A stretch of DNA of 64,000 nucleotides, taken from Bacteroidota bacterium. Lineage in GTDB: Bacteria; Bacteroidota; Bacteroidia; Chitinophagales; Chitinophagaceae. Shown here piece by piece: positions 1-64,000 of the stretch; within the stretch, counting starts at the first letter, position 1; the number at the start of each line of letters is the position of its first letter. Below the pieces are notes generated by a model. That model made no database searches. It had not been told where the DNA came from and saw only the letters and a list, made by a program, of their open reading frames with translations. A program made the translations under genes and the position numbers. Location of the stretch: NCBI GenBank assembly GCA_013286315.1, contig JABDFX010000006.1, forward strand, positions 1 through 64,000. The letters are read 5' to 3'.

Positions 1-625
1 GATCTTCATTAAAAGTAATAGACGTGTTCCCTTCTATAGTGATGTGATTATCGTCATATATATATATCAGATTGCCCAATTTCAGGCTGCCCGCAATCGA
101 GGCCGCTTCCGAGCTGATTCCTTCCATCATATCACCATCACTGCAGATAACATAAATGGAATAATCAAAAAGGTCAAATCCGGGTTTGTTATATCTGTCA
201 GCCAGCCATTTCTGAGCAATCCCCATTCCCACTCCATTCGCGAATCCCTGTCCAAGGGGTCCGGTAGTGGCTTCGATGCCATCAGTTAATCCATATTCCG
301 GATGGCCCGGTGTTTTACTGTGCAGCTGTCTGAATTTTTTCAGATCGTTCAGTGTAAGATCATATCCCGTCAGATACAAATAACTGTACTGGAGCATGCA
401 GGCATGACCCGCAGATAATATAAAGCGGTCACGATTGGGCCAGTTTGAATTCTGCGGACTATAATTCATGATTTTCGTCCATAGCAGGTGTCCTGCCGGA
501 GCGAGTGCCATCGGAGTACCCGGATGGCCTGAATTGGCTTTCTGAACTGCATCGGCCGCCAATACCCTGACTGTATTGATACAAAGTGTTTCCAGGTCAA
601 CGGTTGTTTTTTCTGCTGTTTCCAT
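1..625 (-). CDS. tkt: Transketolase, N-terminal part (runs off the window start)
   Basis: Minus-strand translation METAEKTTVDLETLCINTVRVLAADAVQKANSGHPGTPMALAPAGHLLW...GHACMLQYSYLYLTGYDL...TDGIEATTGPLGQGFANGVGMGIAQ matches the transketolase TPP-binding N-terminus. The ORF is open at the window edge. Confidence 0.93.
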   Translation of the reverse strand, partial: METAEKTTVDLETLCINTVRVLAADAVQKANSGHPGTPMALAPAGHLLWTKIMNYSPQNSNWPNRDRFILSAGHACMLQYSYLYLTGYDLTLNDLKKFRQLHSKTPGHPEYGLTDGIEATTGPLGQGFANGVGMGIAQKWLADRYNKPGFDLFDYSIYVICSDGDMMEGISSEAASIAGSLKLGNLIYIYDDNHITIEGNTSITFNED

Positions 626-645
626 TATTTAAAATTTTTTTTATA

Positions 646-690
646 CGGCTAAAGCCGAAGGCCAAGGCTAAAGCTGAGGCTCACGGCTTA
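646..690. repeat. Short tandem repeat tract of GGCTAAAGC/GGCCAAGGC type
   Basis: cggctaaagccgaaggccaaggctaaagctgaggctcacggctta. Same unit type as the arms of the 815-973 element. Confidence 0.6.
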
Positions 691-814
691 ACGCAATTTA
701 TTAAATTAATCTTCGGGAATTATTATTAATCATGCATAATGTTATCAAAATGCTTGCCCGTTATTAAACCAGGGAAATCGGATAGTGATCCGTTGGAAGA
801 AAAGACGGAGGAAT

Positions 815-973
815 AAGCGAAGGCTAAGGCTTAAGGCGAAGGCCAAGTATAATGTGGTGAATATGGAAGCGTAAGGATGTAGGAATTCAAAATGGAAAAA
901 GGAAATGACAATGTACTCTCCCACATTTACCACACCTGAAAAAGCCTTAGCCTTGGGCCTTAGCCTTAGCGAT
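815..973. repeat. Composite palindromic intergenic element with nested inverted arms
   Basis: Outer arms: 815-847 aagcgaaggctaaggcttaaggcgaaggccaag and 941-973 aaagccttagccttgggccttagccttagcgat. Inner arms: 851-866 aatgtggtgaatatgg and 920-936 cccacatttaccacacc. The right outer arm covers the stop codon of the 966-2909 gene. Confidence 0.8.
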
Positions 974-2909
974 ACTGAATAAGCGTCGGCTGAGTAAGCG
1001 CGAAGATGGGAAAGTTAAATGCCGTAACGGAAGTGATCTGCACAAAAAAAGTTTTCGGACCGTAATAAGAATTGTAAGTATGGTCAACATTGGGCATATA
1101 CGTAGCCGAAATCTGCAGAGTATTAAATGAAAGGTTTTCATTTCTAATCTGGAAACCCAGCGTGAACCCTGTGTAGAGAGGACTTTTAAAAACCGACTGG
1201 TCGTAACTCGAAAGTAAAGAAGCCTGCAAAAGCATGTAAAAGTTAAATTTAAAACCGTATATGCTGATCGGACTATAGTAGTTCGTCTGTGCACTTAGAT
1301 TCAGACGTTGAAAATTGTTATATAAAGTATTCCGGTATCCATAAATACCATTTTCCCGGTTAATACTAAGAGGCATATACTTGTAAATGACCGGATTGAA
1401 ACAAATCAGGTAATCTGCATGCAGAAATTCGCGCAGCTTCGGTCCTTGCAACCGGAACAGATTACTGTAATAATCCGTTGCAATATGTAATACGGCATCC
1501 TGCGATTGACCGTGGTGCCAGAAACCGCCAAATCCCAGCGTTGTACTGATCAGATTTTTACCCGGCAACCAATATTTCTGTGCCTGTATGGCTGTATACG
1601 GCCGGTTTAATGTATCCCATCGGTCGTATGCAAAACTCGCTGCGTATGTGTATCCCATCGGAATATCTTCCGTTCTCCCGAAACCGAAAAAATAATTGGT
1701 TTTAAAGAAGTCCTGGTGGTAAACAACAAACTGGCCCATCACAAAATTATGCGAATTGTATTTCGGATTATATTTCAAAGTGTCCTGAGTCGGTTTCTGT
1801 GAGAAGTTCATATTAAAAGTTCTGCCCTCGATACCCATATTAGGACTCTTACTATTATAACCCGTTTTTTTATATTGATTCGTAAAATTATAGCCCCCCC
1901 AAATATCAACCAGGTTGTATTTATAATTTCTGTAAACAGAATCGGGATAGCTGAATATGTTCACAGACTTATTTGCTGACAAAGTGAGTCCTCCGGTTAA
2001 AGTAGCCCAGGTACTGTACAGCGGACGATTGATAATTAAATAAGCCGAATTTTCATATTGACCGCTATCAGTATTCGGCTTGTCATTTAGCATCGTGTAC
2101 CCAAATGAAACGTCGGCAAATGAACCACCCAGATTATATTTCGTATAGCTGGCACCGGTGCGCCACTGCGGAGTGTAGGAATTATTCCAGCTGAAACCGA
2201 CCGTCACCCTTTGTGCTGCGCCGAGCAGGTTCGTATTAAAAATATTTGCAGCCGCTGATGTGCTGTTGAAAGATGAAATGGCACCTCCATATTCGAATAC
2301 ATCCTTAGTTAAAACGACGATATCAATGGAATCACTGGATTCATAACTATTGATCACATAAATTCTCGCATCCTGAATAAAGGGAAGGCGGCGGAGATAT
2401 CTTTCATTGTCCACCAGTTTATAGGCATTTACGGTATCGCCTTCACGGAAAAAAAGTGCTTGTTTGATTGCCCAGGTCCTGGTATTGTAGTGCAGTTTGT
2501 TCGCAAACCGTATCAGTTTTGATTTGACCACCGTGGTATCTTCAATCGTGGTACCAAATACTTTTAGCTGATTGTAATAGACATAACGGATTTGTTTTCC
2601 ACCATAAACGTCAAAAGCATGCTCCCTGTTCTTCCACATGGTACTGTCGGAAACAGGTATCGGAGCATTCGTCCGGGCTAGTTCTTTAAAAAGAGAATCC
2701 CTTTGCTGCTGATCCGTAATAATGTTGAGATAACGGGCAATATTGCTGCGCTTTTTGGGTGTCTGATTTTGAGGGACGGTATCAGAAGTTATAAGGATAC
2801 CGTTAACATGTCCGGCTTTTGCAAAAGAAAAAAAGCCAAGGAAACAACAAAACAAGACAAATCGGTAAATGATATGCAAAAATGTATTCAAGTTCTTATC
2901 GCTACTCAA
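966..2909 (-). CDS. Outer-membrane beta-barrel protein with N-terminal POTRA-like region
   Basis: 647-aa ORF with signal-like N-terminus, a POTRA-like segment (TWAIKQALFFREGDTVNAYKLVDNERYLRRLPFIQDARIYV) and many alternating beta-barrel-like strands. Confidence 0.75.
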   Translation of the reverse strand: MSSDKNLNTFLHIIYRFVLFCCFLGFFSFAKAGHVNGILITSDTVPQNQTPKKRSNIARYLNIITDQQQRDSLFKELARTNAPIPVSDSTMWKNREHAFDVYGGKQIRYVYYNQLKVFGTTIEDTTVVKSKLIRFANKLHYNTRTWAIKQALFFREGDTVNAYKLVDNERYLRRLPFIQDARIYVINSYESSDSIDIVVLTKDVFEYGGAISSFNSTSAAANIFNTNLLGAAQRVTVGFSWNNSYTPQWRTGASYTKYNLGGSFADVSFGYTMLNDKPNTDSGQYENSAYLIINRPLYSTWATLTGGLTLSANKSVNIFSYPDSVYRNYKYNLVDIWGGYNFTNQYKKTGYNSKSPNMGIEGRTFNMNFSQKPTQDTLKYNPKYNSHNFVMGQFVVYHQDFFKTNYFFGFGRTEDIPMGYTYAASFAYDRWDTLNRPYTAIQAQKYWLPGKNLISTTLGFGGFWHHGQSQDAVLHIATDYYSNLFRLQGPKLREFLHADYLICFNPVIYKYMPLSINRENGIYGYRNTLYNNFQRLNLSAQTNYYSPISIYGFKFNFYMLLQASLLSSYDQSVFKSPLYTGFTLGFQIRNENLSFNTLQISATYMPNVDHTYNSYYGPKTFFVQITSVTAFNFPIFALTQPTLIQYR

Positions 2910-3153
2910 TAATCCAGGTAAAATCTAAACAAGCCAATATTTCGCAGGAAGGTACTTTAAAGCCGCTCTCAATTGAATTTCAACCGAAATAAAAGGAATT
3001 CCCGCTATTCCCGAAATTATTTTGACTATTATGCCCTTAGGTTTCTCCCCAGTTTCTTATGTACGTAATAATCATACCAGCCGTACGTTTAGTTTCTGGC
3101 CCTTTATGATATTTCATAGTTAATTTTAACCAACGGGCCAAAATCCCTAACCG

Positions 3154-6100
3154 ATGTTCCGAGTCCTGACTGCCTGCCTTTTGTTTAGTCTGATAGGGCC
3201 GGATCTGTTTTCACAGGTTGTTCAACCATTACCGGCTTTCAGGAATGGCCGTATTGCCCCTGAAAACAGCCTTCTTCTCCGTAAGATCAATCACCCCGCA
3301 TGGCAGTCCGCCCTGTATGGTTCAAAGTATTTCGTAGTAATTCAGCTGAACCGGCATGTTGATCAGCATCAAAAAAAAGAATTGCTGGATCACGGAATCC
3401 GGTTGGAACAATGGATATCCGGGAATAACTGGCTGGCGACCTGCCGGCAGGGATTTAACAGCAGGAATCTGACTGAACTGGGTATTCAAAATGTTTATTC
3501 TATCCCGTCTTCTTTGAAGCTGAATACACATCTCATGGAATATGCCGCGCAATCGAAGGGTCCCAAAGACTTGATTGCGGTCAATTGTTTTCCGGCAGAC
3601 AGAAATATGATCGGCCAGGCATTGAAAGAATCAGGTGCAACGATTATCGAAACAAAAATAAAACCAGCCAATACCTGGTTTATACAAGGTTCACCTGAAA
3701 CAATCAGGAGGCTGGCTTTACTTCCCTTTATCAGTTCGATCAGTCCCATTCACCTGGAAGATGTCCCATTGAATTATAACAACCGGGCTATTCATGGCGT
3801 ACAATCACTTTCAGCTACTATTGGCAGAAATCTGACCGGCAGGAATCTCGTAATAGGAATCGGTGACAACGCTGATCCTTCCAGTCATATAGATTTGTCG
3901 GGAAAACTTATTCTGCGAACGGATGAACCGATAGATGATCATGGAACGCATACCAGCGGTACAATCGCTGGTGGCGGGATCCTGAATCCGCTGTATACCG
4001 GAATGGCGCCCAGAGCCCGGCTCGTGGTCAATGACTTCAGCAACATAATTGTGAATAGCCCTACCTATGTTGCTGATTATAACATACCCCTGACCAATAA
4101 CTCCTATTATAATGGAAGTGCCGGATGTCCGGGCGAAGGGGAATACAATGAGATAAGTTATTATGTGGATTCCCAGTTACTGGCCTACCCAAAACTTCTT
4201 CACGTATTTGCAGCCGGAAATGACGGATCACTGACCTGCTCTCCTTTTCCGGCTTCTTTCGGCACTATAAAATCAGGGTTTCAAACTGCTAAAAATATTT
4301 TGTCCGTCGGCAATATGGATAATTCAACGTATATCATTAGTTATGCATCGAGTCGGGGACCAACATTGGACGGACGTATCAAACCTGAGATCGTTGCAGG
4401 AGGCGTGAATATAACATCCACCGATGTAAACAATTATTACCTCACCCTTTCGGGTACGAGTATGTCCAGTCCAACCACAACCGGTATTCTGGCACTCATC
4501 ACGGAAAGGTACAAGCAATTGCATGGCGGCGTGAATCCGGATGGTGCTTTGCTGAAAGCACTGGTGACTAACAGTGCAGTGGATCTGGGAAATCCCGGAC
4601 CCGATTTTACCTATGGATTTGGAATGGTCAGTGCGCGCACCACGGTAGAGGCATTGGAACAAAATCATTACTTCACCGGATCCATCAGCGATGGCGGCAT
4701 GAGCAGTTTCTCAATACCTGCTGTTCCTGCGGGAACCAATCAGCTGAAAGTGTTACTGTATTGGCCGGATGCTCCTGCACTTCCCTCGGCAACCAGCGCG
4801 CTGGTGAATGATCTGGATCTGACAGTTACAGAACCGGGCGGCTTGGTACATCTTCCCATGGTACTGGATCCTTCTCCTGCAAATCTGAATAACAATGCCG
4901 TAGAGGGAGTTGATCATACCAACAATATTGAACAGGTATCAATTAATAATCCGCCTGCGGGTAATTATACTTTACAAATAAAGAGCAGTTCAATACCCTC
5001 CGGTCCTCAAAATTTTTATATCGCCTATGAAATGTTGCCGGCCTCAGTTACCGTGGAATATCCTTTTGGATCCGAAACCTGGGTGCCCGGTCAACAGGAA
5101 AATATCCGATGGAGTGCGAATGGTGGTGAACCCAATGGTTTTACACTGGAATACTCTCTGGACGGAGGAGGCAGCTGGACAACAATAGATAACGCGATCC
5201 CGGCCCAGGCACGCTCATATACATGGACTGTTCCGTCTGTTGTCAGTACACAGGCGCTGATCCGGATCACGCGAAATATTGCCGGATATTCTGATACCAG
5301 CGATTATCCTTTTACCATTCTGAACCAGCCCTTACTAACGGTTACGAACACCTGCCCGGGATACGCCCGTTTAAATTGGAATTCAATTACAGGTGCCGAT
5401 TCTTACGATATTATGAAATTATCCGGCGATACCATGCAGATAATCGCCCATACAACCGACACTACCTGGCTCGCGACGCCATTAAAAAAAGACAGCAGTT
5501 ACTGGTATTCAGTACGGGCGGTTCATGCAGGAAATCCGGGTCGTCGTGCCATGGGTGTGAATACGATACCCAACGGGGGTGCCTGCACCGATATGGTCCT
5601 CGACAACGACCTGATACTCGACTCTCTGCTGGTTCCCGCTACCGGAAGACAGTTTACCAGTTCCCAGCCCGGCGTACAGCGTATAAGCATTCACGTTAGG
5701 AATCCCGGCAGCCTGCCTACTTCCTCTCCCATTAGTTATACTTACCAGGTGAACGGAGGACCAACGGTCACAGAAAGTTCGGCTACAGTAATACCTGCGG
5801 GCTCAGCCACGGTATTCGTTTTCTCTCCGGCCAACAGCTATGATTTTACGCCAGCTGGAAAATACGATATCAAAACATGGATACACTATGCGTCAGATAC
5901 GATACCGGGAAATGACAGCTTGTTCGCGAGCATAAGAACATTGAGGAATGATCCGGTCATTTTAAATCCTGCGTTCACCGAAGGATTTGAATCAGCAACA
6001 GATCAATCCTATCAGAGCCGGCGAATGGGTTTGGACAGTCTTGACCGCGCGGACTTCGCCAGCTCATCTTCCAATGGCAGACTGAATACTTTTTTCAACA

Positions 6101-8520
6101 GCGGATTCGCCCGTACCGGAAATCGCAGTATGCTGCTGGACGTAGCCGAACAAGGTACCAATGCGGCGGATTCTCTCGTCAATACATTTAATCTGTCAAA
6201 TTATTTACCCTCCGATCAGATATGGCTCGACTTATATTTTAAAAAGCAAACTCCGGTTCCGATACTGGGCGGAAATTATATTTGGATACGAGGTAATGAT
6301 CAGGCCGCCTGGATACCCGTTAAAAGTCTGAGTGATCCACTGGACCCGGCCGGAGTATATGTCAAACTCAATCTCGACGTAACGGGAACGCTGGCTTCCG
6401 CTTCACCCGCGCAAACAATCAGCAGCAGCTTCCAGGTTAAGTGCGGGTCCGAAGGTAAAACGCCCGCTGCTTCCTCAGATCCCTCTGCGCTGCCCGGCGG
6501 AGGAATCAGTTTCGATGATTTTATACTGACCAATTCACAGCATGATGTAGCAATGCGCGCGCTGGTTCAACCCTTATTAAATAATATTTGCGCACTGAGT
6601 AATGCTGAAAAAATCACCGTTACCATTAAGAATTTTGGAACTGATACGGTCCGGAATATTCCCATAACTTATGCAGTAAACCAGGATACGGTCACGGAGA
6701 TCGTGCCTGTGCTGGCCCCCAGGGACAGCCTGCAATATAGCTTTACAAAAACTGCAGATATGTCTGTATATCAAACATATCATGTCAAGACATGGGTAAG
6801 CAATCCGACTGATAATTACAGGAATAACGATAGTTCATCAGATTATACCATACAAACCACACCGCTGATCAATCAGTATCCATATCTGGAAGGATTCGAA
6901 AATAATGATGGCTATTGGTATAGTGGGGGTCAGAATGACAGCTGGCAATGGGGTAAACCTTTGAAAAAGATTATTCATAAGGCGGCCAATGGATTGAATG
7001 CCTGGGTCACCAATCTGACAGGGAACTATAACGATAACGAGTATTCGTTTTTATATTCACCCTGTTTTGATTTAACCAGCCTGACGCATCCGGTTCTATC
7101 CTTTAGTCATATTTTCCAGACCGAGGATGCCTGTAATTGTGATTATCACTGGGTCGAATACAGTCTGGATGATTCTGTCTGGACGACCCTTGGAAATGCC
7201 GCCACGGGTGTGAACTGGTATGATGATGCCGCCATGAAAGCATGGCAAAAATCAGATCCCATGTGGCATGTTTCGAGTTACGATATACCCGTTATCAGCA
7301 ACAAAATCAGGTTCCGCATCGTGATGTACTCTGATCCCGGTACCAATTATGAGGGTATTGGCATCGACGACGTGCACCTGTTTGAAAAAGCGCCTGTATT
7401 TACTGACAGCCCGGTCGCTACGATTTCACAACCGGTGAGTGGCAACAGCTGGATAGACTTCGATGAAAACGGCAAGCGGATATTTTCCATTCAGCCGAAC
7501 GGGCAAAACCTGGGCACCACCAGGCTGACTGTTTACAGGGATACCTCCGCCATACGTGATACAGCCGGCCAGTATTATGGAAGCAGAAGCTGGGTTGTGC
7601 AAACGGCGAATCCTGCATCTTCGGATGTGCGTGTCCGTTATTACTTTACGGATGCTGAAGCGAATCAGCTGATACAGGCGAAAGGTTGCGACTCCTGCAT
7701 AAATATGGAAGATGCCTATGTTTCCGGCATCACACAATACAGCAGCAGTCGGATTTCTGAAGAAGACAGCAGCCTGCAAAACAACCGGACTGGAAATTAT
7801 ATCTTTCATAAACCACAGCAGGAAGTTCAGATCATTCCTTTTGACAACGGTTATTATGCAGAAACAACCGTTAAGGGATTTTCGGAATTCTGGATCAATG
7901 GCGGTGGAAAATTACAGGATCATCCCCTGGCGGCCTGGTTACAGGACTTCACAGCCACTCGGGTTGATTCAAGTGCTTTATTAAACTGGTCGAGCTGGCA
8001 GGAGGTCGGGTCGGTGAAATATATTATAGAAAAAAGCACAGATGGTATACATTTTAACAGAAATAGTACCGATAGTCTACATTTTAATAAGATCGGGGAA
8101 GTTCCTGCGGCTCCTCATACTGATTCCGTACAAACCTATCAATATACGGATCAGCGACTGACGGCTGGTAACAACTATTATATGCTGGTACTTTACTATA
8201 GCAATGGGGACAGTGTGGTATCTCCTGTAAGAAAGATATTCTACGAACCGGCCCCGCCCGTCGCACCGATTCCACCCGTGCCTCCGATTCCGACGGTGTT
8301 ACAAGTGTATCCAAATCCGACAACCGGGGATATAACCATAAAAACGCCCTCGCTCTGCTGGGAAATACAGATATTTGACCTGTTAGGCAGAAAACTGATA
8401 GACAATCCGGTTCAGGGTTATGTTCAGCAGATAAATATTGCCCCTTTTACGCCCGGGGTTTATTTTCTTAAGTTGTTCACAGACAGTGGAAATAAACTCA
8501 TAAAACTGCAAAAAAGATAG
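3154..8520 (+). CDS. S8 (subtilisin-like) serine peptidase with C-terminal T9SS type A sorting domain
   Basis: Catalytic-site motifs GIGDNADPSS, DDHGTHTSGTIAGG and LSGTSMSSPTTTGILAL. Proline-rich linker PAPPVAPIPPVPPIPT followed by LQVYPNPTTGDITIKT...GVYFLKLFTDSGNKLIKLQKR, a typical T9SS C-terminal domain. Confidence 0.93.
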   Translation: MFRVLTACLLFSLIGPDLFSQVVQPLPAFRNGRIAPENSLLLRKINHPAWQSALYGSKYFVVIQLNRHVDQHQKKELLDHGIRLEQWISGNNWLATCRQGFNSRNLTELGIQNVYSIPSSLKLNTHLMEYAAQSKGPKDLIAVNCFPADRNMIGQALKESGATIIETKIKPANTWFIQGSPETIRRLALLPFISSISPIHLEDVPLNYNNRAIHGVQSLSATIGRNLTGRNLVIGIGDNADPSSHIDLSGKLILRTDEPIDDHGTHTSGTIAGGGILNPLYTGMAPRARLVVNDFSNIIVNSPTYVADYNIPLTNNSYYNGSAGCPGEGEYNEISYYVDSQLLAYPKLLHVFAAGNDGSLTCSPFPASFGTIKSGFQTAKNILSVGNMDNSTYIISYASSRGPTLDGRIKPEIVAGGVNITSTDVNNYYLTLSGTSMSSPTTTGILALITERYKQLHGGVNPDGALLKALVTNSAVDLGNPGPDFTYGFGMVSARTTVEALEQNHYFTGSISDGGMSSFSIPAVPAGTNQLKVLLYWPDAPALPSATSALVNDLDLTVTEPGGLVHLPMVLDPSPANLNNNAVEGVDHTNNIEQVSINNPPAGNYTLQIKSSSIPSGPQNFYIAYEMLPASVTVEYPFGSETWVPGQQENIRWSANGGEPNGFTLEYSLDGGGSWTTIDNAIPAQARSYTWTVPSVVSTQALIRITRNIAGYSDTSDYPFTILNQPLLTVTNTCPGYARLNWNSITGADSYDIMKLSGDTMQIIAHTTDTTWLATPLKKDSSYWYSVRAVHAGNPGRRAMGVNTIPNGGACTDMVLDNDLILDSLLVPATGRQFTSSQPGVQRISIHVRNPGSLPTSSPISYTYQVNGGPTVTESSATVIPAGSATVFVFSPANSYDFTPAGKYDIKTWIHYASDTIPGNDSLFASIRTLRNDPVILNPAFTEGFESATDQSYQSRRMGLDSLDRADFASSSSNGRLNTFFNSGFARTGNRSMLLDVAEQGTNAADSLVNTFNLSNYLPSDQIWLDLYFKKQTPVPILGGNYIWIRGNDQAAWIPVKSLSDPLDPAGVYVKLNLDVTGTLASASPAQTISSSFQVKCGSEGKTPAASSDPSALPGGGISFDDFILTNSQHDVAMRALVQPLLNNICALSNAEKITVTIKNFGTDTVRNIPITYAVNQDTVTEIVPVLAPRDSLQYSFTKTADMSVYQTYHVKTWVSNPTDNYRNNDSSSDYTIQTTPLINQYPYLEGFENNDGYWYSGGQNDSWQWGKPLKKIIHKAANGLNAWVTNLTGNYNDNEYSFLYSPCFDLTSLTHPVLSFSHIFQTEDACNCDYHWVEYSLDDSVWTTLGNAATGVNWYDDAAMKAWQKSDPMWHVSSYDIPVISNKIRFRIVMYSDPGTNYEGIGIDDVHLFEKAPVFTDSPVATISQPVSGNSWIDFDENGKRIFSIQPNGQNLGTTRLTVYRDTSAIRDTAGQYYGSRSWVVQTANPASSDVRVRYYFTDAEANQLIQAKGCDSCINMEDAYVSGITQYSSSRISEEDSSLQNNRTGNYIFHKPQQEVQIIPFDNGYYAETTVKGFSEFWINGGGKLQDHPLAAWLQDFTATRVDSSALLNWSSWQEVGSVKYIIEKSTDGIHFNRNSTDSLHFNKIGEVPAAPHTDSVQTYQYTDQRLTAGNNYYMLVLYYSNGDSVVSPVRKIFYEPAPPVAPIPPVPPIPTVLQVYPNPTTGDITIKTPSLCWEIQIFDLLGRKLIDNPVQGYVQQINIAPFTPGVYFLKLFTDSGNKLIKLQKR

Positions 8521-8572
8521 GCAAAATGTGCTTAAAACGCCATACCTTTGCCGACTATTTAAAAAAGTGCTC

Positions 8573-9118
8573 ATGAACAGCCGCAGAGAATTTGAACTTG
8601 CGTTTGTGGGACTAAAGCCCGGTATTCATGCGTACGATTATAAAATTACAGACAGGTTCTTTGAGGCATATCAGCAGCAGGATTTTACGCATTGTGACGC
8701 GGAAGTAAAGCTTTTCCTCGAAAAAAACCAGGGGTTTATGTTACTCCGGTTTGAAGTAACCGGAACCGTGGATGTTTTTTGTGATCGTTGTGGTAATCCC
8801 CTGCCTTTAGAACTTTGGGATGAATTCCAGGTGATTGTGAAACTGGTGGAAGATCCGGAAATCATGAACCAGGAAGAAGAAGATCCGGATGTATATTATA
8901 TATCCAGAACTGAAAGCCATCTTCACCTGGCAGAATGGATTTACGAATTTATCAACCTGAGCATCCCATATCAGAGGATGTGCAAGGAAGATGAGATCGG
9001 CGGACCGAATTGTAATCCCGAAGTGCTGGCCATGTTAAAGAAGATGGATGCCAATGCGATTAAGGCCGAGAACCCGTTATGGAAAGGATTGGAAAAATTC
9101 CGCAACCCGGAACTTTAA
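8573..9118 (+). CDS. DUF177/YceD-family protein
   Basis: Translation MNSRREFELAFVGLKPGIHAYDYKI...VFCDRCGNPLPLELWDEFQVIVKL. Located immediately upstream of rpmF and plsX, the classical context. Internal ATG at 8573 preferred over the ORF start. Confidence 0.88.
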   Translation: MNSRREFELAFVGLKPGIHAYDYKITDRFFEAYQQQDFTHCDAEVKLFLEKNQGFMLLRFEVTGTVDVFCDRCGNPLPLELWDEFQVIVKLVEDPEIMNQEEEDPDVYYISRTESHLHLAEWIYEFINLSIPYQRMCKEDEIGGPNCNPEVLAMLKKMDANAIKAENPLWKGLEKFRNPEL

Positions 9119-9136
9119 TAATTAATAATTGAGATC

Positions 9137-9322
9137 ATGCCAAATCCCAAAAGGAGACACTCGCAGCAGCGTAGTGCAAAGAGAAGGACGCATTACAAGG
9201 CTTCTAAACTGACCCTGAGCAAGGATTCCGCTACGGGCGAGCTGCACGTACGTCACCGCGCACATGTAAGTGAAGGAAAGTTATTTTACAAGGGCAAAGT
9301 AGTAGTTGAGAAAGCACCGTAA
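9137..9322 (+). CDS. rpmF: 50S ribosomal protein L32
   Basis: MPNPKRRHSQQRSAKRRTHYKASKLTLSKDSATGELHVRHRAHVSEGKLFYKGKVVVEKAP. Confidence 0.96.
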   Translation: MPNPKRRHSQQRSAKRRTHYKASKLTLSKDSATGELHVRHRAHVSEGKLFYKGKVVVEKAP

Positions 9323-9357
9323 AGTAATTTTTCACAACTTTTAATGTAATCACGCGG

Positions 9358-10296
9358 ATGAATATTGCATTAGATATGATGGGCGGAGACTTTGCACCGG
9401 ATGAGCTGGTAAAAGGTATCCGTGATTATTTATCAGAAAAAAAACCTGCACTTGTATCGCTGATCGGTGATGAGCAGCTGCTCTTACCTCTTTTGAACCA
9501 ATACGAGGTTCCCGCCGGCGCATACCGAATCATTCCGACTACGGAAGTGATCGGCATGCACGAGCATCCTTTAAAGGCTTTAAAGGGAAAGCCCGATTCA
9601 TCCATTGCAGTCGGTTTTGGTTTGCTTGCAGCCGGTAAAATAGACGCGTTTATCAGCGCCGGAAACACCGGTGCGATGCTGGTCGGCTCGCTGTATACTA
9701 TTAAACCGATTGAAGGAATTCAAAGACCCACGATCGGGACGATTGTTCCGATGGAGAATGGAGCCACGGGCCTGCTGCTCGATGTGGGCGCCAATGCGGA
9801 TTGCAAAGCCGAACACCTGAATCAGTTTGCGACGCTTGGTTCACTCTACGCTAAATATATCCTGGGTATTGAAACACCGCGTGTGGGTCTGCTCAATATC
9901 GGTGAAGAAGAAGGAAAGGGAAACGTGCTCGCGCAGGCAACGTATCCTTTGCTAAAAGAAAATAGCCAGATACATTTTATCGGTAACGTAGAAGGCAGAG
10001 ATGTTTTCCTCGATCATGCGGATGTGCTGGTATGCGAAGGGTTTACCGGAAACATTATCCTCAAGCTGGCCGAATCCCTGCATGGCATCATGGATCGTCA
10101 AAAAGTCAAGAACGAATATTTCGACCGCTTCAACTTCGAAGATTATGGCGGCACGCCGGTACTCGGTGTTAACAAACCGGTGATCATCGGTCACGGGATC
10201 TCACGTGCAAAAGCATATAAAAATATGCTGCTGCTTGCGCAGAAAATGATTGAGACACAGCTACTCGAAAAAATGGCATCGGCTTTCCAGGCCTAA
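9358..10296 (+). CDS. plsX: Phosphate acyltransferase PlsX
   Basis: MNIALDMMGGDFAPDELVKG...SAGNTGAMLVGSLY...DVLVCEGFTGNIILKLAES, with conserved rpmF-plsX gene order. Confidence 0.95.
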   Translation: MNIALDMMGGDFAPDELVKGIRDYLSEKKPALVSLIGDEQLLLPLLNQYEVPAGAYRIIPTTEVIGMHEHPLKALKGKPDSSIAVGFGLLAAGKIDAFISAGNTGAMLVGSLYTIKPIEGIQRPTIGTIVPMENGATGLLLDVGANADCKAEHLNQFATLGSLYAKYILGIETPRVGLLNIGEEEGKGNVLAQATYPLLKENSQIHFIGNVEGRDVFLDHADVLVCEGFTGNIILKLAESLHGIMDRQKVKNEYFDRFNFEDYGGTPVLGVNKPVIIGHGISRAKAYKNMLLLAQKMIETQLLEKMASAFQA

Positions 10297-10410
10297 ACCC
10301 AAAGCCTAAAGTCTAAAACTAATTTTCAAATTTGCAAATAAAATAATTTTAAGGTCAAATCTTGAAATGAAATTCAAGGTTCCAAAAAGAAGTCTTGGGC
10401 TTTAGGCTTA
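10291..10410. repeat. Palindromic intergenic element, CCTAAAGC type
   Basis: Left arm 10291-10320 gcctaaacccaaagcctaaagtctaaaact contains the plsX stop codon. Right arm 10389-10410 gaagtcttgggctttaggctta has reverse complement taagcctaaagcccaagacttc. Confidence 0.75.
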
Positions 10411-10412
10411 AA

Positions 10413-10805
10413 AAAGGCTACCGGCTCATAAGCCGGATTCTGTTCCAATGCCATCATTTATCTGGCCCTTTCATTACTGAAAGGATCTAGCTGCCTACCC
10501 ATCACGCAAACATTGCTGTTTATGAACGAGCCGCTCACCCCGCTTTCGCGAAGCGTAATTTACATGGCATTTCAGCATGCAAGGTTTACCCGCAACATAC
10601 ATCACTGTATGAAGCCGTAGGCTCTTACCCTACGTTTTCACCCTTATCCCGCCGATGGCGGGATGGTTATTTTCTGTGGCACTGTCTGTATCAGGAGCCC
10701 TTGCTGTGATGACCCCGGCTCTTAACCGGTACATTGCTCTTTGCTGTCCGGACTTTCCTCCATCCCGCCGAAGGCGGGATAGCGATGGCCCGGCCGGTAG
10801 CCGGC
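10413..10805 (-). ncRNA. rnpB: RNase P RNA (class A bacterial)
   Basis: Minus strand contains GAGGAAAGTCCGGACAG near the 5' end and ACAGAATCCGGCTTATGAGCCGG near the 3' end. P1 arms 10793-10802 and 10416-10425 (GGCTACCGGC/GCCGGTAGCC) are perfectly complementary. End positions approximate. Confidence 0.92.
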
Positions 10806-10839
10806 GCAAATTTACAGTAATATCCTGGTAGACCCGTAT

Positions 10840-11001
10840 AAGTGTGGTGAATGTGGTGAGACTGGGAAATGTGGGAATTCAAAATGGAGAAAGGAAATGA
10901 CAATGTAAGGATGTGGAGATTGCACTATATTCTCAAACTATCGTTTCCAAATTTAACCTCCACATTCGCACATTTTGCAAGCTTCCACATTCACCACACT
11001 T
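10840..11001. repeat. Palindromic intergenic element, GTGGTGAAT type
   Basis: 17-bp perfect inverted arms AAGTGTGGTGAATGTGG (10840-10856) and CCACATTCACCACACTT (10985-11001). The interior shares a 34-nt block with the 815-973 element. Confidence 0.85.
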
Positions 11002-11019
11002 AAATGTGTGAATCATATA

Positions 11020-12036
11020 TTATAAGAATATTTCGGTAGCGCCGTACCCGTATCGCGGATCATACTGGTTGATGAAGGATCGTACTTCTCTGCGGGCATT
11101 CAGGATTTCATGTATTTCATCCTTTAGTTTGCCTTTACCCACTCCATGAATCACAATCAGGTTGTGCTGATGATGCGCAATCGCGAGATCCAGGTATTTT
11201 TCAAATGTATTCAGCTGCAGTGTCAGCATTTCAAAATTGGTGAGATTTCTCCAGTCGGGTGTCAGTTTCTCAATATGCAGATCCACTTCATATTTCGCTG
11301 GTTCCAGATGCTGGCGGCTATGCTTCGCATCGTATATCTTATTTCCGTTTCTGCCGGGCGCCTGGTATTCCGGTTTGTCCTCTTCCAAAGCCTTGTCCGG
11401 ATATCGATCAAATAACTTGTATGCAAAACTCGCTTCACCCTTTTTCCTGATTTCCTCAATACGCAAAAAGACCTGTTTCGCTTTTAATTTCAGCGATGTT
11501 TCAAAATGCGGCGCTTTTGATTTTTCGGCCTGCAGCAAACTGAAATCAAATTCAAAGACAGGCGCATCATTCAGGTTTTCGAAGGGAATATCATGCAGGT
11601 AAAACTCTTTCGATGCCGGAATTTCATTATTCAGACTAAAATCGGGTTTGCCGGCATAATTGAGTTTATAATGAAAGCTCAACCCTTTTTCCGTATGATT
11701 CACGAGATAAATCTTCAGGCTTTCGACGACTTCATCTCCGAATTCATCATCGTCCGACACGGGTAATATTCTCAGCCAGAAACCATCCTGCGGGTTGCTT
11801 GTTTTTTTTGATTTATCCGTGGGCAGCTGATCCACAAAAGTCTTTTCCTTTTTCAACGGAAGATTTTTCTTTTCAGAAAACCGTTTGAAATAGGGGAAAT
11901 CCAACTGGTCGATATAGGCCGGAAATCTTACTCCGCGCACTTCCACCAGCACCATTTTGTCATTGATCATCTCCACGACCTCTCCTTCCTCGTTGGAATG
12001 CAACACTGTTACTTTATCGCCGATTTCGAATTTCAT
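11020..12036 (-). CDS. DUF2027/Smr-domain protein
   Basis: C-terminal Smr signature EVDLHIEKLTPDW...LAIAHHQHNLIVIHGVGKGKLKDEIHEIL. N-terminal KFEIGDKVTVLHSNEEGEVVEMINDKMVLVE. Confidence 0.88.
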   Translation of the reverse strand: MKFEIGDKVTVLHSNEEGEVVEMINDKMVLVEVRGVRFPAYIDQLDFPYFKRFSEKKNLPLKKEKTFVDQLPTDKSKKTSNPQDGFWLRILPVSDDDEFGDEVVESLKIYLVNHTEKGLSFHYKLNYAGKPDFSLNNEIPASKEFYLHDIPFENLNDAPVFEFDFSLLQAEKSKAPHFETSLKLKAKQVFLRIEEIRKKGEASFAYKLFDRYPDKALEEDKPEYQAPGRNGNKIYDAKHSRQHLEPAKYEVDLHIEKLTPDWRNLTNFEMLTLQLNTFEKYLDLAIAHHQHNLIVIHGVGKGKLKDEIHEILNARREVRSFINQYDPRYGYGATEIFL

Positions 12037-12039
12037 CTT

Positions 12040-12160
12040 GTAAGCCTAAAGCCCTAAAGCCTAAAACCAGGGCTTTATGCAAAAAGCAATTTATTGAACT
12101 ACAAAATTAACACACTTTGACCTCCATATTCACACATTCGGTTTTAGGCTTTAAGCTTAC
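12040..12160. repeat. Palindromic intergenic element, CCTAAAGC octad type
   Basis: Left arm 12040-12068 gtaagcctaaagccctaaagcctaaaacc. Right arm 12140-12160 ggttttaggctttaagcttac. The arms match with one mismatch after removing one 8-nt unit. The right arm contains the stop codon of the 12157-13638 gene. Confidence 0.82.
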
Positions 12161-13638
12161 TTATTGCACCTAAAATCAGTGTTCAACTGATCCAGTTTTT
12201 GCCAGTTGGGATGATCCGATGATTTTGGCGAGATTTCAAATAATATGATGCTGTGTGTTTTATCCGGACAATCCTTTACGTGAATTTTTACATTCAAAAT
12301 CATCGGCTCCTGTTTAATATAATTCAGCATATGAACAGTGCCCGCGAAGGTTTTTAAATCTCCGGCAGAAGTCTTAGCATTTTGAATTTTGACTTCTACA
12401 GGGAATAATTTTTCCTTCGGTATTTTTCTGGGTTCGACATTTCTATCCAACAGACCGGAATATAAAAATGTCAGATTAGTCTGAAGTACCTGCGCATCAA
12501 CGTCAGGCCCGCCATCTAAAGACCATAAAAAGAGATATGACCAATGCTCTTCACTATTCGGATCACCCCATCCAGGGAAAAACCTGAGTTCTTCTACTCC
12601 TTTAAATGGAATTTTCTTCGCAAATCCAGGAGGTAATGCAAATCTTTCTATATCCCATTTCGCAGGGACGGGCAGCAGATAGATGGGCGAATAAGTTTGC
12701 GGATTAAATATTTTTAATTTCTTTTTTATCCATTGTATACAATCCGATTCATCATCGACAGACCATGCATACGGAGTCCTCAATCCGTTACTTCTGATTC
12801 CGGGTTGTTTGGATGAAACGAATTCTGCATCCGGGTTACCCGAAAGCAACAAACGATTTACTAATTCTGAAGCGTCCGGCATATAAGTGTCATAATAACT
12901 GTTGCGGCGATTCTGTAATTGCCATTCGATATCGGAGTCAAAATATAATCTCATAGCCACATGCTTCAGGAATTTTTCATTGCCCGGCGTCTGTGTATCC
13001 CTGGAAAATGGAGACAATTGATTATATTTCTCAGCATTTTCAGTATAGGATCCGTATTTTTTTGTAAGCGCACCGAGAATAATCTTTGCATCTCCCACAT
13101 CCCCTGCATAATAATCCTTTTTTATTTCGGCCTCACACCAGCGTGCGAGCCCCACGAGATCCACCGGACAGTTTATGGCAAATACGGCTTTCGGAACTAC
13201 CGGAAACCGCGACGGATTTTCATAACTTAATTCTGTGTAACGGAGTGCCGTATTCCCGGCATACATAAAACCTCCTAAAGCAAATTTGGATGTGTCAGCG
13301 GAATAATGTGTGATCACATGTTGTAATATCTGGTTTATGCGGTCGATTGATGAAGAATCTGCACAGAGGCTCTGGTCCAATGAAGCAATAATGGTCAGCA
13401 GGTCGTTACCGTAAGCAACATTTGCCAATTTGGATTCCGCCAGCACGAATTCGGGCGGATTAAAACTGGTCAGCAGAACCTGTACACCCTGGATATTACC
13501 TGACAGCGGACGCACTGCCAGATAATAATCATTCGCGCTATCCTTATTATTAAAAATGATTTTCTCTGAAAACTGGCTGAGCGCCTGCCGCGGGATAAAG
13601 AAAAGAACGATCAGGAAAACCAGATAACTTTTTAACAT
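12157..13638 (-). CDS. Secreted protein of unknown function, possibly alpha/beta-hydrolase-like
   Basis: Long ORF. The likely start is MLKSYLVFLIVLFFIPRQALSQFSEKIIF (signal peptide); the upstream ORF extension reads through the octad repeat tract and is probably not translated. Confidence 0.6.
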   Translation of the reverse strand: MLKSYLVFLIVLFFIPRQALSQFSEKIIFNNKDSANDYYLAVRPLSGNIQGVQVLLTSFNPPEFVLAESKLANVAYGNDLLTIIASLDQSLCADSSSIDRINQILQHVITHYSADTSKFALGGFMYAGNTALRYTELSYENPSRFPVVPKAVFAINCPVDLVGLARWCEAEIKKDYYAGDVGDAKIILGALTKKYGSYTENAEKYNQLSPFSRDTQTPGNEKFLKHVAMRLYFDSDIEWQLQNRRNSYYDTYMPDASELVNRLLLSGNPDAEFVSSKQPGIRSNGLRTPYAWSVDDESDCIQWIKKKLKIFNPQTYSPIYLLPVPAKWDIERFALPPGFAKKIPFKGVEELRFFPGWGDPNSEEHWSYLFLWSLDGGPDVDAQVLQTNLTFLYSGLLDRNVEPRKIPKEKLFPVEVKIQNAKTSAGDLKTFAGTVHMLNYIKQEPMILNVKIHVKDCPDKTHSIILFEISPKSSDHPNWQKLDQLNTDFRCNK

Positions 13639-13653
13639 AAACTTTTTCACTTT

Positions 13654-13759
13654 AGTATGGAAGAATGGAAGTCTGGAGGTCTGGAAGTCTGGAAGTATTA
13701 GTTTGAAAGTTAGTAAAAGTAGCACTTCCAGACTTCCAGACCTCCAGACTTCCAGACTA
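13654..13759. repeat. Palindromic intergenic element, GGAAGTCT/GGAAGTAT octad type
   Basis: 30-bp perfect inverted arms: 13667-13696 ggaagtctggaggtctggaagtctggaagt and 13724-13753 acttccagacttccagacctccagacttcc. Spacer is 27 nt. Confidence 0.93.
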
Positions 13760-16129
13760 TTCTGTTCTCAAGCTATCAACCGGATTTGCCACCGCCGCTT
13801 TTATTGATTGAAAGCTGACTGTAAATAATGCTATTAATATTGCCAGCAGACCCGATGCGATAAATACAACCCAACTTATATTAATTCTGTAAGAATAACT
13901 TTCCATCCATTTGTGCATGGCAACCCAGGCAACCGGAGATGCGATGATGATGGAAATAATTACAAGTATCACAAAATCCTTTGACAGCAATGCAGCGATA
14001 TTCGTAACACTTGCTCCTAAAACTTTTCTTACACCTATCTCTTTTTTTCTTGCTTCCGCCATATAGGTTGCTAGGCCGAATAACCCCAGACATGAGATAA
14101 ATATAGTAAGTCCTGCAAACAAACCTGCTAAAATGCCCGCACGTTTTTCATCTTCAAATTTTATCGCATAATCTTTATCTACAAAATTGCATATGAAAAG
14201 ATAGGCCGGGTCATACTTCTTGATAATTGCTTCCGTAGCTTTTAAGTTTTGTGCGAGGCCGTTTTTCTCGTTTAGTTTTATTTGAAAGATAGTAAACCAG
14301 CTCTTTGGCCCGTATATCAGCATGGGTTTGATTTCCTGGTAAGGAGACTCCAGTATGAAATCCTTTATCACACCGATCACATGCCATTGCCTGCCGTTGT
14401 CTCTTACAATCTGTCCGATCGGGTTTTTAAATTTCATCACTTTCAGAGCAGATTCATTCAGTATCATCGCCAGCGAATCGGTCGGATATTTTTGTACATC
14501 AATGTCACGGCCCATTATAAATTGTAAGCCGGCTGTTTTGCCCAGGCCGCCATCTTCATTGTATCTCCTGAAATCAGTTTTGTCGCTGGGGTCTTTGCCC
14601 TCCCATTCCTGCCCCCAGCCGTCACTCCAGCTTTGTGTAAGCGGTGCACTGGTTTTTGTAACAGAATGCGCAATGCCCGTTTGCAATAAATCATTTTTTA
14701 AAGACGAATAATTTTTTTCGATGGGATCACTAAGGTAAAAGTATATCAGGCTATTCCTGTCGTAGCCTGTTTGCCTGTCTTTAGCATAATCAATTTGCTG
14801 TTTTACAATGATGGTACAAATAATCAGTATAATGGCAAATGAAAACTGCAATACGACCAGCACTTTACGGGGAGCTATGAGTGCGTTTGTCTTCCTGAAA
14901 CTGCCTTTAAAAACTTTTACCGGTTGAAAGGATGAAAGAAAAAACGCAGGATAACTTCCTGCCAACAGTCCGGTAAAAATGATAAAACCCATAGCTGCCA
15001 GCCAGAAATAAAAACTCTGGAACGGAATGAACAACTCCTTTTGTGTAAGCTGATTAAAACCCGGCAGGCTGATCTGGACGATCAGGAGGGCGATAATACC
15101 TGCAATAAGCGCCAGAAAAATGCTTTCACCGATAAATTGTGTGATCAAAGAGAGTTTTTGCGCACCTGCCACTTTGCGAATGCCTACTTCTTTTGCACGT
15201 TTTTCGCTTCTCGCGGTGGAAAGATTTACAAAGTTGATACAGGCAATCATTAAAATAAATACCGCAATGATGGCAAATAACTTCACGAATGTAATCCGGC
15301 CACTATCGCTTTCATAGCCGTTTTCAAAATTGGAGAATAAATGCCAACGGCTGATTGGATATAAAAACAATTGCCAGCCGGCCTCTTTTCCCTTGTCATA
15401 ATATTTTTGCTGCAGCCATTTTATTTTGGGCTCCACGGAAGCGAGTGTCACATTAGGTTTCAGCAGGACATACGTAGTAGTACTGGTATTGCCCCAGTTA
15501 TCATCATCGCCACCTGTTTTTCTCAGGTAGCTCCAGGGCATTAAGTATTCAAAATCGAACTGGGTGTTGTTAGGCAGATCTTTCAAAATACCTGAGACTA
15601 TTAAATTATCAGTGTTGTTAATCCTGATTACTTTTCCGACAGCCTCTTCATTTTTACCAAAAAGTTTTATAGCAAGCTGTTTGGTAAGGACAATGTTGTA
15701 CGGATCATTCAGCACAGTTTCCGGGTTGCCTTCAATCAGCGGGAAACTGAATACCTGCAAAAAGTTTGAATCAACCATATTGCCCCGGATGGATAATTTT
15801 TTATCTCCGATGCTGAATATCGGGCTGCCAGACCAATTTACCCTTGCGGCCTGTTCCACCTCCGGCAAATCTTTTTCAAGTGTTCGCGCCATGGGCTTAG
15901 GCGTATTTATAAAGCTGGAAACCTTACCATCTAATTTTGTGCGATTCCATACTGCATATATGCGATTTCCCTTTTCATGGAACCTGTCAAAACTCACTTC
16001 ATTTTGTATCCACAATAAAATGATAATTGCGCTTGCCATGCCTATTGCCAAGCCAATAATATTAATGGCGGAAAAGCCCTTACTTCGCCAAAGGTTTCTC
16101 CAGGCCACTTTGATATAGCTTTTAAACAT
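13757..16129 (-). CDS. FtsX/MacB-type ABC transporter permease (large Bacteroidota family)
   Basis: MFKSYIKVAWRNLWRSKGFSAINIIGLAIGMASAIIILLW...NLSTARSEKRAKEVGIRKVAGA...EIGVRKVLGASVTNIAALLSKDF...AVANPVDSLRTE. Confidence 0.92.
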   Translation of the reverse strand: MFKSYIKVAWRNLWRSKGFSAINIIGLAIGMASAIIILLWIQNEVSFDRFHEKGNRIYAVWNRTKLDGKVSSFINTPKPMARTLEKDLPEVEQAARVNWSGSPIFSIGDKKLSIRGNMVDSNFLQVFSFPLIEGNPETVLNDPYNIVLTKQLAIKLFGKNEEAVGKVIRINNTDNLIVSGILKDLPNNTQFDFEYLMPWSYLRKTGGDDDNWGNTSTTTYVLLKPNVTLASVEPKIKWLQQKYYDKGKEAGWQLFLYPISRWHLFSNFENGYESDSGRITFVKLFAIIAVFILMIACINFVNLSTARSEKRAKEVGIRKVAGAQKLSLITQFIGESIFLALIAGIIALLIVQISLPGFNQLTQKELFIPFQSFYFWLAAMGFIIFTGLLAGSYPAFFLSSFQPVKVFKGSFRKTNALIAPRKVLVVLQFSFAIILIICTIIVKQQIDYAKDRQTGYDRNSLIYFYLSDPIEKNYSSLKNDLLQTGIAHSVTKTSAPLTQSWSDGWGQEWEGKDPSDKTDFRRYNEDGGLGKTAGLQFIMGRDIDVQKYPTDSLAMILNESALKVMKFKNPIGQIVRDNGRQWHVIGVIKDFILESPYQEIKPMLIYGPKSWFTIFQIKLNEKNGLAQNLKATEAIIKKYDPAYLFICNFVDKDYAIKFEDEKRAGILAGLFAGLTIFISCLGLFGLATYMAEARKKEIGVRKVLGASVTNIAALLSKDFVILVIISIIIASPVAWVAMHKWMESYSYRINISWVVFIASGLLAILIALFTVSFQSIKAAVANPVDSLRTE

Positions 16130-16345
16130 TTCTTATGGGATTTTGCCAAAATGTACAAAGGAAATGCCAGCTTAAACTTCTGCTATTTTCAAACCATACG
16201 TTTTAAGGTCGGGGTAAATGTGTTCACTTATGATACAGAAGTGTCCGCTTTTATTACAACTTAAAATTGATTTGTTTCATGGAAGTCATTGGTATGTGGG
16301 TAAATAAGATTGCCGTCTTTGGTTGGCGTATTACTTGTGGGCTGA

Positions 16346-16422
16346 GAGTATGGACGTCTGGAAGACTGAAAGGCAACTCGAGACCAACATACATACTTCC
16401 ATACTTCCATTCTTCCATACTC
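16346..16422. repeat. Octad-type inverted element in a divergent intergenic region, next to a start codon
   Basis: Left gagtatggacgtctggaagactgaa (16346-16370). Right acatacttccatacttccattcttccatactc (16391-16422). The ATG of the next gene is at 16435. Confidence 0.75.
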
Positions 16423-16434
16423 AAAAAGTAGGCT

Positions 16435-18837
16435 ATGTTAAATAATTACCTGGTGATCGCCTGGCGCAATCTGAGTAAACACAAATTGTATTCAGCCATT
16501 AACATCGTCGGGCTGGCGATTGGAATGGCGGCCTGCATTGTCATTACATTATTTGTGTACTATGAAAGAAGTTTTGACAATATGCACAGCAAAAATATTT
16601 ACCGGCTGAATGAGGTTCAGAAATTCCCCGGCATGGTGTCTTCTCAAAAAGTGGCGCTATCCATGTTTCCTATGGGACCTACGCTAAAAGAGGATTTTCC
16701 GGAGGTTTTGCATTATAGCCGGGTACGCTGGGATGGCATTTACCAAATGACTTTCTGGGAAAAAAGAATCTACCTGCCGCAGATCTTTTTTGTGGATACC
16801 GCTTTTCTTTCCATGTTCGATTTTCCATTGCTGAAGGGAAACCGACAGACTGCCTTACTCAAACCAAATAGCGCCGTGATAACGGAATCAGCATCACGCA
16901 AATTATTCGGCAACGAAAATCCGATGGGTAAAACGGTTTATCATTACGGCGGTGACACCTCTGCTTTTATAGTTACCGGAATTTTACGGGATGTTCCGGA
17001 CAATTCCCAGTTTCAATTTGACGCGCTGTTTTCCTTCAATACGGTCTATAAGCCTGACTGGATGAAAAACTGGGGCGGCAACTGGCTGAACACGTATCTG
17101 GAACTCGCTCCCCATACCGATATGGCCGCTATGGAGAAAAAATTTCCTGACTATCTTAAAAAACATATGACAGGTGATAATCAGGGGTGGAAATATTATG
17201 AATTATTCCTGCTTCCTTTTCGCGATGTGCATGCAAATGCCGCTGATATCGGACTTGACTACATTAACTATCAGAAATTCGACAAGAGCTACACCAATAT
17301 ATTTATGATCATCGCGCTCATAGTACTGGCGATCGCATGTATTAATTTTGTGAACCTTTCTACCGCCCGTTCTTCAGAAAGAGCCAAGGAAGTGGGTATC
17401 CGGAAGTCGATTGGCGCCCAGCGTTTTCAATTGGGCTTACAGTTCCTGGGCGAGACGGTATTTCTGTCTCTGTTGGCCCTGATATTTGCAATGCTCATGG
17501 TTTTTCTGATTCTTCCCTATATCGCCAGCCTGAGCCAACGAAATCTTCGGCCGTTATTGCTGGAACATCCGGGATTAATTGTTTCTGTAATCATCGGAAC
17601 GATTGGAGTCGGTCTGATCTCCGGCATCTATCCGGCTTTCTACCTGTCCTCATTTCGGCCCTCAAAAGTATTAAAAGGATCTGCATCGGATGGAGGTAAA
17701 AAAGGAGGTTTCCGCAATATACTCGTGGTTGGTCAGTTTGTTAGTGCCATTTTTTTAATCATTTCAACTATTTTCGTTTTTCGTCAGTTCAATTTTATGC
17801 AGCATCGGGATCCCGGATTCTTACGGGATCAGGTGGTCACCATTCCGCTTGACCAGATGACTTTTCGCAAATTTGATTTGCTAAAGGAAGAACTGTCTGC
17901 CAGTCCGCTCGTCGCCGGGGTTACCGCCGCCCAGGATCAACTCGGCAGCCACCTGGACCAATCGGGTGTTGAATTTCGCGGTGACGGACCTCTGCGAAAT
18001 TTAACTTCAACCCGGCTTATTGTTGACCCCGATTATTTAAACCTCTACAAGATTAAACTTGCTTATGGAAGAAATTTTTCGAATGCAAAGCAGGACAATG
18101 GAAAAGAATACATCATCAATGAAGCCCTCGCGCATGAGCTGTTAAAAGATAACTCCAAAACTCCGGTCTCTTCGCTGATCGGAAAACATTTCGGCTTTGA
18201 TTCGCTTGGATATATCGTGGGTATTGCAAAAGATTTTAATTTCAATTCGCTCCATTACAAAATTGAAACGATGTTTCTTTTCAATCAGAAAGAATGGGGA
18301 TTCAGTACGCTTTCCGTAAAAATTAAAGGTCCTGAGGCAGCCAAAGCCATTTCCTTTATTCAGGCTACCTGGAAAAGCATTTTCCCGGAAAGTCCTTTCG
18401 AATATCAATTTCTCGACGATCATTTTAAAGAAGTGTATCGCACCGATGCGCAGATCACTCAGATGGTAGGTATCCTGGCCTTTCTGGCTATTTTGATTTC
18501 ATGTTTGGGTTTGTTTGGACTTGCTTCTTATTCTGCAGAAAGAAGGGTAAAGGAAATCGGCGTTCGTAAGGTGCTCGGCGCTTCGATGTCAAGTATTATA
18601 TCTCTCCTGTCCACTCATTTTATTAAACTGGTCATCATTGCCAATGCGATCGCCTGGCCCCTGGCCTGGTATACCGTTCATCTCTGGATGCAGGATTATG
18701 CTTATCGGTTGCCCATGAGCTGGTGGGTATTCATTTTGTCCGGTGCCGTCGCCATGATCATTGCGCTGGCAACAGTTAGTCTGCTGGCTGTCAAAGCGGC
18801 TGCTGCAAATCCGGTTACAAGCCTTCGTTCTGAATAG
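16435..18837 (+). CDS. FtsX/MacB-type ABC transporter permease
   Basis: MLNNYLVIAWRNLSKHKLYSAINIVGLAIGMAACIVITLFV...ERAKEVGIRKSIGAQRFQL...EIGVRKVLGASMSSIISLLSTHF...AANPVTSLRSE. Confidence 0.92.
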   Translation: MLNNYLVIAWRNLSKHKLYSAINIVGLAIGMAACIVITLFVYYERSFDNMHSKNIYRLNEVQKFPGMVSSQKVALSMFPMGPTLKEDFPEVLHYSRVRWDGIYQMTFWEKRIYLPQIFFVDTAFLSMFDFPLLKGNRQTALLKPNSAVITESASRKLFGNENPMGKTVYHYGGDTSAFIVTGILRDVPDNSQFQFDALFSFNTVYKPDWMKNWGGNWLNTYLELAPHTDMAAMEKKFPDYLKKHMTGDNQGWKYYELFLLPFRDVHANAADIGLDYINYQKFDKSYTNIFMIIALIVLAIACINFVNLSTARSSERAKEVGIRKSIGAQRFQLGLQFLGETVFLSLLALIFAMLMVFLILPYIASLSQRNLRPLLLEHPGLIVSVIIGTIGVGLISGIYPAFYLSSFRPSKVLKGSASDGGKKGGFRNILVVGQFVSAIFLIISTIFVFRQFNFMQHRDPGFLRDQVVTIPLDQMTFRKFDLLKEELSASPLVAGVTAAQDQLGSHLDQSGVEFRGDGPLRNLTSTRLIVDPDYLNLYKIKLAYGRNFSNAKQDNGKEYIINEALAHELLKDNSKTPVSSLIGKHFGFDSLGYIVGIAKDFNFNSLHYKIETMFLFNQKEWGFSTLSVKIKGPEAAKAISFIQATWKSIFPESPFEYQFLDDHFKEVYRTDAQITQMVGILAFLAILISCLGLFGLASYSAERRVKEIGVRKVLGASMSSIISLLSTHFIKLVIIANAIAWPLAWYTVHLWMQDYAYRLPMSWWVFILSGAVAMIIALATVSLLAVKAAAANPVTSLRSE

Positions 18838-18844
18838 TGCGGGC

Positions 18845-18919
18845 AAGTATGGAAGTATGGAAGTACTGATAACTAATCAACTGCACTTCCAATCTTCCAT
18901 ACTTCCATTCTTCCATACT
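18845..18919. repeat. Palindromic intergenic element, octad GGAAGTAT type
   Basis: Left aagtatggaagtatggaagt (18845-18864). Right acttccaatcttccatacttccattcttccatact (18885-18919). Confidence 0.85.
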
Positions 18920-18972
18920 AGTTGCGCCACGGTACAGATTTTGCAGCTCTATGAGTCAACAATCTCATTTTC

Positions 18973-19506
18973 ATGCGAATCATTTTATTCGTTTTACTGT
19001 CGATCGTCATTCATCCGTCTGCCGGTTTTTGTGTAAAAATTGCTTTTTACCCAAATGCAATGGCTGACAGCAATTATTTCGGCAATGCGACAGTCTCTTA
19101 TACCATAAATGGTAAAAAAACCAGTATAAAAAATATGCTGCAAACGGACGGACAAAATATCAAGGCGTTGCATTTAAATGTGGTGAGTCTGATTCCAAAA
19201 GGCAATCTGGTGCGTGTGAATTTTACAAACTCACTGACGCATGAAGTTTTTGATTTCGTCGTGGCCGATAAGGGCACTACGGTTATTCAGCATTACAAAC
19301 CCAGGCTGACGGTGCAGGAAGAAAAAAAGGCAACATATATGTCTGAAAAGCTCGTGAATTATTATGCCGACAATTGTAAAATCGAAATCATTACTGCGGA
19401 TGAAAAACATGTAGTCGGAAAATTTTCCGGAGCATTTGTTGCGGATGATGGAACACGCATCAGGATTATGTCCGGGAGCTTCGATATTCCCATCAACGAA
19501 AAATGA
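18973..19506 (+). CDS. Secreted protein of unknown function
   Basis: 177-aa ORF with N-terminal signal peptide MRIILFVLLSIVIHPSAGFCVKIAF. Confidence 0.6.
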   Translation: MRIILFVLLSIVIHPSAGFCVKIAFYPNAMADSNYFGNATVSYTINGKKTSIKNMLQTDGQNIKALHLNVVSLIPKGNLVRVNFTNSLTHEVFDFVVADKGTTVIQHYKPRLTVQEEKKATYMSEKLVNYYADNCKIEIITADEKHVVGKFSGAFVADDGTRIRIMSGSFDIPINEK

Positions 19507-19508
19507 AG

Positions 19509-19605
19509 CACAAGTATGGAAGAATGGAAGTATGGAAGTACTACTATAACTAACTTTCAAACTAACACTTCCATACTTCCATTCTTCCATACTTCCATAC
19601 TTGTG
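19509..19605. repeat. Palindromic intergenic element between convergent stop codons, octad type
   Basis: Left arm 19509-19539 cacaagtatggaagaatggaagtatggaagt. The right arm 19567-19605 is its reverse complement with exactly one extra 8-nt unit. The flanking stop codons end at 19506 and 19608. Confidence 0.92.
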
Positions 19606-19607
19606 AT

Positions 19608-21281
19608 TCAACTTGGTCTGTCGGCCAGTTTACTCTTCCTTCTCCCGTATAAAATATAAATAGAGAGCCCCACTCCCATCCAAATGAAGAATACCATCCA
19701 GCTTTTTGCAGGGATTTCAATCATAAGATATAAACAACATAAAACACCCAGCACGGGAATTACCGAATAGTTGCGGATAAATGTGAATATCGTAATGATG
19801 CATGCAGCAACGATGAACAACAGGAATAATATCTCCTGGTAAGACTCTCCGGTCATATTTGAAAAGGCCATCGCGATACGATGCCTGGCGGTAAGAAGAA
19901 AAATGGCCAGCAGGATCGGAATGATATATTTCCCATTCAGATAGGGAATGCTGAATTTCCCTGGAACTTTGATTAGTTTAGGCAGGTATAAAACACCACC
20001 GCATACCAGCACAAAAGCAAACAGGGTTCCGATGCTGGTGAGATCCGTCATCAACCGGTCATCCACAACCAAAACCGGTATGCCCACAAATAATCCGGTT
20101 ACAATGGTTGAAAATCCGGGTGTTTTAAATCTCGGACTGATACGGCCAAATGGTTTCGGAAGAAGCCCATCGCGACTCATACTCATCCAGATCCTGGGCT
20201 GGCCGATCTGGAAAACAAGCATCACAGAAGTGGAAGCAACCACGGCACTGATGGAGATGATAAATCCGATCTTATGCATATTGATCTTATCGAAAACATA
20301 AGCTAATGGGTCCGCAACAAATTCAAATTCTTTGTAATTCACCAAACCCGTTATCACCAGGGCCGTGATTACGTAAATAACGGTGCAGATTATTAAAGAA
20401 TACATCATGCCCTTGGGCAGATCTCTTTGCGGCATACGACACTCTTCTGCGGTTGTGGAGATCGCATCAAAACCGATATAAGCAAAAAATACAGAAGAAA
20501 CACTTTGCATGACGCCTGCCATACCTTCCGGAAGAAAGGGTTTCCAGTTGCCTGTTGTACCCGTGGAAAAAATTAAATAAAATCCAACGACCGCGATAAA
20601 ACAAAGAACAACGAGTTTGAGGCCCACCATGAAATTCGCACTCTTGCGGCTTTCATTGATGCCTATATAGGCGAGTGCAGTGATCAGCATTACGATGACA
20701 AAAGCCGGCAGGTTGATGATAAATTTTACGCCAGCGATCTCGGGTGCATTCAGAAACACCATATCTGCAACCGGTTTATGGGCCTCCAATGCAGCCTGGT
20801 AGGTCATTTTCGCTGACTGGTATCCGATCGCCAGCCAGTCAGGCAAGTGAATGCCCATATTGCGGAGGATATTATTAAAATAAGCGCTCCAGGAAATCGC
20901 TACTACCACATTCCCGATGGCGTACTCAAGGATCAGTGCCCATCCGATGATCCATGCAATCACTTCACCAAAACTCACGTAAGAATATGTATAAGCGCTG
21001 CCGGCCACCGGAACGCGGGAAGCAAATTCTGCATAACAGAGTGCGGTAAACCCGCAGGTGACGGCTGTAATCAGGAAGAGAAAAATAACACCCGGCCCGC
21101 CATGGTAGGCAGCTGTACCGATCGTAGAGAAAATGCCGGCGCCGATAACAGCCGCGACACCCATGAAAGTCAGGTCCTTTACGCCCAGAACTTTCCTGAG
21201 CTTATGTTCATGCGCGTCACCCAACCCGGCTTCTGCATCTCTGACAATTTTATCTAAAGATTTTCTCCGGAAAATGGACAT
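19608..21281 (-). CDS. APC-family amino acid permease
   Basis: LRKVLGVKDLTFMGVAAVIGAGIFSTIGTAAYHGGPGVIFLFLITAVTCGFTALCYAEFASRVPVAGSAYTYSYVSFGE, with about 12 TM segments. Confidence 0.92.
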   Translation of the reverse strand: MSIFRRKSLDKIVRDAEAGLGDAHEHKLRKVLGVKDLTFMGVAAVIGAGIFSTIGTAAYHGGPGVIFLFLITAVTCGFTALCYAEFASRVPVAGSAYTYSYVSFGEVIAWIIGWALILEYAIGNVVVAISWSAYFNNILRNMGIHLPDWLAIGYQSAKMTYQAALEAHKPVADMVFLNAPEIAGVKFIINLPAFVIVMLITALAYIGINESRKSANFMVGLKLVVLCFIAVVGFYLIFSTGTTGNWKPFLPEGMAGVMQSVSSVFFAYIGFDAISTTAEECRMPQRDLPKGMMYSLIICTVIYVITALVITGLVNYKEFEFVADPLAYVFDKINMHKIGFIISISAVVASTSVMLVFQIGQPRIWMSMSRDGLLPKPFGRISPRFKTPGFSTIVTGLFVGIPVLVVDDRLMTDLTSIGTLFAFVLVCGGVLYLPKLIKVPGKFSIPYLNGKYIIPILLAIFLLTARHRIAMAFSNMTGESYQEILFLLFIVAACIITIFTFIRNYSVIPVLGVLCCLYLMIEIPAKSWMVFFIWMGVGLSIYILYGRRKSKLADRPS

Positions 21282-21286
21282 CTGTT

Positions 21287-21322
21287 AAGTATGGAAGTCT
21301 GGAAGTATGGAAGAATGGAAGT
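21287..21322. repeat. Single-arm GGAAGTAT octad tract immediately upstream of the permease start codon
   Basis: aagtatggaagtctggaagtatggaagaatggaagt. No inverted partner of this unit type seen within about 100 bp. Confidence 0.8.
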
Positions 21323-21363
21323 GAATATACAGATTAATTTATAACATCACTTTTTCACAAAAA

Positions 21364-21420
21364 GCCTTCGCCTTAAGCATTAGAAGGCGTTAAGCGTTTC
21401 GCGTTGGGCGTTAGGCTCAA
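21364..21420. repeat. GGCGTTA/GCCTTCGCC-type inverted/tandem tract overlapping the 3' end of dapA
   Basis: gccttcgccttaagcattagaaggcgttaagcgtttcgcgttgggcgttaggctcaa. Contains the dapA stop codon and encodes the last residues. Confidence 0.7.
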
Positions 21421-22293
21421 GAGGTATTTCTGCAATTTATCGTGATATACTTTACTTAGAGGTACCAACGGAAGACGAACCACATTTTCAATCAGACCCA
21501 GTTCTGCCAGGGCTGCTTTTACACCCGCCGGATTGTTCTCGGCAAAAAGCAATTCATATCCTTCAATCAATCCGTCGTTTATTTTTTTTGCTTTTTTCAA
21601 ATCACCATTCAGAGCTGCGCGCACCATATTGGAAAATGCCTGCGGATAACTATTGGCTGCTACGCTGATCACGCCGTCCATACCCATTGCGATTTGCGGG
21701 AAAGCCAGGGCATCATCGCCACTCACGATCAGGAAATCACTGGGCCGGTCGCGCAGGATCAATGCACACTGCGCCATATCACCGCCGGCTTCCTTAATAC
21801 CGGCAATATTGGACAGTTCAGACAAACGCAGGACGGTGCCGGCATCCACATTACGCGCGGTTCTGCCCGGTACATTATATAATAACACCGGTATGGGAGA
21901 TGCAGATGCAATGGCTTTGTAATGCTGGTAAATACCTTCCTGGGAGGGTTTGCTGTAATACGGACTGGCGCTCAAAATGGCCACCGCCTGATCGGTTGGT
22001 AATTTCTCAATTTCACGAATCACTTCGCGTGTGTCGCTTCCGCCGGCGCCGATCACAACCGGCACCCGGTGATTGACCACTTCGATCGTGTAACGCGCAA
22101 TGCGGATTTTTTCTTCTCTTGATATCGTGGGTGTCTCGCCGGTAGTCCCCAGCGTGACAATATATTCGACACCTCCCGAGATCACATGTTCGATAACCCT
22201 TGCCAGCGCTGGCTCATCGACAGACAAGTCTGCTTTGAATGGTGTAACCAGGGCGACACCGGTACCTGATAAAGTAGTGATAAGATTACGCAT
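21373..22293 (-). CDS. dapA: 4-hydroxy-tetrahydrodipicolinate synthase
   Basis: [58 protein letters not shown]...[13 protein letters not shown]...[14 protein letters not shown]. The start at 22293 is preferred and overlaps the accA 3' end. Confidence 0.94.
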
Positions 22294-23332
22294 GATTGGC
22301 GGGGATGATTTCATTGACTTCTGGTTCTGGTTCGCTATGAGGAATCTGTTCCGGCTGTTCGGGATGTTCATCCCAGAAACCCATTTTATTAAATTTTTCG
22401 ATGCGATTATTGATACGTTCTTCCGGAGTAAATTTCTTCAGCTCCCTGATGGTTTGAACGATGCGTGGCTTAAGCAGAGCGGCCGCTTCATTATAATCCC
22501 AATGTGCGCCGCCGATCGGTTCAGGAATAATTTCATCAATGAGCCCAAATCCAAACATATTGTCCGGTGTGAGACGGAGTTCTTCTGCCGCTTTTTCTTT
22601 CTGATCCCAGCTACGCCAAAGGATGGAACTACAATTTTCCGGTGATATCACCGTGTACCAGGAATTCTCGAGCATAAAAATCTTGTCTCCTACCCCGATG
22701 CCCAGAGCACCGCCGGATGCTCCTTCCCCAATGATCACCACTATAACAGGTACGCGTAACCGAATCATCTCATAGATATTACGGGCGATGGCTTCACCCT
22801 GTCCGCGTTCTTCAGCTTCCATGCCAGGGAATGCACCAGGTGTATCGATTAAAGTAACGATGGGCTTATTGAATTTTTCCGCAAGCCGCATCAGGCGAAG
22901 TGCTTTGCGATATCCTTCCGGATTGGCCATGCCGAAATTGCGATACTGGCGCATCTTGGTATTAGTACCTTTTTGCTGACCGATGACCATAATGGTTTCT
23001 CCGTCGAGCTGGGCAAGTCCGCCGATCATGGCTTTATCGTCCTTCACGTTCCGGTCTCCGAATAGTTCGACAAAATTGTCGGTCATCTTCTCGATATACT
23101 TCATCGTATAGGGTCGGTCGGGATGGCGGCTCAGTTGAACTTTCTGCCAGGGAGTAAGGTTGGCCGTGATATCACGTCTGCGTTCGGTAACCTGGTCGTA
23201 TAATTTATTGATGGAATCGGAAAGGTTGACCTTGGTCTTTTCGGCCGTCAGCCGGAGTTTTTCTATCTCATCGAAGAGCTCTTTGATAGGTTTTTCAAAA
23301 TCGAGGAATTGACGGTTTTTATCCAAGGGCAT
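22286..23332 (-). CDS. accA: Acetyl-CoA carboxylase carboxyltransferase subunit alpha
   Basis: [19 protein letters not shown]...[28 protein letters not shown]...[53 protein letters not shown]. Confidence 0.95.
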
Positions 23333-23458
23333 AAGCGTATTTAAGCTGTAAATTTAAGCTAAGCGCAAAATATAGGAAAGTTTAATTCCGGGAGGTTATT
23401 TATGCGTTATATACGGATTTTTAAGCCTTTATACTGGTTTCCGACGATAGAAAGCCGG

Positions 23459-24190
23459 TTAACCGGTAATGGCTGGAAAGTCAGAGGGACGAATCCAGAT
23501 TTTTAGATTTTTACATTCGGGTAAGCGACACAGGTAGACCAGTTCCGGAAACTTTTCTTCTTTTGTATTTGGCGCCTGTTTACATTTTTCCCGGGCAAGC
23601 GAAAATATTTTCATTCGTGCCGTTGTATTATTATCCTGCTGACTTGAGAATTCCGGATCGGTTTGAAATCCCGTTTTTTGACCAACCTGTTGTAGCAACC
23701 GATAGCGTCTTATTTTTCTAATTCTTGTGGGGTTATAAAGCTTTAGTTGGGGATATTGTATGAAACTTGTAAGCCCTCTTTCATTATGATCTTTTTCGGG
23801 TTTTCCTTTTTCCCTTCGATTCGATTGTTTTCCTTCCTCATTCATTAAAGGCTCAATATAGATTCTTTTAAGGCTTTCTACTATGATCTCAGTATCCAAA
23901 CCTTCCTTGATCATCTTGAGGGCTTCACTCGTTAGTAATCGATAGATGGCGTATTGTTTGTTTTCTGCGGGTATCAGTTTATACAATGAGGCGGCAAGGG
24001 GCGAAGCCTGCTTCATCCGGTTGCTGCTTTCGCGAAAACCTTTAAATGCCTTATCGGTCTTCACCCGGGTTCCGGTAAGCGAAGTTGTTCTCCTTATAAT
24101 ATTATGACCGAAGTAAGTAGAATAATAAAAATACATCCCCAATCTCTTGTCGCTGCCGGTAATTACATTATTTGTTAGTCTTTTGGCCAT
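23459..24190 (-). CDS. Hypothetical protein
   Basis: 243-aa uninterrupted ORF (MAKRLTNNVITGSDKRLGMYFYYSTYFGHNIIRRTTSLTGTRVKT...); no family recognised. Confidence 0.55.
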   Translation of the reverse strand: MAKRLTNNVITGSDKRLGMYFYYSTYFGHNIIRRTTSLTGTRVKTDKAFKGFRESSNRMKQASPLAASLYKLIPAENKQYAIYRLLTSEALKMIKEGLDTEIIVESLKRIYIEPLMNEEGKQSNRREKGKPEKDHNERGLTSFIQYPQLKLYNPTRIRKIRRYRLLQQVGQKTGFQTDPEFSSQQDNNTTARMKIFSLAREKCKQAPNTKEEKFPELVYLCRLPECKNLKIWIRPSDFPAITG

Positions 24191-24427
24191 AATTCAATAA
24201 AAAGGAACGAAAAAAGTAATCCGGAATTATATGTAACGCGAAATATGTTTTTTGCCATGGACGTGCCTGTTGAGCTTCGTATTAGATTCGCTTCTGCTTC
24301 TAATAAGATTATGACATAAAGCGCACTTTTGATTAAGCGCAGAATTTACGGGCATATTTACCCTTTGATTTCCGCTTTTTCTATTTATTTGATTTATAGC
24401 AACTTCGGGAAAAAAGGGCAGGGAAAG

Positions 24428-24461
24428 TTTTGATTAAATAAATGGAAATCCGTTATCTTTG
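24428..24461 (+). promoter_or_regulatory. Bacteroidota-type promoter for tRNA-Asp (TTTTG / TATCTTTG)
   Basis: ttttg (24428-24432), 21-nt spacer, then tatctttg (24454-24461), matching the TTTG...TAnnTTTG consensus, upstream of the tRNA. Confidence 0.5.
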
Positions 24462-24543
24462 CCCTCCTTCGGATGAAAAAACGAAGCATGATGGTTCCGC
24501 AGAAGGGACAACTGCCGTAAAACCGCAGTTTCATCAAATAAAA

Positions 24544-24617
24544 GGATCGGTAGTTCAGTTGGTTAGAATGCTGCCCTGTCACGGCAGAGGTCGCGGGTTC
24601 GAGTCCCGTCCGGTCCG
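24544..24617 (+). tRNA. tRNA-Asp (anticodon GTC)
   Basis: GGATCGGTAGTTCAGTTGGTTAGAATGCTGCCCTGTCACGGCAGAGGTCGCGGGTTCGAGTCCCGTCCGGTCCG. Acceptor GGATCGG/CCGGTCC pairs, the anticodon loop CTGTCAC contains GTC, and the T-loop is GGTTCGAGTCC. Confidence 0.95.
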
Positions 24618-24739
24618 CTTTAAGTCCTAAATCCACCTATGAGTTTTCGCGACAAATCCGACCACGCAGTAAGTAGAATTTCATTGGGGATGATGTTTAG
24701 AAACAGATGCGGGTGTGAGTCCTTTGAAGAAAGAGTGGA

Positions 24740-25135
24740 TTATTTAGCAGACCCCGGGTCCTGGAGTATAATTGATTTAGAAATAATGGAGTGGACCTTG
24801 TATCTCTGTATAAAATTCTTCAAAGGATCATAAAATTTCATGTCGGTCATTTGAGTAGTTATAATGATAACGTCCGTGTTTTCAAATTTGATAGTACTAT
24901 GATCCAGATATATTCCAAGTTGTTCGAGCGAATTAATACGCAACCGAGTCTGACCATACATAGTCACGATGACAGAATCAAATAAAATGAAATTTAATTT
25001 GGTCAAAGAATCTTTTCTAGGATTTGTATAAACAGCTACTGCATGACCTTTCCCATTAAAAGTATCTTCTTTTTGCGAATAACATAATGTCACACTGAAA
25101 TAGCATAATATAATGCAGACAAATCTTTTCCACAT
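24740..25135 (-). CDS. Hypothetical secreted protein
   Basis: 131-aa ORF with signal-like N-terminus MWKRFVCIILCYFSVTLCYSQ. Confidence 0.5.
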   Translation of the reverse strand: MWKRFVCIILCYFSVTLCYSQKEDTFNGKGHAVAVYTNPRKDSLTKLNFILFDSVIVTMYGQTRLRINSLEQLGIYLDHSTIKFENTDVIIITTQMTDMKFYDPLKNFIQRYKVHSIISKSIILQDPGSAK

Positions 25136-25285
25136 AATCCAAATTTAGAAATTTACAAGTACAAGAGGCAAGAAACAAGAAAAACTTCGGTTTCATAACG
25201 AGACGCAATTGATAACTAAGGTTTCCAACGTTAGGTGAATACTCCTCAATCAAAACAACTCAGAGAGCACAGATTATGAATAACT

Positions 25286-25984
25286 TCATTCTCCCGATAT
25301 CTCGAAATATTCGAGACCATCTACTGAAGCGAGTTGCGCAGCGGTTTCGTTGTCACACCCCAGGATGAAGTGAGGGAAATCCTCAAAAGTCGTTAAGCAC
25401 CAGGGATGTTCTTTTCCAAACAGATAACTGCAAGCGTCCATACCAGACTTCTCCTGGAATTTAATATACTCTTGAATATCATCTATCTCGGTTCTCTCTT
25501 TGGTTTCTTCATCTCTTTTATCCGGCCAGGCTTTTGGATACCTGTAGTAATCAGCTATGTACAAATAGAGTCTCTCCTGTTTTCTCGTATGTTCAATAAA
25601 CTTTTTTAAGTTTTCAATGGTTCTGTCCCAAAGCGGACTGATACCTAATGAGTACTTTATGTGATCTATCATGTCTACAAAGTATTCAGTTTTAAGGCGG
25701 ACAGCGAGTTCTTTTAAAGACACTGGTTTGAATAAACTGTCTGGATTTCTACTGTTTCTCAACAACAACACATAGGATTGCTCGAGTTTGTAACGATTTT
25801 CCTGTTCTTGCTCACTGGCCTCCTCCGGAAGATTGTCAAAGGGGTAAGCATCTATTATACCATAGTTGACATGAAAGAGAAAGTATCGTTCGAATACTTT
25901 GGGAATCATAAACTCCAGACTCAAACGAGACCCAGCCCTCTTGTTGCTAAAAAAATCAGTTAACCACTCGTATGGATCATTCAT
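25286..25984 (-). CDS. Hypothetical protein
   Basis: 232-aa ORF MNDPYEWLTDFFSNKRAGSRLSLEFMIPKVFERYFLFHVNYGIIDAYPFDNLPEEASEQ; no recognised family. Confidence 0.6.
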   Translation of the reverse strand: MNDPYEWLTDFFSNKRAGSRLSLEFMIPKVFERYFLFHVNYGIIDAYPFDNLPEEASEQEQENRYKLEQSYVLLLRNSRNPDSLFKPVSLKELAVRLKTEYFVDMIDHIKYSLGISPLWDRTIENLKKFIEHTRKQERLYLYIADYYRYPKAWPDKRDEETKERTEIDDIQEYIKFQEKSGMDACSYLFGKEHPWCLTTFEDFPHFILGCDNETAAQLASVDGLEYFEISGE

Positions 25985-26354
25985 AGAACCTCTTATGTCT
26001 ATCCAATATACATAAGATCTTCAAAGGTTAAAATCTCTCTTCTTTTGAACACTTGAGGAATGATCTATGAATGTCCAACGATAAGTGTTTACCCTTATAC
26101 CTAAAGCAAACAAGAATTGTTAGCTTTAGCACGAAAACAAAAGCACTTATGTTCCAATCGATTGAGGAAAGAAACCACTTCTCTGGCCCTCAAGATGGAT
26201 AAGGCCCTGCGCCAGTATATCGACAGCTTGATGAGGAAGAGTTCGAAAAAAATAACAGATCGAAAAGGGCGTAAGAGTTTTCACTTAGAACTAAGGGGAA
26301 ACCATTAGGCCGTAATTGCACTGTACCTGAGATTTTTCTGAAAAATCGAAATTC

Positions 26355-26924
26355 CTATCTGTTATTTCGCTTAAATGCGGTTTTTTTAATCGACTTAACA
26401 AATTTGCTTTCGAACTCCTCAATTAAAGTTTGAAATAGTACTTCACCACTGTAATGAATAAAACCAAGAATGTTCTGAGCCGGGTCAGAAAAATAGAAGC
26501 CACCAAAAGTACCATCGCTTCTAGTTAAGCAATAAAAATGCTTGATGAATTCTGGTAATTCCGAAATACCAACCTGGACGCCACCATTAAACTTTTTTCC
26601 CAGTTTATTATCTTCAAAATATCGAACAGCCTTTATTATAAAAGCGTTATCAGTTCTTTTTGAAGACAATTTCGTAATCCATGGCGTCGGTTTATCTCCA
26701 AAGAAAATGAGGTTTTCAAACCCGCATTCTTTAACAAGTTTTGTAAATTCCATTTGAAGAATTTTAGAAAATTCTCTTTTGGTTTTAGCATATAGGTCAT
26801 ACCATCCGCCACTGACAGTTTTTGGATAGTAAAAAACTTCCTCATCTGAGTTAGGATCATAGGGACATAAGGGGAAATTCCGATATTTAGCTAAACATAC
26901 TTCTCTTTCAATTTTTAAAAGCAT
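26355..26924 (-). CDS. Hypothetical protein
   Basis: 189-aa ORF MLLKIEREVCLAKYRNFPLCPYDPNSDEEVFYYPKTVSGGWYDLYAKTKREFSKILQ. Confidence 0.55.
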   Translation of the reverse strand: MLLKIEREVCLAKYRNFPLCPYDPNSDEEVFYYPKTVSGGWYDLYAKTKREFSKILQMEFTKLVKECGFENLIFFGDKPTPWITKLSSKRTDNAFIIKAVRYFEDNKLGKKFNGGVQVGISELPEFIKHFYCLTRSDGTFGGFYFSDPAQNILGFIHYSGEVLFQTLIEEFESKFVKSIKKTAFKRNNR

Positions 26925-27031
26925 AGTTGGTAAAAAATTTACAATTTTACAGACTACTGTAAACTTCCACTATCTCGGAGCCCTCCGTGAACAGCGTCAT
27001 TCAACATTACAATTTATATTGTTACCAATCT

Positions 27032-27499
27032 TTAATTGAAAGGATACTTCATACTTTTTGTTCCTAGACAAGGAATTGCTTTTTCAATTAAATAATTCTT
27101 AAAATCAGAAACAGCTTCGAGATTTTGACCGGCTAGTTGAATTTCTCTACCTGAATTTAGAATAAGCATTAATCCCTGCCATCTATTTCTGTGAATAGTT
27201 TCAAAATAGTTTTTAATATCATAAACTGATACTGTTTCCGTTTTGATAACAGATATAAAAATGATTTCGCCGGATGCAATTTCCACTTTAACTCCTGTAA
27301 CGCCTAAAAAGCTAAGTAGCACAGTAAACAAATAGAACAGAACTCCGGCGATTATAAAATATAGAAGGCATAATATAATACGTTCGTTGCTATGTTCATT
27401 TAACCCGTAATGAATTATGAGGTATAATAGGGCTATCGAAATCGGGATAGCGAAAAGCCGTCCGATAATATTTGAAGAATTCATCTTAAGAATTAACAT
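27032..27499 (-). CDS. Hypothetical small membrane protein
   Basis: 155-aa ORF with two hydrophobic segments (LFAIPISIALLYLIIHYGL, IILCLLYFIIAGVLFYLFTVLLSFLGV). Confidence 0.55.
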   Translation of the reverse strand: MLILKMNSSNIIGRLFAIPISIALLYLIIHYGLNEHSNERIILCLLYFIIAGVLFYLFTVLLSFLGVTGVKVEIASGEIIFISVIKTETVSVYDIKNYFETIHRNRWQGLMLILNSGREIQLAGQNLEAVSDFKNYLIEKAIPCLGTKSMKYPFN

Positions 27500-27675
27500 T
27501 TTTTCTATTAAATTATTAGTTCAAATTGACTAAAGAGAATCAGAAACGTTCAGCGGCATTTACACTTTCAAATCGAATTAAATAGTAAAACTTTTAAAAT
27601 AATCATTTGGTTATGTTGCTTGTTTAAATCAACAATCTTGATCCATAAACTCAATTAACCGAGTACATCTCCCCA

Positions 27676-28194
27676 TCATTTCTTTCTCTGCCTTTCGATC
27701 AGGTTTACCAACGGTCTTTGCTCAGCTATTAGTAAACCTCCCACCAGTATCTTGAAACCCGCGATGACTGTGTAGTCTAACTTAGGGTTAGTCTGACCGT
27801 GGGTCATGCGCTTTTCCTGGATGTATAGAAATAGCTGTCTGCAAAAGTTGGGGATTTCGTTAGTGACAAGGTATCCACCGAAAACCATAATGGAGATACT
27901 CAAGATTGTAGACCGATGCATGTTTATAGGAATCGTCTCCTGGTCAAACCCACGGTCGAGTTTAAGCACCTTAATAAACCACTCTGTTTTGAAGATCAAG
28001 AGATAACAAAAGAATACATCAACGACAAGAACAAGAGTTATAGTTAAAACTGTCCACGACAACTCTGAAACCGCTTCAGGTTTTCCAAACTGCATAACAA
28101 AACCCAATAGCTGTGATAAAGAAACCAGAATATCTTTGATAAAGAACACTCCCAGGATTTTGAGGATGATGTTAAACAAACTACGTGGTGTCAT
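27676..28194 (-). CDS. Hypothetical membrane protein
   Basis: 172-aa ORF with several hydrophobic segments. Confidence 0.55.
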   Translation of the reverse strand: MTPRSLFNIILKILGVFFIKDILVSLSQLLGFVMQFGKPEAVSELSWTVLTITLVLVVDVFFCYLLIFKTEWFIKVLKLDRGFDQETIPINMHRSTILSISIMVFGGYLVTNEIPNFCRQLFLYIQEKRMTHGQTNPKLDYTVIAGFKILVGGLLIAEQRPLVNLIERQRKK

Positions 28195-28386
28195 AAGCAG
28201 AGGGGGTTAAATGAGACAACTTACGAATTCTTTGTGTAAGTCTCAATCTAAGTAGATATACTTAGTCCCAGGCAAAGAGAACTTGTATGTTGTAGCCAAA
28301 TGGATTTGTCCAATCCATCTTGAAACTATTTGTCTGGTTGTTCCAGATAAATGTCAAAATTCATATTAAGTAATAATGGATCTAAA

Positions 28387-29682
28387 TTACTGAATAGTAA
28401 TTTTCCTGATTTTATTCGTGTTGTTGTCGACAACGATTAGTGCGCCACCGGAATCTATCTTGATGCCGTGAGGTCCTCCAAAACTGGCATATATGCCTAC
28501 TCCATCTACCGTTTTAAGATCAGCCTGATTACCAGCAAGGGTGTACAACATTCCTGCCGGCGTTATCATATCTATTCTTTGATCAATGTCAGTGACCCAT
28601 ATATCTCCTCCGCGATCAATTGTTATTCCCAGGGGATGATTAAGGCTAGCAATAGTAGTGACGACTCCGGTCTGAGTAACCTTACGAATCCTGCCATTGA
28701 AATCATCAGCAACATATAAATTGTCATTGGAATCTAAAGCAACATAATAAGGGTTTTGAAAACTGGCAGACGATGCTGTTCCGTCAGCAAAACCGGGGGA
28801 GTCACTGCCCGCCAATGTAGTTACAACACCCGCCGGTGTTATTTTCCTGATTGAGCTATTGAAAACGTCAACAACAAAAATATTATCGTTCCGGTCAATG
28901 ACTATCCCCGCGGGCGAAAAAAAACGCGCGTTATTACCCGTGCCATCTACAGATCCGTAATTTCCCAGGCTGTCTCCAGCAAAAGTACTTACGATGCCTC
29001 CCGGTGTAATTTTACGGATATTATTGTCCGCATAATCTGTCACATACATATTGCCTGCCTTATCGAACGCGATGTCATAAGGCTGTCCAAATAGTGCCGT
29101 ACCTATATCTCCATTTGTAAACCCATAGTTGCCGCCGGCGTACGTACTCACCGTTCCATCCGGGGTTAATTTTCTTATCTTATGGTTATAGGGGTCCGTA
29201 ATATAATAATTCCCTTTTCTGTCAGGTATTGCGTTCTCCGGACTACCGAATGATGCAATTAGAGCCGGGCCATCAAAATGACCCAATTCTCCTGAACCCG
29301 CAATAGTGGTTACCGTCAAAGTCTTGATCTGAAGGGCTGATGATGAAACACTCTTTTGGTTATTGGTAACTACAGAAATATTACCAGACGCCGCTCCAAT
29401 GGGTACATTAGCCGTCAGTTGTGTATTCGTCGCCGAAGTACAGATGGATTGCACGCCATTGAACGATACAATATCCTTACTTGTATCAGGTATAAAAATC
29501 GAACCATTTATGGTTACCGTATATCCGATTCCAGCAATATCAGGAGAAAAACCGACAATTAAAGGGGCCTGCGTTGCCGGCACTGGCTGCTTCGCAGGAG
29601 AATCCTTTTTACACCCCGAAAAAAGCATCACAAAGCATAGAGCCTTAATAACAATTGAAAAAAGTAATATTGATTTTCTCAT
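28387..29682 (-). CDS. IPT/TIG plus NHL-repeat lipoprotein
   Basis: Lipobox-like LFSGCKKD; IPT/TIG-like APLIVGFSPDIAGIGYTVTINGSIF; repeated NHL motifs (NMYVTDYADNNIRKITPGGIVSTFAG, NIFVVDVFNSSIRKITPAGVVTTLAG). Confidence 0.85.
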   Translation of the reverse strand: MRKSILLFSIVIKALCFVMLFSGCKKDSPAKQPVPATQAPLIVGFSPDIAGIGYTVTINGSIFIPDTSKDIVSFNGVQSICTSATNTQLTANVPIGAASGNISVVTNNQKSVSSSALQIKTLTVTTIAGSGELGHFDGPALIASFGSPENAIPDRKGNYYITDPYNHKIRKLTPDGTVSTYAGGNYGFTNGDIGTALFGQPYDIAFDKAGNMYVTDYADNNIRKITPGGIVSTFAGDSLGNYGSVDGTGNNARFFSPAGIVIDRNDNIFVVDVFNSSIRKITPAGVVTTLAGSDSPGFADGTASSASFQNPYYVALDSNDNLYVADDFNGRIRKVTQTGVVTTIASLNHPLGITIDRGGDIWVTDIDQRIDMITPAGMLYTLAGNQADLKTVDGVGIYASFGGPHGIKIDSGGALIVVDNNTNKIRKITIQ

Positions 29683-29909
29683 GCCTTATAATTAGAATGG
29701 TCCAGGTTAAGGCCAGCAAAAACAACAATAAAAAAAACTTCCTATTTCATTTCGAGTTCATTGGGACAAAGGCTTGAGGTAAAACTAACACCTAAAAATC
29801 GCATTTTAGTTTCTTGGCGAACATTTCATGTAATAATTCGTCTTATTGATAAAAACTCCTTTTATTAAAAAAACTTCATCGTTCGACTAAGCATAAACCC
29901 TTAGGGGTA

Positions 29910-30455
29910 TTGACTTTTATGATCATTGATAACACCTATTTAGAAGAACGAATTAATTATATTACTTTCAATAAAAAGATGTTGCAAATAACGTTATTGC
30001 TGGCTTTCGTAATTCCGGGCATACTTTTCTTTCTTGCTCAACAGAGAATATTACAGGTAATTAACCCGGAGAATAGAGAAATGTCTCCAGGTTCGGTATG
30101 GTTACAACTTATCCCCGGTTTCGGCTTGGTTTGGCAATTTATTGTCGTTACCCGGATCGCCCGTTCAGTATCAAAGGAAATGACATCCAAAATGGGCGAG
30201 GCCATTCTTGATAATTCTCAAGTACAAATTATAGGAACAGACGAGAGTCCAACTTATACCATCGGCATAGCATATTGCATATTAACTACGGCTGGCGTTA
30301 TTATAAATTATTCAACCAGACATTCTTCTGCATACCTGGCATTGTTCGGAAGTCTTTTTGTCCTTACGGGAATGGTTTGCTGGATCATATATTGGGTCAG
30401 GCTCGTCAACACAAAAAACAAACTAGTCGGGTTATCAGTCGGGATTGCCAGATAA
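29910..30455 (+). CDS. Hypothetical membrane protein
   Basis: 181-aa ORF with four hydrophobic segments; MTFMIIDNTYLEERINYITFNKKMLQITLLLAFVIPGILFFLAQ. Confidence 0.6.
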   Translation: MTFMIIDNTYLEERINYITFNKKMLQITLLLAFVIPGILFFLAQQRILQVINPENREMSPGSVWLQLIPGFGLVWQFIVVTRIARSVSKEMTSKMGEAILDNSQVQIIGTDESPTYTIGIAYCILTTAGVIINYSTRHSSAYLALFGSLFVLTGMVCWIIYWVRLVNTKNKLVGLSVGIAR

Positions 30456-30618
30456 CTTGTCTTATTTATTAATGTTCAGCAACAATCCGAGTCTCACCCA
30501 TTTCAGAACCAAAGTAATAAAAACTAAGGTCATTGCATTTACTGAGGGGTTATGGCAGAGGCAGGACAAAAAGCTATCGAATGGGAGACAACCACTGAAG
30601 GCAAACAGCCCTTATTAT

Positions 30619-31665
30619 CTATAAATGGTTTAATTCAGGATTGTTTTTTTTGACGTATAACTCGTTTATTAAAATAATTAAAATGGAAAGAATGGGTACA
30701 GCCAAAATAATTCCAATTACTCCCGATAAGGTTCCCATTATTAACTGACTTATAAAAGTAAGAGCAGGCGGCAGATGAATAATTCGTTTTTGTACTAAAG
30801 GCGTTATTATACTTTCAACAATGGTTTGACATGAAATATAAACAATGGCAACGACGATTGCTGTTTTTGTACTAATCATAACGGCCAGCAAAACACCAGG
30901 TATCATGGCGATGATAGGACCGAAATTAGGGACAATTTCCAGTAAGCCGGTGATCAATCCAAGTACGATAGTGGCTGGCAGTCCCACAATAGATAAACCA
31001 ACAGCTACCAAAATTGAAATAAGCGCCATGGAAACCAGAATACTCTTTAACCAGCCTTTTAAGGATATACTGATTCGATTCAAAATAGAATTCGCAACAT
31101 CTTTTTTATTTACCGGAATAAGATAAAGAATTCCCTTCCTGTAAGATGAAGGGTCTGCTGTAAAATAAATGCCGAAAAATATTATAATATAAAGATCACC
31201 TGCGACGCCAAAGCTGGTACGGAAGAATGTAGTGGCTGTGTCAAATATTTTTTGAGTATTATCTCCAGCAGTATAATCAAGAAATTTTTGACCAATAGGC
31301 GTATGTGAAATTCTTTCTTTCGTCGAGCTAATAATTTTTGGTAACGTATTGCTTAATTCAGTAACCTGAACCTGGATTTTTGACCCGATAAACCACATCA
31401 ACAGGCAAAGAAAAACGAGCGTTGCGAAAATGGATAAAAAAATTGCCAACTTTCTGACCAATTTTAATCGCCTTTCTATTATATCAGCAAGTCCGTGAAA
31501 ATACACCGCTATTAAAGCTCCGGCCAATGCCATCAGCAATATGTTAAAAGCGACTCGAAGGATCAATACAAAAGATATAAATAAGCAAATGATAGCGGTG
31601 GTTTGCCACACTTTTGCTGTAAGAGATAACTCTTTATTTTTCGAATGATCTGATTGCGTTTCCAT
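30619..31665 (-). CDS. AI-2E family transporter (PerM/UPF0118-type)
   Basis: ALAGALIAVYFHGLADIIERR...VGLSIVGLPATIVLGLITGLLEIVPNFGPIIAMIPGVLLA, typical C-terminal motif. Confidence 0.9.
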   Translation of the reverse strand: METQSDHSKNKELSLTAKVWQTTAIICLFISFVLILRVAFNILLMALAGALIAVYFHGLADIIERRLKLVRKLAIFLSIFATLVFLCLLMWFIGSKIQVQVTELSNTLPKIISSTKERISHTPIGQKFLDYTAGDNTQKIFDTATTFFRTSFGVAGDLYIIIFFGIYFTADPSSYRKGILYLIPVNKKDVANSILNRISISLKGWLKSILVSMALISILVAVGLSIVGLPATIVLGLITGLLEIVPNFGPIIAMIPGVLLAVMISTKTAIVVAIVYISCQTIVESIITPLVQKRIIHLPPALTFISQLIMGTLSGVIGIILAVPILSILIILINELYVKKNNPELNHL

Positions 31666-32035
31666 TAGACTATTCTGTTAACCTGGATATGCTGATAATA
31701 ATTATTCCTTTTATCAGGGCCCGTCAACTACTGGAAAAGCTGTATTAATTGAACAAAGCCTTCAGATATCATTGTTCATAGTTTTCAACAATTTCTGGTG
31801 GGCGAACTTGGGGCAAACCAAGCCACCAGGTATTTTATAGCAGTTTCCACGGCATTGATATACATAGCCAATTTTAAATTCATAACACGATAGAACTTAC
31901 TAAATTAAACTAAATCCCCAATACCTTTATGCGAAAAAATGATTTTACAATAATCATGTTGGGGTTATTAATAATTGGCAAAAAACAGCACCCGCGAAAC
32001 TTGAATCACAATAACAGCTAACTTCGACATCATAT

Positions 32036-34051
32036 ATGAAAATATTACTTTTTCTTTTTGCCGTATTGCTATTGCTGGCGGGTTGCCAAAACAAACCAGA
32101 AACAGTTGCCACGGCAGACATCCCCGGAATCGATTCTTCGGTCAAACCTGAAAACAACTTTTTTATGTATGTTAACCGTATCTGGTATGATACGGCCCAA
32201 ATACCGCCTTCGCAATCTGGTGTGGGTGCATACATGTTTATGAATTATCCTCAGCGCCTGCGATTGCAGGGTATTCTGGATAGCGTTTCAAAAGCCAATA
32301 ATACTGCAGGCAGTATTGAACAAAAGCTGGGTGATTTTTATGCTTCGGGAATGGATACAACCACGATTAACCAACGCAGCTTTGATCCTGTTAAGCCAGT
32401 GCTTGCCAGAATTGACAGCATCAGTAGTCTTACTTCTTTGATGAAATTTGTTGCAACAGAAGCCAGGTTAAACAATACTTCTTTTTTGGCTTTTAGAGTG
32501 GGTCCGGACAATAAAAACAGCAAACTGAACATAGCACATATCTATCAAACGGGTATCGGCCTACCCGAGAGAGATTATTATTTCAAATCGGATGCACCCA
32601 GCGTGGCTATTCAGCAAGCCTACAAATTATACCTCACCAGGCTATTTCAGCTTACCGGAAGCGATACGGCAACAGCATCTAAAGATGCTGGTATTGTTTA
32701 TAATATTGACGAACAACTCGCTGGTTCTCACAGAACAAATATTGAATTGCGCGACGTAAATGCAAATTATAATAAGATGTCCGTTTCAATGCTTGAAAAG
32801 AAACACCCAAATATTGGATGGCAGAATGTTTTAAATGATTTGGGTGCGAAAACGGATTCTATCGATGTGGCTCAGCCTGCATATTACGACAAGCTGAATA
32901 CCGCCCTGAAATCCATTCCGATCAACAAATGGAAAATTTACCTGAAGGCTTACACTCTTAGTAACTATGCAGATGAGTTAAGCCAGCCTTTTGTGGATGC
33001 TTCATTCGAGTTTAATAAAGTAATTTCCGGGCAGGCGGTGCAAAAAACGCGTGGTGAAATAATGGCGGCTTCGGTAGACCAGCTATTAGGTGAGGCATTG
33101 GGACAATTATACGTTAAAAAATATTTTACAGAAGATGCAAAAAAACGTGTGCTGGATCTGGTAAATAATTTACAAAAAGCATTAGCCGCAAGAATAGATA
33201 AGCTGGACTGGATGAGCGATAGTACAAAACTAAAATCCAAAGAAAAATTGTTCGCCATCACCAAGAAGATAGGCTATCCCGATAAGTGGAGAGACTATAG
33301 CAATGTGATGATTGTAAAAGATAAATATTTTGAAAATGTCGTATCGGCTTCATCTTACCATTATTTGTTTCAACTGGCTAAACTGAACAAACCGGTGGAT
33401 AGAAGCGAGTGGCTCACCACACCTTCAACAGTTACTGCTTATTACAACCCAAACGCCAATGAAATTGTTTTTCCGGCGGCTATATTGCAACCTCCCTATT
33501 TTGACAATAATGCCGATGATGCATTCAACTACGGAGGTATCGGCATGGTAATCGGTCATGAAATTACACATTCATTTGACGACCAGGGCGCCCAGTTCGA
33601 CAAAGAAGGCAACGTAAAAAACTGGTGGACAAAAGATGACTATGCAAAGTTCAAAGCAAGAACCCAAAATGTAATTGACCTCTATAATACTTTCGTGGTG
33701 CTTGATACCGTTCACGTTAAGGGCGCAATGACCGTTGGTGAAAATGCCGCGGATGTAGGTGGCGTTTCTATCGCTTATGATGCTTTTAAGCTGACCAAAG
33801 AAGGACAAGACACCACTAAGATTGGCGGCTATACACCAGACCAGCGGTTCTTTATTTCTGTTGCGCGTATTTGGCGTGTAAAAATGAAAAATGAATTCCT
33901 GCGTTTATGGATCAATAATAATCCACACTCTCCTCCGATATGGCGCGTAAATGGTCCGTTGATGAACAATCCACATTTTTATGAGGCATTCCAGGTAAAG
34001 CAAGGCGATTCCATGTATTTACCTGAAGAGAAAAGGATCCATATCTGGTAA
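32036..34051 (+). CDS. M13 family metallopeptidase (neprilysin/PepO-like), lipoprotein
   Basis: VIGHEITHSFDDQGAQFDKEGN (HExxH) and GENAADVGGVSIAYDAF; lipobox LLLAGCQNKP; C-terminal RIHIW. Confidence 0.94.
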   Translation: MKILLFLFAVLLLLAGCQNKPETVATADIPGIDSSVKPENNFFMYVNRIWYDTAQIPPSQSGVGAYMFMNYPQRLRLQGILDSVSKANNTAGSIEQKLGDFYASGMDTTTINQRSFDPVKPVLARIDSISSLTSLMKFVATEARLNNTSFLAFRVGPDNKNSKLNIAHIYQTGIGLPERDYYFKSDAPSVAIQQAYKLYLTRLFQLTGSDTATASKDAGIVYNIDEQLAGSHRTNIELRDVNANYNKMSVSMLEKKHPNIGWQNVLNDLGAKTDSIDVAQPAYYDKLNTALKSIPINKWKIYLKAYTLSNYADELSQPFVDASFEFNKVISGQAVQKTRGEIMAASVDQLLGEALGQLYVKKYFTEDAKKRVLDLVNNLQKALAARIDKLDWMSDSTKLKSKEKLFAITKKIGYPDKWRDYSNVMIVKDKYFENVVSASSYHYLFQLAKLNKPVDRSEWLTTPSTVTAYYNPNANEIVFPAAILQPPYFDNNADDAFNYGGIGMVIGHEITHSFDDQGAQFDKEGNVKNWWTKDDYAKFKARTQNVIDLYNTFVVLDTVHVKGAMTVGENAADVGGVSIAYDAFKLTKEGQDTTKIGGYTPDQRFFISVARIWRVKMKNEFLRLWINNNPHSPPIWRVNGPLMNNPHFYEAFQVKQGDSMYLPEEKRIHIW

Positions 34052-34413
34052 ATCAAACTGCCGGCGATCTGTCCAATGGATTAGTAATGGATGGGTGCTC
34101 CTCCACTAATAGCGGATTCCTTTCAAATGTCTTTCAGCTTCATTAAGTAAGTCAAACAATTGCGTCATTATCAAATGATTTAGCTACAGGACTACTTTTT
34201 TTGGCTAAAAATGACCATCCTTGCTTTGAATTTAGTTTCAAGGTAGCAAAATGAATCTCCTGACAGAGATCTTAACAAAATTTAATTGGCACCGAAAATA
34301 GTACATTGTCAATACCATTATTTTTCAGGCTCCGCGTCTTATAGTATAAATTTGAGTGTTATGTGTTAATGGCAAGGCAGAGACAGTTACCCTAAACCAA
34401 AGTCTGGCAAAAA

Positions 34414-35145
34414 ATGAACGATAGCGATATAAAAAGGTTTTCCCGACTGACCGCAATTTTAATCCAACTTCAAACAAAGAGAATTTTGACTTCAACAACT
34501 CTTGCTGAAAAATTTGGAGTAAGTGTTAGGACAGTTTACAGAGATATAAAAGCATTGGAACAGGCGGGTGTACCAATATTTGCAGAAGACGGAAAAGGAT
34601 ATTCACTAATGGAAGGCTATAGAATTCCGCCGGTTATGTTCACTGAAAGTGAAGCAAATGCCTTAATCACTGTCGAACAATTAGTTCTAAAAAATAGAGA
34701 TAGTTCTCTCATTAAAGAATATACTGAGGCGATAAATAAAATAAAAGCAGTATTGTTATATTCAACAAGAGAGAAAGCCAATTTGCTTTCCAAAAGAATT
34801 GCCGTCAGTCCTGCCACCCCAAATACAGATTCGAGCAGTTCCCTGACTTTAATTCAAAATGCATTGACAACATTCAAAGTTTTGAATATAACTTATCATT
34901 CAGAACATAAAGACGAAAAAACAGAACGAAAAATAGAACCTTTTGCGTTGTATTATAATCTGGAAGAAAGTTGGACACTTATTGCTTATTGCAGATTAAG
35001 GAAGGATTACAGGATGTTTCGTTTAAGTAGAATTTCAAGAATTGAGCCTCTTAATTTAAATTTTGCACCTCACAAACTAACGCTAAAAGAATATTTAGAT
35101 AGTAAAGAGAAAAATTTCAAAACCCCTGACATACCCTTGTCATAA
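34414..35145 (+). CDS. HTH plus WYL-domain transcriptional regulator (YafY type)
   Basis: FSRLTAILIQLQTKRILTSTTLAEKFGVSVRTVYRDIKALEQAGVPIFAEDGKGYSLMEGYRIPP. Confidence 0.9.
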   Translation: MNDSDIKRFSRLTAILIQLQTKRILTSTTLAEKFGVSVRTVYRDIKALEQAGVPIFAEDGKGYSLMEGYRIPPVMFTESEANALITVEQLVLKNRDSSLIKEYTEAINKIKAVLLYSTREKANLLSKRIAVSPATPNTDSSSSLTLIQNALTTFKVLNITYHSEHKDEKTERKIEPFALYYNLEESWTLIAYCRLRKDYRMFRLSRISRIEPLNLNFAPHKLTLKEYLDSKEKNFKTPDIPLS

Positions 35146-35189
35146 CCTCGTTCTACTTTTGTATTGTCAAACAATTAAAGTTATAAAAT

Positions 35190-35585
35190 ATGAAAGTAGT
35201 ATCATTAAGAATTATCACCGCTGACATCAGGCAATTGGTTCTATTTTTAGAAAAAGCCACCACTTTATCCGCTAAGTGGTCGACAGACGACTTCGCAGAG
35301 ATAGTTACAAAGTCTTTCACCCTGGCAATAGGAAGTACAAAAACACTAGCTTTCTTTGGTGAAGGAGTTGCTCAACCATCCTATAACAAAAGCTTAATCA
35401 TAGAGTTTCTTGTTGAGAATGTGGATGACGATTACGAAAGGATTAAAGACTTAACCAGCGATATTGTTCAAAAGCCGACAACAATGCCTTGGGGAAATCG
35501 TTCATTACTGTTTCGTGACCCGGATGGCAATTTAATAAATTTCTTTACGCCCGTGACTTCCGAGGCAATTAGGAAATTTGCTTAA
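35190..35585 (+). CDS. VOC family protein (glyoxalase/bleomycin-resistance fold)
   Basis: VSLRIITADIRQLVLFLEKATTLSAKW...MPWGNRSLLFRDPDGNLINFFTPV. Confidence 0.85.
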   Translation: MKVVSLRIITADIRQLVLFLEKATTLSAKWSTDDFAEIVTKSFTLAIGSTKTLAFFGEGVAQPSYNKSLIIEFLVENVDDDYERIKDLTSDIVQKPTTMPWGNRSLLFRDPDGNLINFFTPVTSEAIRKFA

Positions 35586-35596
35586 TGGAAAAGCCC

Positions 35597-35614
35597 AGCC
35601 ACTAACCAGTGGCT
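35597..35614. terminator. Possible hairpin downstream of the VOC gene
   Basis: AGCCACT-AACC-AGTGGCT, a 7-bp perfect stem starting 12 nt after the stop codon; no U-tract. Confidence 0.35.
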
Positions 35615-35643
35615 TGCGGCAGGTGTGGCAGTAAATTAACTTT

Positions 35644-36096
35644 GTGAAAAAACAGACAATGAAAAAAATAACACGCGATCAACTTATAGCGCGGTTAGTC
35701 AAGGCGGGCGAACTTTTTGTTTTAGGCGATGATAAGGATGAGGTTGACTCATTTTTCGACACACGTAATTTTCGCTTTCACAGCCCTGGTGTCGATATTG
35801 ACTATGCGAGCCTCAAAAACTATTTTAAATCTGTACGTGCGGCATTGGATGATCGCTCAATTAAGCGAGGCATCATTGTCGCTGAAGGAAATTATGTTAC
35901 TTGTCAGACAAGAATTGAGGGTAAATTTGTTAGAGAATTTACGCAATCACCTGAGGGTACTCTGCCACCGAACGGACAACATATAATCTTTGATCTAATA
36001 AACATCTTCCGATTTGACGATCAGGGCAGGCTCGCAGAGGAATGGGTGCAAACAGACAACAGAAGTCTTCTCCGTCAACTAAGCAAGCATAACTGA
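35644..36096 (+). CDS. SnoaL-like / NTF2-fold protein
   Basis: KAGELFVLGDDKDEVDSFFDTRNFRFHSPGVDIDYASLKNYFKSVRAALDDRS...LINIFRFDDQGRLAEEWVQTDNRSLLRQL. Confidence 0.75.
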   Translation: MKKQTMKKITRDQLIARLVKAGELFVLGDDKDEVDSFFDTRNFRFHSPGVDIDYASLKNYFKSVRAALDDRSIKRGIIVAEGNYVTCQTRIEGKFVREFTQSPEGTLPPNGQHIIFDLINIFRFDDQGRLAEEWVQTDNRSLLRQLSKHN

Positions 36097-36169
36097 GGCA
36101 GGATTAACTTACGGTGGCACGAACGCTTAACACGGGGTTTTCTGAATTCTATGGTAAAAACTCAGTACT

Positions 36170-36775
36170 TTATTTACCCAGACCCATTTGATTCATATAG
36201 GTCTGGTTATCCCAGAACAATGATTCCTCAACCATTAAACCATCTTTCCAGTGACCGACGGTACACATCGGTATCTTAAATGATTTTCCTGTTGGCTTTA
36301 TGAATTTTCCATTTCCGACAGGCATAGGCTTCGAAAACGTGCCTTCCATGACACCTGTAACACAAGTCCATTCACCTGTTCCGTTTCCGAACCGAATGGG
36401 ATGCACTTTGATCCGTGTATCCGGAGCGTAAACAAACATGGCTATCATATCCTGTATATGTCTGGCAAGTCCGTTTGTATGATGACCGTCCGGCCAGTTC
36501 ACTACAATATCATTTGAATGGGTTTCGTGAAAGCGAACCCAATCCTGCCCCGAAAATATTACAAAATCGAGCGTGTCGAATTTGATAAGATGTTGTTCAA
36601 GGGTATCTCTTCCATCGGCATAGATCTTCAAAGCATTTGTCATGGAATCAATCTTTGCCTGCATTTCTTTAGAAACACCGCTGTCATATCCTGAGCAGCC
36701 CCAAAAGGAGATCATACATGCGCCCATGCACAACACTAAAATGGCCGTGGATAATTTGCTATTGGTTCTATTCAT
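36170..36775 (-). CDS. SnoaL/NTF2-like lipoprotein
   Basis: Lipobox-like MISFWGCSG; RDTLEQHLIKFDTLDFVIFSGQDWVRFHETHSNDIVVNWPDG; start moved to MNRTNSKLST. Confidence 0.65.
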   Translation of the reverse strand: MNRTNSKLSTAILVLCMGACMISFWGCSGYDSGVSKEMQAKIDSMTNALKIYADGRDTLEQHLIKFDTLDFVIFSGQDWVRFHETHSNDIVVNWPDGHHTNGLARHIQDMIAMFVYAPDTRIKVHPIRFGNGTGEWTCVTGVMEGTFSKPMPVGNGKFIKPTGKSFKIPMCTVGHWKDGLMVEESLFWDNQTYMNQMGLGK

Positions 36776-36782
36776 TGTTACT

Positions 36783-36980
36783 TTAATTTTTAGCGTTGGT
36801 GGTGAACATTTCCGAACTTTCCAATACATCTTCTGTTTTTGATTTTTTTAGTTCCACTGAACAACTGATCCACACTTCATCGCTCAACAACAGACCTCCT
36901 CCGTCCATCATACTATTCCAGACCAGGCCCCAATCCTTTCGATGAATTTTACCGTTTCGCCGGTGAAGGCGGAGGATCCC
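36783..36980 (-). pseudogene. Remnant of a YceI-family protein (C-terminal part only, probable frameshift)
   Basis: Minus-strand reading NGKIHRKDWGLVWNSMMDGGGLLLSDEVWISCSVELKKSKTEDVLESSEMFTTNAKN* matches the conserved C-terminus of YceI proteins (K-x-N/H-RKD-[WF]-GL-x-WN...G-x-L[LV]SDEV). There is no matching full-length ORF upstream. Confidence 0.75.
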
Positions 36981-37101
36981 CGGAAAGATTTATTGAAATC
37001 ACTTTGTCACCTGAATCCATTGCGCAATCTCCAACTAATCCCAGGGGCACACCAATACCCGCAATATTTTTCGGCAATATAAAGCCTTTACATTGCGTAA
37101 G

Positions 37102-37129
37102 AAAAACGGAAGACTGACCTTCCGTTTTT
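37102..37129 (-). terminator. Intrinsic terminator downstream of the BON-domain gene
   Basis: aaaaacggaag-actgac-cttccgttttt: perfect stem with T-tract on both strands, 11 nt past the stop of the 37140-37796 gene. Confidence 0.85.
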
Positions 37130-37139
37130 CTTTTCATTA

Positions 37140-37796
37140 TTAATTATATTCAATGACCAATTCATTATCTACCGTCAAAACACCTGGTGCGTTCCAGGCA
37201 ATTCTGGCGGCTTCTTCTTTTTGAAAAAATGAATGAACTACCCCGTCCAGTTTTACTTTACTGCCTGATACATGTACATGGATTTCTTCATCGTCAACTG
37301 CCCAGTTCCTTGCCAATGCATGTTCGATCTCCCTCTGTTCTATAGCGTCCTGAATGTTGGGTTTAATTTTAATGTTATTGGTAACTCCTTTTACACCTAT
37401 CAGATTGTTGACAATATTTCTAGCCGCCACGCGCTGAAAGTTCCACGGAACTTCGCCTTCCAGGGTTACCCACCCGTTTTCGACAGTTATCTTAATTTTA
37501 TCGTCCGGTACGTCCCATGTCGATCTAAATCCTTTCAAAGCATCGTTCGCAATGTCGGTATCAGATTTTTTAAAAGTGTTGCTAAACTTAACCTCGATTT
37601 TTTCGACCACGGCCTTAACACCCACTACGCTTTTGGCCGCCGTTTCTGCTTCTATTTTCTTTGCATAACTATCAACAATACCTGTGAGGGTCACCACCCC
37701 ATCTTTGGCAATAACCCCAATTTCAGCCGCATTCAGTAAAGGTTCCCATTTAATGGCATCCTGAACGTCTTTCTGTAAATCTGCGTTTGTTTTCAT
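37140..37796 (-). CDS. BON-domain protein (OsmY-like, three BON domains)
   Basis: Three repeats of the BON pattern (VVTLTGIVDSYAKKIEAETAAKSVVGVKAVVEKIEV; GWVTLEGEVPWNFQRVAARNIVNNLIGVKGVTNNIKI; SKVKLDGVVHSFFQKEEAARIAWNAPGVLTVDNELVI). Confidence 0.93.
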   Translation of the reverse strand: MKTNADLQKDVQDAIKWEPLLNAAEIGVIAKDGVVTLTGIVDSYAKKIEAETAAKSVVGVKAVVEKIEVKFSNTFKKSDTDIANDALKGFRSTWDVPDDKIKITVENGWVTLEGEVPWNFQRVAARNIVNNLIGVKGVTNNIKIKPNIQDAIEQREIEHALARNWAVDDEEIHVHVSGSKVKLDGVVHSFFQKEEAARIAWNAPGVLTVDNELVIEYN

Positions 37797-38669
37797 TTTG
37801 TTTTATTTAATGGTGAAAAAATGAATTGAATACGAACCGACTTTTTTTATAAACATGTTACTGCGTCCGCGAAGCCGCGTAATAAGTTGGGATCACCGGG
37901 TTACCGTTAAAATCAGATGATTTTAATTTCCGATCCGTTGTGGACTCCAGATCAATGTCTGGGGCATATGCCTCATTTTGTAAAATCATCAGGTGAAAAT
38001 TGGTAGGTCAAATGAGTTCCATTTTCCCGGGAACATTCCTAAGTAGTCGGCAACAAGGTGCCAACTTTTCCTCCTACCGCTCTATTGTACCTTTCAGGTT
38101 ATAAAATTTTTCCTCAGCGATGTCACTACTATTCGTGTAGGTGATGGCATTTTCTCCAGAATGAAAATTGAATTTTTGTATGATAATTTTCATTGTAATA
38201 TTTTTTTGAATTGACTTTTGCGACTTTGTAGAAGTATTTCCAATCTCAATTACCAGTTCCCAGGTAAGGAATGTCTTCCCAAAGGGTAAGGGATATATGA
38301 TACATTCGATACCTGATATTCAAATGGTAAAGAGGTTGGGGGAAGAAGACTGCAGCGGGTTAAATTAGTTATCAATAAGGAACGGTGAGCGATAGCGTAA
38401 TTGACAGTCGTTGAAAAGGAAAGCTGGAAATGGATATGACCCGATCAACATTTATTCTGAATCGAATTTAAATTATTTTTTTAAAATTACCTGATAAGAT
38501 TTTCTGTTAACCTATTGTTAACCGCCTGGAATCTTTGACACCAACAAAACATATTTAGACGAAGAAGCTTTAGATGATCCGATAAATTCCCAATCGAAAA
38601 GTTTTTCAGGGCGAAATTGTTTCTACTAACGAGACTGACACAGGAATCTCAAATCAGGAAACCGAAAAA

Positions 38670-38790
38670 ATGGAAGTACACAAACATCCTCACCATGTAA
38701 CTCATAAAAAGAAATGGGGTGAATATCTTTTGGAATTTATAATGTTGTTTCTTGCAGTATGGATGGGAGCCTACGATAACATCAATAAGT
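38670..38790 (+). pseudogene. Truncated N-terminus of a small Bacteroidota membrane protein (MEVHxHPH family)
   Basis: MEVHKHPHHVTHKKKWGEYLLEFIMLFLAVWMGA resembles the N-terminus of the MEVHHHPHxxxKKxxxYxLEFLMIFLAVTMGF proteins recalled from Bacteroidota. The reading then continues into the 3' flank of arr. Confidence 0.6.
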
Positions 38791-38808
38791 GGCCCGGTGC
38801 GTTTTTGG

Positions 38809-39261
38809 TCAGTCTTCTATTGCCTCAATACCAAGCTGCTTTGCCCGCTCAATACCGTCCTTCATTGCTTTGACTTGTTCTGGTGAGTGTCCCTGCCAAA
38901 TAGTAATTTCCCCAACGACCTTAAATGAATGTGCTGAGCGATAAGACTTTGATGGATTGCCCGGGAATTTTTTGTCAGTTAAATTGGGGTCGTCCTCAAT
39001 TGGACCCATTGGTTCCACCAGATATATTCTTTCACGCCCTTCACCCAGAGCAAGTTCTGCTCCCCAAATAGCCGCATCCAATGTGGCTGTGAGATAAATA
39101 TATTTAGCATTTTTTCTTTGTCCATAGTTTGAGTTAAGACCTATTTCGATAAAGTCGCCCATTTTCAGGTCTGCTTTTGTGCCGTGGAAGTATGTCTGAG
39201 CAAAAGGGCTTTGCATGGAGTCATTCAATTTTTTCTCGTTTTTATTTTCTTTCATTGTCAT
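38809..39261 (-). CDS. arr: NAD(+)--rifampin ADP-ribosyltransferase (Arr family)
   Basis: FAQTYFHGTKADLKMGDFIEIGLNSNYGQRKNAKYIYLTATLDAAIWGAELALGEGRERIYLVEPMGPIEDDPNLTDKKFPGNPSKSYRSAHSFKVVGEI is strongly Arr-like. Confidence 0.93.
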   Translation of the reverse strand: MTMKENKNEKKLNDSMQSPFAQTYFHGTKADLKMGDFIEIGLNSNYGQRKNAKYIYLTATLDAAIWGAELALGEGRERIYLVEPMGPIEDDPNLTDKKFPGNPSKSYRSAHSFKVVGEITIWQGHSPEQVKAMKDGIERAKQLGIEAIED

Positions 39262-39494
39262 ATTTATAGGTGGTGTCTTTTCTTGTACATTGGTTTTCCC
39301 TGCTGCCGAACCTGATTTTCAAGCAAAGGTCGGCGTGTCCCCGAACAAATACGGGCCTTTAAGTAATTGTCTCAAAGCGGTTCCAACTAATTTTATGCCA
39401 ACACTTTAATATTCCGGGAAACGACCCCATATCTTTGATAAGTAACCGAATATACAATTGCCATATTACCGGCAATGAGATTCAAAAAAGAATC

Positions 39495-39989
39495 ATGAAA
39501 AAAAATGCCTCATTAACACTTTTAGCTCTGCTTATCAGCCTCCTTACTTCGATCACTGCATCCGCTCAAAGTCAGGATTCCTACGTTTACAAACCCGAAT
39601 CGCAGGAACTGTATAATACCATTGTCCATATGGACAGTGTCTATTTTAACGCCTACAATGATTGCGACATGGATAAACAAGCCGCTATTTATGCCGACAG
39701 TATTGAATTTTATCATGACGGTAGCGGCCTACAAACCTCAAAAAAGATGCTATTAGCGGCGATTAAGGAGAATATCTGCGGCAAAGTGACCCGTGTGTTG
39801 GTAAAGGGAAGCATCGAAGTTTATCAAATACCAAATTTCGGTGCCGTCGAGATTGGTCTTCACCGGTTCATTAATCATGCGGAAAACAACAGCATGTCAA
39901 GGCCCGACAAATTTATCGTCATTTGGCGGCACAATAACGACCAATGGCAAATAACCCGCGTAATCAGCCTGCATACCGGCAATAAATAG
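39495..39989 (+). CDS. DUF4440/NTF2-like secreted protein
   Basis: Signal peptide MKKNASLTLLALLISLLTSITASAQS; MDSVYFNAYNDCDMDKQAAIYADSIEFYHDGSGLQTSKKMLLAAIKENICGKVTR. Confidence 0.75.
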   Translation: MKKNASLTLLALLISLLTSITASAQSQDSYVYKPESQELYNTIVHMDSVYFNAYNDCDMDKQAAIYADSIEFYHDGSGLQTSKKMLLAAIKENICGKVTRVLVKGSIEVYQIPNFGAVEIGLHRFINHAENNSMSRPDKFIVIWRHNNDQWQITRVISLHTGNK

Positions 39990-40022
39990 GATTAGTAGCG
40001 CTCTACGGCGCCGTGCAGAAAT

Positions 40023-40184
40023 GGAACCAGCGGTTATGTATTAAAAGATGCGGCAGAACACGAAATCATTGAGGCCATCAGAACAGTGGCAATGGAAAGG
40101 AATATTTCAGCCAGTCTGTGAAAATATGGAGTAAACAATACCACGGCATTGGTAAATCCGGCGATTACAGAAAAATTAGTATGA
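40023..40184 (+). pseudogene. Remnant of a NarL/LuxR-type response regulator (end of REC domain plus linker)
   Basis: GTSGYVLKDAAEHEIIEAIRTVAMERNISASL* followed by NTTALVNPAITEKLV*, matching the end of REC and the inter-domain linker (GxxGYxLKDAxxxELIxAIRxVxxG...LxPxVTxxLI). HTH domain and N-terminus absent. Confidence 0.7.
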
Positions 40185-40195
40185 TCAGTTTTTTT

Positions 40196-40900
40196 CTAGA
40201 ACTGGTGTTTATACAGATTATGTATATAACTGATAATTTCCCTGCACCCTCCAAATAAGTCAGCAATCTGGTAGGTAACTACAAATAGAAAGGCGTAAAA
40301 ATATGCAGGATAATTTATTGAAAAAAGCAGAATCGTTTTCGAAATAATATTCTTTATGGCATCCGAGCGAATGATGAAAGCTGTAACAGAAACTCCAATA
40401 ACCGTTCCGGCAAGAACGTCCGTCGGGTAATGATACCCTAAGTACAATCTGGGAAATAAAATATAAATAAAAACAAATAAAAATGTTATGATTCCAGTCT
40501 TTCGTGATACAAAATAAAAACCGGTTGCAAGCGAAGTAAATAGTGCAGCATGATCGCTGGGGAATGAACTAAATTGTGTGAGCATTGCATTAAACGGAAT
40601 CAAAGAGTTGAATTTTAAGTCCGGATTTAAAAAAGGTCTTTGCCTGAACGGCACTAAACCAGCTAGGCTCAGTGTTATTATCATTACAAAAAATACGGAT
40701 ATCAGGGTTGCAATTAATTGTACCCGCTTCGCCTGATTATCCGGACCGGCTTTAAACCATAAATACCAGAATATGACGGCAACCACACCTCCCTTGAGCA
40801 GATTATCTGCCGCCATAAATTCGATTGTGTGAAAAAAGTAATAGGACCGGCTGAACCACCTGAAAACATAATCAAAAACTAACCTGTCAAAAGAATTCAT
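40196..40900 (-). CDS. PAP2-family phosphatase
   Basis: VPFRQRPFLNPDLK...SFPSDHAALFTSLATGFYFVSR...LYLGYHYPTDVLAGTVIG. Confidence 0.92.
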   Translation of the reverse strand: MNSFDRLVFDYVFRWFSRSYYFFHTIEFMAADNLLKGGVVAVIFWYLWFKAGPDNQAKRVQLIATLISVFFVMIITLSLAGLVPFRQRPFLNPDLKFNSLIPFNAMLTQFSSFPSDHAALFTSLATGFYFVSRKTGIITFLFVFIYILFPRLYLGYHYPTDVLAGTVIGVSVTAFIIRSDAIKNIISKTILLFSINYPAYFYAFLFVVTYQIADLFGGCREIISYIHNLYKHQF

Positions 40901-41106
40901 ATGTCTGGAATTTTCATGTTGTGTTATTTATGCAGGAATCCAAAATAGCAGATAAATTACTGTCCTAAGATAAGAAAAGCTGTAAATATTTGGAAAAATC
41001 AGATGCGGCTTTTAAATGCTTTGACAATCCAATCTGATTGGGTTTTTATAACTTCGGGAGGTGTGCTAATTTATATAAGGATGATTTATTATCTAAGTTA
41101 TAAACA

Positions 41107-42426
41107 TTGATGAGCCAAAAAATCCCGAACAGAAACATCATACCAATCATTGTTATCGGCATGATGTTCTTTGTATTTGGCTTTGCCACCTGGATCAACG
41201 CAATGCTGATTCCGTATTTTAAAATTGCCTGTGAGCTGACACACTTTCAGTCGTACCTGGTAACGTTCGCTTTCTATATTTCCTATCTGGTCATATCTGT
41301 TCCTTCATCCTTCCTATTGAAAAAAATCGGATTTAAAAAAGGGATGATGCTCGGTTTTTGGGTCATGGCAGCAGGCGCCTTTGTTTTTATTCCTGCTGCT
41401 CAAACCCGCACGTACGGCCTGTTTCTTTGCGGATTGTTTTTAATAGGAATTGGTTTGTCTGTTCTTCAAACGGCCGCCAATCCCTACGTCACCATTCTCG
41501 GGGCAAAAAACAGGGCAGCACAAAGAATCAGCATTATGGGTATTTGTAACAAGACGGCGGGGATTATAGCTCCACTTCTGCTGGCCGCAGCGATCCTCAG
41601 GCCCGGCGACAATACCCTGCTGCAAAGTATTCAGCATATGGATGCGATTGAAAAAAACAAAGTACTCGATGCTTTCATCCGGAGGGTTATTTTACCTTAC
41701 GCCTGCGTCGGCAGCGTGCTGACCATTCTTGGTTTTGCCGTACGGTTCTCTCCCCTTCCCGAAATCGAGAATTTCAAGGATGAAGATGCTCCGTTAAGCA
41801 ATTCCATGCAGCATAATATTTTTAGTTACCCTCACTTAATACTGGGTGCTGTAGCGATATTTTTACATGTCGGCGCCCAGGTTCTTGCCGTCGACAGTAT
41901 CATCAGTTATGCGCAGGGGATGGGAATTTCTATGATGGAAGCCAAAGTATTTCCTTCTTATACACTTTTTGCAACGATATGCGGATATCTGTTGGGCATT
42001 ACCCTGATCCCATGGCGCATTTCCCAGGTGAATGCGTTGAGGTTTTGTACTTTACTGGGTGTCATGCTTTCGTTGCTGGTTGTAACAGCCAGGGGGAATA
42101 GTTTTTTTCTGGGTCATCATGCTGATATTTCCATCTGGTTTCTGGTTCTTCTGGGATTTTCCAATTCAATGATCTGGGCAGGCATATGGCCGCTTGCATT
42201 AGACAGACTGGGCACCCATCTGAAACTGGGTGCCTCCATACTGATCATGGGGCTTAGCGGAAATGCCATCGTTCCCTTATTGTATGGTTACTTTGCAGAT
42301 AAGTATAGTTTGCAAATGGGTTACTGGATTTTGTTGCCCTGCTATCTGTATCTTGTTTTTTACGCCTTTTACGGATATAAAATAAAGAGCTGGAAGCTAC
42401 CCCATTTTAAAACTAGTTTCAAATGA
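41107..42426 (+). CDS. MFS sugar transporter (FucP/glucose-galactose type)
   Basis: IIPIIVIGMMFFVFGFATWINAMLIPYFKIACELTHFQSYLVTFAFYISYLVISVPSSFLLKKIGFKKGM...QTAANPYVTILG. Confidence 0.93.
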   Translation: MMSQKIPNRNIIPIIVIGMMFFVFGFATWINAMLIPYFKIACELTHFQSYLVTFAFYISYLVISVPSSFLLKKIGFKKGMMLGFWVMAAGAFVFIPAAQTRTYGLFLCGLFLIGIGLSVLQTAANPYVTILGAKNRAAQRISIMGICNKTAGIIAPLLLAAAILRPGDNTLLQSIQHMDAIEKNKVLDAFIRRVILPYACVGSVLTILGFAVRFSPLPEIENFKDEDAPLSNSMQHNIFSYPHLILGAVAIFLHVGAQVLAVDSIISYAQGMGISMMEAKVFPSYTLFATICGYLLGITLIPWRISQVNALRFCTLLGVMLSLLVVTARGNSFFLGHHADISIWFLVLLGFSNSMIWAGIWPLALDRLGTHLKLGASILIMGLSGNAIVPLLYGYFADKYSLQMGYWILLPCYLYLVFYAFYGYKIKSWKLPHFKTSFK

Positions 42427-43970
42427 GAGCACGACAATTATTGCTCATCGCTTTTCTTCTTTTTAGCCGCCCGTCGCAGGCAACAGCGGGTGGTCCTGAA
42501 GATGGTTTTCATATCCGTGGGTTCCACCTGGATCTCCGGATACAGGTGATGAAAATGCAGGCGCTTAAAAACTTCACCCTTGAATTAAGCAAACAGGGAA
42601 TAAATACCCTGGTCATGGAATGGGAAGCTACCTACCCTTTTCAGGAGGATCCCCTGATTCCCAACCGGTTTGCTTATACCAGGCAGGAAGTAAAAGACTT
42701 TATACAGTATTGTCAAACCCTGCATGTCGATGTGATCCCTCTTCAGCAAAGCTTTGGTCATGTTGAATATATCCTGCGAAATTATAAATACGCCCGGCTG
42801 CGTGAAGATGATAAGGATTTTTCACAGGTATGTCCCAGTGAGCCGGAGAAAAATAAAGAGTTGTTCACCCGTCTGTTTAAGGATATGGCCTCCATGCATC
42901 CCTCGCCCTATTTTCATATTGGTGGTGACGAAACGCATCTGTTGGGTCATTGCGAGAAATGTAAAAAAAGGGCTGCGGAGATCGGAATATCACGGTTATA
43001 TTTTGATCATATAAAAATGCTTTGCGATATAGTCGTCTTACTGGGCAAGCGACCCGTGCTTTGGGCTGATATTGCCCTGAAGTATCCTGAATACATAAAC
43101 CTGCTTCCGAAAGAAACCATTTTTGTGGATTGGAATTATGGCTGGGCGCTGGACAGGTTCGGGGCGCATGAGCAACTCGTAAAAAGTGGTTATGAAATCT
43201 GGGGAGCTCCGTCCAACAGGAGTTCGCCGGATAATTATTTTTTGACAAGATGGCAATACCATTTCAATAATATCCGGGACTTTATACCTGTTTGCAGAAA
43301 TCTCGGATATAAGGGAATCGTGATGACGTCATGGTCCACCTCCGGGGTGTACTCTCCCACCTATGAGTCTGAAGACGATCTGGTGGAGCTGTATGCCCTG
43401 CGCCATGTTTACCCGATCACCGGCTTCGACATCTTGATCAGCGCTTATATAAAAGCGATAAACTCCGATCATCCGCTCAATACTGATCAGTTTATAGAAG
43501 ATTATTGCGGATCGGAATTTGGGTTTGATAAAACCCAGTCGGAGCAATTTCAAAAAGCCCTTTTCATTGCACCCTATACGATTACAGATGACAAAGTGAA
43601 CGCTCCCGGCCACATCACCGTGAATGACTTACTGGACAGCGTTCGTCAGGCCTCCGAAATTTTTCATTTACTCCAGCCGAAAAAAAATAATAAAATATTC
43701 AGTCATTTTCAATTAATGGCAGATATCAGGGTGTATTACGTCAACTTCATGGAAATTGAAAAAGAAGTGAACAGCGACAACTTCAGCCGGAGTAAAATAC
43801 CCATTTACCTTACCCGTTTAAAAGCACTGATGAATCTGGAGCCAGAGTTAGATAAAAGGTTCAGGACACTCAATCAGGATTTGCTTTATGCCGCCGCGAT
43901 AGATGAAGAAAACAATCTGAGAAATCAAAAAATACATAATTTATATAACCGCTTGTCCGGTATCAAATGA
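42423..43970 (+). CDS. GH20-type beta-N-acetylhexosaminidase-like protein
   Basis: GFHIRGFHLDLRIQVMKMQALKNFTLELSKQGINTLVMEWEATYPF...YFHIGGDETHLLGHC. Overlaps its neighbours with ATGA junctions. Confidence 0.82.
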   Translation: MRARQLLLIAFLLFSRPSQATAGGPEDGFHIRGFHLDLRIQVMKMQALKNFTLELSKQGINTLVMEWEATYPFQEDPLIPNRFAYTRQEVKDFIQYCQTLHVDVIPLQQSFGHVEYILRNYKYARLREDDKDFSQVCPSEPEKNKELFTRLFKDMASMHPSPYFHIGGDETHLLGHCEKCKKRAAEIGISRLYFDHIKMLCDIVVLLGKRPVLWADIALKYPEYINLLPKETIFVDWNYGWALDRFGAHEQLVKSGYEIWGAPSNRSSPDNYFLTRWQYHFNNIRDFIPVCRNLGYKGIVMTSWSTSGVYSPTYESEDDLVELYALRHVYPITGFDILISAYIKAINSDHPLNTDQFIEDYCGSEFGFDKTQSEQFQKALFIAPYTITDDKVNAPGHITVNDLLDSVRQASEIFHLLQPKKNNKIFSHFQLMADIRVYYVNFMEIEKEVNSDNFSRSKIPIYLTRLKALMNLEPELDKRFRTLNQDLLYAAAIDEENNLRNQKIHNLYNRLSGIK

Positions 43971-45574
43971 TTCAGATGAATAAATTTCTTTTTAAAATGT
44001 ATGTAATTGCAGCGCTTATGTTATCAGGCGCCGGATATTCAAACGCCCAGAACATCAATCTCATACCTTACCCAAGCCACGTCGAAATATTGAAGGGAAC
44101 TTGTGTGCTGAATAATTCGCCGGTTTTTACAAATAACAAAGAGCTGTCCGGTTTACTTTTTTTTTTCAATGAAGAAATGGGCCTGCAACAAAAAAACAGC
44201 CATAGCCCAAAACAGGTTGTTGACCTGAAAATCCTGCCTTCTCCGGATGTTTACGGTTCTTATGAATTGGTAACATTTGAAAAGCAGGTGGCCATCACGG
44301 CTGCGGATTCCGCGGGATTGTTCAATGGTCTGGTCACTTTGTTACAGCTGTATAAATCAGCCAGCCTGCAAAATGATAAACTGGTATTGCCGCATTTGGT
44401 TATTCATGATCAGCCGAGATTTGGCTGGAGAGGTTTTATGCTGGACGAGTCGCGCCATTTTTTTGGAAAACAAACGGTAAAAGAATTACTGGACTGGATG
44501 GCTTTCTATAAGCTGAACCGTTTTCACTGGCACTTAAGCGATTCGCAGGGCTGGAGGATAGAAATAAAAAAATATCCTTTATTAACTTCTGTTGGCGGCA
44601 AAGGGAATTTTACAGACTCGCTGGCGAGTGCCACTTATTATACACAGGAGGACATCCGCGAAATCGTTGACTATGCAAAAGACAGGTTTATTACCATCAT
44701 ACCTGAAATAGATATGCCCGGACATGCTACTGCAGCAACCCGTGCTTACCCGATCCTTTCTGGCGGCGATGCACCCAATTATCCCGGTTTTACTTTTGAT
44801 CCGGCGAACGACGAAACATACACTTACTTAACCAATATTCTGAAGGAGATCAGAACGCTGTTTCCGTCCGGAATAATTCATCTGGGTGGCGACGAAGTTG
44901 CCTTTGGTATTGCTGCATGGAAAAACAATGCTGGCGTTTCTAAATTAATGGCGGCAAATCAAATGACTGATCTGACGCAGGTAGAACATTATTTCCTGCG
45001 AAGAATGGCAGACAGTGTTTTAAAATTCAGTAATTACCTCATGTGCTGGGACGAAGCCGTTTCCGCAGATTTACCGGTAAGCAGAACGTATGTTAGCTGG
45101 TGGCGACAGAATCATCCTGAAAGTTTAAACGAGGCCATTTCCAAAGGCTATCAGGTGGTTTTATGTCCGCGCCTGCCACTCTATCTTGATTTTGTGCAGG
45201 ACAGTACACATAGGTCCGGCCGGAAATGGGAGAAGACAAAATTCAATTCCTATCTGGATCTTTATCATTTCCCGGAAAATTCAATCGCAGCCGATGTGTC
45301 CGGTAAAACGAACATAATCGGCCTGCAGGGGAATTTATGGACGGAGACCGTTATCTCAAAGAAAAGACTGCAATATCTAATATTCCCAAGAATGTCTTCG
45401 CTTGCAGAAGCCGGCTGGACTGCCGGTTCGGCGAAGAATGATGACCAGTTTAATACCAGATTAAAAGCTCACCTGTTATTATACGACAAGGCAAACATAT
45501 ATTACTATAATCCTTTCCGTCCGGATCAGCATCCTGAAGCGATCGATGTAAAGAAAAAGGGAGATCAGGACTAG
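43967..45574 (+). CDS. GH20 beta-N-acetylhexosaminidase
   Basis: RFGWRGFMLDESRHFFGKQTVKELLDWMAFYKLNRFHWHLSDSQGWRIEIKKYPLLTSVG...IIHLGGDEVAFG. Confidence 0.95.
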   Translation: MIQMNKFLFKMYVIAALMLSGAGYSNAQNINLIPYPSHVEILKGTCVLNNSPVFTNNKELSGLLFFFNEEMGLQQKNSHSPKQVVDLKILPSPDVYGSYELVTFEKQVAITAADSAGLFNGLVTLLQLYKSASLQNDKLVLPHLVIHDQPRFGWRGFMLDESRHFFGKQTVKELLDWMAFYKLNRFHWHLSDSQGWRIEIKKYPLLTSVGGKGNFTDSLASATYYTQEDIREIVDYAKDRFITIIPEIDMPGHATAATRAYPILSGGDAPNYPGFTFDPANDETYTYLTNILKEIRTLFPSGIIHLGGDEVAFGIAAWKNNAGVSKLMAANQMTDLTQVEHYFLRRMADSVLKFSNYLMCWDEAVSADLPVSRTYVSWWRQNHPESLNEAISKGYQVVLCPRLPLYLDFVQDSTHRSGRKWEKTKFNSYLDLYHFPENSIAADVSGKTNIIGLQGNLWTETVISKKRLQYLIFPRMSSLAEAGWTAGSAKNDDQFNTRLKAHLLLYDKANIYYYNPFRPDQHPEAIDVKKKGDQD

Positions 45575-45658
45575 CTATGAAAATTAAAGAAACGGCCGTT
45601 TGGGAAATCCTAAGCAACGCCCTGCGCATTTTCATCGTCCTGATATTAACCAGAACCC

Positions 45659-46348
45659 ATGGCACGATCAAAGAATTACTTTTTAATTTCTTTACTATTC
45701 GTAAGCGTCTCCTGCAAAAAACAGATTGCAGTGTGCACCGGAAATTGTGATGTGATAAATAGTAACGGATATCTTTTTGACAATGCATCAAATTCTAACG
45801 CTGGTGTTGCTCCAATTTCCCTGGATTGGCTAAAATTCACCGGAATAATTTTTACCAATAAAAATATTTCGTCTGTAAACACGAAAAATGACGGGACGTT
45901 CAATTTTTCATCAAATATCGATACTACGTTATTTGCACAGGGATATTTTCTCAGTATAAGGGTTGCTGATAATGATTTGTATATGACATTACCAGACAAC
46001 GGAAAAGGTAATCAAAGAATGTATAATTATAATTCTAATGGCTTTACAAATCTACGGCTTGATGTTTACCAAAAAACTACTCTGAAAATAAAGCTCAACA
46101 GAGTGCAAAATGACAGCTTCCAATACTTTTCGGTATCATATTATTTTGTAGACAATGCCGCCTTTTTCCCTTTTGAAATATTATCACCCCAGGACATTTA
46201 CAAAACAGAATTGGATGTTCCAACGGCCATAAATTTATACACTAAAATCAGCGTGACAAAAAGAAACAGCGTTGGAATCAGTACGATGACAATTGATTCC
46301 ATAAGATGCACAAAGTACGGAGCTAATAACTATACCGTTAATTTTTGA
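45659..46348 (+). CDS. Hypothetical lipoprotein
   Basis: 229-aa ORF with lipobox-like LLFVSVSCKKQ. Confidence 0.55.
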   Translation: MARSKNYFLISLLFVSVSCKKQIAVCTGNCDVINSNGYLFDNASNSNAGVAPISLDWLKFTGIIFTNKNISSVNTKNDGTFNFSSNIDTTLFAQGYFLSIRVADNDLYMTLPDNGKGNQRMYNYNSNGFTNLRLDVYQKTTLKIKLNRVQNDSFQYFSVSYYFVDNAAFFPFEILSPQDIYKTELDVPTAINLYTKISVTKRNSVGISTMTIDSIRCTKYGANNYTVNF

Positions 46349-46407
46349 CTGACTCGCGGAAACACTTCGCTGATCCAATAAAATAAGTTCAAATAGTGTA
46401 TAACATA

Positions 46408-47430
46408 TCATTTCCGGTGCGTATTGTAGTATGCCGAAAGCGCCCTGAACGCAGCCTTTGGTTCCCATGGCATGTCCGGAAAAGTTTTGCCGGTACAATC
46501 TGTATAAACTTTAACAATTCCTCCGCTGGCCAGATCGAGATCTTCAATCGGATCTTCCCGGTGAGGCAAATCGTACCGGACAAATGTATTTACAAATACA
46601 GCATCAACTTTTTCAGCATCAAATATTTCAAGGAGTTCCAAAATATAAGAAGCCTGCTCATTTTCGTCCCGGATATAAATACCGTTTAAACGATCCGCAT
46701 TCCCGTCAACCCACTCAATGATCCAGTCAGCACGGGCCCCTTTATCACCGGCACCACGATATGTGCAACAGCCAAATTCGGTAATAGCAACAGGCTTACC
46801 CTGGCTAACGAGGTTTCGGATACCCTGCTGAAAATAGGGAGCTATTTCTGCGGATCTGTGCCCTGCATCAGTAGCTATAAAGTCGAATAAAGTCCAGTCC
46901 ACAGCTTCAAAAGGGATAGAAGCATAACTGATTTTACCATTAAACTTTTCACGCACCAACCGGACCGTGTTGGCAAGAAACTCTTTCATCCGAAGTCTAA
47001 CCTGCGGAATCTGTTCTTTTAATTTTGCCGGCTCCCTGATCAGTGCAAGCCGTTCAGCCAATGTTACGCCCTCGAAAAAGCCGATATTAAATAAACTAAC
47101 TTCTGATCCCGTCAGAAACACTACTTCGGCCCCTGTTTTTCTTATATTTTCTGCCCGTTCAGCACTATCCACCAGGAAGCTTAGCAGTTCGTCCATACTA
47201 AGCCCGCAGGTAAATGGACAATACCACACTTCGAGGCCCTCCCCGGCTGCAAGTTTACCAGCAATCTCCAGACGGTCTGCATCTCCACCTGTTATACGTA
47301 CAGCGTTGCAATTCAAATCATTTTTTATAATGTTCATTTCACGTGCAATCACATATGACTCAAATTTTTCTTTAGTGTTTGCTCCGGCATTTATAAAACC
47401 GGTGTCGTAGGTTATTCCTTTTATTCGCAT
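46408..47430 (-). CDS. TIM-barrel/glycoside-hydrolase-like protein, family sometimes annotated 'abortive phage infection protein'
   Basis: MRIKGITYDTGFINAGANTKEKFESYVIAREMNIIKNDLNCNAVRITGGDADRLEIAGKLAAGEGLEVWYCPFTCGLSMDELLSFL...VAITEFGCCTYRGAGDKGARADWIIEW. Confidence 0.65.
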   Translation of the reverse strand: MRIKGITYDTGFINAGANTKEKFESYVIAREMNIIKNDLNCNAVRITGGDADRLEIAGKLAAGEGLEVWYCPFTCGLSMDELLSFLVDSAERAENIRKTGAEVVFLTGSEVSLFNIGFFEGVTLAERLALIREPAKLKEQIPQVRLRMKEFLANTVRLVREKFNGKISYASIPFEAVDWTLFDFIATDAGHRSAEIAPYFQQGIRNLVSQGKPVAITEFGCCTYRGAGDKGARADWIIEWVDGNADRLNGIYIRDENEQASYILELLEIFDAEKVDAVFVNTFVRYDLPHREDPIEDLDLASGGIVKVYTDCTGKTFPDMPWEPKAAFRALSAYYNTHRK

Positions 47431-47654
47431 AAACCAGGGAGCTAATTTTTTGCAATATCAGAAACGGATAAATAGTTTCAGAATCTTTTTCTGATCCGGT
47501 TTTCGAAGGCTTAGCAAGCAAAAGATACATCTATCACCCGGAGGGCGCGATGGCGATATTGCAAAGTTCATCCAATCGACGCATTTGCCCCTCTTAATGT
47601 CGTCTTCTCCCCCATTTGATCATACAACGTTCGCTAGTTTTACAAAAAAAAATC

Positions 47655-48218
47655 ATGCGAAAAATTATCGTTTCCGAATTCATCACCCTCGATGGCGTCA
47701 TCGAGGCGCCCGGTGGCAAAGAAACCAATCATCCTCATGAGGGCTGGCAGACGGGTTATCGCTCCCCGGAAGCCGGGAAGTACAAGATGGATGAACTTGC
47801 CAGCGTGGATTCCCTGTTATTGGGTAAAACGACATTCGAAGCGTTTGCTGCATACTGGCCAGGCCAGACCGGCGCCGAATTCGCCGACCCCATCAATCAA
47901 ATGCCAAAATATGTCGTGTCCCGAAGCCTGCAAAAAGTGGCGTGGAACAACAGCCATATCCTTCGCGACGTGGCGAAAGACGTCGCGGCGCTGAAGAACT
48001 CTGAAGGTGGTAATATCCTCGTATATGGGAGCGCCACCCTCGTCAGGGCCCTGCTTCACCACGACCTCATTGATGAGTTGCGACTGATGGTATATCCGCT
48101 CTCGATCGGTGGTGGATTGAGGCTTTTCGATGACAGTCGCGAATTGAAGAAATTCGTGCTCAAACATTCGCATGTCGCAGATGGCGTTCTCATTCTCGAA
48201 TATCAGCCGATCGTTTGA
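47655..48218 (+). CDS. Dihydrofolate reductase family protein (RibD C-terminal-like)
   Basis: MRKIIVSEFITLDGVIEAPGG...SVDSLLLGKTTFEAFAAYWPGQ...GGNILVYGSATLVRALLHHDLIDELRLMVYPLSIGGGLRLF. Confidence 0.92.
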   Translation: MRKIIVSEFITLDGVIEAPGGKETNHPHEGWQTGYRSPEAGKYKMDELASVDSLLLGKTTFEAFAAYWPGQTGAEFADPINQMPKYVVSRSLQKVAWNNSHILRDVAKDVAALKNSEGGNILVYGSATLVRALLHHDLIDELRLMVYPLSIGGGLRLFDDSRELKKFVLKHSHVADGVLILEYQPIV

Positions 48219-48342
48219 CCTGCAATCAGTCTTCTGCCGACAAACTAAAGGCATGATTTTATAAAAAATATATAGGGAGCAGCAACCACTTAAACGGGCG
48301 AAACCGAAAAGCCATACGAGTAGGGAACTAAATAAGATTAAC

Positions 48343-48792
48343 ATGTCAGATAATAGCGTTTCATTACACAGAGTGTTTAAAGCAAATCCTGAAAAGATAT
48401 TTCGTGCATTCACTGAACCTACTGCACTTGCATCCTGGCTGCCGCCGTATGGATTCCTTTGTACTGTGCATGAAATGAAGGCGCAGGTTGGCGGAACATA
48501 TAAGATGTCATTTCATAATTTTTCCACTGGCCATAGCCATTCATTCGGCGGAAAATATCTCGAGATTAAACCCGGTGAGTTTTTAAAATACACAGATCAA
48601 TTTGACGACCCCAACCTTCCGGGCGAAATGATTACTTCCGTTTGGTTAAAAAAGGTTATTGTTGGTACCGAAATAAAAATATTACAGGAGGGGATCCCCG
48701 CAGCTATTCCTGCAGAAATGTGCTATTTAGGCTGGCAGGAATCACTGGAGAAATTGGCAAAATTAACAGAGCCGGAAATTCCGGATGCTTAG
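48343..48792 (+). CDS. SRPBCC/AHSA1-family protein
   Basis: HRVFKANPEKIFRAFTEPTALASWLPPYGFLCTVHEMKAQVGGTYKMSFHNFSTGHSHSFGGKYLEIKPGEFLKYTDQFDD. Confidence 0.88.
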   Translation: MSDNSVSLHRVFKANPEKIFRAFTEPTALASWLPPYGFLCTVHEMKAQVGGTYKMSFHNFSTGHSHSFGGKYLEIKPGEFLKYTDQFDDPNLPGEMITSVWLKKVIVGTEIKILQEGIPAAIPAEMCYLGWQESLEKLAKLTEPEIPDA

Positions 48793-48828
48793 TACCCGAT
48801 GTCAGGTACGGTGAAATCTTTAACGCCA

Positions 48829-49392
48829 TTACTGCGGTCTGCCGGGTCTGCTGGCAGGAGGTATAATGCCACACATCCGCAAATAAATAACCAGTTGTCC
48901 ATAATGTTCGTTAGCATGGGTTAACGCATAAAAAGCGAGATCCACGCGCGGCAATTTATTTCCCCGGAAAGGAATCATGTCCATGGCATTATTGGTCGTT
49001 AGTGTAGCGATCGCTTTATGCCCGACAGCAAATGATTGTTTCAGATAAGCAAGAATGGCAGCTTTTGTCTTCAGGTTGGCTGGCCCGTTGACGTCCTCAA
49101 TGCCCGGTGGTAATTCATCTCCGGTGATTGCGGACCATATGAAAAAGTTGTCCGTCGCCAGATGTTTGATTTGTCCGGCGAAACTGCGGACGGCTCCAAA
49201 TTGGCTGCCCGGAATATTCAGACTATCGGGCGTGAAATCGAAACGGTTCTCCGGCATGGCCTCCGCTACTTCTGTTATATGCTGTTCGATATAGTTTAAC
49301 AACCGTTCAGCGCCAGGGGACATAGAAGTCTGACAGCGACAATAGATGGAAGACAATAGTCCGAATGAAAGCAATACGGCTTTAAGGTCCAT
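48829..49392 (-). CDS. DinB-family protein
   Basis: LNYIEQHITEVAEAMPENRFDFTPD...FAGQIKHLATDNFFIWSAITG...THANEHYGQLVIYLRMCGIIPPASR. Confidence 0.87.
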   Translation of the reverse strand: MDLKAVLLSFGLLSSIYCRCQTSMSPGAERLLNYIEQHITEVAEAMPENRFDFTPDSLNIPGSQFGAVRSFAGQIKHLATDNFFIWSAITGDELPPGIEDVNGPANLKTKAAILAYLKQSFAVGHKAIATLTTNNAMDMIPFRGNKLPRVDLAFYALTHANEHYGQLVIYLRMCGIIPPASRPGRPQ

Positions 49393-49437
49393 ACCAGTGT
49401 TTTGTTCCCTAAAAATATCGATTTTAATGTTTCAGAT

Positions 49438-51834
49438 TCATTCAGTCCGTAATGACTTCACCGGATTCGCGATGGCTGCCTTTATTGCAGTATAACCCAC
49501 CGTAATCCACGCAATAACCAATGAGCATACAATAGTTCCGGCGAAAAACGATATACCGATTGTAATTCGATAAGTATATTGCTGAAACCACTGATGCATG
49601 TAATACCAGGCAACTGGCGATGCTATAAGAAAAGCCACAACAATAAGCATGGTGAATTCTTTTGACAACATCACCACAATATCGCGAACCGGGGCGCCAA
49701 GCACTTTGCGTATGCCGATTTCTTTTTTACGCTGAACCGCCATGAAGGCAACCAATCCGTACAAACCCAGACAGGATATGAATATGGCGATGCCGGAGAA
49801 TATTTTATATAGTTGGGAAAGCTGGTTTTCCTGTATGTAATAATCTTCAATGGACTGGTCCAGGAAATGATATTCAAAAACATAATCCGGGAAATTTGAA
49901 TTCCAGATATCCTGCATAGACCGGATAACAGATTCGGCCTTATTCAAATTGATTTTAATATTTGTCAATCCATAAGCGTCCTTTATGGTCGTTAACACCA
50001 CCGGATTGATGACATCCCGGAGGGAATTGACATGAAAATCTTTCACCACGCCAACAATCGGGCAAACATTTCCGTCGATATTAATCTTTATGCCGATGGC
50101 AGCCTGTGCATTTTTTATACCCAGATTTTTTACCACGGTTTCATTTACCACAAATTCACGCACGGTATCCGAAGGAAAATAAATCCTTCCGGCTACCAGT
50201 TTTAAATGATATAAATTAAAAAAAGCGGTGTCTGCAGGCCTCATACTCACAATCATATCGGGGCTGACATTATGGTTGGAAGGAAGGCGCAGGTCAGTGT
50301 ACCAACCGCCTCCCGAAGGCGCAAAACTGCTTATGCTCACGCTCTCAATGCCCGGCAGTTTTTTCAACTCATCTTTTAGTAAATTAAACTTTGTCCGGCT
50401 GAGGCTGTCTCCGGGAATGCCTGCATTGATGATGGCTTTTTTTGTAAAACCCATATCTGCCTGGCGGAAATAATTCATTTGTGTTACAATAATCAGAGTG
50501 CCGATAATCAACATCTGCGCAATAACAAATTGAAAGACTACCAGGCCTCTCCTCAGTGAAATACCTTTTTGGTTGCCACTCAGTAAGGCACTTTTTAAAA
50601 CATCCGCCGATTTGAATTCTGACAGAATCATAGCCGGATAGAAACCCGATAAGAATGTTACCAGCACCACCATGAAAATCATAAAGCCCATAAATGCCGA
50701 TCCGAATAAAATATTTTCCGACAAATGAATCCCAAGCAGGTTATTGATGAAAGGAATGCTGATAAAAACGACCAATAATGAGCAGAGCCAAGCAATTAAA
50801 ACAGTGATACCGGTTTCTCCTAAAAACTGCAACACCAGTTGGGCCCGGCTGCTTCCGAGTACTTTCCTTACGCCGACTTCTCTTGCCCGGTTTACAGCCT
50901 GGGCGGTAGTCAGATTGATAAAGTTTACGCAGGCAATAATCAACAAAAACCATCCGATCAGGCTGAACGCAAGAATAAGATCTCTGCTGAATGTAACACC
51001 ATTAAAATTTCCATAACGCGCGTCAAAATGTATGTCACCAAAACGCTGAAGAGATAAGTCATAATTTGGATTCACCGGTTTAATATGTTTATCAACAAAC
51101 CGGGCAAGCAGTTTATCAAACTCGCCCGGTGAAGCATTGTTGTTCAACTGCACAAGGCAATAATTATTATCTGAAATACTTCCCCAGTCTGTCAACATGG
51201 ATTTATTGACGAGACTTTCGTAGGACAAAACAACACCCAGCGGGAAATCTGTGTTAGGAGGAGGGTTTTCCAATATGCCGGTGACCTTCAAATTTAATTC
51301 ATATACTTTCAGTGTTTTTCCAATGGCTGTTTTCCAATTACCGAAATATTTTGAAGCGATATCTTTTGTCAGTAATACCGCATTGGGCCCGTTCAATGCA
51401 GTTGCCATATTACCTTCCGCAAGGGGGAAGTTGAATATCCTGAAAAATTGCGTTTCGGCAACAAACACTTTCGGTTCCTTAAATTTATTTAAGGCAGAGC
51501 CGTTCGCCGCGGTTACGTCCACCTGTATATTGTATCCGCAATAAATGGCCGCCACATCTTTCAGCTGCGGGGCCTCCGTACGCAAAGTCTGAGTTACGGG
51601 AAATGGAACGCCTGCCCTGTATTCCCTGGCAACAATATTTTTGCCGGTGCGTACAACCCGATAGATATTATTTTTATCCGGATGAAAATCATCGAAGCTT
51701 TCCTCATATTTAATTACCAGAAATATTAAAAAAAAAGCAGCAAAACCAACCATCAGACCGGCGATATTGATAACTGAGTTATTCTTATGTCGCTGAAAAT
51801 TGCGCTGTGCTGTTTTGAAGTAGTTTTTAAGCAT
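49438..51834 (-). CDS. FtsX/MacB-type ABC transporter permease
   Basis: Start moved to MLKNYFKTAQRNFQRHKNNSVINIAGLMVGFAAFFLIFLVIKYEESFD...NRAREVGVRKVLGSSRAQLVLQF...EIGIRKVLGAPVRDIVVMLSKEF...IANPVKSLRTE. Confidence 0.92.
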   Translation of the reverse strand: MLKNYFKTAQRNFQRHKNNSVINIAGLMVGFAAFFLIFLVIKYEESFDDFHPDKNNIYRVVRTGKNIVAREYRAGVPFPVTQTLRTEAPQLKDVAAIYCGYNIQVDVTAANGSALNKFKEPKVFVAETQFFRIFNFPLAEGNMATALNGPNAVLLTKDIASKYFGNWKTAIGKTLKVYELNLKVTGILENPPPNTDFPLGVVLSYESLVNKSMLTDWGSISDNNYCLVQLNNNASPGEFDKLLARFVDKHIKPVNPNYDLSLQRFGDIHFDARYGNFNGVTFSRDLILAFSLIGWFLLIIACVNFINLTTAQAVNRAREVGVRKVLGSSRAQLVLQFLGETGITVLIAWLCSLLVVFISIPFINNLLGIHLSENILFGSAFMGFMIFMVVLVTFLSGFYPAMILSEFKSADVLKSALLSGNQKGISLRRGLVVFQFVIAQMLIIGTLIIVTQMNYFRQADMGFTKKAIINAGIPGDSLSRTKFNLLKDELKKLPGIESVSISSFAPSGGGWYTDLRLPSNHNVSPDMIVSMRPADTAFFNLYHLKLVAGRIYFPSDTVREFVVNETVVKNLGIKNAQAAIGIKINIDGNVCPIVGVVKDFHVNSLRDVINPVVLTTIKDAYGLTNIKINLNKAESVIRSMQDIWNSNFPDYVFEYHFLDQSIEDYYIQENQLSQLYKIFSGIAIFISCLGLYGLVAFMAVQRKKEIGIRKVLGAPVRDIVVMLSKEFTMLIVVAFLIASPVAWYYMHQWFQQYTYRITIGISFFAGTIVCSLVIAWITVGYTAIKAAIANPVKSLRTE

Positions 51835-52003
51835 AAAAACAATTTCTGATAAATGAGACGCGCTAATAGAATGCCATAAAATTATATGCTTATGAATCAA
51901 TTCAATAAAACAATATTTTGTCTTTAACCTGCCCGGTTTTGATACAATGACTGCCCGGTTTGGAAACTCAATCACCTATTCATCAAATCTGATCGCCAAA
52001 TGA

Positions 52004-52507
52004 TTATTTATTTATGCTCAACAATAATTCATCCAGTTTTTCCAGGGTGGCCATCATACCCTGTTCCATGCCCATCTGAATAACTTTTTCCAAATCTGCA
52101 AGAGATTGATAGGTTACGATCGTTTCTACCAAAGTATTTTTACCCTTATCTGTGAAATTAATCCGCCAGTCTGCACGGGGCATATCCTTGTTTATTTCCC
52201 CTTCCGCATTAGAGAAAGCGTCTAATGTTGTATAATAGTCTATGGGTTTTATTTTAACGTATTCTGTCCAACCCCAATATTCTGTGCCGCCTGGTTCTAC
52301 CATCGCATAGTGCCAGTGTCCACCCTCCCGAAAGTCCATGGATTTTGTTTTCGTTGTTAACGGTTTGGGAGCAAACCACCGGTTAAGCAATTCTCTTTTG
52401 GTATAACAATCCCAAACCAGTTGCCGGCCGGCCAAAAACTCACGCCTGATCGTCAGCGTATTTTTTTCCTTATCTGCGATGAAATCAAATTGCAAATTGT
52501 TTTTCAT
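52004..52507 (-). CDS. SRPBCC/AHSA1-family protein
   Basis: TLTIRREFLAGRQLVWDCYTKRELLNRWFAPKPLTTKTKSMDFREGGHWHYAMVEPGG; start at MKNNLQFDF. Confidence 0.9.
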   Translation of the reverse strand: MKNNLQFDFIADKEKNTLTIRREFLAGRQLVWDCYTKRELLNRWFAPKPLTTKTKSMDFREGGHWHYAMVEPGGTEYWGWTEYVKIKPIDYYTTLDAFSNAEGEINKDMPRADWRINFTDKGKNTLVETIVTYQSLADLEKVIQMGMEQGMMATLEKLDELLLSINK

Positions 52508-52824
52508 TTTTTTCGTTTTTTTATGGTTGATAATAATTTGTCGAGCTGATCGAATCGTTTCTCCCAAATCTTCCTGAATTGTTCCAGCCATTTGTCTATC
52601 TCTTTCATTTTATTAATTTCAAGTTGATAATAAATTTCTCTTCCCTGGTATTCCTGATTCACCAGGTCACATTCAGTGAGTATTTTTAAATGCTTTGAAA
52701 CCGCTTGCCGGGTGGTATCAAAATGCTCGGCAATGGCATTGGGCGTCATCGATTGTACTGCAATCAAAGCGATGATGGCCCTTCGTGTAGGGTCAGCTAT
52801 AGCTTGAAAAATATCTCTTCTCAT
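52504..52824 (-). CDS. ArsR-family HTH regulator
   Basis: MRRDIFQAIADPTRRAIIALIAVQSMTPNAIAEHFDTTRQAVSKHLKILTECDLVNQEYQGREIYYQL. Overlaps the SRPBCC gene by 4 bp. Confidence 0.93.
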   Translation of the reverse strand: MRRDIFQAIADPTRRAIIALIAVQSMTPNAIAEHFDTTRQAVSKHLKILTECDLVNQEYQGREIYYQLEINKMKEIDKWLEQFRKIWEKRFDQLDKLLSTIKKRKK

Positions 52825-53124
52825 GGGCTTATTATTTATTAAGAAACCATTCGGTTGCAAACATATGTGCAACTAATCGGTTTCACAAATTTATTTTTAT
52901 AAAATGTCCGGGGAGCGGTTGAGTTTTAATACCTGGAACGATACAGATATGCGATTTTCTTAACTTTGGAATATGAATAAGCGAGCGGACTCCACTGCTT
53001 CAGATTTCAATGCCGAATTAAGGCTAAAAGGATTTAAAGCCTATGCAATAGACGGTAAGTCAGGCGGCGGGCATAACTATAGCCGGAAAGACTTTTATAA
53101 CCTGATTGAAAATAAAAGAAGCGT

Positions 53125-53967
53125 ATGCAAAACAAAAAAGTTTGGCTCATCACAGGAGCCGGTCGTGGTATGGGTGTCGATATTGCGAAAGCTGCTCTGG
53201 CCGCTGGTAACAGTGTGGTTGCCACCGGCCGCAATACAAATAAGATAATCCAGGCACTGGGTGAATCTGAAGATTTATTGGTCGTGAAGCTTGACATCAC
53301 CAAACCTTCCGACGCAGAGTCGGCTGTTCAGGCTGCAGTCGAGAAGTTTGGACACCTCGATGTGCTGGTTAATAATGCTGCCAGTTTTTATGCCGGCTAT
53401 TTTGAGGAACTGTCTCAGGAACAAATGGAACGACAATTGTCGACCAGTCTGGTCGGTCCTATGAATGTAACCCGTGCTGTCCTGCCTGTGATGCGCAAAC
53501 AGCGCTCGGGTCAGATTATTTCCATTTCGTCCACTGCGGGACTTATTGGATTTGAGTTCGGCACTGCATATGCCGCATCAAAGTTCGGACTGGAAGGCTG
53601 GATGCAGTCGCTGCAGGCAGAGGTCGAACCATTCGGCATCAATACCACCATTGTCAATCCCGGTTTTTTTCGAACAGAACTTCTCACAGAGGAGTCAACC
53701 AATTTTGCAACGCATTCCATCGATGATTACAATGAACGCAGAGTGCAGCAAATGCAGTTTTGGAAGGGATACAATGGTCAGCAGACCGGCGACCCGTCCA
53801 AACTCGCCAAAGCATTGATTAAAATCTCGAACCAGGAAAAGCCTCCGCGACGTTTTATTGCAGGTGCAGATGCCATTGGCACCGCAGAGCAGGTCGTTGC
53901 CACACTTCAACAGCAAATCAATGCTTATCGCGACCTTTCCTCTTCTCTCGCATTCGGAAGCGTATAG
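53125..53967 (+). CDS. SDR-family oxidoreductase
   Basis: VWLITGAGRGMGVDIAKAALAAGNSVVATGRN...DVLVNNAASFYAGYF...IISISSTAGLIGFEFGTAYAASKFGLEGW. Confidence 0.94.
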   Translation: MQNKKVWLITGAGRGMGVDIAKAALAAGNSVVATGRNTNKIIQALGESEDLLVVKLDITKPSDAESAVQAAVEKFGHLDVLVNNAASFYAGYFEELSQEQMERQLSTSLVGPMNVTRAVLPVMRKQRSGQIISISSTAGLIGFEFGTAYAASKFGLEGWMQSLQAEVEPFGINTTIVNPGFFRTELLTEESTNFATHSIDDYNERRVQQMQFWKGYNGQQTGDPSKLAKALIKISNQEKPPRRFIAGADAIGTAEQVVATLQQQINAYRDLSSSLAFGSV

Positions 53968-54238
53968 CTTTGGTTATTTTTTACAGTATAGTTCAGGGTC
54001 ATTTCAGTGGATTTCCAGGTCTTCGTGCCGGTGATGAAATAGAATTTCATCCCCCGACGGGCCTTCTACCGTTCAATTAGATGACTATTATAGAAGACTA
54101 TTATTGCCGGATTTTACATATTGCAGGTTTTTACAATATCTTTAGCCCGGACTATTATTGGGAAGCTTGAAATATTGGAAAAGTCGACTGAACTCGATAG
54201 TATCCTGTGAAAATCAAAGCCCCCTGAAAAGTATTGCT

Positions 54239-56053
54239 ATGATAAAAATTTCCAGATTACCTGTTCAGTATCCCTGTTCCTTACTTGTCATTCGCAGCCT
54301 TATCTTAACTCCTCTCTTATTCGTTTCCTGCAAGCCAAGCTATATATCTCCAAAAGACGGAACTGTTTCGCTTGGAACCCCTTTGTACATAACATTACCA
54401 AAGGGCTATATTTCCCTGACCTATGATGATGGTCCGGGCCCGGGAACCCTGGATCTTGCGAAATGGCTTCACAGTGAACATATTTGCGCTACTTTTTTTG
54501 TTGTTGGAGATTCTGAACCGGGAGGCGGATATATGCACTATCCTTTATTGGACAGTCTCATTTATTATGGACAGAGAATAGGCAACCACACGCTTAACCA
54601 TCGTGACCTGAGGACTCTTTCCTGTCCGGATCGAATATATCAAATCAAGCAGAATCAGTTGGCTATTGATCCTCTGATACTTAATAATCTATGTTATTTT
54701 ACTCCCCCCTGGTTCAGCTGGTCACGGCCTGTGTCTGACTGTATACTTTCTGATCCGGAATTAAATCACCTGAGAGGTCCTATCGGTATGACCTTTGATT
54801 CAGAAGATTATTTGTACAGAAAATACGAGTCTGCAACTATATGTGCGAATAAATTTGTTCACGATTCCACCAATGTAAAAAGGTTTAACAGAAGAGACGG
54901 CGGCATTATTAAGATGCATGATTTCAATTCCTATGTTGATAAGGATTTTGCTTTGGAGGAAACAAAGATGATCGTAAATCTTCTGAAGTCCAGGGGATAT
55001 GTGTTCGTTTCACCTACGCTTGAATTTTCGCCTTCCGAATCAAATCTCGTTCAGCCCGGTGAATTTTCCGGAGACCAAAAATGGGCCACAAAACATTTCC
55101 AGTCGATACGCCTGGCCGATGTAAATGGAGACGGGAAGGCCGACATCATCGGCCGCAATGCAGAAGGTATTCATGTTGCGCTATCAACAGGATTGGGATT
55201 TGCAAATGAAGAAGTGTGGAGTCGTGAGTTTTCAGATAAGGAGGGCTGGGGTGCAAAGGAATACAGCTCCACCATCAGGTGGGCAGATGTAAATGGTGAT
55301 CACAACGCCGATCTCATCATCAGAAGCCGGGATGGCATACGGGTAGCATTAAGTACAGGAAATGGTTTTGAACAATCAACTCTCTGGACAAATTATTTTT
55401 CTGATGATCCAACACAACCATGGAAGAAAGTGGTAGGTTATTCAGGAACCATTTGCGCGGCAGACGTAAATGGTGACGGATTTGCAGATATTGTGGCGAG
55501 AGGGCCCGGCGGAATATATGTGAGCTTGTCTTCATCCAGTTCATTCCTGCCGCCAAGCATATGGACTACTGAATTTTCTGATCTGGGTACTATTGCATGG
55601 AAAGACGCAAAATACAGCTCAACTTTTCAACTGGCCGACGTGAATGGTGATGGCATGGCTGATCTGATCGCAAGAGGTCCTAAGGGTATATTGGTCAGTT
55701 TATCAAAGGGAAATGGATTTCAACCTGCCTCCTTATGGTCTGCTTCATTTTCCGATGCAAGTGGATGGGGCAATGATGTGAGTAAATATGGAGCGATCCG
55801 TCTCGGTGATGTCAATGGAGACGGAAAGGCAGATATCATTGCAAAGTCTAAGGATGGAATACATGTCCTGCTATCCAATGGCCACGCCTTTCAGGATGAT
55901 ATGATCTGGTACCATTCGGACTTCAATGATTATCCGGGATTAATGGCTCCTTTTTATAGTAACACGCTGCAATGTGGCGATATTAACGGAGACCACCGTT
56001 GCGATTTTATATTACGTACAGGAGATGGAATAGGCGGGGCTCTTGCTCCTTAG
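54239..56053 (+). CDS. Polysaccharide deacetylase fused to C-terminal FG-GAP/VCBS repeats
   Basis: NodB-like motifs YISLTYDDGPGPGTLDLAKWL and GNHTLNHRDL. At least five repeats of ADVNGDGKADIIGRNAEGIHVALSTGLGF type after residue ~300. Confidence 0.9.
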   Translation: MIKISRLPVQYPCSLLVIRSLILTPLLFVSCKPSYISPKDGTVSLGTPLYITLPKGYISLTYDDGPGPGTLDLAKWLHSEHICATFFVVGDSEPGGGYMHYPLLDSLIYYGQRIGNHTLNHRDLRTLSCPDRIYQIKQNQLAIDPLILNNLCYFTPPWFSWSRPVSDCILSDPELNHLRGPIGMTFDSEDYLYRKYESATICANKFVHDSTNVKRFNRRDGGIIKMHDFNSYVDKDFALEETKMIVNLLKSRGYVFVSPTLEFSPSESNLVQPGEFSGDQKWATKHFQSIRLADVNGDGKADIIGRNAEGIHVALSTGLGFANEEVWSREFSDKEGWGAKEYSSTIRWADVNGDHNADLIIRSRDGIRVALSTGNGFEQSTLWTNYFSDDPTQPWKKVVGYSGTICAADVNGDGFADIVARGPGGIYVSLSSSSSFLPPSIWTTEFSDLGTIAWKDAKYSSTFQLADVNGDGMADLIARGPKGILVSLSKGNGFQPASLWSASFSDASGWGNDVSKYGAIRLGDVNGDGKADIIAKSKDGIHVLLSNGHAFQDDMIWYHSDFNDYPGLMAPFYSNTLQCGDINGDHRCDFILRTGDGIGGALAP

Positions 56054-56305
56054 AATACTTCATAAAACCTTCCTGGATAAATCCTTTTACCTCAACGCAT
56101 CCTGATGAGACGGGACTAAGTGCATACGAAGCCCGGGCGATAGACATTCAATGAAGTAGAAAAATGAATATTGTACAATTCTTTTTTGTTTCTCTCTGAT
56201 AATTTGGTAGTTTTCTGATCCATTTTTTCGATAGTCCCACCCTACTCAAACGAACGTCGCCATTGCGGCCTAAAAATTGTAATTACTCATTTAAAACAAT
56301 ACAAA

Positions 56306-57007
56306 ATGAAAAAAACGCCTCTAGTCCTGATAGTGGCCCTCCTATTTGCCTGCAATAATGGCCCGGCTAAAGAAGATCAAAAAACTGATACTGCGGCGGC
56401 GGTTGCTCCTGCTGAAGTGAAACCGGTGTTTACTCCATTCAAAGTCGTTATCGTGCAGCAAAAAGTGAAAAATTTCGGAAAAGCGGAAACAGAATATTTT
56501 AACCGGGACTCGCTCCGTAACACTTATGGAATTACCCACTATGTAATTGGTCGTGATGCAAAAGATTCCAACACTGTTTTTGTTGTCGACAAAATACAAG
56601 ACGAAGAAAAAGCGAAAGCTTTTTATGCCCTGCCCGGCGCGAAAGAAACTATGAAGAAGGCAGGTGTCATGAACCCTCCCGGATTTACATTTGCAGAATT
56701 CGTGACCGGCAACGATAACCCCGTGCAATACCTCGACGGTATGGCGATCACCCATCATGTAAAAGATTTCGGCACCTGGATGAAGGCTTTTGATGCTGAA
56801 GGCGATTCTGTAAGAAGAGCCAATGGATTAATAACTCGAGGTATCGCCCGTAATCTCAATGATTCCAACACTGTATCCATTTTATTCGAAGTCAGCGATA
56901 TGGCAAAGGCGAAAGCAAGATCCTCCAGCCCTGAGTTGAAAAAAATAATGACAGATGCCGGGGTGGATAGCCCTCCAACTGTCCGCTGGTACAAGCTCAT
57001 AAAGTAA
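56306..57007 (+). CDS. Lipoprotein with two tandem ~85-aa homologous domains
   Basis: Lipobox-like ALLFACNNG. Repeated pattern VKNFGKAETEYFNRDSLRNTYGITHYVIGRDAKDSNTVFVVDKIQDEEKAKAF... and VKDFGTWMKAFDAEGDSVRRANGLITRGIARNLNDSNTVSILFEVSDMAKAKAR.... Confidence 0.7.
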   Translation: MKKTPLVLIVALLFACNNGPAKEDQKTDTAAAVAPAEVKPVFTPFKVVIVQQKVKNFGKAETEYFNRDSLRNTYGITHYVIGRDAKDSNTVFVVDKIQDEEKAKAFYALPGAKETMKKAGVMNPPGFTFAEFVTGNDNPVQYLDGMAITHHVKDFGTWMKAFDAEGDSVRRANGLITRGIARNLNDSNTVSILFEVSDMAKAKARSSSPELKKIMTDAGVDSPPTVRWYKLIK

Positions 57008-57130
57008 GCGTAACGCTTAACGCGTAACGCGTAACGTTAGTGCTTTAGTGATCAGTTTCTTAGTCAGAACTCTATATGGCTGGGAAACTGATTTACTGGC
57101 CTTACGCCTTCGCCTTACGCCTTGGCCCTA
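57004..57130. repeat. Palindromic intergenic element spanning the gap between convergent genes, GCGTAACG/AAGGCGTA type
   Basis: Left gtaagcgtaacgcttaacgcgtaacgcgtaacgttag (57004-57040). Inner ATCAGTTTC/GAAACTGAT (57051-57059, 57084-57092). Right ggccttacgccttcgccttacgccttggcccta (57098-57130). Covers both stop codons. Confidence 0.78.
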
Positions 57131-58330
57131 ATTTTTTTCCTCTCTGAATCCGACTATAAATAACACGGTAACAACTATGGCAAAGTACATTGGAATGGTC
57201 CAGAAATGCTGCCATTGCTGAAGGGAAGAGCCATTACCCATGATGTTGTTGAAGATCCAGCCTGCGGCCAGTGTTCCCAGTCCCTGCCCCACCCCATAAG
57301 AGACCAGCACAAAAAGGCCCTGCGCCTGTGCGCGGATTTCGGGCGTGGCTTTTTTATCGATATATATCTGTCCGGCTACATAAACAAAATCATAACAGCA
57401 GCCATGTAAAACAATGCCGGCCATGATCATCCATCCAATGGCATCCGGTGCGGCCCATGCAAATAACGCGTAGCGGCAGACCCAGGCCAGCATGCCCGTG
57501 AGTAAAACCCATTTGAGACCGAATCGTGCAAAGAACCAGGGCAATATCAGTAAAAAGAGGATCTCGGACATTTGCCCGAATGTCATTTTGAATGCAGGGT
57601 TTGTAATATGAGCGGATTGCAGGAATACCGGCACATAAGAAAAATAAGCCGCAAAGGGCACACTGATCAGCAGCAGGCTGATGATAAAAATGATGAAGGG
57701 CCCTGATTTCAATTTTGCAAAGGCATCTGCACCGATCACGTCGCGGAAAGACATTTTTTTGCCCGCACCTGCCGGGGGAATATGCGGCAGTGTAAAACAA
57801 TATAAACCCATCAGGAGTCCGCCGATTCCTGAAATGCGCATAGGCGTGGCCGTGGCATCACCCTGAAGAAGTTTACTCACCACGAAGCCGGCAGCGATCC
57901 ATCCGATCGTTCCGAATAATCGGATGATCGGAAATTGTTTTTCGCGGTTGTCCAGCAAATGAAATGCGGTAGCCGCCGCGAGGTTTACCGTTGGCATATA
58001 ACAAAGCATATGCAATAAAAGGAACCCAAGAAATAAAGGAGTTGATATAAAATTTCCTTCGGCAAAGAATGGTGCACAAAAAACAAATATGCCACTCAGG
58101 ATATGCATCCATCCAAGTACTTTCTGAACAGGGAAAAACCGGTCGGCGATCATGCCAAGAAAAAACGGGGAAACAATGGCGCCGATGGCGCTCGTCATAT
58201 AAGCCAGATAGATCACATCGCCCATGCCATGACTCTTCATATAATTTCCACCCGTGGCATACCATGCTCCCCAGATAAAGAATTGCAAAAACATCATGAT
58301 GCTGAGGCGGGTCTTCGCGTATCGAAGCAT
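57128..58330 (-). CDS. MFS transporter, nucleoside:H+ symporter-like (NupG/XapB type)
   Basis: Start moved to MLRYAKTRLSIMMFLQFFIWGAWYATGGNYMKSHGMGDVIYLAYMTSAIGAIVSPFFLGMIADRFF. Confidence 0.88.
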   Translation of the reverse strand: MLRYAKTRLSIMMFLQFFIWGAWYATGGNYMKSHGMGDVIYLAYMTSAIGAIVSPFFLGMIADRFFPVQKVLGWMHILSGIFVFCAPFFAEGNFISTPLFLGFLLLHMLCYMPTVNLAAATAFHLLDNREKQFPIIRLFGTIGWIAAGFVVSKLLQGDATATPMRISGIGGLLMGLYCFTLPHIPPAGAGKKMSFRDVIGADAFAKLKSGPFIIFIISLLLISVPFAAYFSYVPVFLQSAHITNPAFKMTFGQMSEILFLLILPWFFARFGLKWVLLTGMLAWVCRYALFAWAAPDAIGWMIMAGIVLHGCCYDFVYVAGQIYIDKKATPEIRAQAQGLFVLVSYGVGQGLGTLAAGWIFNNIMGNGSSLQQWQHFWTIPMYFAIVVTVLFIVGFREEKN

Positions 58331-58350
58331 GGTTGTTTTATGGATAATCG

Positions 58351-59298
58351 CTAAGCCAACACGGCCTGCTGTACCAGTTGTTTCATGTATTGAAGGGAAA
58401 TACGCGTAGCATGATCCACTTCTTCGATGCCCGCCAGTTGATGATTCCTGATCACCGGCAAACAATATTCTGATGTGAGATAACCCGTATAACCGGCATG
58501 ATATAAAGCTTCAATGTAAGCCTGGTAATTGATCAGATCGCCGGTAGAAGGAGAAGGATCCTGTATAATCTCACCATTTTTTTTCTGGCTAAAATTCCAG
58601 GCCCCATAATGCGTGTGCACGATTTGTCCCTGGCATTTCTCTACTGCTTCACGAATATATTCATCGCTCTGGCGCTCGTAGAATAAGGGCACATCAATAC
58701 AAAGCTTTACGTTACGGCGGTCAATTTCCTGCATCATGGTCAGCGTATCCTCGTATCCTTTTGATAATACCGGTGCATGATTCTGCAATGCCAGGGTAAT
58801 CCCCATATCAGAAGCGATATCGGCCACTTCCCGTATTCCTTCCACACAGTGATTCCATTTTCTTAGTTCGGCCGGCCATAACCGTTTATAATAATTGCCT
58901 CTTTCAAATTGACCATACAGGGCTATATCCTCTTCATCATTGATCAGTCCGGGCCAGGCCGCAAAAACTTTTACCAGATCGACTCCCAGGTCCTTGGCCA
59001 TTTCCAGCACATAGCGCATCATGGCCAGATTGTTCTCCCTTTCTTCCATATGCTTCCCTGCAAAATTCGACATACTTTCAACCGCACACAATGTGATACC
59101 CTCGTCAGCAGCCAGATTTTTTATTCGTGTCCGATCGGTTTTATTCAAATCCAGTGGAGAAGCAACCGGTCGTTTGGTTTCCACAGCCAGGGCATCAAAT
59201 CCAAATTCTTTGGCCCGGTGAATCTGATCTTCCAAAGACAAGGACTTCCCTTTGTAAAACAATCCACCATATGTTACGGTTAATAAAGCAAATTTCAT
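58351..59298 (-). CDS. Sugar phosphate isomerase/epimerase (xylose isomerase-like TIM barrel)
   Basis: MKFALLTVTYGGLFYKGKSLSLEDQIHRAKEFGFDALAVETKRP...MGITLALQNHAPVLSKGYEDTLTMMQEIDRRNVKLCIDVPLF. Confidence 0.87.
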   Translation of the reverse strand: MKFALLTVTYGGLFYKGKSLSLEDQIHRAKEFGFDALAVETKRPVASPLDLNKTDRTRIKNLAADEGITLCAVESMSNFAGKHMEERENNLAMMRYVLEMAKDLGVDLVKVFAAWPGLINDEEDIALYGQFERGNYYKRLWPAELRKWNHCVEGIREVADIASDMGITLALQNHAPVLSKGYEDTLTMMQEIDRRNVKLCIDVPLFYERQSDEYIREAVEKCQGQIVHTHYGAWNFSQKKNGEIIQDPSPSTGDLINYQAYIEALYHAGYTGYLTSEYCLPVIRNHQLAGIEEVDHATRISLQYMKQLVQQAVLA

Positions 59299-59397
59299 AT
59301 CGTCAGATTTGCATTTTTCTTACTGTAATATAATAATTTTTTCGCTCGTAATTGAGAACAGAAAGGAGTTCCCGAGGCCTGCCATCTGTCAATTTGT

Positions 59398-59601
59398 TCA
59401 CTGCTCTCCTGACTTCCTGATCGCTTTTACAATGAGAATGATCAGTCCGGTTACCATGAACAAAATAGCCGGTGTTCTGGTTGTCGAAATGGGTGACGAC
59501 TTTTTGTAGTGCAACGCGCCGAATAAATTCAAAATACCTAAAATGATAAATCCGAAAGCAACCACGGTGCCCAAACTAACAGATCGTTCCTTATCGCTCA
59601 T
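59398..59601 (-). CDS. Small two-TM membrane protein
   Basis: 67 aa with two hydrophobic helices (VAFGFIILGILNLFGALHY, ILFMVTGLIILIVKAI). Confidence 0.5.
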   Translation of the reverse strand: MSDKERSVSLGTVVAFGFIILGILNLFGALHYKKSSPISTTRTPAILFMVTGLIILIVKAIRKSGEQ

Positions 59602-59924
59602 GATTGGATGTTTTGTATTTAACGATTGAGAAAATTAGAATTTTCTTTTGACTTAGCGCGCATGTAAACAGGAGCCATTACAGGTGGGGGCATCGCCTGG
59701 CATTGATAAGGTGAGATATGGCCATTAAAATTACCCAATACTTCAAGTGAATATAATATGGAGGATGCCGGCATAATTACTTTATTATCAATATATTACA
59801 CAAGTTAGAATCAATGTCTCCCATCATGCAATAAATCCCGTAACTGGTTGTTTTATAAGGTACGGCTGACTATTTTACAGGGCCATTCCGCCCGCGGAAA
59901 TAGCCGGCCGTCAAATAAAATCCA

Positions 59925-62900
59925 ATGAAAACCCGACTGCGGAAAATAATCTTCCGGTTCCTGATCCTACCCGTCATTTCCCTTATCATCCTGGTGTTTG
60001 CGGCGGCAGCCATTTTATATAACCAGCAACAGCGCCTGGTAAGACTGGCCGTTGGCGAACTGAATAAAAAACTTCCCGGTGAACTCGTCGTGGGAGGCAG
60101 TGATATTTCAGTTTTTCAAAATTATCCTTATATATCGATCGCGGTCAAAAATGTGCGGTTTTTTGCAGACAAAGACACGACGGGTAAGACCATATTTGAA
60201 GCAGAAAAAATTTATGTCGGTTTCAATCTGACAGATATTCTGAAACAGCAATATCACGCAAAAGTGATCTTCCTGAAAAATGGTTGCATAGATATCATAA
60301 AAGATAATGGCAGGCTCAATCTGATGGACGCAATCCATCTGAGCCAGGATACATCAACCATCGATACCACAAAGGCACTCGACCTGGTCCTGAAGAAACT
60401 GGTTTTAAAAAACATGGATATTTCTTTTTTTGACAAACAAAGTCGTGAACAGGTTCATACACATATCGACAGAATACAGTCTTCCTTCCGCAGTGACAGT
60501 CTTCAGCTGGATGCTGATCTGCAGGCCGCCATGCTGGTGGATTATATCTGGCCGGGTGATAGTTCCCTGTTAAGACATAAACGTTTGGAAACAGACATTA
60601 CATTATCCTACTATAAAGCGAACGGGATGCTGGCGTTGCAACAGGGCAAACTGAAACTGGAAGATGCCATGTTTAATATTACAGGAACTGCCGACCTGCT
60701 GCACGACAACCTGGTGGATCTCCAATTTTCAGGAGATAAAACGGATTTCAGACAATTGTTTGCCTTTGCTCCGGAAAATCTGGCGAAGGAACTAAAGCAT
60801 TTTAAATACGACGGGCACCTGGACTTTAAGGGAACAGTGAAAGGAAAACTGAAAGGCAAAAAGCTTCCGCGGATTGATATTTCTTTCTCCTGTAAAAACG
60901 GCTGGCTTCATAATACTGACTCCAGGAGGAAACTGGATTCCCTGTCATTTAAAGGATTCTATACAAATGGTGCGGGTCAGTCTTTGCAAACCTCTGAGCT
61001 GCGCCTGCTGGATTTTAATGCGCGGCCGGACAAAGGAATTTTCAAAGGGAACCTGGTTCTCCGCGATTTTACAGATCCAAAAATATCCATGCGGGTCAAT
61101 TCAGAACTGGAACTTGAATTTATCGGCGGCTTCCTGGGTATAAAGGATCTGCAGCGAGTAACAGGTCATATCAGTCTGAAAATGGATTTCAAGGAGTTGG
61201 TAGATATCAGTCTGCCGGAGCAAACGATCGACAAACTGACCGGTGGTATACAAAGTGAGCTAACAGTCACTAATCTGAGTTTCCGTATTCCCTCCTATCC
61301 TTACATCATTGAGCACCTCGACATGCATGCCAATATGAAAAATGGCTTTGTGAAACTCGATACACTATCATTTCATGTGGGCCAGTCTGATTTTCATATG
61401 AGCGGCTCGCTGAGCAATCTGCCTGCCATCTTTCATAAACAGCAGGAGCCGACTACACTTACTCTGAACGCGGGTAGTAATAAAATGGTTTTGAAAGAAT
61501 TGTTTGCATTTGATTCGGCGAGGAGTGCGAAAGCGAAAGAAGAGATCAATGGTTTTCATATCGGGCTGTCGCTGGAGACATCGGTGAATGAACTGCTTCA
61601 TCCGAAGCCGCTTCCCAGGGGAAAGTTTACAATCGATCACCTCAGCATAGCTTTTAAGAGATACCCGCACGTATTTCATGATTTCGGCGCAGAGCTGACG
61701 ATCAATGATACTTCATTGAAGCTCCGGAATTTCAACGGACGGGTAGACAGCAGTGATCTTTGTTTGAGTGGCCGTGTAAATAATTACGCCCTTTGGTTTG
61801 ACAAAGTGAAGAAGGGTAATACCCTGATTGCATTTGATCTGAAATCACAGCGTCTGGCACTGTATGAACTACTGGGAAAACGCAGCCGGAATTATGTTCC
61901 AAAAGAATACGTTCATGAGATATTTTCGAATGTCTGGCTGCGTTCGAAGGTTGAGTTGAAGTATGATTCTGTTTTCAAGTTCGCCAATATAAAGATTGCC
62001 AATGTATCGGGTGAACTGACCAATCATCCATACCGCCTGGACAGTATTCGCGGAAATATAAAATTCAACAACAGCAACTTTGTAAAGATTGATACACTGC
62101 AAGGCAAAATCGGAAATAGCGACTTTAATATCAGCATGCGATTGTATACAGGAAAAGACACTGCCAAAAGCAGGAAAGAGAACTACCTGCAGTTTTCTTC
62201 CCGTTTTGTGGATGTGAATCAATTGACGAATTACGTAATGACTGCGGCAGATGATATGGATAACAAGCCATCGGATACAGCAGCAGTTGCTACAGCGGTT
62301 TCTGGTTCCACCCACGAAAATGGATTTAATATTTTCAATATCCCCTTTATCAATTTCAATGCATCCGTAGATATCGGCAAGATCAAATACGGCCGACTGG
62401 GGCTAAAGAATTTCTCCACCAAAGTACGTATGATGGCAAACCAGCAATTGTATCTGGATACGTTTGGTATTGAAGTAGCGGGCGGAAAAATCGGCGCAAG
62501 GGCACATTTCAACGGATCGGATCCGAATAAGATATATCTGAAAAGCAGGATCCGCATATATGATGTGAATCTTGAAAAGCTGATGCTGAAACTGGATTAT
62601 CTGGGGCAGGATTATGTGATCAACAAAAACATTAAGGGACGGCTTACGGGACAGGTGAAATGTTATGTACAGATACACCCCGATCTGACGCCGATCATGG
62701 ATCAATCCGAAGCGCAAATAGATGTAAATATTTATGACGGAGAGCTGGATAATTTTACACCCATACAGGCCATGTCATCTTATTTCAGTGATAAAAACCT
62801 GAACATGGTGAAGTTTGATACATTGAGAAACCAACTTACGTTCAAGAACAACACATTGTCCATCCCGTCCATGAATATCAATTCCTCACTCGGTTTTCTC

Positions 62901-63137
62901 GAGATCTCCGGTAGCCAGGGGATGGATAAACAAATGGAATATTATCTCCGCATCCCGTTGAAAATGGTAACACAGGTCGCCTTCAAAAAACTGTTTGGCA
63001 AAAAACAGGAAGAAGTAGATCCCGATCAGGTAGATGCCATTCAATACCGCGATAAGGATAAGAAAATACATTTTATCAATCTGAAAATCACCGGTACTCC
63101 GGACGACTATAAAATGGGTTTGGGGAAAGCAAAATAA
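59925..63137 (+). CDS. AsmA-family protein
   Basis: 1070 aa, single N-terminal TM, AsmA-like architecture: GGSDISVFQNYPYISIAVKNVRFFADKD...ILKQQYHAKVIFLKNGCIDIIKDNGRLNLMDAI; C-terminal AsmA_2-like region. Confidence 0.85.
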   Translation: MKTRLRKIIFRFLILPVISLIILVFAAAAILYNQQQRLVRLAVGELNKKLPGELVVGGSDISVFQNYPYISIAVKNVRFFADKDTTGKTIFEAEKIYVGFNLTDILKQQYHAKVIFLKNGCIDIIKDNGRLNLMDAIHLSQDTSTIDTTKALDLVLKKLVLKNMDISFFDKQSREQVHTHIDRIQSSFRSDSLQLDADLQAAMLVDYIWPGDSSLLRHKRLETDITLSYYKANGMLALQQGKLKLEDAMFNITGTADLLHDNLVDLQFSGDKTDFRQLFAFAPENLAKELKHFKYDGHLDFKGTVKGKLKGKKLPRIDISFSCKNGWLHNTDSRRKLDSLSFKGFYTNGAGQSLQTSELRLLDFNARPDKGIFKGNLVLRDFTDPKISMRVNSELELEFIGGFLGIKDLQRVTGHISLKMDFKELVDISLPEQTIDKLTGGIQSELTVTNLSFRIPSYPYIIEHLDMHANMKNGFVKLDTLSFHVGQSDFHMSGSLSNLPAIFHKQQEPTTLTLNAGSNKMVLKELFAFDSARSAKAKEEINGFHIGLSLETSVNELLHPKPLPRGKFTIDHLSIAFKRYPHVFHDFGAELTINDTSLKLRNFNGRVDSSDLCLSGRVNNYALWFDKVKKGNTLIAFDLKSQRLALYELLGKRSRNYVPKEYVHEIFSNVWLRSKVELKYDSVFKFANIKIANVSGELTNHPYRLDSIRGNIKFNNSNFVKIDTLQGKIGNSDFNISMRLYTGKDTAKSRKENYLQFSSRFVDVNQLTNYVMTAADDMDNKPSDTAAVATAVSGSTHENGFNIFNIPFINFNASVDIGKIKYGRLGLKNFSTKVRMMANQQLYLDTFGIEVAGGKIGARAHFNGSDPNKIYLKSRIRIYDVNLEKLMLKLDYLGQDYVINKNIKGRLTGQVKCYVQIHPDLTPIMDQSEAQIDVNIYDGELDNFTPIQAMSSYFSDKNLNMVKFDTLRNQLTFKNNTLSIPSMNINSSLGFLEISGSQGMDKQMEYYLRIPLKMVTQVAFKKLFGKKQEEVDPDQVDAIQYRDKDKKIHFINLKITGTPDDYKMGLGKAK

Positions 63138-63206
63138 TTATCTCAGATAAACGGAGCCGGGCGGCAGTTGAAGTTTTACTTATCTTGCGCATTCTAATTT
63201 TGAACC

Positions 63207-64000
63207 ATGAATACGATCGCCCGTTTATTTATTTTTATTTTTCTAATTGGCTCCTCCGGTTTTCTGTATGCACAACATGAAATGCTGGATACAGCCGTAT
63301 TTCAAAAGATCCGTATTGCCGAACTGAACAGCTCCCAGATCCCGCAGATTGCATATTATCTGACGGATGTTTCCGGTTCAAGACTCACCAATTCACCGGG
63401 TTTTAAAAGGGCAGGAACATGGGCCATTGAGTCGATGAAAAAATGGGGTCTTCAGAATGCTTCATTTGAACCCTGGGGTGAATATGGCCGCGGCTGGGAT
63501 GTGGAAGAATTTAATATTTCACTGAAGGCGCCCTATACCGGATATATCATCGGTTATCCACTTCCCTGGAGCTCAAATACCAATGGTGAAATTCGCGCGC
63601 CTGTTTTTGAAATATTGGACAGCCAGCTCGGAGATTCAGTATGGATGGAAAAACACCGGAATGATATCAGGGGGAAGATCATCTTTCTAACGAATCCGAG
63701 TACCAAACACGAAGAAGATTTTAAACCGGTTTCAACGAGATACACCGACAGTGAACTCGTTCACATTCCAAATATCTATGTATATAATCATAAGCAGATT
63801 GCATTTTTTATACCCTTTATGAAACGTGCGGTCGACGGGAAAATAAAACTGAAAGAGTTTGGGGCACTGGCCGTCATTGGTTCCAGGGGCACATATCGCG
63901 ACGGAACCGTCTTTGTCCAGAATTCTACCGGATTCAGAACGAACAGTCCGGTTCTCTTACCCGAAGCGGCTATCTCGGCGGAAGATGGATTTAAAATCAA
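63207..64000 (+). CDS. M28-family peptidase, N-terminal part (runs off the window end)
   Basis: MNTIARLFIFIFLIGSSGFLYAQHEMLDTAVFQKIRIAELNSSQIPQIAYYLTDVSGSRLTNSPGFKRAGTWAIESMKKWGLQNASFEPWGEYGRGWDVE...; open to the window end. Confidence 0.85.
   Translation, partial: MNTIARLFIFIFLIGSSGFLYAQHEMLDTAVFQKIRIAELNSSQIPQIAYYLTDVSGSRLTNSPGFKRAGTWAIESMKKWGLQNASFEPWGEYGRGWDVEEFNISLKAPYTGYIIGYPLPWSSNTNGEIRAPVFEILDSQLGDSVWMEKHRNDIRGKIIFLTNPSTKHEEDFKPVSTRYTDSELVHIPNIYVYNHKQIAFFIPFMKRAVDGKIKLKEFGALAVIGSRGTYRDGTVFVQNSTGFRTNSPVLLPEAAISAEDGFKI

What the first reader, a model, noticed from the sequence alone, without database searches (positions are those of the whole stretch)
10291..21322. Family of modular short-unit palindromic elements that overlap or abut stop codons
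Seen directly: intergenic elements at 815-973, 10291-10410, 10840-11001, 12040-12160, 13654-13759, 18845-18919, 19509-19605 and 57004-57130 share one architecture. Each has two arms built from short tandem units, inverted around a loop of roughly 20-130 nt. The unit differs between elements (GGAAGTMT, CCTAAAGC, AAGGCTA, GTGGTGAAT, GCGTAACG types), but both arms of an element carry the same unit. One arm covers or directly abuts a stop codon for plsX and the genes ending at 966, 12157, 13757, 57007 and 57128, and falls within a few nt for 19506 and 19608. Inference: they act as 3'-end elements (terminators or RNA-stabilising stems) whose arms expand by unit duplication while staying complementary, which needs a correction or templating mechanism. 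I recognise no named family matching this.
Basis: partly seen in the sequence, partly recalled or inferred. Interest (0 to 1): 0.85.

Follow-up and report, generated by a model that had tools for sequence, protein, structure and literature searches.

The report
Stop-codon-hugging tandem-unit palindromes
Short 7-8-letter DNA words, repeated in tandem and often mirrored into hairpins, sit right after the stop codons of over a tenth of this soil bacterium's genes, always in the same orientation, and similar arrays with different words recur in related bacteria; no machinery that makes or moves them was found.

Summary
In 1.26 Mb of the window's genome (a Chitinophagaceae MAG) there are 250 tandem arrays, against 9 after shuffling. 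217 are intergenic, with period 7 or 8 in 205. They form 148 clusters whose edges lie a median 4 nt from a stop codon but 50 nt from a start; 119/1000 stops carry one, against 25/1000 starts. Polarity is nearly invariant: one strand of each unit reads in gene sense after the stop (101:7), and its complement comes later in the gap (61:1), even when the two arms carry unrelated units. Paired arms share variant units more than chance (50% vs 24.5%, p=0.001). Orthologous sites in a closer relative (G198) are empty, and occupied genes more often have a shifted stop (19/30 vs 38/146). Similar arrays with other units recur patchily in family and class. A terminator or stabiliser role is not: many arrays lack a partner, some gaps hold non-complementary arms, and classical terminators coexist. 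RAYT, reverse transcriptase and integron integrase were not found. Best reading: a non-autonomous dispersed repeat tolerated at gene ends, its arms kept complementary by replication template switching. The polarity is unsolved.

The parts
815..973 (.). AAGGCTA-type element; right arm covers the stop (966-968) of the - strand gene 966-2909
   Evidence: arms 817-843 / 944-970, 85% complementary
10291..10410 (.). CCTAAAG-type element between plsX (stop 10294-10296) and the 3' end of RNase P RNA; left arm covers the plsX stop
   Evidence: arms 10302-10326 / 10385-10409; fold z -4.6; site empty in L050/G198 and L033/G201
10839..11002 (.). GTGTGGTGAATG-type element between RNase P RNA and the gene ending at 11020
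   Evidence: arms 10839-10856 / 10985-11002, 100% complementary
12040..12160 (.). CCTAAAG-type element between co-directional - strand genes; covers the stop at 12157-12159 and reaches 4 nt from the start at 12036
   Evidence: arms 12055-12068 / 12140-12153; fold z -3.5
13654..13759 (.). AAGTCTGG octamer palindrome; right arm covers the stop 13757-13759 of the - strand gene
   Evidence: 31-nt arms 13666-13696 / 13724-13754, 100%; fold z -11.3; loop shares 17 nt with that of 19504-19610
   Evidence: arms 16346-16372 / 16396-16422, 78%
18845..18919 (.). AAGTATGG octamer palindrome 7 nt after the stop at 18837
   Evidence: arms 18846-18865 / 18900-18919, 95%
19504..19610 (.). AAGTATGG octamer palindrome running from the TGA of the + gene (19504-19506) to the TGA of the - gene (19608-19610)
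   Evidence: arms 19504-19540 / 19574-19610, 92%; inner arms 100%; fold z -11.2
21287..21321 (+). lone octamer array just upstream of the - strand gene start at 21281
57004..57130 (.). composite element between convergent genes: AACGCGT array after stop 57007, AAGGCGT array after stop 57128(-)
   Evidence: fold z -5.0

Best explanation
A family of dispersed, non-autonomous intergenic repeats whose building block is a 7- or 8-bp tandem array. SHOWN: arrays start at or within about 10 nt of stop codons, in one fixed orientation relative to the gene; about half have an inverted copy downstream that makes a hairpin; unit variants are mirrored between arms more than chance; at least two window copies share their loop as well as their arms, so whole elements are copied; sites are empty in a relative; the position of the gene's stop is shifted more often where an array sits. 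INFERRED: (1) copies enter or arise at gene 3' ends because that spot is tolerated, helped by units whose length is not a multiple of 3 and which often carry a sense stop codon, so the array can supply a new stop; (2) arrays grow and shrink by replication slippage; (3) inverted arms are made and kept complementary by template switching between arms at the replication fork. No dedicated transposase was identified; dispersal may use general recombination or replication or an unrecognised enzyme. Any effect on RNA 3' ends would be secondary.
For: Array excess 250 vs 9. Stop proximity, above a within-gap random-placement null for co-directional gaps (64% vs 31% within 10 nt; highest of 200 draws 48%). 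Orientation 101:7 after stops; start-adjacent arrays 22:0 the other way. L-before-R order 61:1. Recurrent unit orders, e.g. GCCTAAAGCCCAAAGCCTAAAGCCTAAAACTTTTTT, and the 17-nt loop match ACTAACTTTCAAACTAA between 13654-13759 and 19504-19610 (sequences). Arm covariation. Empty orthologous sites, e.g. 103 nt in G000 vs 35 in G198 vs 9 in G201; G198 has 7 intergenic arrays in 1.02 Mb. Stop position equals the G198 orthologue's in 11/30 occupied vs 108/146 unoccupied genes, Fisher p=0.00017. Sense-only vs antisense-only stop in the unit 51:12 pooled over four genome sets. Same-family L-R pairs 57% vs 15% shuffled.
Against: Tolerance alone does not explain why arrays lying 1-10 nt beyond the stop keep the same orientation (45:3). 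Octamer units such as AAGTATGG contain no stop in either direction. By distinct unit the sense-stop excess in G000 is weak (8 vs 4). No target-site preference for unit-like sequence was detected (0.677 vs 0.667). No precise insertion boundaries or target duplications were established, because the nearest relative (median 64% protein identity) is too diverged. No agent of dispersal was found. Arm identity is only modestly above that of other elements' arms (0.92 vs 0.879).
Confidence: 0.5

Rival explanations
1. Functional 3'-end elements: bidirectional terminators, insulators between convergent genes, or RNA-stabilising stems, selected at stops and kept complementary by compensatory selection.
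For: Position at stops; occupancy of convergent gaps 31% vs 14% co-directional vs 10% divergent; 37.5% of stops in convergent gaps with under 20 nt left over vs 6.8% co-directional; strong hairpins; fixed purine-rich 5' arm; recurrence in many genomes with other units.
Against: Over half of the arrays have no same-unit partner; composite gaps cannot pair; a classical terminator is conserved beside an element at C8:26995-27131 and C26:1060-1181; classical hairpin+T-run sites are about equally rare in occupied and unoccupied convergent gaps (1/41 vs 4/72); the same gaps are empty in G198; the convergent excess is partly circular because elements fill the gap.
Confidence: 0.27
2. A translation-level device: tandem 7/8-mers with sense stop codons give backup stops in all three frames just after the gene.
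For: 30/119 occupied vs 45/880 unoccupied genes have stops in all three frames within 27 nt; sense-only stop excess 51:12; period not divisible by 3.
Against: 31/119 occupied genes have no further stop in any frame within 27 nt; 48 of 111 stop-adjacent arrays have units with no stop in either direction; does not explain mirrored arms or arrays before starts.
Confidence: 0.08
3. REPIN-like elements mobilised in trans by a REP-associated tyrosine transposase (RAYT) or other single-strand transposase.
For: Hairpin doublets dispersed between genes, as in REPINs (PMC3116915).
Against: Y1_Tnp (PF01797) not found in the array-rich G000, G199, G200, G201, but present in the array-poor same-genus G036, G128, G197; only array-rich G202 has it. 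G000 is only 58.8% complete.
Confidence: 0.05
4. Independent in-situ birth at each gene end by slippage of the local sequence, followed by fold-back copying, with no dispersal.
For: 57 canonical units, many seen once; period 7/8 recurs with different units in many genomes; template switching can create hairpins (PMC8794818).
Against: Shared units and unit orders at unrelated loci, homologous loops; empty sites are no more similar to the unit than other sites.
Confidence: 0.1

Closest known systems
TAACTGA direct heptamer repeats of Beggiatoaceae, Cyanobacteria and five Bacteroidetes (MacGregor 2015, PMC4679880)
   Same: Intergenic tandem heptamers whose forward strand carries stop codons; gaps without obvious repeats in close relatives; other heptamers mixed in.
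   Different: Mostly one unit, mainly just upstream of start codons, almost never inverted (169 direct sets, 1 indirect). Here there are many units, placed after stops, often mirrored, with fixed polarity.
REP/REPIN elements with RAYT (PMC3116915)
   Same: Short dispersed intergenic palindromes, paired arms with a spacer.
   Different: No RAYT found in four array-rich genomes; arms are tandem 7/8-mers.
BrickBuilt MITE with a minisatellite, Porphyromonas gingivalis (PMC4596501)
   Same: Tandem repeat within a small inverted-repeat-ended intergenic element of a Bacteroidetes.
   Different: 23-nt unit, one array with small terminal inverted repeats, 19 copies, 49-591 nt from coding sequence rather than at the stop.
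Quasipalindrome template-switch mutation (PMC7202029, PMC8794818)
   Same: Mechanism that makes and perfects inverted arms, proposed here for the arms.
   Different: A mutational mechanism, not an element; does not explain stop adjacency or polarity.
Cyanobacterial short tandemly repeated heptamers and the heptanucleotide hairpin of the Nostoc tRNA-Leu intron (from memory, not tested)
   Same: Heptamers stacked in both arms of a hairpin.
   Different: Inside an intron or dispersed in cyanobacteria; no stop-codon rule known to me.

Membership tests
REPIN/RAYT | RAYT (Y1 transposase) gene in the genome | tested here: not met
   PF01797: none in G000, G199, G200, G201; G000 is an incomplete MAG
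REPIN/RAYT | inverted doublet forming a hairpin | tested here: met
Tandem heptamer repeats (TAACTGA type) | tandem heptamers in intergenic space | tested here: met
   158 of 217 intergenic arrays have period 7
Tandem heptamer repeats (TAACTGA type) | mostly direct, upstream of starts | tested here: not met
   119/1000 stops vs 25/1000 starts occupied; 98/217 arrays have an inverted partner
Intrinsic terminator | compact G+C stem followed at once by a T run | tested here: not met
   1/41 occupied convergent gaps holds such a site
Intrinsic terminator | transcript 3' ends at the element | not testable with these tools
   needs Term-seq or RNA-seq
Integron attC site | integron integrase present | tested here: not met
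   TIGR02249: no match above cut-off in 12 genomes; only weak general hits
MITE | terminal inverted repeats, copies dispersed | tested here: met
   loop homology
MITE | target-site duplication and a parent transposase | tested here: inconclusive
   nearest relative too diverged for exact empty sites; only Y1, RT and IntI families were searched
Retroelement-borne repeat | reverse transcriptase present | tested here: not met
   PF00078: none in G000, G199-G202, G051, G138
DNA uptake sequence | one fixed unit genome-wide, competence link | tested here: not met
   57 canonical units in 1.26 Mb; competence not tested

The most novel reading that the evidence does not exclude
A previously undescribed class of self-spreading tandem-heptamer/octamer repeats in Bacteroidia that is directed to gene 3' ends in a fixed orientation by an unknown, possibly transcription- or replication-coupled mechanism, and that keeps its two arms identical by templated copying.
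Probability: 0.3. Interest if true: 0.82.

Novelty: new variant of a known kind. Interest (0 to 1): 0.66.

Why it matters
Bacterial dispersed repeats are usually explained by a transposase or by selection as a signal. Here a large set with many different units obeys shared positional rules (after the stop, one orientation, left-type before right-type even when arms do not match), and no RAYT, reverse transcriptase or integron integrase was found in the array-rich genomes searched, apart from G202 (RAYT) and G071 (reverse transcriptase). It would give a natural system for watching hairpins being born and kept complementary, and a test of how gene 3' ends accept new DNA. Such arrays also move annotated stop codons.

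Tried and rejected
RAYT/Y1 transposase, reverse transcriptase and integron integrase searched as drivers: not found, or not tracking the array-rich genomes. Site choice by homology to the unit: no signal. Replacement of classical terminators: no difference. Stop supply as the sole cause of polarity: rejected, since arrays beyond the stop keep it. Rfam: no match for the elements. Single-unit searches in the family: GGAAGTMT in 2/198 genomes, GGTTGAC in 26/198, AATGTGCT in 44/198 with up to 482 hits in one genome; AATGTGCT in 9/247 of a phylum sample.
Full report
OBSERVATION. The window belongs to G000, a 3.31-Mb, 58.8%-complete MAG whose plsX relatives are Chitinophagaceae. The listed inverted repeats are present at the stated places. 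I pulled 1.256 Mb of the genome, called genes with a codon-usage script and scanned it. There were 77 strong inverted repeats against 6 in one dinucleotide shuffle; 72 lie outside genes and 40 have tandem arms. A separate tandem-array scan, which does not look at pairing, gave 250 arrays against 9 in shuffles; 217 are intergenic, with period 7 (158) or 8 (47), and they fall into 57 canonical units.

POSITION. Merged into 148 clusters, the arrays lie a median 4 nt from a stop codon (65% within 10 nt) but 50 nt from a start. In co-directional gaps 64% are within 10 nt of the stop, against 31% for random placement in the same gaps. 119/1000 stops and 25/1000 starts are occupied. Convergent gaps are occupied most (31%), then co-directional (14%) and divergent (10%). 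In convergent gaps 19 of 42 clusters reach both stops.

POLARITY. When two arms form a palindrome, each unit family shows one strand as the left arm almost without exception. With that strand named left-type, arrays near stops are left-type in gene sense 101:7, and start-adjacent arrays are right-type 22:0. In gaps holding both types the order is left before right 61:1, including 27 pairs from different unit families. For true palindromes this orientation at stops follows from the palindrome itself; the lone arrays and mixed pairs are the independent part. A version that needs no such definition: in sense, arrays after stops have G>C in 71 vs 32 cases in G000 and in 38 vs 4 in other Chitinophagaceae sets, while arrays before starts have C>G in 21 vs 5 and 10 vs 1. 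Units carry a stop codon in sense only vs antisense only 51:12. The bias does not depend on overlap with the stop: 45:4 at or before the stop end, 45:3 at 1-10 nt beyond.

COPYING. Particular unit orders recur at unrelated loci. The window elements 13654-13759 and 19504-19610 share 17 consecutive loop bases when one is reversed (ACTAACTTTCAAACTAA, sequences), while their arms differ in unit type in both arms. This means whole elements were copied and their arms then changed together. In 14 octamer palindromes found without requiring complementarity at the variable bases, the unit type at matched positions agrees in 50% of cases against 24.5% with shuffled partners (p=0.001). Across families own-arm identity is 0.92 vs 0.879 for other elements' arms, a modest difference. 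Left and right arrays in one gap are of the same family in 57% of cases vs 15% by shuffling.

COMPARISON WITH RELATIVES. G198 (plsX 88% identical) has only 7 intergenic arrays in 1.02 Mb. At 25 syntenic gaps occupied in G000 the G198 gaps that I could read show no comparable array (part of that output was cut); one example is 103 nt in G000, 35 in G198 and 9 in G201. Stop positions match the G198 orthologue in 11/30 occupied vs 108/146 unoccupied genes (Fisher p=0.00017). Classical terminators conserved in G198 remain next to elements at C8:26995-27131 and C26:1060-1181. Similar arrays with other units occur in G201 and G202 and in named loci of other Chitinophagaceae, where 65 of 81 intergenic arrays have period 7. 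The octamer AATGTGCT is abundant in some genera (up to 482 hits, control 0) and in two sampled genomes of other families of the class (128 and 42 hits). The distribution is patchy.

MECHANISM. Shown: dispersal of similar elements, stop adjacency, polarity, arm covariation, absence at orthologous sites, shifted stops. Inferred: tolerance at gene ends aided by units not divisible by three and often carrying stops; growth by slippage; arm copying by template switching, a known process (PMC7202029, PMC8794818). Not explained: why arrays beyond the stop keep their orientation, and what moves them. RAYT, reverse transcriptase and integron integrase were not found in G000; absence from a 58.8%-complete MAG alone is weak, but G199, G200 and G201 lack them too.

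CAVEATS. Gene starts come from a simple caller; stops are secure. G000 is a MAG, but arrays of the same kind are also seen in isolate records such as Taibaiella soli R1-15 (L106). No expression data were available. The comparison genome is too diverged to read exact insertion boundaries. The literature search covered open-licence papers only, so an earlier description in a subscription journal cannot be excluded.

Noticed in passing
window 10645-10666 and 10760-10781: Two copies of a G+C-rich palindrome (TCCCGCCGATGGCGGGA / TCCCGCCGAAGGCGGGA) inside the RNase P RNA gene, absent from the G198 orthologue; 5 such palindromes in 1.26 Mb of G000.
   Followed up: partly
window 10413-10801 (-) and 24544-24617 (+): RNase P class A RNA and a tRNA gene.
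   Followed up: yes
L034:7858-8053: A 64-nt nearly perfect, non-tandem inverted repeat with a 68-nt spacer.
   Followed up: no
G000:C26:12946-13134: Palindrome CAATGCCCGCATATGCGGGCATTG in spaced copies, a different repeat class.
   Followed up: no
G000:C1:6804-6994: The right arm of a GTGTGGTGAATG element lies in the loop of an AACGC palindrome, suggesting nesting of families.
   Followed up: partly
family search: The control (backwards) pattern GGCAGTTGGCAGTTGG itself is repeated in G176 (117 hits) and G074 (44 hits), so other heptamers are abundant in other genera.
   Followed up: no
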